Below, piece by piece: positions 1-32,828 of a stretch of DNA of 32,828 bases. Both the position numbers and the translations under genes were made by a program. The notes beneath the pieces were generated by a model. The model ran no database searches, was not told the origin of the DNA, and was given only the letters and a program-made list of their open reading frames with translations. How positions within the stretch are numbered: position 1 is the first letter of the stretch; each line of letters opens with the position of its first letter. Source of the stretch: an uncultured Saprospirales bacterium (GTDB lineage: Bacteria; Bacteroidota; Bacteroidia; Chitinophagales; Saprospiraceae); NCBI GenBank assembly GCA_913061325.1, contig CAJXUU010000020.1:1-32828 (forward strand), in the 5' to 3' direction.

Positions 1-2244
1 CTATAATTGTATTTGTTTATTTCCTTGTAATTGGGAATCCGTTAATGTAAATGTTTGCTTTTCCCTATTTCGAAATACCTTTTTTACAAAAATTATTAAT
101 TCCTTTAATAGATTAGGATTATAGTCAAACCGATTGAGTATAAACTGAATAGAATTAAAGCCATATTCTTCTTTTAACAAATCAACTTCAACAATCTTTT
201 TTGATTGCGTCAAGCGAGCGTCTATAGCTACTAGGTTGACCGTTGCTATACTCATCATCAATAACGAACTCTGTTTGTAGAGCTCTTCGTTTAGGATTAG
301 GATTATATTATAAGACTTCTTTAAATCTTCTATAAAATGTTCCATTCTTACTTTTGTAAAGCTTTTGAATTTAGGATTTGTTAATGTGATGAGATCAAGG
401 TCCTTTTTAATGTTCATGACCTCTTCATTATTTGATTCTCTATTTTTCAAAATACCTTCAACATCTATTAATAATACTCTTCGCCCCTGAGCAGACAAAG
501 CAACCGCTAAGTGTACAGCATTAAATAAAGAACCTTCTTCAAACTTAAATGAGCTTAGACATACAACTCCTTTGTCTCTAATCAATTCTTTCATTTCCAA
601 TTGGCCAGCCTTTTGAAGAAAATGATTTTTTATCTCTTGATCGTTTTTCAACTTAGGTGTTACCATTGCAATTGGAATTCCAGATTTGGATTCTATCGTA
701 TGCCTATCATTTACTTTTACTTTTGCAAGGTGGACTAAGTGGATCATTAAGGTGGACCCAAACATCCCCATAATTGCTGATACAATTATGATAATAGGTC
801 TATTCGGAGATGTAGGGACCTTTGAAGGCTCCGCTGGACTAATTATTCTGTGAAATGAAATTTTTGCGGCTTTCGCAATTCTTGCCTCAATCCTCTTTTC
901 ATTTAAAGATATATATATCTTTTGATAGATATCAAACTCCCTATTCATCAATGTGATGATTTTCTCTTTTTCGGGAATCGTGATAAATGCTTTCTCAAAT
1001 TCCTTTATATCAGTTGAAAGGTTTTTGTATTTTATTTCTAGGTTCTTGGTAGTATTTGCGATACTCTCAATTAAGTACTTTGTAAGATCTCCAATTTTTT
1101 CATCTATAACTTTAACGCTTTCCTCTTCTGGGGTATATATCAGCAGCAGGTCCTTTTTTTTAGCTTGTAAAGCTTTTATATTCTTTATTATTTCAGTAGA
1201 TAATAGATCTGTAAATGCCTCAAAATTTGGTGCTAATTCTAAAAATTTGTCTTTTCCATTTTGAATGTAGGTATTGAGTGCTTGAATCGCTATTAGATTC
1301 ATTTTGACATTTGTCTGCTGTATCTTAAGCTGAGATATTTTTCTAAGATCAGTTTCTGTTTCCTGTCTAATATTTGTGATCCTTTTCGCATTTCGATAAC
1401 GCTCAATATTAGATTCAGCATTAGATAATTTTTTTGAAACTTCAACTAATTGTTTATCAAGAAATGCAACAGTAATCTCTGCTGCCTTATATTTTGCTTC
1501 GATATAATCCTGAGTATAAGTTTTGGCAAGGGCATTTACTAATATAGCAGCTTTTGCAGGAACGGGACTCTTATAATTGATTCGAATAACTGCAACATCT
1601 TTATCAACAGAAACAATATTTAAATTCGTAGATATTTTACTAATCAATTTTTGACGACTTAGGAACTCAAATTCATATTGGTCAATCAAGTTCAAATTTG
1701 GTTTACTAGCAATAAATTTTTCATCTAACGTGATTTTTAAATGTCCATATAGAAATGAAACAAGTTCGCCGAAACTTCCTTTTGTAAGCATCTCTTCCGA
1801 CTCTGGAAAATAGATTTCAAAGTTTCTATCAGAGATAATTTCTAATCTATACTTTTTATCATAAGCCTTTGAACTAATAAAATCGCCTTCAATAATAAAA
1901 GGAGAATTATCAAATAACTCTACTGACTTTAGTTTTCCTTTACGATAGATTTCGACATTGAAATCAATACTATCTAAAGTTTTACCTATCAAAACACTTG
2001 ATTTCAGCACTTCTATTTCAGTTGCAATTTTATTGGCTGTTGCAAATACATCAAAATCCTTAAAAAGGTTACTGTTCTGAACTCCTTCACTAACATCCGC
2101 TAGTTTCATTTTTGTCGTACTTTCATATAATGGAACGACATAACTGAGATATTTCTTGGCTGCCATAACAGCTACGAACATCGATAAAATAATCAGTAAA
2201 AACCCTCGAATAAATGGCTTTAAGAATCTTAAATTTTCTTCCAT
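1..2244 (-). CDS. Wzc-like polysaccharide co-polymerase with degenerate BY-kinase domain
   Basis: This is an inner-membrane chain-length and export regulator (PCP-2a/Wzc type) of exopolysaccharide or capsule synthesis. The 747 residues show a first membrane helix (about 11-32), a long periplasmic Wzz/GNVR region with coiled coils (about 255-310 and 350-425), the proline-rich segment before helix 2 (SPAEPSKVPTSPNRP, about 469-483), and helix 2 (about 483-505). A cytoplasmic CpsD/BY-kinase-like domain follows (about 515-715). The Walker A site is degenerate: where GxGKS/T is expected it reads SFKFEEGSLFNAV (565-577), without the lysine. The Walker A' strand VLLIDVEG is kept. The C-terminus has no tyrosine cluster. 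It is therefore probably catalytically inactive (inference). It begins 9 bp after the Wza-like gene and is the last gene of the operon inside the window; its stop codon is the first three bases of the window. Confidence 0.87.
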   Translation of the reverse strand: MEENLRFLKPFIRGFLLIILSMFVAVMAAKKYLSYVVPLYESTTKMKLADVSEGVQNSNLFKDFDVFATANKIATEIEVLKSSVLIGKTLDSIDFNVEIYRKGKLKSVELFDNSPFIIEGDFISSKAYDKKYRLEIISDRNFEIYFPESEEMLTKGSFGELVSFLYGHLKITLDEKFIASKPNLNLIDQYEFEFLSRQKLISKISTNLNIVSVDKDVAVIRINYKSPVPAKAAILVNALAKTYTQDYIEAKYKAAEITVAFLDKQLVEVSKKLSNAESNIERYRNAKRITNIRQETETDLRKISQLKIQQTNVKMNLIAIQALNTYIQNGKDKFLELAPNFEAFTDLLSTEIIKNIKALQAKKKDLLLIYTPEEESVKVIDEKIGDLTKYLIESIANTTKNLEIKYKNLSTDIKEFEKAFITIPEKEKIITLMNREFDIYQKIYISLNEKRIEARIAKAAKISFHRIISPAEPSKVPTSPNRPIIIIVSAIMGMFGSTLMIHLVHLAKVKVNDRHTIESKSGIPIAMVTPKLKNDQEIKNHFLQKAGQLEMKELIRDKGVVCLSSFKFEEGSLFNAVHLAVALSAQGRRVLLIDVEGILKNRESNNEEVMNIKKDLDLITLTNPKFKSFTKVRMEHFIEDLKKSYNIILILNEELYKQSSLLMMSIATVNLVAIDARLTQSKKIVEVDLLKEEYGFNSIQFILNRFDYNPNLLKELIIFVKKVFRNREKQTFTLTDSQLQGNKQIQL

Positions 2245-2253
2245 GTTTTTGAA

Positions 2254-3000
2254 TTATAAGAGGCCCAATACAATGGCCGATGCAGATACTGTTGAAGTAA
2301 GAGGTATGATAATCGAAACTCTTTTATCGAATTCTTTGTAGCTTTTAGATGGAACAATTACGATATCACCAGGGTGCAACTGAATGTTCTTTTGCAAAAA
2401 AATACCCGCCTCAGTTAAATCGATATTAACCACTCTTACATCTGGTCCTTCTTGACGTAGAATTTTTACGCATTCCAAGTTTGCATAGAAATCAAAACCA
2501 CCCGTTTGAGCAATCATATCAAGTAGAGTATTCCGATCTGTATCTACCTTAATAACCCCAGGATTTTTAACTTCTCCTAACACTGTAATCTCCTTATTCA
2601 AAATCTTAACATCTACGATCGGTGTTTTTATCCATCTTTGGAATACACCTCTTAATGTATCTTTCAATTCTACTACTGTTTTACCCTCGACTCTTGTAGT
2701 GCCGATTTTTGGAACCTCGATACATCCTCTTGCATCTACCATCAACCATTTACCATAAACCTCATTAGAATTGTAAATGCCATAGACTGAACCTACACTG
2801 AGTTCATCTTGGCCCCAAACACTAATATTTACTTTATCATATTTTCTTATTGTGTATTCATAATCTGGATTATGAAAAAAGGTACTGTCAATTTCCAATT
2901 TGGAATCTTGCAATTCTTCTTTTGATTCTATAAAAAGATTCTGAGTTTTGCATGAAACTAAAAGTAGCAACATGCTCAAAAAACCTAAATAGTTTTTCAT
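2254..3000 (-). CDS. Wza-like polysaccharide export outer-membrane lipoprotein (poly_export + SLBB)
   Basis: This is an outer-membrane channel component for exported polysaccharide, the partner of the Wzc-like protein just downstream. The 248-residue product has a lipoprotein signal with lipobox LVSC, giving a lipidated Cys17. Next come a Poly_export domain beginning at YTIRKYDKVNISVWGQDELS (about 49-130) and an SLBB strand (ITVLGEVKNPGVIKV, about 138-152). A hydrophobic C-terminal segment (about 228-248) resembles the membrane anchor of this family. It is shorter than E. coli Wza (about 380 residues), as is usual for Bacteroidota homologues with a single SLBB domain. It lies 9 bp from both neighbours, so it is surely co-transcribed with the response regulator upstream and the co-polymerase downstream. 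Confidence 0.92.
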   Translation of the reverse strand: MKNYLGFLSMLLLLVSCKTQNLFIESKEELQDSKLEIDSTFFHNPDYEYTIRKYDKVNISVWGQDELSVGSVYGIYNSNEVYGKWLMVDARGCIEVPKIGTTRVEGKTVVELKDTLRGVFQRWIKTPIVDVKILNKEITVLGEVKNPGVIKVDTDRNTLLDMIAQTGGFDFYANLECVKILRQEGPDVRVVNIDLTEAGIFLQKNIQLHPGDIVIVPSKSYKEFDKRVSIIIPLTSTVSASAIVLGLL

Positions 3001-3009
3001 TGCTAAATA

Positions 3010-3435
3010 TTAATTAAATGAGAACATTGATTTAAAACGAGAAGGCTTTTGTTTCTTAACTATCTTATCCAAACTTGAAATTCTGTTAATCACTTGTGCC
3101 ATCTTTTCTACTTCTTGGTCACTTTTAATGATGTAATCAAAAGCCCCATATTTTAATGCGTCAACAGCCGTTTGTAGATCCTCTTGAGCTGAAACCATCA
3201 CAACATTAATATTTGGATTAAATCGTTTGATTTTCTTTAGAACTTCAAAACCATTCAATGTATCCATCTTATAATCAAGAAATATTATATCTGGATATTC
3301 AATTAAGCTGTTTAAACAGTCTGTTCCACTTTGAAACATTAAAACATCATGAAATCCTAAATTTCTGAGATGTTGTTCATACATGTTGAGACAAAACAAA
3401 TCATCATCCACCAAAAATATTTTGTAATCTATCAT
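3010..3435 (-). CDS. Single-domain CheY-like response regulator
   Basis: This 141-residue receiver domain has no output domain. The ORF track starts at 3498, but the receiver fold begins exactly at the internal methionine (MIDYKIFLVDDD), which has an A/T-rich leader typical of the phylum, so I use 3435. Visible phosphorylation-site residues are the acidic pair D10/D11, phospho-acceptor D54 (IIFLDYKM), S82 (MVSAQ) and K104 (YIIKSD). The loop SAQEDLQTAVDALKYGAFDYIIK closely resembles the receiver of the NtrC-type regulator at 8471-9814, so the two belong to one subfamily. It sits directly in front of wza/wzc-like genes, which suggests that it receives phosphate from the neighbouring HPt proteins and acts on polysaccharide export by protein contact (inference). 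The short basic tail (KKQKPSRFKSMFSFN) has no recognised domain. Confidence 0.9.
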   Translation of the reverse strand: MIDYKIFLVDDDLFCLNMYEQHLRNLGFHDVLMFQSGTDCLNSLIEYPDIIFLDYKMDTLNGFEVLKKIKRFNPNINVVMVSAQEDLQTAVDALKYGAFDYIIKSDQEVEKMAQVINRISSLDKIVKKQKPSRFKSMFSFN

Positions 3436-3602
3436 TGTTATTTTTTTATGATAGATGCCAAAGGCATGCCTACATATCAACAATCTGACTACCAGCAACT
3501 TAAGTGTAATTCATTATCATGTTTTTCCACTAAACGGAAAGCTGTCCACGTGGTGGACGCCATTGTTGATGTATTATAATATATATACCAAGGCAAAATG
3601 AA
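3436..3602 (-). promoter_or_regulatory. Probable promoter/operator region of the response regulator-wza-wzc operon
   Basis: This 167-bp gap precedes the polysaccharide export operon. It holds three small dyads: ATGCC-AAA-GGCAT (3455-3467), TTTCC-N7-GGAAA (3524-3540) and GTCCAC-GTG-GTGGAC (about 3542-3556). No convincing sigma-54 -24/-12 pair was found; the closest (TTACAC-N5-TTGCT on the minus strand) lacks the -24 GG. It is likely regulatory, but the active element cannot be chosen from sequence alone. Confidence 0.35.
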
Positions 3603-4394
3603 CTAATCTAATTCATTTGTCAATTGGTCAATAACTTGATTCAAAACATTTTCAATTTTGACAAGAAATTGAGGTATTAATTCTGAGTTTGGTTTTTCTA
3701 AAGAAAGGAATTCTACTTGTTTTATTTCTTCTGAAATTTGAGTAATACCTAAGACATCAATGCTTGGTTTTATACGATGCGTTATAGCGTTCAAAGTTTT
3801 AAAATCTTTCTCTTGAAATGCCATTTTCATCTTTTGTAAGGAAGATGGTATTGTCTTGACAAATAATCCAATCATTCTATTCACAAACTCTTTATCTCCT
3901 CTACTTATTTCTTCTATTTTTGATATATCATAGTCCATCATATGCTGAGGTTCTCGATCCTTAGTTTCATGTTGTATAACTGATGTCTTTTGCTGACTTA
4001 CATTCAATAATGTTTGTAATAATATTTCTTTATTGAATGGCTTTACGATATAAGCATCCATCCCGGCTGACAAACATTGGTCAATTTGTTCTTTTAATGT
4101 ACTTCCTGTTAGAGCTACAATAGGAGTACTGAGTTTTAATTCTTTTCTGATTATCCTTGTCGCTTGAATTCCATTCATCACTGGCATTTGAATATCCATC
4201 AATATAATATCAAAATTATCTTTAATTATTTCATCGATTGCCTCTTTGCCATTTTGAACTTCTGTAATTAGAATATCATAATTAGCCATAGTCCTTCTGG
4301 CTAAAATCCGATTCATTGAGTTATCATCTACTATTAATACTTTCTTATTCTCGAGTAGTTTGTAGTCTGGCATAGTTAAGTCACTTATTTTCAT
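3603..4394 (-). CDS. Free-standing REC-HPt phosphorelay protein
   Basis: This 263-residue protein joins a receiver domain (about 17-135) to a histidine phosphotransfer domain (about 160-262). The receiver has D23/D24, phospho-acceptor D67 (IILMDIQMPVMNG) and K118 (YIVKPF). The HPt carries H206 in LNAITHRIKPS. It aligns end to end with the C-terminal 260 residues of the hybrid kinase at 5054-8332, sharing for example MDIQMP, GIQATRIIR, HRIKPS and the terminal VIDQL-NE. It is thus best explained as the surviving tail of a duplicated kinase gene that lost its sensor and catalytic part. Both phospho-sites remain and there are no stops, so it is probably functional as a shuttle between the kinase and the nearby regulators. 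It lies between a dead NtrC relic and the response regulator-wza-wzc operon. Confidence 0.88.
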   Translation of the reverse strand: MKISDLTMPDYKLLENKKVLIVDDNSMNRILARRTMANYDILITEVQNGKEAIDEIIKDNFDIILMDIQMPVMNGIQATRIIRKELKLSTPIVALTGSTLKEQIDQCLSAGMDAYIVKPFNKEILLQTLLNVSQQKTSVIQHETKDREPQHMMDYDISKIEEISRGDKEFVNRMIGLFVKTIPSSLQKMKMAFQEKDFKTLNAITHRIKPSIDVLGITQISEEIKQVEFLSLEKPNSELIPQFLVKIENVLNQVIDQLTNELD

Positions 4395-4562
4395 TGTTCC
4401 AATGGCGGGAAAAAATTGCCCATTTAATTTCTATTTGTGCGTCCTAAATGTTCATAAAAATGTACTTGCTTAGCCGCGTATAAATTCTCTTTTACAAAAC
4501 CTTCAATTATTCAATATATAATTATGTGCAAGAGCAGAATTTCATATTTATACAATTTCGTT

Positions 4563-5068
4563 TTATTGGATCATTATATATATATAGTATTTCCCAACAT
4601 CTAATTTTTAAGCCACCAAAATACATTATTATCATTTTTTTAAAAGAAAAAATTTAATGATATCGCAGTTATATTCTCTCAGTATTTTTTCCATAGTAAT
4701 AAAATTTTCATCTTGTTTTATTGCTGCTCAAGCAATATATTCGGCTTTTACTTCTATTCCATCACTTATTATACAAGTCTAATCAACAATAGATTTTAAT
4801 TCTCTTACGTTTCTTTGAAAGCTATATTTAACTAATTTATGTTCTTCATCATCAGAGAATTTCACCTCCACCTTGTTATTATTCTTCGAAAAGGAACCAA
4901 AAGTATTTACTCAGTATTATTACATCAGAACCTCTTTCTCTTTATGGCAGCAATTCAATAGGTAATCCAATTATCCTGTAATAAAAATCCTCTCTAAAAT
5001 TCCCAGCTTTGACTTCATCAATTAATATACTCTGAGTTGCTGTTAATGAACGTTCATCTAACTTCATT
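4563..5068 (-). pseudogene. Decayed C-terminal remnant of a second NtrC-type sigma-54 activator
   Basis: The 660-bp space between the REC-HPt gene and the kinase is not empty. Read on the minus strand it matches residues about 277-447 of the intact regulator at 8471-9814. Examples are FREDFYYRIIGLPIELLP (intact FREDLYYRVIGLPIELPP), RERGSDVIILSKYF, YSFQRNVRELKSIVD (intact YSFPGNVRELKAIVD), LREYNCDII, and KLDVG at the DNA-binding helix. It contains several in-frame stops (after LLP, IVD, YIA, and three in a row before the helix-turn-helix) and at least one frameshift near 4880-4890. The N-terminal receiver, Walker A and GAFTGA parts are missing. Its first bases overlap the last codons of the kinase, which marks a recombination joint. 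Confidence 0.88.
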
Positions 5069-8000
5069 TTTTAATTGATCGATTACTTTTCCCATCACAC
5101 TCTCCACTTTATTAATAAATTGGGGTAATAATGTTGAATCAGAGTCACTAAGAGCGAGAATTTCAATTTGCTTTATTTCATTTACAATCTCTCTTATTCC
5201 CATATCGCTTATACTTGGTTTTATTCGGTGAGCAACAGTATTTAAAGTAATAAAGTCTTTATTTTTGTATGCATCTTTCATTGCATGTATAGATGCCGGA
5301 ATTGTCCTAATAAATAAATGGATCATTTTAATCAAAAATTCCTGATCCCCACCACTTGATTTTTCAAGGAATGCTAAATCATAAGCTTTCGTCTTCGTTG
5401 ATAAGTATTCTATTTCGTTTTTATGAGTCTGAGGCTCAATTGTTCTTTTCTCAATAACATTAAGCAAAACTTGCACAAAAACTTTTTCTTCAAAAGGCTT
5501 TACAACATAAGCATTCATTCCAACTGACAAACAAAGGTCTATTTGTTTTTTGAAAGCATTTGCAGTCAACGCAATAATTGGTGTTTGCATTTCTAATTCA
5601 TTCCGAATTATTCTAGTAGCTTGAATCCCATCCATAATTGGCATTTGAATATCCATTAAGATGATATCAAACGTTTCTGCCTTAACTTTTTCAATTGCTT
5701 CTTTTCCGTTTTCAACTTCTGTTATGAATACATTGTATTTAGATAACGTGGTTACTGCAACTAGGCGATTTAGTGGATTATCCTCCACTAACAATATTCT
5801 TATACCTTTCAGTTTAGTATAATCCAGAATAATATTTCCTTTAGTGATCTCATTGACATTTCCTATTGGAAGTGGCAATTCAATATCAATTTGAGTTCCT
5901 ATACCTATTTTACTAGAAACATTAATTTCCCCGCCCATCAGTTGAATCAAATTAGAAGTAATAGCCATACCTAACCCGGTACCCCCATATAGTCGAAAGG
6001 TCGATTCATCTTCTTGAGAAAACTTATTAAATAAACTACTCAAATAAGCATCTTCAATTCCTATCCCAGTATCTGAAACTGTAATGTAAACCAGTTGAGA
6101 ATAATTGTTAGTAGATTTAACTTCACAAGTTAAAGTAACATTACCTTTTTCGGTGAATTTTAGTGCATTATCAACAAGATTAATTAAGATCTGTCTAATC
6201 CGAATAGCATCTCCGATATAAGCAGGTTTGATATCATCTGAAACGATAATAGCCAAATCCAGATGCTTTTCTATTGCCTTTATTGACATTATCTGTGCAA
6301 CTGAATCAAATACTTTCTTCAATTGAAAGTGCTGATTTTCCAATTTAAATTGTCCAGCTTCTATTTTTGAGATATCCAAAATCTTATTCACAATCGAAAG
6401 TAAGTGCTCAGCGGCTGCTTTAGCATTATTTGCATATATGTTTTCTTTTTCATCAAGTTGACTTTTCAACAACTCTCTAAGCATTCCAAGTATTGCATTT
6501 AGTGGCGTACGGATTTCATGACTCATATTAGCCAAAAAATATTCTTTTGCCTTAGAAGAATCTTCAGCCACTTGTCTAGCTTTTTTCAATTCCTTCTCAA
6601 GTTTTTTATGACTAGTTATATCAAGATGAATGCCTATAGACCCAATCATATTTCCAGAACTATCGTAGGAAGGACCACCACTTATTAACCACCATTTACG
6701 CTCATTCTTCCTGTTTCTTATTTTAATTTCGTAAACATATGAAATCCCATCATCTCTGAGTTTGCTCTTTTCAGCCATCATGTCCTGACCTTCTTCAGAG
6801 AGCAAAACTTTACTCGCAATTTCCCCCAATAATTCATCTAAACTATACCCACTCATTTTACAGAAACTTTGATTTACATATTGAATTCTTTCGTCTAAGT
6901 CGACTTCAATGATTCCAAGTTCCATATTTGCTATTATCCCTCGATATTTATCTTCACTTCTTCTTAAAGCAATTTCCGCAAGTCTTTTTTCCGTAATATC
7001 CCTCGCAACTGCGATTATATTATTCACCCTTCCATCAGGTGCAAAATCAAATGTCACATTTTGCCCAACCCAAACAGTTATACCTTCACTAGTAATTATG
7101 GGCAATTCGAAGTAAGTCTCTTTCAACTGCTGAGTTAATTGGCTATAATAAAATGCTATAGCTTCTTCTCTATGACTATCTTTGACTAACTCCAAATATT
7201 TTTTTCCCCTTAATTGCTTCAAAGTATAGCCCGTCATTTTAGAAAACACTGAATTGGCATATGTAAAATAGCCTTTACTATTTAACTCATATAAAGTTTC
7301 TCCAGCTCTTTCAATTAACTCCTCAAATCTCTGTCTATTTTCAATTAATGCCTTTTCAATCTTTGCCTGTTTTTCTAGAGCGATTGCATTCTTCATCTTT
7401 ATAGCAGCGAGGTTGGCAATAATAGTAAAATCAGAAAGGTGTTCTTTCGTGAAAAAATTTTTCTTTGAATGTTCTGAATCAATTATTCCAATAACCTTTT
7501 TGTCTGAAATAATGGGAACAGTTAATTCAGAATACCTAAACTTATCATCTGGAATATATTCGCGAACGAGAGATGTATCATTAATAAGTAAAGCTTCTCC
7601 AGTTAATGCAACTTTCCCTACAATACCGTCTCCAATTTTAATTTTTAATGGATTTATAATCTCTCGATTATCTTTTTGTTTATACCCATATGCCGCTCTC
7701 TGTGAAAGATATTGGGTGTCTTCATCTATCAAATAAATTACACAATCCTCCAAATCAAATCTACGAATAGCACTTTCTATTATTGTCCATGCTATTTCAT
7801 CAAGTGTTATTTGTCTTAACAAATCGGCTGAAAATTCATTAATACCTCTTAAAATATTTCTTTGATGACTTACTTTTGAAAGTAATTCCTTGATTTCACT
7901 GGTTGCAATCTTTTGAGTCATAAGAATATTATGCAAATCAATTATTGGATCATGAATAGCAAAATCTGTTATTGTAAGATTTCTTTCTTTAATTTCATCT

Positions 8001-8332
8001 ACTGAATCAAACCATGGCGAACCAACAAATAAAAACTGTTCTTTATCAACAAGATACTCAAATTGACCACGAAGAATAAAGGGCTTAATTTCTTTGGTTT
8101 GCAAAATAATAATTTGGTCCAACATTGACACCAATTCTTCATATTTGAGATCTCCCAATTCTGGTCTCTTTAAAAGAAATAGTGAAGAAAATGATGATTT
8201 GCCATCACAGTCACAAATCTTTCTAAGGCTTTTACCAATCGATTGAATTTTAAGCTGATTATCAATCAAAATATAAAAAGGAAATAGCCTGTTAAACTGA
8301 TCAAACTTAAATGTTATAGATTCCTGATTCAT
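5054..8332 (-). CDS. Hybrid sensor histidine kinase: HNOBA-GAF-PAS-PAS-HisKA-HATPase-REC-HPt
   Basis: This 1092-residue kinase appears soluble, with no membrane helices. Residues 8-140 look like an HNOBA domain, the partner domain of H-NOX in soluble guanylate cyclases (FDQFNRLFPFYILID, RGQFEYL, FLFVGSPWFDSVDEI, LTITDFAIHDPIIDL). A helix, then GAF (about 165-320), PAS (335-455) and PAS (460-580) follow. HisKA has H605 in NMSHEIRTPLNAIL. The ATPase domain has DNALKF (721-726), DTGIGI (754-759) and GGTGLGMAI (783-791). The receiver has D894 (LMDIQMP) and K945, and the HPt has H1035 (VAHRIKPS). This complete His-Asp-His layout predicts internal transfer, then output to a separate receiver, most likely the NtrC-type regulator 138 bp upstream. 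No H-NOX gene lies in the window. The stop codon falls inside homology to the NtrC relic, so the natural C-terminus may have been altered by one or two residues. Confidence 0.92.
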   Translation of the reverse strand: MNQESITFKFDQFNRLFPFYILIDNQLKIQSIGKSLRKICDCDGKSSFSSLFLLKRPELGDLKYEELVSMLDQIIILQTKEIKPFILRGQFEYLVDKEQFLFVGSPWFDSVDEIKERNLTITDFAIHDPIIDLHNILMTQKIATSEIKELLSKVSHQRNILRGINEFSADLLRQITLDEIAWTIIESAIRRFDLEDCVIYLIDEDTQYLSQRAAYGYKQKDNREIINPLKIKIGDGIVGKVALTGEALLINDTSLVREYIPDDKFRYSELTVPIISDKKVIGIIDSEHSKKNFFTKEHLSDFTIIANLAAIKMKNAIALEKQAKIEKALIENRQRFEELIERAGETLYELNSKGYFTYANSVFSKMTGYTLKQLRGKKYLELVKDSHREEAIAFYYSQLTQQLKETYFELPIITSEGITVWVGQNVTFDFAPDGRVNNIIAVARDITEKRLAEIALRRSEDKYRGIIANMELGIIEVDLDERIQYVNQSFCKMSGYSLDELLGEIASKVLLSEEGQDMMAEKSKLRDDGISYVYEIKIRNRKNERKWWLISGGPSYDSSGNMIGSIGIHLDITSHKKLEKELKKARQVAEDSSKAKEYFLANMSHEIRTPLNAILGMLRELLKSQLDEKENIYANNAKAAAEHLLSIVNKILDISKIEAGQFKLENQHFQLKKVFDSVAQIMSIKAIEKHLDLAIIVSDDIKPAYIGDAIRIRQILINLVDNALKFTEKGNVTLTCEVKSTNNYSQLVYITVSDTGIGIEDAYLSSLFNKFSQEDESTFRLYGGTGLGMAITSNLIQLMGGEINVSSKIGIGTQIDIELPLPIGNVNEITKGNIILDYTKLKGIRILLVEDNPLNRLVAVTTLSKYNVFITEVENGKEAIEKVKAETFDIILMDIQMPIMDGIQATRIIRNELEMQTPIIALTANAFKKQIDLCLSVGMNAYVVKPFEEKVFVQVLLNVIEKRTIEPQTHKNEIEYLSTKTKAYDLAFLEKSSGGDQEFLIKMIHLFIRTIPASIHAMKDAYKNKDFITLNTVAHRIKPSISDMGIREIVNEIKQIEILALSDSDSTLLPQFINKVESVMGKVIDQLKNEVR

Positions 8333-8343
8333 TAGATACCAAC

Positions 8344-8361
8344 TTACCTTAAATATTTCAT
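8344..8361 (-). other. Five-codon leader ORF behind a perfect Shine-Dalgarno sequence
   Basis: On the minus strand AAAAAGGAGGTGATC is followed directly by ATG AAA TAT TTA AGG TAA. The AGGAGGTGATC string (8362-8372) is fully complementary to the usual 16S rRNA 3' end, which is exceptional in a phylum that rarely uses Shine-Dalgarno pairing and unlike the other gene starts in this window. The tiny ORF (MKYLR) ends 11 bases before the ATG of the hybrid kinase and is out of frame with it. It may be a translated leader that modulates kinase translation, or a chance match. Confidence 0.35.
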
Positions 8362-8470
8362 GATCACCTCCTTTTTATCGACTATTCACTAATTCAATGA
8401 TTACTAGTGTATCATACAACTTTCCTAAACCCGCAGAAATCCTCTAACAAGATCCTGCAAGCCCATCTAT

Positions 8471-9814
8471 TTAGTTAATCCTTTCCTTAATCATTTTATA
8501 AATAGTGCTCTTTCCAATATCCAATTTTTTGGCTACTAACTTGACGTTATTGCTATATTTATTAAGAAAATATTCAATGATGTCGCAATCATATTCTCTT
8601 AGCGTTTTCTCTTTAGTTACAAAATGCTCGTCAGATTTTATTGCTGCATAAGTAATATCCTTAGCTACAACTTCATTCCCATCACACATAACACAAGATA
8701 AATCAACAATTGCTTTTAATTCTCTTACATTACCTGGAAAACTATAACTCAATAATTTTTCTTTTGCTCCATCAGAAAACCTAATTTCGTTTATATTATT
8801 ATCTTTTGTAAATGCCTCAAAAAAGTGCTTTGCCAGTATCAATATGTCTGAACCTCTATCCCTTAAAGGTGGCAATTCGATCGGCAACCCTATAACTCTA
8901 TAATAAAGATCCTCCCTAAATGTCCCTTCCTTTACCCCATCAATCAGGTTTTTATGCGTAGCAGTCAATAACCGAACATCCAATTTTATTTTTTCATTTC
9001 CTCCGACTCGAACAACTTCTCTTTCTTGAAGTACTCTAAGAATCTTACTTTGTACACTAAAATCCAATTCTGAAACTTCATCCAAGAAAATTGTGCCTCC
9101 TTGCGCCTCTTCAAATTTGCCAATTTTTCGCGTTACTGCACCAGTAAAAGCCCCCTTCTCATGTCCAAACAATTCACTTTCTACAAGTTCTTTTGGAATA
9201 GCTGCCATATTAACCGCTACAAAAGGCTTCTTTTTCCGATTGGAATTATAATGAATTGCTTTTGCAACCAACTCTTTACCCGTTCCTGTTTCTCCAGTTA
9301 TCGAGACATTAATATTTGTTTTTGTGGCTTTTTCAATCAATGAGAAAGTTTTCTTCATTGCACTACTTTGGCCAATTATAGACTTTTCAAAATCAAACTT
9401 TTGACCTAATTGCTCTTTCAGTACCTCTACTTCCTTTCTTAACCCAGCAGTTTCTCTCAATTTTAGAATGGAATTCCAAAGTATCTTTTTAGAATTATCA
9501 TCTTTGATGATATAATCCGAAACTCCAGATTTTAAGAGATCTACAGCTACAGAAACTTCTTCTTGTCCACTAATAACTATTACAGGAATAGAACTATTTA
9601 CAGCACATATCTTTTCAAATAACTTATCACCTTCCATATCAGGCAAGCCAAAGTCAATGCACACAACATCAGGATTCAGGTGCAAATTAGCTAAACAATC
9701 TTTCCCCAATTCAAAGACAGTTACATCATATTCTGGATTCAGTGAAAGGTGATACTTGAGTAGTTCCCCATACCAAGGATCATCTTCTACAATAAATATT
9801 TTAAATTGAGACAT
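8471..9814 (-). CDS. NtrC-family sigma-54-dependent response regulator
   Basis: This is a transcription activator that opens sigma-54 promoters after phosphorylation. Its 447 residues form three parts. The receiver (about 1-120) has D11/D12, phospho-acceptor D54 (VCIDFGLPDMEG) and K104. The AAA+ domain (about 142-375) has Walker A GETGTGKE (174-181), the sigma-54 contact loop GAFTGA (221-226), Walker B GTIFLDE (240-246) and the arginine-finger region FREDLYYRV (299-307). The Fis-type helix-turn-helix is at about 421-446 (VKLVAKKLDIGKSTIYKMI). It is the first gene of the signalling block, 138 bp before the hybrid kinase, which probably phosphorylates it. All catalytic motifs are intact, unlike its decayed paralogue at 4563-5068. 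I could not find a clear -24/-12 target promoter in the window. Confidence 0.95.
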   Translation of the reverse strand: MSQFKIFIVEDDPWYGELLKYHLSLNPEYDVTVFELGKDCLANLHLNPDVVCIDFGLPDMEGDKLFEKICAVNSSIPVIVISGQEEVSVAVDLLKSGVSDYIIKDDNSKKILWNSILKLRETAGLRKEVEVLKEQLGQKFDFEKSIIGQSSAMKKTFSLIEKATKTNINVSITGETGTGKELVAKAIHYNSNRKKKPFVAVNMAAIPKELVESELFGHEKGAFTGAVTRKIGKFEEAQGGTIFLDEVSELDFSVQSKILRVLQEREVVRVGGNEKIKLDVRLLTATHKNLIDGVKEGTFREDLYYRVIGLPIELPPLRDRGSDILILAKHFFEAFTKDNNINEIRFSDGAKEKLLSYSFPGNVRELKAIVDLSCVMCDGNEVVAKDITYAAIKSDEHFVTKEKTLREYDCDIIEYFLNKYSNNVKLVAKKLDIGKSTIYKMIKERIN

Positions 9815-10020
9815 GAATAGTTCTTCTATTTAAATAAATCAAAAAGTTAAGGGAGTTCGCAGTCCTTAAAACAGCACACAAACTAAAGATATTATTTTCT
9901 GGATTAATACGTTGGATATATATTAATTAATATTGTTGACCTAGAAGTTCTACAACAACCAATTTTAGAGAAAAGTATATATTATGTCTAGTAAAATCAA
10001 TGCTACTAGTTAATAGAGAT
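9815..10020. promoter_or_regulatory. Leader/promoter region of the NtrC-kinase block
   Basis: This is the non-coding space upstream of the sigma-54 activator (minus strand). It contains small dyads such as TAGAA-G-TTCTA (around 9950) and CTAGTA-N10-TACTAG (around 9985). No ORF of note and no confident -33/-7 pair was seen; TATCTTTAG on the minus strand is only a near match to TAnnTTTG. Confidence 0.25.
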
Positions 10021-10092
10021 TAAATAAAAAACAAAATTTAAACCAGAAACCCTTTATGAATAACAATTCATAAAGGGTTTCTGGTTTAAATT
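10021..10092 (-). terminator. Perfect 27-bp hairpin with T-rich tail (intrinsic terminator)
   Basis: The two arms 10035-10061 and 10066-10092 are exact reverse complements over 27 bases around the 4-base loop AACA (core AAACCAGAAACCCTTTATG). On the minus strand the stem is followed by a T-rich run (TTTTGTTTTTTATTTAA), so it should stop transcription arriving from the large secreted-protein gene, whose stop codon lies about 90 bp upstream. It also insulates that gene from the NtrC-kinase block. The stem is far longer than most intrinsic terminators. Confidence 0.8.
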
Positions 10093-10184
10093 CCCATGAC
10101 ATCAGAACTTTTTAAGACAGCATTCTGTGGATACAAAAATCAAATTAAAACAAAAAGTCTAACAAATACATTTTCCGCATTATA

Positions 10185-13100
10185 TCACTGTTTAATAAAG
10201 CGCCCCGTTTTTACTATACCCAAAGCATCTTTATAGCGGATAAAATATCCTCCAGCTCCAAGTGTAGATATATCAAGATGATTTATTTTACTATCAGCTT
10301 CGAAGTTATAAATTTGTACACGCTTCCCCGAATCACTTATTACATCAATGTGAATAACTCCTCGTTCTTTTATTTCTCCAGTCTCGTAAACATCATCATT
10401 GACTAAATAACATTCTATTAAATCAATACCAGGGTTTGGAAATATATTTAAAAAAAAATCATCTGGAAGATTCTCAACTAGATTTATTGTATTCAAACAT
10501 TCATTAGTTTCTAAGTAAGGATTATAATCAAACTGGATTGAGGCTTTATTTATAATTTCACTTCCATTCGCAGCTCCTTCTTTAGCCATAATACTGTATT
10601 CAATAAAACCATGTGATTCAGATTCATTGTGCAAACTATCTAGCAAATTGATATCTCTAAAATACCATTCTAAAATATTTCCTTCCAATATGCGAAATAT
10701 ATGGGCATGGCTTACAATCCCAAGTTCTAAACTTATAAGATCCAAAAATTCTGGGAGCGTGTCAATCACTTTAACAAAAGACGCAGGATAATTTCCAACA
10801 TTTTGAAATCTAATTTTATACCTCAATCGAGTGTCGGGTTTTATAAGGTGACTAGAACCTACGCCATGAGGAGAGACTAAAATATCATTAGGATCTAAAG
10901 ACCCTACTATCATTTCTATCAAAGCCTCTGAATTATTATTATAATCAACTTCATCAAGTGATGTTCCAATATTTACAGTAATACTTTTTTGATCTCCTAA
11001 ACTTGCGTTGAGATCTACATAGTTCATTAGGTTTATAACCTTAGTTTCTCCAGCTAGTAAAGTATCTATATTCCAATAATAAATACTCCCTATTTGGTCA
11101 TCCCATGCTATTGAAGCAGACGCAAGAGATAAATCAGCATCAAATTCTAAATCCACTGTAGCGTCAAAAACATCCTTAGTACCCATATTTGAAATACTAA
11201 TCACCATTTCATTTTCAAACCCTCTTCGTAACACTGTAGTGCCTAAACTTATAGACAAGTCAGGTTTATCCTGAATGGCCAAATTTGGAAAATCAAATCC
11301 TGATAGTACCTGACCTACACTTGTTACGTTAACATTATGTGGATTGGGCTGACATATAGACTCATAATTCTCTGGAATATCCTGTTGAATATTATAAGAC
11401 CCTACAGGCAAAGAAATTTCATAATATCCACTATCGTTCGAAATCGCATAAATGGACCCAGAGCTTATAATTATCATCGTATTTGATATTGGCAATTCGC
11501 CTTCATCCTTAGTACAATTACTATTTGCGTCATGGTACAGATGTCCGCTAACTAAAGCGCCATCATCTTCTTTAATACTTAAAAATTGATCCGCAGAGAT
11601 GCTATCCATTGTTTGAACATATCCACTTGGCCAATGAACAACAACTGATATAACAGCCGTAGCATCCGATAACCCGAAGTGCTGGCTAAGTGTACTCTGA
11701 CTACCTGGACCACCTCCTGTCTGTCCCATTACCTCTCGCATTACTGTAGTATTAACGCCGTCAATAACAGCATTAACGTAAATTCGTGCCCCAATTGCAG
11801 AACGATTTGAATTGGTGCCTTCTAAACGTATTATTAAATAATGACCAGTTGCCAGATTGTTCACAAATACTCTATTACTTTCACTGCTATGGTTGGAAAT
11901 CACTAAATCTATATCACCATCTAGCTCAAGGTCTGTGGATGCAATTGCAAACGAATTGCCAACTGGACTGACAAATGGAGAGTCGGTAACTTTTCCAAAC
12001 GTACCATCTCCATTGTTCATATATAAAAACTTAGACCCATCTAAGTCATTCATTACCGCTAGATCAAGCCAACTATCATTGTCCAAATCTGCCCATACTG
12101 AACCATGCGAATTCCCTTTATCTTCTGCAACCCACCCAGTAATTACTTTTGTAAAATTTCCATTCCCATCATTTGTATAAAGAAAATTATGTTGATCAGA
12201 AGCATTGGCAACAAAAAGATCCAAGTCCAAGTCATTATCAAAATCTCCAAAACTTGCACCAACAGAATTACTTAGGTCACCCATTTCAATAGCGGAAAAA
12301 GACGTTCCTTCTTGATTAATGTATAAGACATTTGAAGTACCGTAATTGGGAATAAAACAATCAGACCAACCATCATTATTTACATCTGCCCAAATGGCTC
12401 CAATACTATTACTAGCTTCAGAAACAATCTCAAGACCATATGTTAATTCCATTGTTCCATCTCCCCTATTGCGGTACAATTGATTGAAATTTGTACCGAA
12501 ATAATCTGAAGTAAAAATATCTAACCATCCATCTCTATCAAAATCAACAAAACAAACATTGTGAGTATAGCCATCTGCCAGACCGATCAACGCACTACTT
12601 TGATTTACGAACGTCTGGTTATTATTCTTATAGAGTTGAATTGGATCTCCTACATTGTTAGCAATTACAACGTCTATTTGTCCATCATTATCAAAATCTC
12701 CCCAGGATGATGCCACCGTTGGAAAGAGATCATTCACCAAGTCCCCGCCCAGATGTTCTGTAAAGCTTCCAGACCCATCATTTAAAAATAATTTATTTTT
12801 GACAGTATCTACATAGGCTGGGACGAAAATATCATCATAGCCATCATCATTGAAATCTACCGCTGAGATACCCCAACTGTTCATCGAGACATTTACAACT
12901 GGATCATTTGTCAATTCTTGTAACGGTGGAGCTTCTGCACAATCAGAGTCTGCAGCATCAATATATCCATCCCCATCATTGTCAATGCCATCTGCACAAT
13001 CAGTTTCTAAGGTAGTTAAAGGCAAAGAAGTAACACATTCTGGATTTATATAAATAACAGGTGTATTAGTATTAACCGCTCCAGCTGTAGAAAGCTGTTT

Positions 13101-14393
13101 ACCAGCTAAAAACACACCCGCTCCGGCACTACATGCTCCGGCATGGGAAATGAAATTTCCTTTCACCACAGAGGCAGCTCCTATATTCACTGCACCAGTA
13201 GCAACGCCTGCTCCTCCAATCCAAAAAATATTACAACGCCTCGCCCCATTAGTTAATATCATTTTTGATAGTGCCGCTATATTAAATGCCCCGGCAACTC
13301 TCACAACAAAGATTGCATCAGGGTCACCTTCAGCATCAAGAGTAATAAGTCCTGATAAAGCCGCAGCTGAAAAGATATCGTACACCCCAGGAGTAAGTGT
13401 TTCATTAAGAAAAACTGCAGTATGTGTTTCAGTAGCTGGCAACATCATAAGAGAACTGTAAGCGAACTCTAAATCTACCACAGCTTGTGCTGTAAGCGCA
13501 TTTGCAATTTCCTGAGTTCCTATGTGAATTCCACTCGCAAAACCAGTGATCGCTCCCGCATTCGTGCCAATATTACCAATAATTCCGGAGGCTCCCGTAT
13601 TTCCGACAATACCTGCACTTGCGAAAAGCGAAAAGTCTGAAAGAACTCCCAATACATCAACAGCAGAAGCAGGATCACAGCTCGATTCACAAAATATTGG
13701 AATCGTACTGGTACAAGAAGGTTTAACTGCCACAGATCCCGCAGCATAAGTTATGACTCCACTCATACTAAACATTCTTCCTTCAAGAAGAACATTTGCA
13801 CCTAGGCCAACAGCTCCTGACTTTGAGAATAAGGTTCCCTTGAGATCAGCACCCGCTCCAATAGAAATAGCTCCATTAACTAGCCAGAAAATATTACAAG
13901 ATTGAACGCCACCAGTTAAAGTAATTGTTGCACCTGCCGTCCCGGTAAGTGCCCCATTCATCTTGATTATAAAGAAAGCATTGGGGTCACCTCCACCATC
14001 AAGCGTAAGAGAACCACCTATACTCCCAGCACTTGATATGGAATAAACGCCCGGATCAAGAACTTCGCCACCTCCAAAAGTAGGTGAATGAGTGCTAGGA
14101 AAGTCAACAAAAAGATCATTAAGATGGATGTATAATCTAAGTAAATCTTTACTAGCCTGATCCGTTACAGCATCACTACTATATGTATTACCATCATAAG
14201 ATCCTATTACTGAACCCAAATGGGTGCCCACATCTCCAGTAACGGTTCCTCCAGAATTAGTAATGTCTCCTGCTGCAGTAAAAGCTTCAAAAGAAGAAAG
14301 TATTCCTAAATTAGCTGTTTGACTAAAGCTTAGATTTGAAAACAACAATACTAAGAAAGCTGTTAGTGAAAATAACATTAATTTATTTGTCAT
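10185..14393 (-). CDS. Giant T9SS-secreted mosaic: two DUF3494 domains, FG-GAP repeats, UnbV/ASPIC, DUF11-like
   Basis: This 1402-residue cell-surface or secreted protein starts with a signal peptide ending near SFSQ (residue 25). Two DUF3494 (ice-binding-like) domains follow at about 26-225 and 245-450, each with the LGILSSF-type opening and a CNIFW strand. Then come a calcium-binding-type aspartate-rich segment (DGIDNDGDGYIDAADSDC, 468-485) and about seven FG-GAP/VCBS repeats (about 505-845; DFNDDGYDDIF, DFDNDGQIDVV, DFDRDGWLDIF). A UnbV/ASPIC-like domain (about 852-940), an SdrD_B-like domain with HLYHDANSNC (about 947-1035) and DUF11/CARDB-like domains (about 1042-1310; DPNDILVSPHG) complete the middle. 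A type A T9SS sorting domain (FLNIFPNPG to GRFIKQ, about 1327-1402) ends it. A role in adhesion or surface or ice binding is an inference from the domains. Confidence 0.92.
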   Translation of the reverse strand: MTNKLMLFSLTAFLVLLFSNLSFSQTANLGILSSFEAFTAAGDITNSGGTVTGDVGTHLGSVIGSYDGNTYSSDAVTDQASKDLLRLYIHLNDLFVDFPSTHSPTFGGGEVLDPGVYSISSAGSIGGSLTLDGGGDPNAFFIIKMNGALTGTAGATITLTGGVQSCNIFWLVNGAISIGAGADLKGTLFSKSGAVGLGANVLLEGRMFSMSGVITYAAGSVAVKPSCTSTIPIFCESSCDPASAVDVLGVLSDFSLFASAGIVGNTGASGIIGNIGTNAGAITGFASGIHIGTQEIANALTAQAVVDLEFAYSSLMMLPATETHTAVFLNETLTPGVYDIFSAAALSGLITLDAEGDPDAIFVVRVAGAFNIAALSKMILTNGARRCNIFWIGGAGVATGAVNIGAASVVKGNFISHAGACSAGAGVFLAGKQLSTAGAVNTNTPVIYINPECVTSLPLTTLETDCADGIDNDGDGYIDAADSDCAEAPPLQELTNDPVVNVSMNSWGISAVDFNDDGYDDIFVPAYVDTVKNKLFLNDGSGSFTEHLGGDLVNDLFPTVASSWGDFDNDGQIDVVIANNVGDPIQLYKNNNQTFVNQSSALIGLADGYTHNVCFVDFDRDGWLDIFTSDYFGTNFNQLYRNRGDGTMELTYGLEIVSEASNSIGAIWADVNNDGWSDCFIPNYGTSNVLYINQEGTSFSAIEMGDLSNSVGASFGDFDNDLDLDLFVANASDQHNFLYTNDGNGNFTKVITGWVAEDKGNSHGSVWADLDNDSWLDLAVMNDLDGSKFLYMNNGDGTFGKVTDSPFVSPVGNSFAIASTDLELDGDIDLVISNHSSESNRVFVNNLATGHYLIIRLEGTNSNRSAIGARIYVNAVIDGVNTTVMREVMGQTGGGPGSQSTLSQHFGLSDATAVISVVVHWPSGYVQTMDSISADQFLSIKEDDGALVSGHLYHDANSNCTKDEGELPISNTMIIISSGSIYAISNDSGYYEISLPVGSYNIQQDIPENYESICQPNPHNVNVTSVGQVLSGFDFPNLAIQDKPDLSISLGTTVLRRGFENEMVISISNMGTKDVFDATVDLEFDADLSLASASIAWDDQIGSIYYWNIDTLLAGETKVINLMNYVDLNASLGDQKSITVNIGTSLDEVDYNNNSEALIEMIVGSLDPNDILVSPHGVGSSHLIKPDTRLRYKIRFQNVGNYPASFVKVIDTLPEFLDLISLELGIVSHAHIFRILEGNILEWYFRDINLLDSLHNESESHGFIEYSIMAKEGAANGSEIINKASIQFDYNPYLETNECLNTINLVENLPDDFFLNIFPNPGIDLIECYLVNDDVYETGEIKERGVIHIDVISDSGKRVQIYNFEADSKINHLDISTLGAGGYFIRYKDALGIVKTGRFIKQ

Positions 14394-14461
14394 AATTTAT
14401 TTTTTTTCATACTGAAATGTGGAATTACCGAAAGTTCATTGGTCCTTTTAATGAGGTAGCT

Positions 14462-14755
14462 TCAAAAGGAATATATTGGTTCAATCTTAAATATCAACTC
14501 TTTTATGTGTTCGTTAAACATTGAAGCTCCGTAGATACCTGGTGGTAGTCTTTTAAAATAATTAGATCGAAACGAAGTATTACTGCTCACTATAGTACAA
14601 GCTTGAAAATTATTAAAATCGTTATCTATGCGATCTAGAAAACAATCATTATCATCGTCAATTCTATTTTTGCATATTTCTTGAGCAGATATATGGAATC
14701 CAAGACAAATAAAGAGAGCAAGTGCTAGGGATTGAGTACGTTTTATGTTCTTCAT
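14462..14755 (-). CDS. Small secreted protein with Asp-rich calcium-type motif, possibly truncated
   Basis: The 97-residue product has a clear signal peptide (basic start, hydrophobic core, cleavage near ISAQ, residue 25). It is followed by ICKNRIDDDNDCFLDRIDND, a degenerate version of the CxNGIDDDGDGxIDxxDxDC motif that usually opens long T9SS-secreted proteins and is also present in the neighbour at 10185-14393. The rest (FKRLPPGIYGASMF and onward) has no recognised domain, and there is no sorting domain. It may be the N-terminal stump of a once longer surface protein, or a small secreted protein of its own. The gene is separated from the larger one by 68 bp and reads in the same direction. 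Confidence 0.55.
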   Translation of the reverse strand: MKNIKRTQSLALALFICLGFHISAQEICKNRIDDDNDCFLDRIDNDFNNFQACTIVSSNTSFRSNYFKRLPPGIYGASMFNEHIKELIFKIEPIYSF

Positions 14756-14920
14756 AACCTAGAAGGCTTTAAAATCGTACCTATTTTGTAATATACTGAT
14801 TGATAATCTATTATAAATTTCCTATGCTAAATGTTTTCCATAACATAGACCTATTTCCATTAAATGGACAAAATTGAGTGGTGAGTACGATAGGCACTCA
14901 TTCTTTTTGATTATTTTTTT

Positions 14921-15735
14921 TTGAACTATGCTAATATTATTAACAATGTCAAGGTCTTGAAGCTCAGAGTTCCAGAATCATACATCGGTAGAATCCAAGT
15001 TGCAGAATACTTTAGAGCCTTTTTACTGGGTAGACCAGACTGGGCGGCAAAAGATGGAAGGTTATTGAGTTTAGAAAATTTGGGGTATTTAACCGAGAAA
15101 CAGTTCTTGAGGTAGGAAGTTATAATCATAATACAGTTAGAAGAACAGCTGGAGCTAACCATAAAAATGAATACCTACTTATAGATTAAACAAGCTACTT
15201 TATAAAGTAGCAAATCTACCTGATCCTTTGTGCTGGACAGAAGCTCCATCTGACAATGACATGTTAGGCAGACAAAAAAATCGATAAACATGAGACACTA
15301 AAGAATGTCTAAAATTACATAAATCCATGTTTCATGAATAAGAAATTTGGCATTCTAGGATATGTCAGCGCCCCCCATTGGTTAATAGTCCAGTGGTTTG
15401 CTCCATATGTAGAGGCAGGAGAATTAATTTATTTTCCATTATGACTATTCTAGGATTAGCCAATTTTCCATTTTTCTTTGCTCTATTGTTTCCCATATAT
15501 ACTTTCGCAAGCTTTATCAGTATATATTTCATGCTTATTCAAGAGCTCACTTACCATAATTATGAGTCAGCAGCTGATATTCTAGCATTGATAAAAACAG
15601 CACTCTTAGAGCCTTTTCTATATCACCCAAAACCCGTCGTGTAGAATATCAAATGAAATATTGATCATTTCACAGGCAATCATAAGGGATGGGGAGAGAT
15701 GACTCGAAAGAGGTTTAAGAAAGAGGGGGCGTAAA
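14921..15735 (+). pseudogene. Decayed multi-pass family 2 glycosyltransferase (BcsA/PgaC-like)
   Basis: This roughly 815-bp stretch is one broken gene spread over several frames. The order of fragments matches membrane GT2 enzymes: RIQVAEYFRAFLLGRPDW, then FGVFNRETVLEVGSYNHNTV, then LELTIKM (a corrupted GEDMEL region), NLPDPLCWTEAPSDNDMLG, RQKNR followed by a stop where the Q-x-x-R-W tryptophan belongs, FGILGYVSAPHWLIVQWF, a hydrophobic stretch with LLEPFLYHP, and GWGEMTRKRFKK before the final TAA. Between these lie frameshifts and stops. The N-terminal half, including the nucleotide-binding DxD part, is gone. The ORF-track entries at 14921 and 15378 are pieces of it. It may once have made an exopolysaccharide or a glycan. 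Confidence 0.85.
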
Positions 15736-15988
15736 TTACCTTAAAGCCCCAACCCAATATGTCCCTTTACACTAATGTGAATATCTTCAGTATCATAGAT
15801 GCAAGTATAAACCAATATAATATTAAATGTTGAATATAAAACCACGGATATGGACTCGACATTTAACACCTATCAAATATTAGACTCAATATTCTCAGAT
15901 TATAGCTTTCAATTTCCTATTATTGTACTACTCTAGCCACAATTTTCAATTAATAATGTGCAGCTTCAATTGCACTTGGATAATAAAT
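15736..15988 (+). promoter_or_regulatory. Upstream region of the gluconate operon, with two inverted repeats
   Basis: This 253-bp space precedes the gluconokinase fusion gene. It contains TTAAATGTTGA (15823-15833) facing TCGACATTTAA (15856-15866), a 10 of 11 match. A second dyad, GTGCA-N8-TGCAC (15958-15975), ends 13 bases before the chosen start codon, which is a position suited to a repressor or to a hairpin that masks initiation. No transcriptional regulator gene is adjacent. No confident promoter was identified. Confidence 0.3.
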
Positions 15989-17899
15989 ATGAAAGATCAG
16001 ACAATTGATCCAACCGATACTAGAGTCTACTTTATATGTGGAGTTTCAGGTTGTGGCAAAAGCACAGTCGGAAGGGCACTTTCAAAAAAAATAGATCTAC
16101 CATTTTTTGATGGGGATGATTTTCATCCTAAGGAGAATGTTGCAAAAATGGCATCTGGTCAACCACTAGACGATAAGGATCGGAAAAGATGGCTAACAGC
16201 TATTAATAAGCTCATTTCACAATCAGAGGATGGGTTGATCGTAGCGTGTTCTGCACTTAAAGAAAAATACAGAGCACAATTATCAGAAGATATAACAAAA
16301 AAGATTCACTGGATATTTTTAAATGGTGATTTTGATTTGATTTATAACAGAATGATTTCTAGGATTGATCATTTCATGGGCCCTAACTTGCTTCAGTCAC
16401 AGTTTGACATACTCGAAATTCCTAACTATGCGATAGAATGTGACATCAAATACTCTGTTGAAAAGATAGTACAAAACATTAGAATACAAACATTACAAAT
16501 GAAAAAACAACTTGGACTTATAGGTCTTGGAGTGATGGGAAAGAGCCTAGCGCGAAACTTTGCGGACAAAGGTATCAGCCTAAGTCTATACAATAGATTT
16601 GTAAAAGGATCAGAAGACGAAATAGCTAAAAATTTCATTGAGTCCTATCCTGTTCTCGATACAGCGGAAGGACATGAAGATTTACAGGAATTTGTGCAAT
16701 CTCTAAAAACTCCACGAACAGTATTTTTAATGATTTCTGCAGGAGCTGCGGTGGATGACACCATAGAGAAATTGATCCCCTTATTGGATAAAGGTGACCT
16801 AATTATTGATGGTGGAAATTCTCATTATAAACTGACTCAAGAAAGAAACGATAAACTCTCCGCTCATGGGATATATTTCATTGGTACTGGAGTTTCTGGT
16901 GGTGAAGAAGGTGCACTTAAAGGACCATCCATCATGCCAGGCGGAGAACCCGAGGCTTATGCTATCTGTAAGGATGCATTAGAAGCTATAGCGGCCAAAG
17001 ATATAAATGGAGGATCATGTTGTGGCTACATAGGAAAAGGAGGCGCTGGTCATTTTGTGAAAATGGTCCACAATGGAATGGAATATGCCGAGATGCAATT
17101 CTTAGCTGAGATATATGGCTTGCTGAGGTATTCGGCAGGTTATGACACAGACTTTATAGCAAACCTATTCGAGACTTGGACTAAGACTGATCTTAATAGT
17201 TATCTATTAGAAATTACTATAGAAGTATTGAGGAAAAAAGAAGATGATATTCACCTCGTTGATATTATTCTAGACAAGGCTGGTAACAAAGGAACAGGAA
17301 GCTGGACTACCATCGCTGCATGTGAGCTAGGCGTTCCAGTAAACACATTGACCGCTGCATTATTTGCAAGGTATCAGTCCGCATTCAAAGAAGAAAGACA
17401 ATCCGCAGAAAAACTATATGGTAAACAATTTAATAAAAGAGAAATCGATCTTACTTCACTTGCGGATGCGTACAAGGTTGCAAGAATCATCAACCATCAT
17501 CAAGGAATACAACTAATCTATGCTGCATCTGAATCCTATAATTGGAATATAGACATGCCTGAGGTTGCAAGAATCTGGACTAACGGGTGTATAATTAGGT
17601 CCGAATTAATGGAAGACCTAAAAGTGAAACTGAAAGAGGAACCTATCTTACTCAAACATGCAACCTATGTAAATATCGTCAACAATGGTATGGAATCTCT
17701 TAGAAAAGTTTGTTCACAAGCTATACTTTCAGGATCTGCAATTCCATGTCTCAATTCTGCATTGACATACGTCGAGACATATATAAACGAGCAGTCAACT
17801 GCCAATATCATCCAAGGTCAAAGAGATTATTTTGGTGCACACAGATATCAAAGAAAAGATGACCCAATTGGTCCTTCACATCATACAATTTGGAATTAA
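15989..17899 (+). CDS. Fused gluconokinase / 6-phosphogluconate dehydrogenase
   Basis: A single uninterrupted ORF encodes two consecutive pathway enzymes. I start at the internal ATG (MKDQTIDPTDTRVYFICG), 22 codons into the track ORF, because the kinase fold begins just after it; this gives 636 residues. Residues about 12-168 are a GntK-type gluconokinase with P-loop GVSGCGKST (18-26), DGDDFHP and the HFM...QFDILEIP region. Residues 171-636 are a full-length decarboxylating 6-phosphogluconate dehydrogenase. It has GLIGLGVMG at its start, GVSGGEEGALKGPSIMPGG, catalytic K358 and E365 in KMVHNGMEY, and the C-terminal RDYFGAHRYQR signature. The join keeps the normal MKKQLGLIG start of a free dehydrogenase. 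Gluconate would be converted directly to ribulose 5-phosphate. The gluconate permease gene follows 32 bp later. Confidence 0.93.
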   Translation: MKDQTIDPTDTRVYFICGVSGCGKSTVGRALSKKIDLPFFDGDDFHPKENVAKMASGQPLDDKDRKRWLTAINKLISQSEDGLIVACSALKEKYRAQLSEDITKKIHWIFLNGDFDLIYNRMISRIDHFMGPNLLQSQFDILEIPNYAIECDIKYSVEKIVQNIRIQTLQMKKQLGLIGLGVMGKSLARNFADKGISLSLYNRFVKGSEDEIAKNFIESYPVLDTAEGHEDLQEFVQSLKTPRTVFLMISAGAAVDDTIEKLIPLLDKGDLIIDGGNSHYKLTQERNDKLSAHGIYFIGTGVSGGEEGALKGPSIMPGGEPEAYAICKDALEAIAAKDINGGSCCGYIGKGGAGHFVKMVHNGMEYAEMQFLAEIYGLLRYSAGYDTDFIANLFETWTKTDLNSYLLEITIEVLRKKEDDIHLVDIILDKAGNKGTGSWTTIAACELGVPVNTLTAALFARYQSAFKEERQSAEKLYGKQFNKREIDLTSLADAYKVARIINHHQGIQLIYAASESYNWNIDMPEVARIWTNGCIIRSELMEDLKVKLKEEPILLKHATYVNIVNNGMESLRKVCSQAILSGSAIPCLNSALTYVETYINEQSTANIIQGQRDYFGAHRYQRKDDPIGPSHHTIWN

Positions 17900-17931
17900 A
17901 ATTTAGTATTCCAACCTCTAAAAACTAAGCT

Positions 17932-19269
17932 ATGAGTGTTATATTAAGTGTACTTGCTGGGATTATCATCCTTTTGACATTGATCTTAGTGTTGAGATTA
18001 CCCGCTTTTATTTCCTTGTTGATATCGAGTATTTTGACAGGTTTATTTGCTGGGCTTGATGCTGCGACTATTATTGATACTGTACAAAAAGGAATGGGAT
18101 CGACACTTGGTTTTGTAGCTGTTGTAGTAGGTTTAGGTGCTATGTTTGGAGCTATCTTAGAGAAATCAAAAGGGGCTGAAGCAATAGCACAATGGCTTAC
18201 CAAAACAATGGGAATAAAGAACGCGCCAACGTCTATGCTTATAACTGGATTTGTAGTGGCGATTCCAGTATTTTTTGATGTTGCTTTTATTATTCTTATT
18301 CCAGTTATTTATGCACTCCAAAGAAAAACAGGCAAATCACTTTTACTATATGGGATTCCTCTTTTGGCTGGATTAGCGATCACTCACTCTTTTATCCCTC
18401 CGACCCCAGGTCCAGTAGCAGTTGCGGATATCATCAATGCTGATCTAGGTTGGGTTATATTAGTTGGTTTTTTAGCAGGAATTCCTACAGCTATCGCAAG
18501 TGGATTGATTTATGGGAAATATATTGCAGGTAAGATCCATATACATGCCCCACCATTGGTTTCAGGAGACATAGAAAAAGACAGTACTCCTTTACCAAAC
18601 ATAGGATTGATTTTATCAATAATCTTAGTGCCTATTGTTCTTATTCTCTTTGGGACTATGATAAAATCTGGATTGATAGAAATCAGTAGTCCTAGCATTA
18701 AAAATATAGTCACACTTCTTGGCCATCCATTTACAGCATTAATTATAGCAAATCTAATTGTTTGGTATGCACTAGGAATAGGCAGAGGTTTTTCATCTAA
18801 AGAACTTTTTAAGATTAGTTCAAAATCGATGGAGCCTGCAGGTACAATTATCCTTCTAACTGGCGCGGGCGGTGTGTTCAAGCAAGTTCTTGTAAATACT
18901 GGTGCCGGAGAGATCATTGCTAATTCTTTTGCTGAATGGGGATTTCCTGTTATTTTATTTGGATTCTTAGCAGCCGCCATTGTACGAATTCTTCAAGGTT
19001 CGGCTACAGTAGCTATGATCACTGCGGCAGGGTTAGTAGCGCCAATTTTGGCTGGATCATCATTCTCTGGAGGTCAATTAGCTGCTTTAGTTATAGCAAT
19101 AGCATCAGGTGCAAGTATTCTGTCTCACGTAAATGATAGTGGATTCTGGTTGGTCAAAGAATATCTGGGAATGGATGAAAAACAAACTTTTCAGTCATGG
19201 ACCATAATGACAACGGTTTTAGCATTTACTGGTTTTTTCTCAGCAGTAATTTTATTTTATATTTTTTAG
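17932..19269 (+). CDS. gntP: GntP-family gluconate:H+ symporter
   Basis: This 445-residue polytopic membrane protein has about 12 hydrophobic segments across its whole length. Family signatures are GLGAMFGAILEKSKGAE (about 69-85), AIPVFFDVAFIILIPVIY (about 110-127), THSFIPPTPGPVAVAD (about 154-169) and ILSHVNDSGFWLVKEY near the C-terminus (about 396-411). These are typical of gluconate and related sugar-acid permeases. It is 32 bp downstream of the fused gluconokinase/6-phosphogluconate dehydrogenase, so the substrate is most likely gluconate and the pair forms an uptake-to-pentose-phosphate operon. Members of the family also carry fructuronate, idonate or glycerate, so the substrate rests on this context. 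Confidence 0.92.
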   Translation: MSVILSVLAGIIILLTLILVLRLPAFISLLISSILTGLFAGLDAATIIDTVQKGMGSTLGFVAVVVGLGAMFGAILEKSKGAEAIAQWLTKTMGIKNAPTSMLITGFVVAIPVFFDVAFIILIPVIYALQRKTGKSLLLYGIPLLAGLAITHSFIPPTPGPVAVADIINADLGWVILVGFLAGIPTAIASGLIYGKYIAGKIHIHAPPLVSGDIEKDSTPLPNIGLILSIILVPIVLILFGTMIKSGLIEISSPSIKNIVTLLGHPFTALIIANLIVWYALGIGRGFSSKELFKISSKSMEPAGTIILLTGAGGVFKQVLVNTGAGEIIANSFAEWGFPVILFGFLAAAIVRILQGSATVAMITAAGLVAPILAGSSFSGGQLAALVIAIASGASILSHVNDSGFWLVKEYLGMDEKQTFQSWTIMTTVLAFTGFFSAVILFYIF

Positions 19270-19311
19270 AAAAAACATTCCTATTAACAGAGAACCTAAA
19301 TATCAAATAGA

Positions 19312-19335
19312 TAAGATTGTTTGGTAATAATCTTA
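19312..19335 (+). repeat. Hairpin downstream of gntP
   Basis: TAAGATT (19312-19318) and AATCTTA (19329-19335) form a 7-bp stem with a 10-base loop about 40 bp after the permease stop codon. No T-run follows on the plus strand (CCCAAAAAC comes next), so it is not a typical intrinsic terminator. It may stabilise the 3' end of the mRNA. Confidence 0.3.
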
Positions 19336-19364
19336 CCCAAAAACAAATAAAAACTATTCTGTAG

Positions 19365-19395
19365 TTGTCATTTTTATTTACTTTCTTGGTATAAT
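19365..19395 (+). promoter_or_regulatory. Candidate promoter of the MscS gene
   Basis: TTGTCA (19365-19370) and TATAAT (19390-19395) are separated by 19 bases, fitting the TTG / TA-rich -7 arrangement of Bacteroidota vegetative promoters only loosely. It is about 40 bp upstream of the start codon in an otherwise non-coding A/T-rich stretch. Confidence 0.35.
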
Positions 19396-19436
19396 AATTA
19401 TAAATACTTAAATTTTATATTTTAACAAAAAACATA

Positions 19437-20255
19437 ATGGATTTTACTAAAATAACAACCCAAGCCGCTAATATGGCTATCGCCTACGCTCCCAAGTTTT
19501 TGATGGCAACTATTACATTAATTGTTGGTTTCTGGATCGTAAAAAAAATAGTGAGCCTATTTGAAAAATCAATGACAAAATCAGGAACTGATGTGTCTTT
19601 GTCAAAATTTTTATCATCCATAATAAGTGCTATTTTAAAAGTTCTAGTCCTCTTATCTGTTGCTGGCATGTTTGGTGTCAACACAACATCATTCATAGCG
19701 ATCCTTGGTGGACTAATGGTAGGCGTAGGTATGGCACTAAATGGCAGTCTAGGTCAAGTAGCCTCTGGGGTAATGATAATGATATTCAAACCTTTCAAAG
19801 TAGGAGATCTCGTAGAAATAGGTGGTGGAAATCTAGGCTCAGTAGAATCTATAAATGCGTTTAATACAGAATTAGCGACATTAGACAACAAAAGAATATA
19901 TGTTGCCAACAACAATGTTACTGGCAATACGATTACCAATATCTCAGGACAAGGAACTGTAGGAGTAGAATTGACTTTCGGAATAGGGTATGGTGATAAT
20001 ATTGATAAGGCGAGAAAAATAATTCTTCAAGTAGGCAAAGACTGTCCACATATTCTAGATGACCCAGCTCAAGGTGTTGTAGTTGCTAATTTAGGAGATA
20101 GCTCAGTAGACCTAGCAACTCGTCCGTTTTGTAATAGCGAACATTATTGGGATGTAAAATTCTATATGACTGAGCATGTCAAAAAAGCATTTGATAAAGA
20201 AGGTGTTGGTATCCCTTATCCAACTATGGATCTCAATGTGGTAAGTCAAAATTAA
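19437..20255 (+). CDS. mscS: Small-conductance mechanosensitive channel (MscS)
   Basis: This inner-membrane tension-gated channel releases solutes after osmotic downshock. The 272-residue length is close to E. coli MscS (286). Helices are at about 20-38 and 62-82. The pore-lining helix is at about 85-118, with the small-residue pattern GLMVGVGMALNGSLGQVASG followed by the FKPFKVGDLVEI turn into the beta domain. The vestibule domain ends with GIPYPTMDLNV, matching the conserved FPYPQ-D-type C-terminus. A hairpin terminator lies just after the stop. It has its own candidate promoter and seems to be a single-gene unit. Confidence 0.95.
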   Translation: MDFTKITTQAANMAIAYAPKFLMATITLIVGFWIVKKIVSLFEKSMTKSGTDVSLSKFLSSIISAILKVLVLLSVAGMFGVNTTSFIAILGGLMVGVGMALNGSLGQVASGVMIMIFKPFKVGDLVEIGGGNLGSVESINAFNTELATLDNKRIYVANNNVTGNTITNISGQGTVGVELTFGIGYGDNIDKARKIILQVGKDCPHILDDPAQGVVVANLGDSSVDLATRPFCNSEHYWDVKFYMTEHVKKAFDKEGVGIPYPTMDLNVVSQN

Positions 20256-20280
20256 TAAGATTAGATTGAAATCTAAACAC

Positions 20281-20325
20281 AAAATGCTCTGTTCGATCAA
20301 CTTCGTTCAGAGCTTTTAATTTAAT
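20281..20325 (+). terminator. Intrinsic terminator after the MscS gene
   Basis: GCTCTG (20286-20291) pairs with CAGAGC (20308-20313); further pairing inside the loop is imperfect. The stem is flanked by AAAA upstream and TTTTAATTTAA downstream, a standard Rho-independent layout 25 bp beyond the stop codon. Confidence 0.65.
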
Positions 20326-20369
20326 AAGCATACTTACATCCATTATTTTAAATAATAAGCCCATTTTAA

Positions 20370-20377
20370 TAACTTTG
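20370..20377 (+). promoter_or_regulatory. Candidate -7 element (TAACTTTG) of the SRPBCC gene
   Basis: TAACTTTG is an exact match to the Bacteroidota -7 consensus TAnnTTTG and lies 32 bp before the ATG at 20410. No clear TTG -33 element was seen at the right distance, so the call rests on one half of the promoter. Confidence 0.35.
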
Positions 20378-20409
20378 AATTCATTCGACCTGTAACATTA
20401 AATGGAATC

Positions 20410-20871
20410 ATGAACAAGGAATTAGAAGTAATCGAATCAATAATTATAAATGGAGTAGCTGAATCAGTTTGGGATGCCATGACTAATCCTATATTCATTG
20501 CCCAATATCTATATGGTACGCAGACCACAACTGACTGGATGGTGGGTAGCCCAATAACCTTCGAAGGTCAATATGGAGAGCATTCATATAAAGATAAAGG
20601 TGTTGTAAAAACCAACGAACCACTTAAAAAACTGTCTTACAGTTATTGGTCTTCGATGTCTGGCTTAGAAGATTTACCAGAAAATTATTTTGAAGTAACT
20701 TACATAATTGAGCCAATAGCTGATGGTAAGACTCAACTCACTTGGTACCAGATAGGTTTCTCAAGTGAAAAAGGGTATGAGCATACAAAATCCACATTAC
20801 CAGACATGCTCAATCAGATAAAAGAAATTGTTGAAAAACCGTTTATAGAACCAAACTATCTACAATCATAA
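20410..20871 (+). CDS. SRPBCC/AHSA1-like domain protein
   Basis: This 153-residue cytoplasmic protein has the START-like ligand-binding fold of the AHSA1/CalC group. Visible are the opening strand with VIESIIINGVAESVWDAMTNPIF, the helix QYLYGTQTTTDWMVGSPITFEG, and the later strands up to a long C-terminal helix (LPDMLNQIKEIVEK). The family includes Hsp90-activator-like proteins and stress-related lipid or small-molecule binders, and its ligand cannot be deduced. There is no signal peptide. The pentapeptide-repeat gene starts 56 bp downstream, so the two may be co-transcribed. Confidence 0.82.
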   Translation: MNKELEVIESIIINGVAESVWDAMTNPIFIAQYLYGTQTTTDWMVGSPITFEGQYGEHSYKDKGVVKTNEPLKKLSYSYWSSMSGLEDLPENYFEVTYIIEPIADGKTQLTWYQIGFSSEKGYEHTKSTLPDMLNQIKEIVEKPFIEPNYLQS

Positions 20872-20927
20872 ACTTATAATAAAAGAAGATTTTTCACAAG
20901 GAGACTTTCACAATAAGAATCTAAATT

Positions 20928-21491
20928 ATGTTAACACTAGATCAAACTTTCGAAGATCAAACATATACTGGGCAAGTCCTGTCAATGGGCGGTTACGATA
21001 ATTGTATATTTGACAAATGTAATTTTGAAGGAGCTGATTTAGCTGAGATTAGTTTCACAGAATGCAATTTCAAGCAGTGCCATTTTGGGAGAGCTGCTTT
21101 GGACAATGTAGGATTCAAAGATGTAACTTTTGATGGTTGCAACTTTCTCGGAAGCGACTTCAATAACTGTTCTCCCTTTCTAATGAAAATGAAATTCTTG
21201 GAGTGCCAGATGGACCTTTCAATGTTATCAAAATTGAAACTAAAAGGAACTGAATTCAAAAATTGTTCGATGAAAGAAGCAGATTTTACAGAAAGTGATT
21301 TAACCGAAGCTTCATTTGATTTCTCTAATTTGGAAAGAGCTATTTTCCAAAATTGCAACTTAGCAAAGACTGACTTCAGAGAAGCAAAAAACTATTCATT
21401 CGAACCTTCTCAAAATTCACTAAAGAAGACAAAATTTTCGAAAAATGGAGTTATGGGCCTGTTGAATAGATATGATATAATTGTAAGTTGA
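20928..21491 (+). CDS. Pentapeptide-repeat protein (Qnr/MfpA-like fold)
   Basis: The 187 residues are built mostly of five-residue repeats with a central F or L (for example CIFDKCNFEGADLAEISF, FTECNFKQCHFGRAAL, ADFTESDLTEASFDFSNL), predicting a right-handed square beta-helix. The break at SPFLMKMKFLECQMDLSMLSKLKLKG separates two coils, and the C-terminal tail (GVMGLLNRYDIIV) resembles the capping end of Qnr-like proteins. Some relatives protect DNA gyrase from quinolones or toxins, but many have no known role, so a resistance function is not claimed. An A/G-rich leader (CACAAGGAGA) is upstream. It follows the SRPBCC gene in the same orientation. Confidence 0.85.
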   Translation: MLTLDQTFEDQTYTGQVLSMGGYDNCIFDKCNFEGADLAEISFTECNFKQCHFGRAALDNVGFKDVTFDGCNFLGSDFNNCSPFLMKMKFLECQMDLSMLSKLKLKGTEFKNCSMKEADFTESDLTEASFDFSNLERAIFQNCNLAKTDFREAKNYSFEPSQNSLKKTKFSKNGVMGLLNRYDIIVS

Positions 21492-21492
21492 T

Positions 21493-21648
21493 ATGATAGT
21501 TCCAAAAATATATCGGCCCGATATAGTCCATAAAATCCAAGGGTATTATAGAGAAAACCTTCTAACTTCATCACACCCTATCATCAAACATATACTTTAC
21601 TTACTTCAACTGATCACCCTTATATTGCAGGTGTCGGCGAAGAAATAG
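21493..21648 (+). CDS. Possible 51-residue small ORF directly after the pentapeptide gene
   Basis: An ATG one base after the pentapeptide stop codon opens a 51-codon frame (start MIVPKIYRPDIVHKIQGYY) ending at TAG 21646-21648. The spacing suits translational coupling. The product has a hydrophobic C-terminal part (HILYLLQLITLILQV) that could be one membrane helix. It overlaps the hairpin at 21509-21525 and has no recognised homologue, so it may be chance. Confidence 0.25.
   Translation: MIVPKIYRPDIVHKIQGYYRENLLTSSHPIIKHILYLLQLITLILQVSAKK
21501..21525 (-). terminator. Hairpin terminator of the export operon
   Basis: TATATCG (21509-21515), a 3-base loop and CGATATA (21519-21525) form a 7-bp stem that, on the minus strand, is followed immediately by TTTTT. 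It lies about 145 bp beyond the TolC gene stop codon and between convergent genes. Confidence 0.5.
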
Positions 21649-21668
21649 AGGTTTTACTACGATAGATC

Positions 21669-23129
21669 TCAATCCAAAGGGGTATTGGTCTCAAAGTCAA
21701 AAAGTGTGAGATTTCTCAATGTATAATGTGCTCTCCAAAGATCCCATAAGCTATTAAAATACTGTTGCCTTGCTCCTTGTTCTTCTTGGATTGCAATATT
21801 CAGATTCGTTACATCAATTTTACCAATTTGAAATCTCTTTTTGGCAATATCTAATCTTCTAAGAGCGATTTCTAAAGCTTCCTCTGCTAATTTAAGTTGA
21901 CTTCTTTTGAGTTCGAACTGCTCTACATTCACCATTATCTCACGTTCAAAAGTAACCTCGTTTTGTCTTATTTGAAGCCTTGTTCTTTCAAGGTTTGATT
22001 TTGCAATTTCTCTCTGCGCCTTTGCTCTTCCAAAATCCGCAATTGGAATATCTATTTGAAGTCTAACACCCTCTTGATCTAGCAAATTACTATAGGCGTT
22101 TCCAAACGTTGGAGAATCCTTAGTCAATCCAAATGAACCCGCCAAAAGTAGATTTGGGCCATTTTCTTTTTGTGCAAATTCTACATCCTTTTCCGCCCTT
22201 AATAAAGCTAATCTAAATTGTTCTGTTTGGCTTCTATTTTTCTTAGCAAATTCAAGAGCTTTATTTTTATCTATGCTATATACTGTAATAGGTTGCGGGG
22301 GACTAAATTCAAAATCAACCTCATTTGTTATTCCTAAAAAATCTCTTAATAATTCTGTTTTATTTTGAACTCCCAATTCTAGTCTAGCTACTGTTCCATC
22401 TGCATTTTTTGCGCTCAATTGGATCTGTAACAGGTCCGTCTCTGATATACGACCAACTTCAAACCTTCCTTTAGAATTGATAGCAATAGAATCTAAATAG
22501 TCCCTATTATTTCTAGCTTCTATCAAGCTAAGTTTTGTGGTGTAGAGATCAAAAAAGTTATTCACTGCATCGAAAGCTACTTTTTCCTTATCCTCAACAA
22601 AGACCTTTCTCGATGTTTCGTAATTTATTTTTGCTTCTTTCTTATCCCATTTATACGGATTAAGTCGCAACAATGGCTGAACAAAACCAATCCTTATTGG
22701 TGAAGAAAGAAAAGAAGATGTTGCATCAATCCCATCTTGAGCAAATTGATCTATTCGTTGTAAATTACTTGATAAAAAAACACTTCCACCTGTAGCACTA
22801 ACAACTTGATCTAATTGGATTCCCACAGCATTTGTCATATAGGAATTATTAACAAACTGAGTACCTCCTAGCAAAGTTACTTGACTCACACTTCTATTTA
22901 TATTGGCTACAGTTGCACTCAATCCGATCTGTGGTTTAAAGATAGCTTTAGAGGCGGTATAAACCCATTCAGCATTTACCTGATCCATTTTCGACAGTAG
23001 ATAATCTGGTGAATCTGTTTGTGCTGTTTTAATTATATCATATATACTAGCAGATATTACTTTTTGAGCATTCCCAGACATAGAAAATGCCAATATTATT
23101 ATAGTTGTCAGATTGATAAGTTTATTCAT
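21669..23129 (-). CDS. TolC-family outer membrane efflux protein
   Basis: This is the outer-membrane channel of the tripartite exporter encoded with the two genes upstream. I start at the internal methionine (MNKLINLTTIIILAFSMSGNAQ), which gives a normal signal peptide cleaved near NAQ; the track start at 23177 would add 16 residues in front of it. The mature protein has the duplicated OEP layout of long amphipathic helices and short strands. Examples are the helical VFVEDKEKVAFDAVNNFFDLYTTKLSLIEARNN block and, in the second half, RLQIDIPIADFGRAKAQREIAKSNLERTRLQI, a classic OEP motif. The length of 486 residues is normal. It is the last gene of the operon, 69 bp after the permease, with a hairpin terminator downstream. 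Confidence 0.92.
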   Translation of the reverse strand: MNKLINLTTIIILAFSMSGNAQKVISASIYDIIKTAQTDSPDYLLSKMDQVNAEWVYTASKAIFKPQIGLSATVANINRSVSQVTLLGGTQFVNNSYMTNAVGIQLDQVVSATGGSVFLSSNLQRIDQFAQDGIDATSSFLSSPIRIGFVQPLLRLNPYKWDKKEAKINYETSRKVFVEDKEKVAFDAVNNFFDLYTTKLSLIEARNNRDYLDSIAINSKGRFEVGRISETDLLQIQLSAKNADGTVARLELGVQNKTELLRDFLGITNEVDFEFSPPQPITVYSIDKNKALEFAKKNRSQTEQFRLALLRAEKDVEFAQKENGPNLLLAGSFGLTKDSPTFGNAYSNLLDQEGVRLQIDIPIADFGRAKAQREIAKSNLERTRLQIRQNEVTFEREIMVNVEQFELKRSQLKLAEEALEIALRRLDIAKKRFQIGKIDVTNLNIAIQEEQGARQQYFNSLWDLWRAHYTLRNLTLFDFETNTPLD

Positions 23130-23198
23130 ATGGTTGCTAATATTTTCTAGATTTTCGCAATTAAAATTGTAATTCATTTAACTAATATTAGTACACCT

Positions 23199-24515
23199 TT
23201 AATCTGTTCTCAATGCAGTTATCGGATCCATTTTTGCAGCTTTCTGTGCAGGCATAATCCCAAAGATGATTCCAATACTGACAGCAATACCAAAACTAAT
23301 TAATATAGATGCAAAAGATATTACAGTGGATATATCAGCATATGCAGCGATTACTTTGGCACCAAAAATCCCAAGTATTACCCCTATGATTCCACCAAAT
23401 AAACTTATCGCAATTGCTTCTAATAAAAACTGATAAATAATATCTTTTTCAGTTGCTCCAATTGATCTTCTCAGACCGATTTCTTTTACTCGCTCTAAAA
23501 CACTTGCGAGCATAATATTCATAATCCCGATCCCTCCAACTAATAATGATATACCTGCAATTACCGCTAATATCAAATTCATCGTTTCTTGAGTATTTTG
23601 TTGCTGTTTGATTAATAATTCAGGTACTTTAATTTCAAAATCAGCTTGATTGTTATGTCTTCTCAATAATAACCTGCTGATAAGTTCAGCACTTGACTCC
23701 ATACTTTTTGCATCAGCTAATTTCACAACTACTTTATCTAGTTGATGGTAGTTCTTATTTTCTGTTTCATCGTCGTCATCTCGCTTTACATCTTCTTTTC
23801 CAATACGTATTTTGTTATTAATTCTCAGTTTGAAAGTATCAAATGGAATAAAGATGATATTGCTATAATTATTGACGTCCAATTTCACAAGATTCTCTTT
23901 TGAAATCAATCTCTTTTTGAGTACCCCTATCACCTTAAACACTACATGATTGGATTTCACATAACTGCCGATTGGGTTTTTTCCTAAAAATAATCGTGCA
24001 GCTGCATTGGCACCTAAGACACATACATTTACTCCATTTTTATGATTGCCTGAGAAAAATGAACCTTTGCTTAATTCTAGATTATTTACATTGAAAAAAT
24101 CATTATTCACACCATAGCATTTAGATTTTACCATGTTCTTTCCATAAAGAATTTTAGCATCATCCTCTGTTTCTATAGAAAGTGTTTCTATTCCTGGTAC
24201 AATGCTTTTAATTGCCTCAACATCTTTTAAGGTCAACCCAGGAGTATAGGACTTTTTCTCTTCTTTTATATTACCTCCACTATCCTCCCCGTTTTGCTCA
24301 GGAGGGATAGAATTGATAACAATGTTATTTGTACCTATTATTTTTAATTGATCTAGAATTGATTTTTTTGCTCCGTTTCCAATTGCTAACATGGATACAA
24401 CGGCAAATACTCCGAAAATAATCCCTAGGGCTGTAAGTAGGGCTCTCAATTTATTTTGGCTGATACCTTCGATAGCTAATCCAAGATTTCTTCTGATATA
24501 AACGAACATAGACAT
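23199..24515 (-). CDS. MacB-type ABC transporter permease (no ATPase domain)
   Basis: This 438-residue inner-membrane protein has the FtsX/MacB topology. One N-terminal helix (about 23-46, LLTALGIIFGVFAVVSMLAIGNG) is followed by a large periplasmic MacB core domain (about 47-310). Three C-terminal helices (about 315-430) include GGIGIMNIMLASVLERVKEIGLRRSIGA, whose charged coupling helix contacts an ATPase, and the end IMPAQKAAKMDPITALRTD. Unlike E. coli MacB there is no fused ATPase domain, and no separate ATPase gene is in the window. It is 78 bp after the adaptor gene and 69 bp before the TolC gene, consistent with one operon. The substrate is unknown. Confidence 0.93.
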   Translation of the reverse strand: MSMFVYIRRNLGLAIEGISQNKLRALLTALGIIFGVFAVVSMLAIGNGAKKSILDQLKIIGTNNIVINSIPPEQNGEDSGGNIKEEKKSYTPGLTLKDVEAIKSIVPGIETLSIETEDDAKILYGKNMVKSKCYGVNNDFFNVNNLELSKGSFFSGNHKNGVNVCVLGANAAARLFLGKNPIGSYVKSNHVVFKVIGVLKKRLISKENLVKLDVNNYSNIIFIPFDTFKLRINNKIRIGKEDVKRDDDDETENKNYHQLDKVVVKLADAKSMESSAELISRLLLRRHNNQADFEIKVPELLIKQQQNTQETMNLILAVIAGISLLVGGIGIMNIMLASVLERVKEIGLRRSIGATEKDIIYQFLLEAIAISLFGGIIGVILGIFGAKVIAAYADISTVISFASILISFGIAVSIGIIFGIMPAQKAAKMDPITALRTD

Positions 24516-24593
24516 AGATTGAAGTGATAAAAAATGGTTGCCGCTTTAATTGCTTAGAATCAAGCAGAAATGATAATTTCTATGAATAACACT

Positions 24594-25976
24594 TTAAAAC
24601 ATTATTATCATATTTCCTTCACCCATATTCTTATTTTGATCTTCTTCTCCTTTTACTATATCTGCATTGGTCTTATCGTAAGATGCTTTTTTCTCTTTCC
24701 AACTTTCTAGCTTATTAGAAGCGTTTTTAGCAATCTCCTTGTCTAGGAACTCATATGGAGTTTTGTCAACATCGTCAGGCGGTGTAAGCATAACTTTATC
24801 ATCCAAACTAAGACCTTCTACTACTATAATATCATTTTCATTTGATGCACCACTTATGATTTGTTGTCTAACTACTTTACCAGACCTTTTAACAAATACA
24901 TAATCAATACTATCACTGTAAAATGCTTCTAAAGGCACATTTACCACATCTTCATATTCATATATCATAATCTCGTTAGTGGTAGTCATTGAGGGTTTGA
25001 GTATGTCATCTACTTGATTTATTGATATGACAATTTCGAAAACTTTTGCTTCTTGGCCCCTCAATTCTTGACCAATATTGGCTATTGAAATAATTTGTCC
25101 ATCAAAACCTTTTTCTGGAAATGCATCCACTTTTACATTAACTTTTTGTCCTTTTTTAATTTTTGAAATATCAATCTCATTAATGTATGCGACAGAAGTC
25201 ATGTTGGTAAGGTCAGGTAATTCGGCAACTGTAGGGTCCCAAGCACTTATTTGAGAACCAGGCCCTTTTTTACCATTCCATGATCTTTCATATATCAACA
25301 TTCCATCTTCTGGGGCTTTGATTATGAAAGAAGCTGCCACATCTGACATTTGTTTTAACTTAGAATCGAGTTGTTTCAAATTGGCTTGTATCTCTCTCAC
25401 TTTAGCATCAGATTGGATAACCATGAGTTCCGTTTTACCTTTCAATTGATCCATCGATCTTTCAGAATTTCTCAATTTTAATTCCGATTGTTCGATTACC
25501 ATTTGTGGCTCATACTTGTTACGTTCTATCTCTAATCGCTCCTGTGCCATAGAAAATAACATGTTTGCGCTCTCATCTCTTACGCCCTTCATTTGGATGG
25601 CCGTATCGATTTTAATCTGCTCCAGTTTAGTCAATTCTTTTTCGATATCGGTTTGTACTCCTGTTATTTTTGTAGCCAATTCAGTTTTATCAAGAGAAGC
25701 AACATACTCTCCTTTTTTTACAACAGTACCTTCGGGAAGTAAATCTTTAATCGTTGTATTGTATATTCCAGCCGATCTCATTCCTTGCGGACCCCTTATT
25801 TTTATAGACTTTTTAGCCTTAAGTTCACCTGTTGCATTTACTGCAACCACAAAATTAGAGTTTTTCACTTGAGCAAAAATATCAGCTTTAGAAGATGCTG
25901 AATCAGGTCTTAACATAAAATAAGCGGAAGCTGCCACGACAACGGCTATCAATCCGTAGATAATTGATTTTTTCAT
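24594..25976 (-). CDS. HlyD/MacA-type periplasmic adaptor
   Basis: This 460-residue membrane-fusion protein bridges the permease and TolC. It has an N-terminal membrane anchor (about 4-22), then a lipoyl half-domain strand (FVVAVNATGELKAKKSIKI and GTVVKKGEYVASLD). A long coiled-coil hairpin follows (about 100-215), with many K/E/Q residues (VQTDIEKELTKLEQIKID; KVREIQANLKQLDSKLKQM). The other lipoyl half (FIIKAPEDGMLIY) and beta-barrel and membrane-proximal strands (KIKKGQKVNVKVDAFPEKGFDGQI) come next. An unusual highly charged C-terminal tail (about 415-460, KLESWKEKKASYDKTNADIVKGEEDQNKN) is present. It is first in the operon, with an 11-bp direct repeat upstream. Confidence 0.92.
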   Translation of the reverse strand: MKKSIIYGLIAVVVAASAYFMLRPDSASSKADIFAQVKNSNFVVAVNATGELKAKKSIKIRGPQGMRSAGIYNTTIKDLLPEGTVVKKGEYVASLDKTELATKITGVQTDIEKELTKLEQIKIDTAIQMKGVRDESANMLFSMAQERLEIERNKYEPQMVIEQSELKLRNSERSMDQLKGKTELMVIQSDAKVREIQANLKQLDSKLKQMSDVAASFIIKAPEDGMLIYERSWNGKKGPGSQISAWDPTVAELPDLTNMTSVAYINEIDISKIKKGQKVNVKVDAFPEKGFDGQIISIANIGQELRGQEAKVFEIVISINQVDDILKPSMTTTNEIMIYEYEDVVNVPLEAFYSDSIDYVFVKRSGKVVRQQIISGASNENDIIVVEGLSLDDKVMLTPPDDVDKTPYEFLDKEIAKNASNKLESWKEKKASYDKTNADIVKGEEDQNKNMGEGNMIIMF

Positions 25977-26200
25977 TTAGAGTAAGTTGAATAGTTAATA
26001 ATAACAGCACTCATCGACTACAATAAAATGCGTTAGTAAGTTAACGGCTTAGTACGTTAGGTATGTCAGAAGGCGACAATTTTAACAGTTTGTTATGATA
26101 CGCAATTACTAAGACTATCAAATTAGCATAGATAAGAAGGATAATTGTTTACTAACAATTATCCTGAATTATGTAGTAAACTTGAACATCTACAAATGGA
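25977..26200 (-). promoter_or_regulatory. Upstream region of the export operon with 11-bp direct repeats
   Basis: TTAGTAAGTTA (26033-26043) and TTAGTACGTTA (26049-26059) are direct repeats differing at one base with a 16-base period. The first also overlaps the dyad CGTTA-N6-TAACG. This is the pattern expected for a repressor or activator binding on one face of the DNA, upstream of an exporter. No regulator gene is adjacent. Confidence 0.35.
26138..26165 (-). terminator. 12-bp hairpin downstream of the CotH gene
   Basis: AGGATAATTGTT (26138-26149) and AACAATTATCCT (26154-26165) are exact reverse complements around the loop TACT. The stem lies 36 bp beyond the CotH gene stop codon. The following minus-strand bases (TCTTATCTATGC) are only moderately T-rich, so it may act as a terminator or an mRNA 3'-end structure. 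Confidence 0.55.
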
Positions 26201-28513
26201 TCATCGGACAATAACAATTCTCACAACTTCTGTCTCACCATTATTCAATAAATAAACAAAATAAACACCCGAGTTTAAATTCTCAACATTTACTATAAGT
26301 CCTTCTTCATTGTTAAGTGATATTTGGTCCATGTGAATTACCACCTGACCTATTGAGTTATAAATAACTAAATCTGCTGACAATAGATTTGTGGTCTTGC
26401 CTTTTACAATAAAATTATCACTCATTAAAGTAGGTGTGACCAACATATAATTTTGTGGCTCTTCAACTTCTGTATTCGGAGGGACAAAGCAATCAAAGTC
26501 AAAATCGATATCAAAAAAATCTTCGATATGTTTCTTTACTTCGCAAGGTCTTCTAAAAATAAATGTTTTCATATTTGAATCCAAGTCTTCATTCCATCCG
26601 TTTATATCTCTTGGGAAGTGCCACCTTTCAATATGCTGAGGTAATTCTTTTTCATATTTCTCAATAAAAAAATCCAGCTGCTCAATCATATTTTGAGGCA
26701 AAAATTCATTTTCTAGTAATACTTTGTATCTAGCTAAAAACTGATTCTTGAATGTTTCGTTTGCTATCAGACTACGAAATAAAAAAGTAACTCCAGGATT
26801 AGAAGGCCAATTTAGTAATGGATCATCTACTGTATTATGCTTAAGCATATTGTATTCTGGATCACCAAATGTGGCATCAAGATCATATAATATCCATCTC
26901 CATTTACCGTTCTCACCTTTTGGCCTCCAGTGCTGATTATTGTTAGCGGGCCAATCATAATTATTGAGATACATTTCTGTTATGTTGTAATCTATAAAAC
27001 TAGAAATATCCATTTTCGTAGATACATATTCATACTCATCTTGATCTAATGGATTATGAGCTTCTAGATAGATCTTCAATCCATCAAACCCAGTATTCCA
27101 TTCTTCAGCTATTCTAACACTATCAGTGTTCACACCAGAACTATATGCTAAAAATTCTTCATCCACTCGATCTCTTATCGTTTGTACACCCCAATATTCT
27201 CCATTTAGATATACAATTACTGGCCTATAGTCCTGCATTTCAAAATCTAGATCTCTAACTATAGATTGGGCATATGCATCTTTAAAAACCAACTCTCCTC
27301 CCCAAGCTCCCATTGTTGATCTGATGATAAATCGTTTATATTTTTCCACTTCTTTTTGGGGTAACAATTGATAATTGAAGTTCTTCTTACCATATCTAGA
27401 TCTTGCATATAGTCTTAAAGATTTTTGAGCTGCATGTCGAGTTTTACCTCCATGAATTCTTAATCCGGCATTTTGAGAAAACCCGAGATCTCCATCTTTT
27501 TGATAATACTCAATGTGGACAGGTTTTTCTGATTCGATACCAGATAAGAAGTAATTACCTGTCCATTCAGAATTAGAAATATCAAATTGGTCTCCTGGAA
27601 CATATATCCCAGTTGTGTCATTAAACAAATGTTTGCTCTCTGTAACCAGTGAAATAATCGGAAAATTGTACTTTCCAAATATATCAGGATCAACAAAATA
27701 AGACCGTGTTTCTACCTCGCTCACCAAAGTATCATTATTAAATGCTCCAAACCTCAATACATGAGCCTTATCTATAGACTCCCCTGGTGATTCCCATGCA
27801 TGATTTGATATTAGATTTTGGCTTGGGCTGGTAGGGATTTCCGCCCAAACATTGGCCTCATTCGATTTATTCTTGAGTATTAATATATTAGTGTAAAGTA
27901 AGCTATTTGTTGTAGGGATTGACCCATCGACTGTATATCTAATTTCATTTCCAAGGAATGATGAAACCGATAGATTTATTGAAGATTCATAGTAGCCCCC
28001 ATCATGTGATAATGTAACTTTATCAGCGCTTGCATTACTTTTATCAGGGCTAGGCGCTGGAAGAATAGACCAAGACGGTCCACCATCTGGAATTCTACCA
28101 AAAGCAACATCCTCTTCTAGCTCTTGAAAAGGAGCTTCATCTATAATGGCTTGAAAATTGGAAAGAAAAAATGCCTCTCCATCTGCACTAATTTTAAAAT
28201 TTGTATGATACTGACCGTCGAAGTTACCATCTTTCCCAGATGCAAAAAACACTAAAAATCCATGGGGAAGGATTTCAATATTTGGACACTTCCATTTATT
28301 TAATTCCATTTTATCATCAGATAAAAAAAAACTATCTAAGCTAATTACATTATCACTAGAATTATAGATTTCAATATAATCATAATAATCCCCACCAACT
28401 GTGGCATAAGCATTATCATTATCAGACACAAACTCATTGATCCTCAATTGAGCATTCATTAAAGACACCCAACTACTGACAAATACAATTATTATGATTC
28501 GTAATTTTATCAT
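26201..28513 (-). CDS. Secreted CotH-kinase-like protein with lamin-tail domain and T9SS sorting signal
   Basis: This 770-residue extracellular or surface protein begins with a signal peptide cleaved near MNAQ (residue 22). A lamin-tail domain follows (about 22-125; LRINEFVSDNDNAY, DYIEIYNSSDNVISL). Next is a chitobiase C-terminal-like domain (about 165-212; IRYTVDGSIPTTNSLLYT). The CotH domain spans about 335-650, with LRIHGGKTRHAAQKSLRLYA (351-370), VFKDAYAQSI, GEYWGVQTIRDRVDEEF, and WRWILYDLDATFG. The C-terminal domain (about 690-770; SADLVIYNSIGQVV to SGVYFVYLL) is a type A T9SS sorting domain. CotH proteins of spores and some effectors are protein kinases; activity here is not assumed. 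It stands alone with its own candidate promoter and a hairpin downstream. Confidence 0.93.
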   Translation of the reverse strand: MIKLRIIIIVFVSSWVSLMNAQLRINEFVSDNDNAYATVGGDYYDYIEIYNSSDNVISLDSFFLSDDKMELNKWKCPNIEILPHGFLVFFASGKDGNFDGQYHTNFKISADGEAFFLSNFQAIIDEAPFQELEEDVAFGRIPDGGPSWSILPAPSPDKSNASADKVTLSHDGGYYESSINLSVSSFLGNEIRYTVDGSIPTTNSLLYTNILILKNKSNEANVWAEIPTSPSQNLISNHAWESPGESIDKAHVLRFGAFNNDTLVSEVETRSYFVDPDIFGKYNFPIISLVTESKHLFNDTTGIYVPGDQFDISNSEWTGNYFLSGIESEKPVHIEYYQKDGDLGFSQNAGLRIHGGKTRHAAQKSLRLYARSRYGKKNFNYQLLPQKEVEKYKRFIIRSTMGAWGGELVFKDAYAQSIVRDLDFEMQDYRPVIVYLNGEYWGVQTIRDRVDEEFLAYSSGVNTDSVRIAEEWNTGFDGLKIYLEAHNPLDQDEYEYVSTKMDISSFIDYNITEMYLNNYDWPANNNQHWRPKGENGKWRWILYDLDATFGDPEYNMLKHNTVDDPLLNWPSNPGVTFLFRSLIANETFKNQFLARYKVLLENEFLPQNMIEQLDFFIEKYEKELPQHIERWHFPRDINGWNEDLDSNMKTFIFRRPCEVKKHIEDFFDIDFDFDCFVPPNTEVEEPQNYMLVTPTLMSDNFIVKGKTTNLLSADLVIYNSIGQVVIHMDQISLNNEEGLIVNVENLNSGVYFVYLLNNGETEVVRIVIVR

Positions 28514-28535
28514 GATCTGGTCAATTGAACTGTAT

Positions 28536-28567
28536 TAAAAGTAAACAATGTTACTATCAAAAGCAAA
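28536..28567 (-). promoter_or_regulatory. Candidate promoter of the CotH gene
   Basis: On the minus strand TTTG (28567-28564) and TACTTTTA (28543-28536) are separated by 20 bases, close to the Bacteroidota -33 TTTG / -7 TAnnTTTG pattern (last base A instead of G). It is about 22 bp upstream of the start codon. Confidence 0.4.
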
Positions 28568-28642
28568 TCTGTGATTACATATAGGCAAAATTGTCGTTTG
28601 TACTATCTGAGAATAATTAAAAAAAGCTTATTCCTTATAATT

Positions 28643-29926
28643 TTAAACTTCATACAAAGAGAACTGCCTCATAAACTCATTAATTTCTGCTCTTGTTTTA
28701 TTGATCAACCCTTCATTTGTGTGATCAGATATAATAGCATCTACCCATGCTACTGTTTGTTCACAATCCGATTCATTGAATCCTCTTGAAGTGATCGCCG
28801 CAGTACCTAATCTGATACCCGATGTCACAAAAGGTGACCTACTGTCGAAAGGTACCATGTTCTTATTTATAGTAATATCCGCTCTTACAAGTGCATTCTC
28901 TGCATCTTTTCCCGTGACATCACCTTTGGTTCTGAGGTCAATTAGCATAAGGTGATTATCAGTTCCACCTGAAATCAATTTATATCCTCTTTCTACAAAA
29001 GCATTTGCCATAGCTTGGGCATTTTTGATTACTTGCGCTCCGTATGATTTAAAGCTTGGATCTAATGCTTCCCCGAATGCAACCGCTTTTCCTGCAATAA
29101 CATGCTCTAATGGGCCTCCTTGCATACCAGGAAAAACTCCACTGTTCAAGATAGAAGACATCATAATTGGATTTCCCTTTTTAGTTGTTCTCCCCCATGG
29201 GTTTTCGAAGTTCTTACCCATCATAATAATACCACCTCTCGGGCCCCTTAATGTCTTGTGCGTCGTAGAAGTAACGATATGGCAATGCTGCATAGGAGAT
29301 TTCAAATGTCCAGAAGCAATTAATCCAGCTGGATGTGCAATATCTCCTAACAATAAAGCTCCAACTTTATCCGCTATTTCTCTAAATCTTGCATAATCCC
29401 AATCTCTACTATAAGCAGAAGCGCCGCAGATGATCAATTTCGGTTTCACTTCTAAAGCTTTTGCTTCTACTTTATCCATGTCAACTAGTCCAGTATCTTC
29501 TTCAACACCATAGAAATTGGCATCATATACTTTACCAGAAAAATTAACAGGTGACCCATGGGATAAATGGCCTCCATGAGAAAGATCAAATCCCAAAATA
29601 CTATCACCAGCGTTGAGCACAGCTAAGAAAACTGCAGCATTTGCTTGGGCACCAGAATGAGGTTGCACATTCGCATATTCCGCTCCGAATAATTCGCACA
29701 ATCTATCGATCGCCAATTGTTCAATTTGGTCTACCACTTCACAACCACCATAGTACCTTTTACCTGGATATCCTTCAGCATACTTATTAGTTAAGCAAGT
29801 TCCAACAGCATCTATGACCGCTTGACTTGTAAAGTTTTCTGAGGCGATTAATTCGATCCCTGATCTTTGTCTATGTAATTCTTTGGCTATTAGTGACTGT
29901 ACAACAGTATCCATTATTTGTAACAT
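28643..29926 (-). CDS. glyA: Serine hydroxymethyltransferase
   Basis: This PLP enzyme interconverts serine and glycine with tetrahydrofolate and is the main source of one-carbon units. The 427 residues align over the full family length. Motifs are [15 protein letters not shown] (about 18-32), [20 protein letters not shown] (47-66), the aspartate [10 protein letters not shown] that contacts PLP (about 195-204), and the PLP lysine K224 in [13 protein letters not shown]. The second ATG ([12 protein letters not shown]) four codons later is an equally good start, close to the length of relatives. A -7 element (TATTTTTG) lies 29 bp upstream of the first ATG. It is followed by the CotH gene after a 129-bp gap, so it is probably transcribed alone. 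Confidence 0.97.
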
Positions 29927-29954
29927 TTAGTAGTAAGAGTAATTCTTATGGATG

Positions 29955-29962
29955 CAAAAATA
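29955..29962 (-). promoter_or_regulatory. Candidate -7 element (TATTTTTG) of glyA
   Basis: TATTTTTG on the minus strand matches TAnnTTTG exactly and lies 29 bp before the glyA start. A convincing TTG -33 element was not found. Confidence 0.4.
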
Positions 29963-29997
29963 GAATTGTTTGCCTGTTAGACATTGTAGAATGGGGG

Positions 29998-30120
29998 TTA
30001 TTTTTTAGATTTTTTAGATTTCTTAAGATAGATGGGAGATTCTGCACAGGTAGATAAAGTTTTATTGAATATCTCATCGTAACTATCTAATAGATTCCTC
30101 TTTGTGATTTTAATACCCAC
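29998..30120 (-). CDS. Small lysine-rich ORF overlapping the helicase 3' end
   Basis: Starting at GTG 30118-30120 inside the last codons of the helicase, and shifted +1 from it, is a 40-residue frame ending in LKKSKKSKK (begins VGIKITKRNLLDSYDEIF). The lysine-rich tail is just what many RhlE-type helicases carry at their C-terminus. It may therefore be a helicase extension separated by a frameshift near 30109-30112 (real, programmed, or a sequencing indel at TTAAAATC). Otherwise it may be a separate coupled small protein. It contains the T-rich tandem repeat seen at 30001-30018. Confidence 0.4.
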   Translation of the reverse strand: MGIKITKRNLLDSYDEIFNKTLSTCAESPIYLKKSKKSKK

Positions 30121-31255
30121 TTAAATCAAATTCATCACTCTCCACCATTTCTACATACCGTTTCATCTTTTTTAAAATAACTTTGAAATGCTTTATTTCT
30201 TCCTTATCAACAAATGAAATAGCAAGTCCATTTTCGCCCGCTCTTCCTGTCCGTCCGACTCTATGTATAAAGTCTTTTGGAGATCTTGGCAATTCATAAT
30301 TAATAACAAAAGGTAGTCCTTCAATATCTATACCCCTAGATAATAAATCGGTAGCTACTAATACTTTAATCTTCCCCGTCTTGAAAGCTTCTAAAGCAGA
30401 CTGTCTTGCACCTTGGCTCTTCTTACCATGAATAGGAAATGCATCAATCCCATTTTTTGTCAACTTAGCAGCTACTCTATCTGCTTTCTGAGCGGAAGAT
30501 GTAAATACCAATACTCTATCCATCTCATTTTTCTTAATTAGATACCTAAGTAAGGGCCCTTTTCTATCTTCTGTAACAAAATATCCAGACAAGTTTATGG
30601 ATTGGATATCATTCGCTTCCGACTCTATCTTGACAATTAAAGGTTCGTCCAGTAGAACATTCTTTATACTCTCCAGATCTTTGCTTAGTGTGGCAGAAAA
30701 CAGTAAATTTTGTCTTATTTCGGGCAATAAATTAAAAATTTCATTCATTTCATCCTGAAAACCAAGATTGAGCATTTTATCCGCTTCATCAAGGATTAAT
30801 GCTCTTACTTTTGATAGTTCTAGTGCATTATGTGATATCAGATCTAATAATCTCCCTGGTGTTGCTACTAAGACATTTGTCCCAAACATTGTTTTCATCT
30901 GAGGATTGATCGATACTCCACCATATACAGACATCGTTTTTATTGGATTTGGAAGGACTTTGCCAAAAGCATTAAACACATCACCTACCTGAACTGCCAA
31001 CTCTCTGGTAGGAACTAAAACTAAGACATCAATCTCCCTATTTTTTTCTTTCTTAGGTAATCGCTGAAGCAATGTGAGTATAGGTAAAACAAAACTTGCT
31101 GTTTTCCCAGAACCTGTTTTTGCAATCCCCAATACATCTCTTTGTGACAAAATTGCGGGAATAGCTTCTAGTTGAATCGGAGTTGGAGAGCTATAATTAT
31201 TCTCTTTTAAAAGTGGTAATAAAGAAGGATGTAAATCCAACGATTCAAAAGCCAT
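30110..31255 (-). CDS. DEAD-box ATP-dependent RNA helicase (RhlE-like)
   Basis: This 381-residue RNA helicase would unwind structured RNA in ribosome assembly or mRNA decay. It has the Q motif (F3 and SPTPIQLEAIP, 23-33), Walker A AKTGSGKT (45-52), PTRELA (82-87), TPGR (132-135), DEAD (156-159), SAT (187-189), and in the second RecA domain DLLSRGIDIEG and HRVGRTGRAG. It ends shortly after the core (MVESDEFDLSGY) and lacks the basic tail usual in RhlE. A lysine-rich frame directly follows in the +1 frame, so the gene may be frameshifted at its end. It is divergent from the ChrA gene, with both promoters in the 104-bp gap. Exact subfamily assignment (RhlE, CshA or other) is uncertain. Confidence 0.93.
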   Translation of the reverse strand: MAFESLDLHPSLLPLLKENNYSSPTPIQLEAIPAILSQRDVLGIAKTGSGKTASFVLPILTLLQRLPKKEKNREIDVLVLVPTRELAVQVGDVFNAFGKVLPNPIKTMSVYGGVSINPQMKTMFGTNVLVATPGRLLDLISHNALELSKVRALILDEADKMLNLGFQDEMNEIFNLLPEIRQNLLFSATLSKDLESIKNVLLDEPLIVKIESEANDIQSINLSGYFVTEDRKGPLLRYLIKKNEMDRVLVFTSSAQKADRVAAKLTKNGIDAFPIHGKKSQGARQSALEAFKTGKIKVLVATDLLSRGIDIEGLPFVINYELPRSPKDFIHRVGRTGRAGENGLAISFVDKEEIKHFKVILKKMKRYVEMVESDEFDLSGY

Positions 31256-31285
31256 ATTAACTGTATGTTAAATTAATCAATCCTG

Positions 31286-31293
31286 CAAAGTTA
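31286..31293 (-). promoter_or_regulatory. Candidate -7 element (TAACTTTG) of the helicase gene
   Basis: TAACTTTG on the minus strand is an exact TAnnTTTG match 30 bp before the helicase start. A TTG lies 15 bases further upstream, slightly closer than the usual 17-23. Confidence 0.45.
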
Positions 31294-31311
31294 TCTATTA
31301 ATAATTGGCAA

Positions 31312-31339
31312 TTGGTATGAATCTTATTACTTAGTTTTA
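31312..31339 (+). promoter_or_regulatory. Candidate promoter of the ChrA gene
   Basis: TTG (31312-31314), a 17-base spacer, and TAGTTTTA (31332-31339) resemble the phylum's -33/-7 pattern with one mismatch at the last base. The start codon is 20 bp downstream. Confidence 0.4.
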
Positions 31340-31359
31340 CACCCGCAAAATGAATTTTA

Positions 31360-32466
31360 ATGACAAATAATAAAAGTCCACTTAAAGAAGTAGCATCTCT
31401 ATTCTTCAAATTAGGCTGTATTGCATTTGGAGGTCCTGCGTCGCACATCGCTATGATGGAAGATGAGGTGGTAGAGAAAAGAAAATGGATGACCCATCAG
31501 CATTTTTTAGATCTAATTGGCGCTACTAACCTAATCCCTGGTCCTAATTCAACTGAGATGACCATGCATTGTGGTTATGAACGAGCGGGTTGGAAAGGTC
31601 TTTTTGTTGCTGGCGGTCTTTTCATTTTGCCAGCTGTAACGATCACATTATTCTTTGCTTGGTTATATGTAGAGTATGGTCAATTACCAGAAGTTGAACC
31701 ATTCATTTATGGAATCAAACCTGCCGTAATAGCTATTATTCTTTCAGCATTATATAAGTTGGGCAAAAAAGCCATAAAAACAACTGAGTTAGGAATCCTT
31801 GGTTTCCTGACAGTGGCCGCATGCCTCGCTGGAGTTCACGAGATAGTAGCACTATTCGGATGTGGGCTATTAGGGGTATTGATCTATTTTGCAAAGATGT
31901 CTCGAAAAACTACACAAAGTATTGTTCCTCTTTTCTTATTACAAATCGGAGGTTGGAAGATATTATTTACTTTTCTCAAAGTAGGAGCTATCCTATATGG
32001 AAGTGGTTATGTTTTGTTCGCTTTTTTGGATGCTGAGCTAGTTTCTACAGGTTTACTTTCTAGACAAGAACTGATAGACGCAGTAGCTGTAGGACAAATG
32101 ACTCCTGGCCCAGTACTTTCTACCGCTACATTCATCGGATATCAATTAGGAGGATTCACTGGAGCTATTGCAGCCACAATTGGTATTTTTCTTCCTTCAT
32201 TTATTTTTGTGACTATTTTGAATCCATTGGTACATAAGATAAGAAAGTTCCCCTTGTTGTCAGCTTTTCTTGATGCAGTTAATGCAGCAGCGGTTGGTGT
32301 AATTCTAGCAGTTTGTTTTGAAATGGGTCGAGAAACATTGACAGATTGGAAAACTATACTGATTGCGGTAGCCAGTTTGATTATGGTCTTTTATTTCAAA
32401 AAAGTAAATAGTGCTTTTGTTGTAGTTGGCGGAGCCATTCTAGGATACCTATTGACATTAGTCTAA
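31360..32466 (+). CDS. chrA: ChrA-family chromate transporter-like protein
   Basis: This inner-membrane protein of the CHR family has both homologous halves in one chain (368 residues, near the family norm). The N-terminal half has LGCIAFGGPASHIAMM and the conserved IPGPNSTEMTMHCGY. The C-terminal half has FLKVGAILYGSGYVLFAFL and VGQMTPGPVLSTATFIGYQLGG, followed by several helices. Related proteins export chromate coupled to a gradient, but many family members in environmental genomes have no shown link to chromate, and sulfate-related or other anion transport is possible. No other metal-resistance gene is nearby. It is transcribed away from the DEAD-box helicase. Confidence 0.9.
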   Translation: MTNNKSPLKEVASLFFKLGCIAFGGPASHIAMMEDEVVEKRKWMTHQHFLDLIGATNLIPGPNSTEMTMHCGYERAGWKGLFVAGGLFILPAVTITLFFAWLYVEYGQLPEVEPFIYGIKPAVIAIILSALYKLGKKAIKTTELGILGFLTVAACLAGVHEIVALFGCGLLGVLIYFAKMSRKTTQSIVPLFLLQIGGWKILFTFLKVGAILYGSGYVLFAFLDAELVSTGLLSRQELIDAVAVGQMTPGPVLSTATFIGYQLGGFTGAIAATIGIFLPSFIFVTILNPLVHKIRKFPLLSAFLDAVNAAAVGVILAVCFEMGRETLTDWKTILIAVASLIMVFYFKKVNSAFVVVGGAILGYLLTLV

Positions 32467-32646
32467 AGCGCATACAAATAGAATGTTGATAATACTTGTT
32501 TTGCTGATTTCTAATATAGTCATTAGGTTAAAGCTCTAATTATTAATGAAACTTTTTGGCTACTAGAATGTTTATTCCTTTCTTTGACAAATAAAAAACA
32601 ATCATACTTGGACATTCGTAATACATATCATTCAATTTGTAAAAAT
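32467..32646. other. Intergenic region between chrA and the last gene
   Basis: No ORF of note, RNA gene or convincing hairpin with a T-run was seen in this A/T-rich 180-bp space. It should contain the promoter of the secreted-protein gene that starts at 32647. Confidence 0.3.
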
Positions 32647-32785
32647 ATGGACGCTCGACTTTTTGCTGCATCTTTATTAATCTTAATTGTATTCCTACCT
32701 AACGTATTAAGTCTCAACAATGAACTTCAATTTGAAATTGAAAAAACCGAACTTGCAGATAGTGAATTTGAGAATGATATTGAAG
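32647..32785 (+). CDS. Start of a secreted protein gene, cut by the contig end
   Basis: An ATG at 32647 opens a frame of about 46 codons of genomic sequence with a clear signal peptide (MDARLFAASLLILIVFLPNV, cleavage near residues 20-22). An acidic segment follows (NELQFEIEKTELADSEFEND). The frame runs on into adapter sequence from 32786, so all residues after DIE are artificial. The function cannot be deduced; it is the N-terminus of an exported protein of unknown length. Confidence 0.6.
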
Positions 32786-32828
32786 CTGTCTCTTATACAC
32801 ATCTCCGAGCCCACGAGACAGGCAGAAA
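32786..32828. other. Illumina Nextera adapter plus i7 index (assembly artefact)
   Basis: The contig ends with the Nextera transposase mosaic end CTGTCTCTTATACACATCT, then CCGAGCCCACGAGAC, the read 2 side of the adapter (34 bases, exact as I know it). Positions 32820-32827 read AGGCAGAA, which is the Nextera index N703, and the final A fits the first base of the next adapter part. This is library sequence, not genome. Confidence 0.98.

Follow-up and report, generated by a model that had tools for sequence, protein, structure and literature searches.

A stand-alone REC-HPt gene beside a decayed NtrC copy: uneven loss after tandem duplication of an NtrC-hybrid kinase unit

The origin of small relay proteins from large hybrid kinases is in most cases deduced by counting domains. 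The window (the whole 32,828-nucleotide stretch of DNA analysed here, from an uncultured Saprospirales bacterium) encodes a small REC-HPt protein close to a hybrid kinase that ends in the same two domains and directly after the remains of an NtrC gene. Is this protein a working part that was cut from a second copy of the kinase, or is it debris on its way to the fate of the NtrC copy? A preliminary description of the locus favored the former, proposing a tandem duplication that decayed unevenly and left the kinase tail as a separate phosphotransfer branch.

A repeated two-gene unit in a polysaccharide-export cassette

The genes of the locus lie on the minus strand in the order NtrC-type sigma-54 activator, hybrid kinase, NtrC relic, REC-HPt, single REC, Wza-like and Wzc-like. 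The intact NtrC (8471-9814; 447 amino acids) has the make-up of an NtrC-type activator: a REC domain, an AAA+ domain whose GAFTGA loop is seen in the translation, and a C-terminal helix-turn-helix-like end (Pfam Response_reg, Sigma54_activat at 234 bits, and AAA_lid_14). It is the upstream gene of the ancestral two-gene unit, and its orthologues, with 52-69% identity, immediately precede the kinase in many genomes. The intact kinase (5054-8332; 1092 amino acids; orthologues at loci L046 and L047) contains an N-terminal PAS-like/HNOBA match, GAF, two PAS, HisKA, HATPase_c and Response_reg domains by Pfam. It ends in a tail homologous to REC-HPt, including the HPt histidine, and thus has the layout of an unorthodox hybrid kinase. 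Its N terminus (8090-8311, residues 8-81) matches part of the Pfam HNOBA model (heme NO binding associated) and could possibly be a PAS-like domain for gas or redox sensing.

Downstream of the relic and REC-HPt, the single REC-domain regulator (3010-3498, Pfam) is an old member of the cassette, with orthologues immediately after the kinase in L046, L047, L165, L168 and others, and is a likely target of the relay. The Wza-like export protein (2254-3000; Poly_export and SLBB) and the Wzc-like chain-length protein (1-2244; Wzz and GNVR) are conserved neighbors, also on the minus strand. On the far side of NtrC, a 20-pair stem-loop followed by T-rich sequence (10040-10087) is a strong candidate, from its sequence, for a terminator between NtrC and the large gene at 10185-14393, which it directly follows. 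That gene encodes a secreted protein of 1402 amino acids with two ice-binding-like stretches and a weak match to a T9SS sorting tail.

Between the kinase and the single REC lie the relic (4563-5076), which corresponds to NtrC from about residue 272 to the C terminus, and the stand-alone REC-HPt gene (3603-4394; 263 amino acids), identified by Pfam, alignment and an AlphaFold2 model. REC-HPt aligns over its full length with the tail of the intact kinase (5054-5845), at 51-52% amino-acid and about 68% DNA identity, and the relic (5076-4563) aligns with the last 40% of NtrC (8998-8471) at 69% DNA identity. A whole-genome DNA search with segment 3603-5100 returned no copies beyond those at the locus, and the best protein match of REC-HPt in the genome is the kinase tail (273 bits, against 85 bits for the next-best REC match). 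A tree of 96 REC-HPt tails makes the stand-alone protein the sister of the tail of the neighboring kinase (support 100/99), and one of 33 NtrC segments pairs the relic with the intact NtrC in the same way (98/94). The alignments and both sister pairs thus bear out the preliminary reading of the order and coordinates as one two-gene unit repeated. At the junction (5054-5076), the last codons and stop of the kinase overlap, in a different frame, the start of the NtrC-derived sequence in the DNA alignment. The last few residues of the intact kinase were created at this junction, while the truncated REC-HPt retains the original 3' flank.

Orthologous loci show the order NtrC, kinase and single REC, mostly followed by Wza and Wzc, with neither a relic nor a second tail. 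This full arrangement occurs at L047 (Flavobacteriaceae NORP20) and in the family members L168, L170, L171, L176, L177, L181 and L182; L046 and L165 have the first three genes without export genes downstream, again with no relic or second tail. Such loci, which the preliminary description had looked to as a possible objection, date the duplication to this lineage and are no argument against it: since the orthologous loci of family and class members carry no insertion, the comparison places the tandem duplication of the NtrC-kinase unit here, inside a cassette linked to polysaccharide export. The event is known from one genome. No close orthologue of either this NtrC or the kinase is present in the three congeners (G001-G003, same genus), and more distant family members do have such orthologues, so the cassette was either lost in the congeners or gained here. 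Some family members hold two complete NtrC-kinase pairs at separate loci (L171/L172 in G398; L174/L182 in G390), one pair beside REC-Wza-Wzc and the other without, and duplication of the unit therefore recurs in the family.

Probable late loss of the second NtrC

The second NtrC is indeed riddled with stops, as first described: the relic has 6 in-frame stops in 170 comparable codons and 4 frame-breaking indels, and is clearly homologous to the adjacent intact gene. It also lacks the first ~60% of NtrC (residues 1-271), a large 5' deletion that had gone unmentioned. Conserved sites have changed in 9 of 40 cases, compared with 0-4 in intact orthologues. Differences between relic and intact NtrC, at 0.22, 0.19 and 0.51 for the three codon positions, have the pattern expected of a protein-coding history.

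Pairwise dN/dS by itself is uninformative at this locus, with synonymous sites near saturation (pS 0.72). We fitted a codon model that included twelve orthologues and gave both copies one shared clock, on which the omega estimates lean because of that saturation; without the shared clock, omega = 1 is only weakly rejected (2 x 3.6 for the relic and 2 x 2.0 for REC-HPt). Under the clock, the relic has a mean omega of 0.14, compared with 0.03-0.05 for functional genes. When its branch is divided between a constrained and a neutral stretch, with the clock assumed, the best fit has about 8-12% of the time since duplication neutral (2-lnL range about 3-25%), which leaves the relic under coding constraint for ~90% of that time (support range 75-97%). 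A relic that was neutral throughout is rejected (lnL -5882.5 versus -5861.2 at 12% neutral, 21 units worse), and so is one that was never neutral (lnL -5867.5, 6 units worse than the best).

Neutral for only about 11% of the time, the relic is unlike a dead-on-arrival pseudogene. On this modeling, the second copy of NtrC probably went on working through most of its history and became a pseudogene late. A fragment without the REC domain and without the half of the ATPase domain that carries Walker A could hardly have persisted as an NtrC, so the duplicated stretch probably took in all of NtrC and the front was lost later. The tandem duplication and its uneven decay are thus upheld, and the decay is a late loss rather than an immediate one.

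Integrity of the surviving REC-HPt

Unlike its neighbor, the REC-HPt gene has no stop and no frameshift. The polypeptide lacks HisKA and HATPase parts (a 263-residue ORF in an open frame of 275, with in-frame stops upstream) and keeps every phosphotransfer residue: the acidic pair D23/D24, D67, T96 and K118 in the receiver and H206 in the HPt domain. The claim that the second kinase lost its sensor and catalytic parts while both phospho-sites survived is therefore correct. Pfam recognizes the receiver clearly (Response_reg, 91 bits) and scores the HPt domain at 23.8 bits, just below the 24.6 cut-off; H206 is invariant among 11 homologues. The AlphaFold2 model (mean pLDDT 86) has a REC fold and a helical HPt bundle, with helices 168-194, 198-215, 221-233 and 239-262 at high confidence. 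In a fold search the best matches cover the REC part alone, because REC dominates the ranking.

The deletion that stripped the second kinase of its sensor and catalytic parts has its junction in the spacer between relic and REC-HPt (4395-4562). We considered whether this spacer still aligns with the NtrC-kinase spacer and the HATPase end; these alignments failed shuffle tests, apart from one marginal 33-nt piece, and homology to the kinase front in general was not significant. The end points of the kinase deletion therefore cannot be placed. A short HATPase-end remnant is possible at ~4415-4446, where the similarity of 4446-4415 to 5901-5870 was equaled in 6 of 200 shuffles.

Under the shared clock, omega is 0.10 for REC-HPt, 0.087 for the kinase tail and 0.059 for the orthologues, and fixing REC-HPt at omega = 1 is 43 lnL units worse. 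The mean for REC-HPt includes the period when it was part of a whole kinase, and past and present constraint are not separable in it. The best neutral fraction is 0-2%, with 10% being 4.1 lnL units worse, so no neutral period is detectable. The unbroken frame is better evidence than omega, given that the mean omega of the dead relic is low as well. Had REC-HPt shared the relic's neutral exposure, about five stops and six frameshifts would be expected in it; it has none. The chance of escaping both is about 0.005 x 0.002, or about 1e-5 jointly (range roughly 4e-6 to 1e-4). The retention of REC-HPt is thus well supported.

REC-HPt has evolved faster than the kinase tail (0.71 versus 0.44 in the tree), and its REC domain is altered in helix 1 and in the ALTANA loop. 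In this β4-α4 loop (4095-4115, residues 94-100), REC-HPt reads ALTGSTL where orthologues have a nearly invariant ALTANAF. The HPt face around H206 (HRIKPSI, EIKQ) is unchanged relative to the kinase. Consensus searches found no promoter for REC-HPt; Bacteroidota-type and sigma-70-type scans gave nothing above chance. Matches to the sigma-54 (-24/-12) promoter likewise did not exceed chance frequency, with none convincing within the cassette.

Alternative histories and a proposed role

How else could this arrangement have arisen? Stand-alone REC-HPt proteins are known elsewhere (PMC4558063), and such a gene might have come to lie beside an NtrC pseudogene by independent arrival. The tree, which joins REC-HPt to this kinase's tail, refutes that history, leaving it hardly credible. 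Nor do relatives supply a source: matches in 398 family and 395 class genomes sit in kinase-sized frames or at contig ends, and no stand-alone REC-HPt of this type is among the significant matches in these 793 genomes, contig-end fragments aside. Three possible relatives (G312, G415 and G314) were rejected as contig-end truncations. The distant stand-alone relatives that the preliminary description thought would tell against a local origin were thus not found among these genomes. More economical would be a breakpoint inside NtrC, with the 5' part never present and the relic never a gene, so that one duplication and one deletion suffice. The relic does begin exactly at the kinase 3' end, with short similarity at the junction, as a duplication breakpoint would, and this keeps some weight for what looked like the simplest model. 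A fragment that was never a gene should be neutral, however, and both the codon-position differences and the 21 lnL units against full neutrality under the shared clock set this model back; we regard it as quite unlikely.

A further possibility is that the second kinase stayed whole until very recently, making REC-HPt a freshly orphaned, functionless fragment with too little time to decay. Its mean omega is no answer to this, and its conserved-site changes are slightly above those of its sister (3/29 versus 0/29). Yet those changes are within the range of intact orthologues (up to 4/33), REC-HPt outlasted the relic's decay with its frame intact, and directly upstream the sequence, with most of any HATPase end, has degenerated past significant similarity, which argues against a very recent deletion. 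On balance a functionless orphan seems unlikely. Judged from its domains, a separate phosphotransfer branch would be plausible for REC-HPt: the gene possesses a start and a frame of its own, its REC and HPt sites are intact, and residues have changed in REC helix 1 and the β4-α4 loop. A fully independent branch, with its own kinase and target and insulated from the parent relay, strikes us as improbable: the gene shares its strand with the parent cassette, within which it sits, and its HPt face, identical to that of the kinase, suggests shared partners.

We consider it probable, then, that after the unit was duplicated both copies were long functional, and that the second NtrC and the front of the second kinase were lost while REC-HPt was kept in the parent relay. 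An NtrC and a REC-HPt-tailed hybrid kinase, which in relatives head a polysaccharide-export cassette, were duplicated in tandem, and both copies would have remained functional during most of the time since. The second NtrC would then have been truncated at its front and have decayed, and the second kinase would have lost its sensor, HisKA and HATPase parts to a deletion of roughly 2.5 kb. What was left, the 263-residue REC-HPt, has had its frame and phosphotransfer residues maintained by purifying selection.

In unorthodox kinases, phosphate passes from HisKA to REC to HPt and on to the REC of a regulator. In the parent relay, phosphate would reach NtrC and the single REC, and the relay would control the adjacent polysaccharide genes. 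The REC of REC-HPt may take phosphate from the HisKA or HPt of the intact kinase, and its HPt may pass phosphate to, or drain it from, NtrC and the single REC, tuning the parent relay rather than forming a separate pathway. Because the HPt face around H206 is unchanged from the parent, targets shared with the parent kinase appear likelier than a separate pathway. The altered helix 1 and ALTGST loop mean that phosphate uptake or lifetime may differ from the parent. Our best guess from these features is that REC-HPt acts on the parent relay as a shunt, buffer or sink. More tentatively, REC-HPt could be a newborn relay component, cut from a duplicated hybrid kinase and selected as a phosphate shunt or buffer on a polysaccharide-control relay, with the dead NtrC serving as an internal neutral clock.

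Relation to known relay proteins

With parent, offshoot and dead co-duplicate adjacent, and the single-copy arrangement as outgroup, one can measure both the order in which parts were lost and the selection acting on each of them, and the locus is a clear, datable case of a small relay protein cut from a large sensor. It also carries a caution. Constraint in the past can leave a strong imprint on a pseudogene, so that a low mean dN/dS in a fragment that has survived is by itself no proof of present function.

Small relay proteins of this kind are already known, and the locus is mostly ordinary, if instructive, evolution; what is unusual is the readable origin of REC-HPt. A 2015 PeerJ survey counted 312 stand-alone RR-HPt proteins (class RRHPt) in 264 proteomes; like REC-HPt, they have one receiver and one HPt domain without a kinase (PMC4558063). 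Here, in contrast, the source kinase adjoins and the co-duplicated NtrC survives as a relic, which makes legible both the origin and the order in which parts were lost. The intact kinase has the HK-REC-HPt layout of BarA, ArcB and TorS, and REC-HPt matches BarA's REC-HPt over 16-246, but it lacks the HK part and scores far under the curated cut-offs of those named proteins. Two-component genes have been described as undergoing fusion, fission, duplication and domain loss, among other things through small indels that alter domain composition and give rise to pseudogenes and through the duplication of hybrid kinases as a unit (PMC4603909, PMC8175716); the present case differs in offering, at a single locus, both fates and a built-in neutral yardstick. 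A further parallel is VieB of Vibrio cholerae, one of the auxiliary regulators of hybrid-kinase relays, a receiver protein that is encoded with an unorthodox kinase and adjusts the kinase's output; the paper does not describe VieB as a REC-HPt offshoot of VieS, and the likeness is one of functional analogy only (PMC4352251).

Follow-up and report, generated by a model that had tools for sequence, protein, structure and literature searches.

The window, a 32,828-nucleotide stretch that is contig 20 of the assembly of an uncultured Saprospirales bacterium (G000; 5.98 Mb in 555 contigs, 94.8% complete), carries a frameshifted, truncated pseudogene of a membrane family-2 glycosyltransferase (GT2) at positions 14939–15731 of the plus strand, as judged from sequence comparison. 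With little doubt, we propose that the GT2 gene was cut by a rearrangement, that the remainder decayed, and that the polymer system was apparently lost from the lineage. A DNA rearrangement would have removed the first ~213 codons of a processive-type membrane GT2 gene together with the upstream genes of its exopolysaccharide cassette. Frameshifts and stops would have degraded what was left; the proposal sets no order between truncation and decay.

The comparison rests on two genomes of the same genus, G001 and G002. The initial annotation had advised a search for an intact orthologue in related genomes, and both carry one, at L017:9955-11385 (minus strand) in G001 and at L018:528-1958 (plus strand) in G002. 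These genes are open frames of 480–482 codons, or 476–477 codons from the start codon used here, and Pfam places the intact orthologue in glycosyltransferase family 2. Its nearest named relative, at 58%, comes from a Saprospiraceae metagenome assembly, which fits a Bacteroidota genome. The seven fragments from which the enzyme had been rebuilt are all present in the order proposed, and their composite is 68% identical to the intact G001 and G002 proteins (E about 1e-121). The DNA of the remnant is 75–76% identical to the intact genes over about 790 bp, almost without gaps. The translated search that had also been advised supports the assignment. Direct tblastn of the G001 protein on the window places residues 214–293 at 14939–15178 and residues 294–476 at 15180–15728, two adjacent stretches. 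The score is 218 bits, whereas none of 500 dinucleotide shuffles exceeded 23.5 bits.

The remnant is colinear with residues ~214–476 of the 476-residue orthologue. The first ~213 residues are missing, since the homology begins at 14939, residue ~214. The earlier limits change accordingly: the start moves from 14921 to 14939, and the part rebuilt is the C-terminal ~55% rather than two thirds. Single fragments give only a below-threshold GT2 match in Pfam, and the composite gives none. Used as a query, the composite found no match among the genome contigs; an alignment of the intact genes did find matches. No match was found in the plasmid collection searched.

The GT2 homology begins beside a duplicated segment. 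Positions 14471–14934 (minus strand, 464 bp) are 77% identical to G000:C215:2631-3093, a second copy on contig 215 of the same genome that spans a small ORF for a secreted protein and the region upstream of it. The segment's edge at 14934 is four bases ahead of the first GT2-homologous base found by tblastn. Because the homology sets in only a few bases from this edge, a rearrangement probably cut the GT2 gene. In the window, the small ORF (14462–14755, minus strand) lies mostly within the segment and is followed by a gene (10185–14393) whose secreted product of 1402 aa has ice-binding-like, FG-GAP and ASPIC/UnbV domains and a weak type IX sorting domain. The same order, small ORF and then large ice-binding/FG-GAP gene, is found on contig 215. 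A decayed IS4-family transposase is also present on that contig (L004:1411-2100), about 530 bp from the segment copy. At the junction itself, GAACTATGCTAA, which follows a T run, was considered as a mobile-element end; the reading was dropped because near-matches to the pattern were no commoner than those to its reversed control. Weak matches near the junction on contigs C114 and C262 were judged to be AT-rich chance similarity. A chimeric contig join at this point is, strictly speaking, still conceivable; the search of the assembly for adapter sequence gave no match at the junction.

On the other side, positions 15891–15988 (plus strand) are the upstream region of gluconokinase, from the ancestral gnd locus. 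Similarity to the same region of G002 starts at 15891 and extends into the gene (73% over 213 bp), and the downstream junction therefore lies between 15736 and 15891. The order gluconokinase-gnd-GntP-MscS is kept in G001 and G002 on contigs distinct from those bearing GT2. It follows that the remnant is flanked by neighbours foreign to its orthologues. The initial annotation had asked whether the neighbours of an intact orthologue match this locus, and they do not: the flanks are non-ancestral. Response regulator, HEAT-type and YaiO genes surround the intact relatives and are absent beside the remnant. A rearrangement would be the simplest cause of the non-ancestral neighbours. Within the gluconokinase block, a single open frame of 636 aa (15989–17899) covers both gluconokinase and 6-phosphogluconate dehydrogenase. 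A similar fused frame is present in G003, a more distant genome of the same genus, and the two frames are separate in G001 and G002.

The cassette as a whole has probably been lost, since neither the HEAT-type and YaiO partners nor a GT2 N-terminus of the remnant's type has a match in the bacterium's own, 94.8% complete, assembly. Pfam likewise finds no YaiO there, and GT2 and YaiO were similarly not found in G003. The ancestral arrangement has no example in the remnant's species, which counts against our explanation. An alternative is that the remnant is a dead fragment relocated by rearrangement, and that the genome has a working cassette that escaped assembly. The non-ancestral neighbours on both sides are compatible with this, and, because the assembly is incomplete and in 555 contigs, an intact cassette could lie on a missing contig. 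However, the GT2 N-terminus, the HEAT partner and YaiO are all without a match, and the remnant is single-copy in the genome, so that we regard such relocation as unlikely. Under the preferred reading of truncation, decay and loss, the earlier suggestion that the organism's glycans changed is plausible, and it is slightly strengthened as the HEAT and YaiO partners are also not found. The polysaccharide export block is not a few kilobases away, as had been stated. Its Wza/Wzc-like genes end at position 3000, about 12 kb distant and outside the GT2 cassette of the relatives, and the implied tie between the two is not supported.

Alignment to the intact orthologues reveals five single-base gaps in the remnant. 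Read in the orthologue's frame, it also has four stops, which fall at residues 329, 331, 448 and 452 (numbered from the start codon); with ~213 N-terminal codons gone as well, a functional product is prevented. The absent N-terminal part carries the first aspartate motif (VNDGS) and the DxD motif (DVD), and the tryptophan codon of QxxRW (QRNRW in the intact gene) is a stop in the remnant. No enzyme is made from it. Substitutions tell of relaxed selection too. The intact G001 and G002 genes differ at 98 third-position sites, 8 first-position sites and 6 second-position sites. The ratio of position-1/2 to position-3 changes is 0.41 (0.28–0.58) on the window branch versus 0.052 (0.022–0.096) for the intact pair. 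This lineage thus spent part of its evolution under constraint and part free of it.

Two short ORFs without meaning had been predicted here. Only one of at least 80 aa exists in the remnant, an 88-aa frame with a TTG start at 15378–15644 (plus strand), and it is an open stretch left by decay, not a separate gene. It is very improbable that the region has acquired a new function, for instance through this ORF or through an RNA that regulates the gluconokinase gene downstream. The ORF has no interruption, and its product would keep hydrophobic parts of the former enzyme, but for the most part it simply follows the orthologue's frame from one lesion to the next, and it is not known to be independently conserved. 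Least credible of all is that the gene is intact and its frameshifts arose in sequencing or assembly: adapter sequence on many contig ends does indicate imperfect quality control, but error is insufficient because the N-terminal half is found nowhere in the genome and first- and second-position changes are in excess, and moreover the neighbouring genes are long open frames and catalytic motif positions are lost. The assembly holds 296 adapter matches against 0 for the reversed control, and among the matches listed all lie near contig ends. The window itself has one at its end, 32786–32819, CTGTCTCTTATACACATCTCCGAGCCCACGAGAC, which we take to be Nextera adapter, and its last ORF (32584–32826) runs into the adapter (SYTHLRAHETGR).

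In its lost end, frameshifts, stops and relaxed constraint, the remnant shows no notable difference from the common run of bacterial pseudogenes that were truncated at a rearrangement junction. It is an ordinary pseudogene, the product of gene loss in one lineage.

The relatives indicate what the gene belonged to. In G001 (L017), the genes preceding GT2 encode a hybrid histidine kinase, a LytTR regulator, a response regulator, a GlmS-like enzyme, a YaiO barrel and a 271-aa protein. The last occupies the position of the HEAT protein in other relatives; its HEAT-type label rests on that position and on our own profile, since it has no Pfam match. In G002 the cassette loci are L018 and L064. A wider sample comprised 80 loci (L096–L175) of relatives from many Bacteroidota genera, searched with profiles built from a few seeds. 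Near GT2, 76 loci have a HEAT-type protein, 75 have a response regulator and 73 have YaiO, and all three lay within 7 kb in 69 of the 80; these counts are approximate, because the HEAT profile was built from divergent seeds and the fold of the response regulator is common. In some lineages a sulfatase-superfamily protein lies between GT2 and YaiO or is fused to GT2. From their domains, the response regulator, HEAT protein, GT2 and YaiO would together make and export a polysaccharide, with GT2 the likely polymerising subunit of this exopolysaccharide cassette.

Among NCBIfam models, the intact orthologue matches the PgaC/IcaA poly-beta-1,6-GlcNAc synthase (TIGR03937) best, and the two share the build of a membrane GT2 with DxD, GED and QxxRW motifs. 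In contrast, the orthologue's score of 137 bits is far below the equivalog cut-off of 422, and the partners that our search covered are HEAT and YaiO proteins instead of the PgaA/PgaB/PgaD type. A poly-GlcNAc-like polymer is only a guess, from the weak PgaC similarity and the glmS-like neighbour in G001. The YaiO family is present in E. coli, where the YaiO outer-membrane barrel is encoded beside a GT2 (YaiP), as in the cassette. Compared in outline with that locus, the Bacteroidota cassettes have two additional genes, one for a small response regulator and one for a HEAT protein. A full-text literature search, a weak negative, found no paper describing the cassette.

By itself, the remnant is of little importance, as it records one lineage's gene loss. 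The conserved cassette in Bacteroidota is the more interesting by-product. It is tempting to propose, tentatively and at somewhat less than even chances, that the remnant marks the loss, specific to this lineage, of an exopolysaccharide synthase-export system that is widespread in Bacteroidota and apparently undescribed, composed of response regulator, HEAT, GT2 and YaiO and joined in some lineages by a sulfatase-superfamily enzyme. A natural loss beside close relatives that keep the cassette offers a useful contrast for identifying its polymer.
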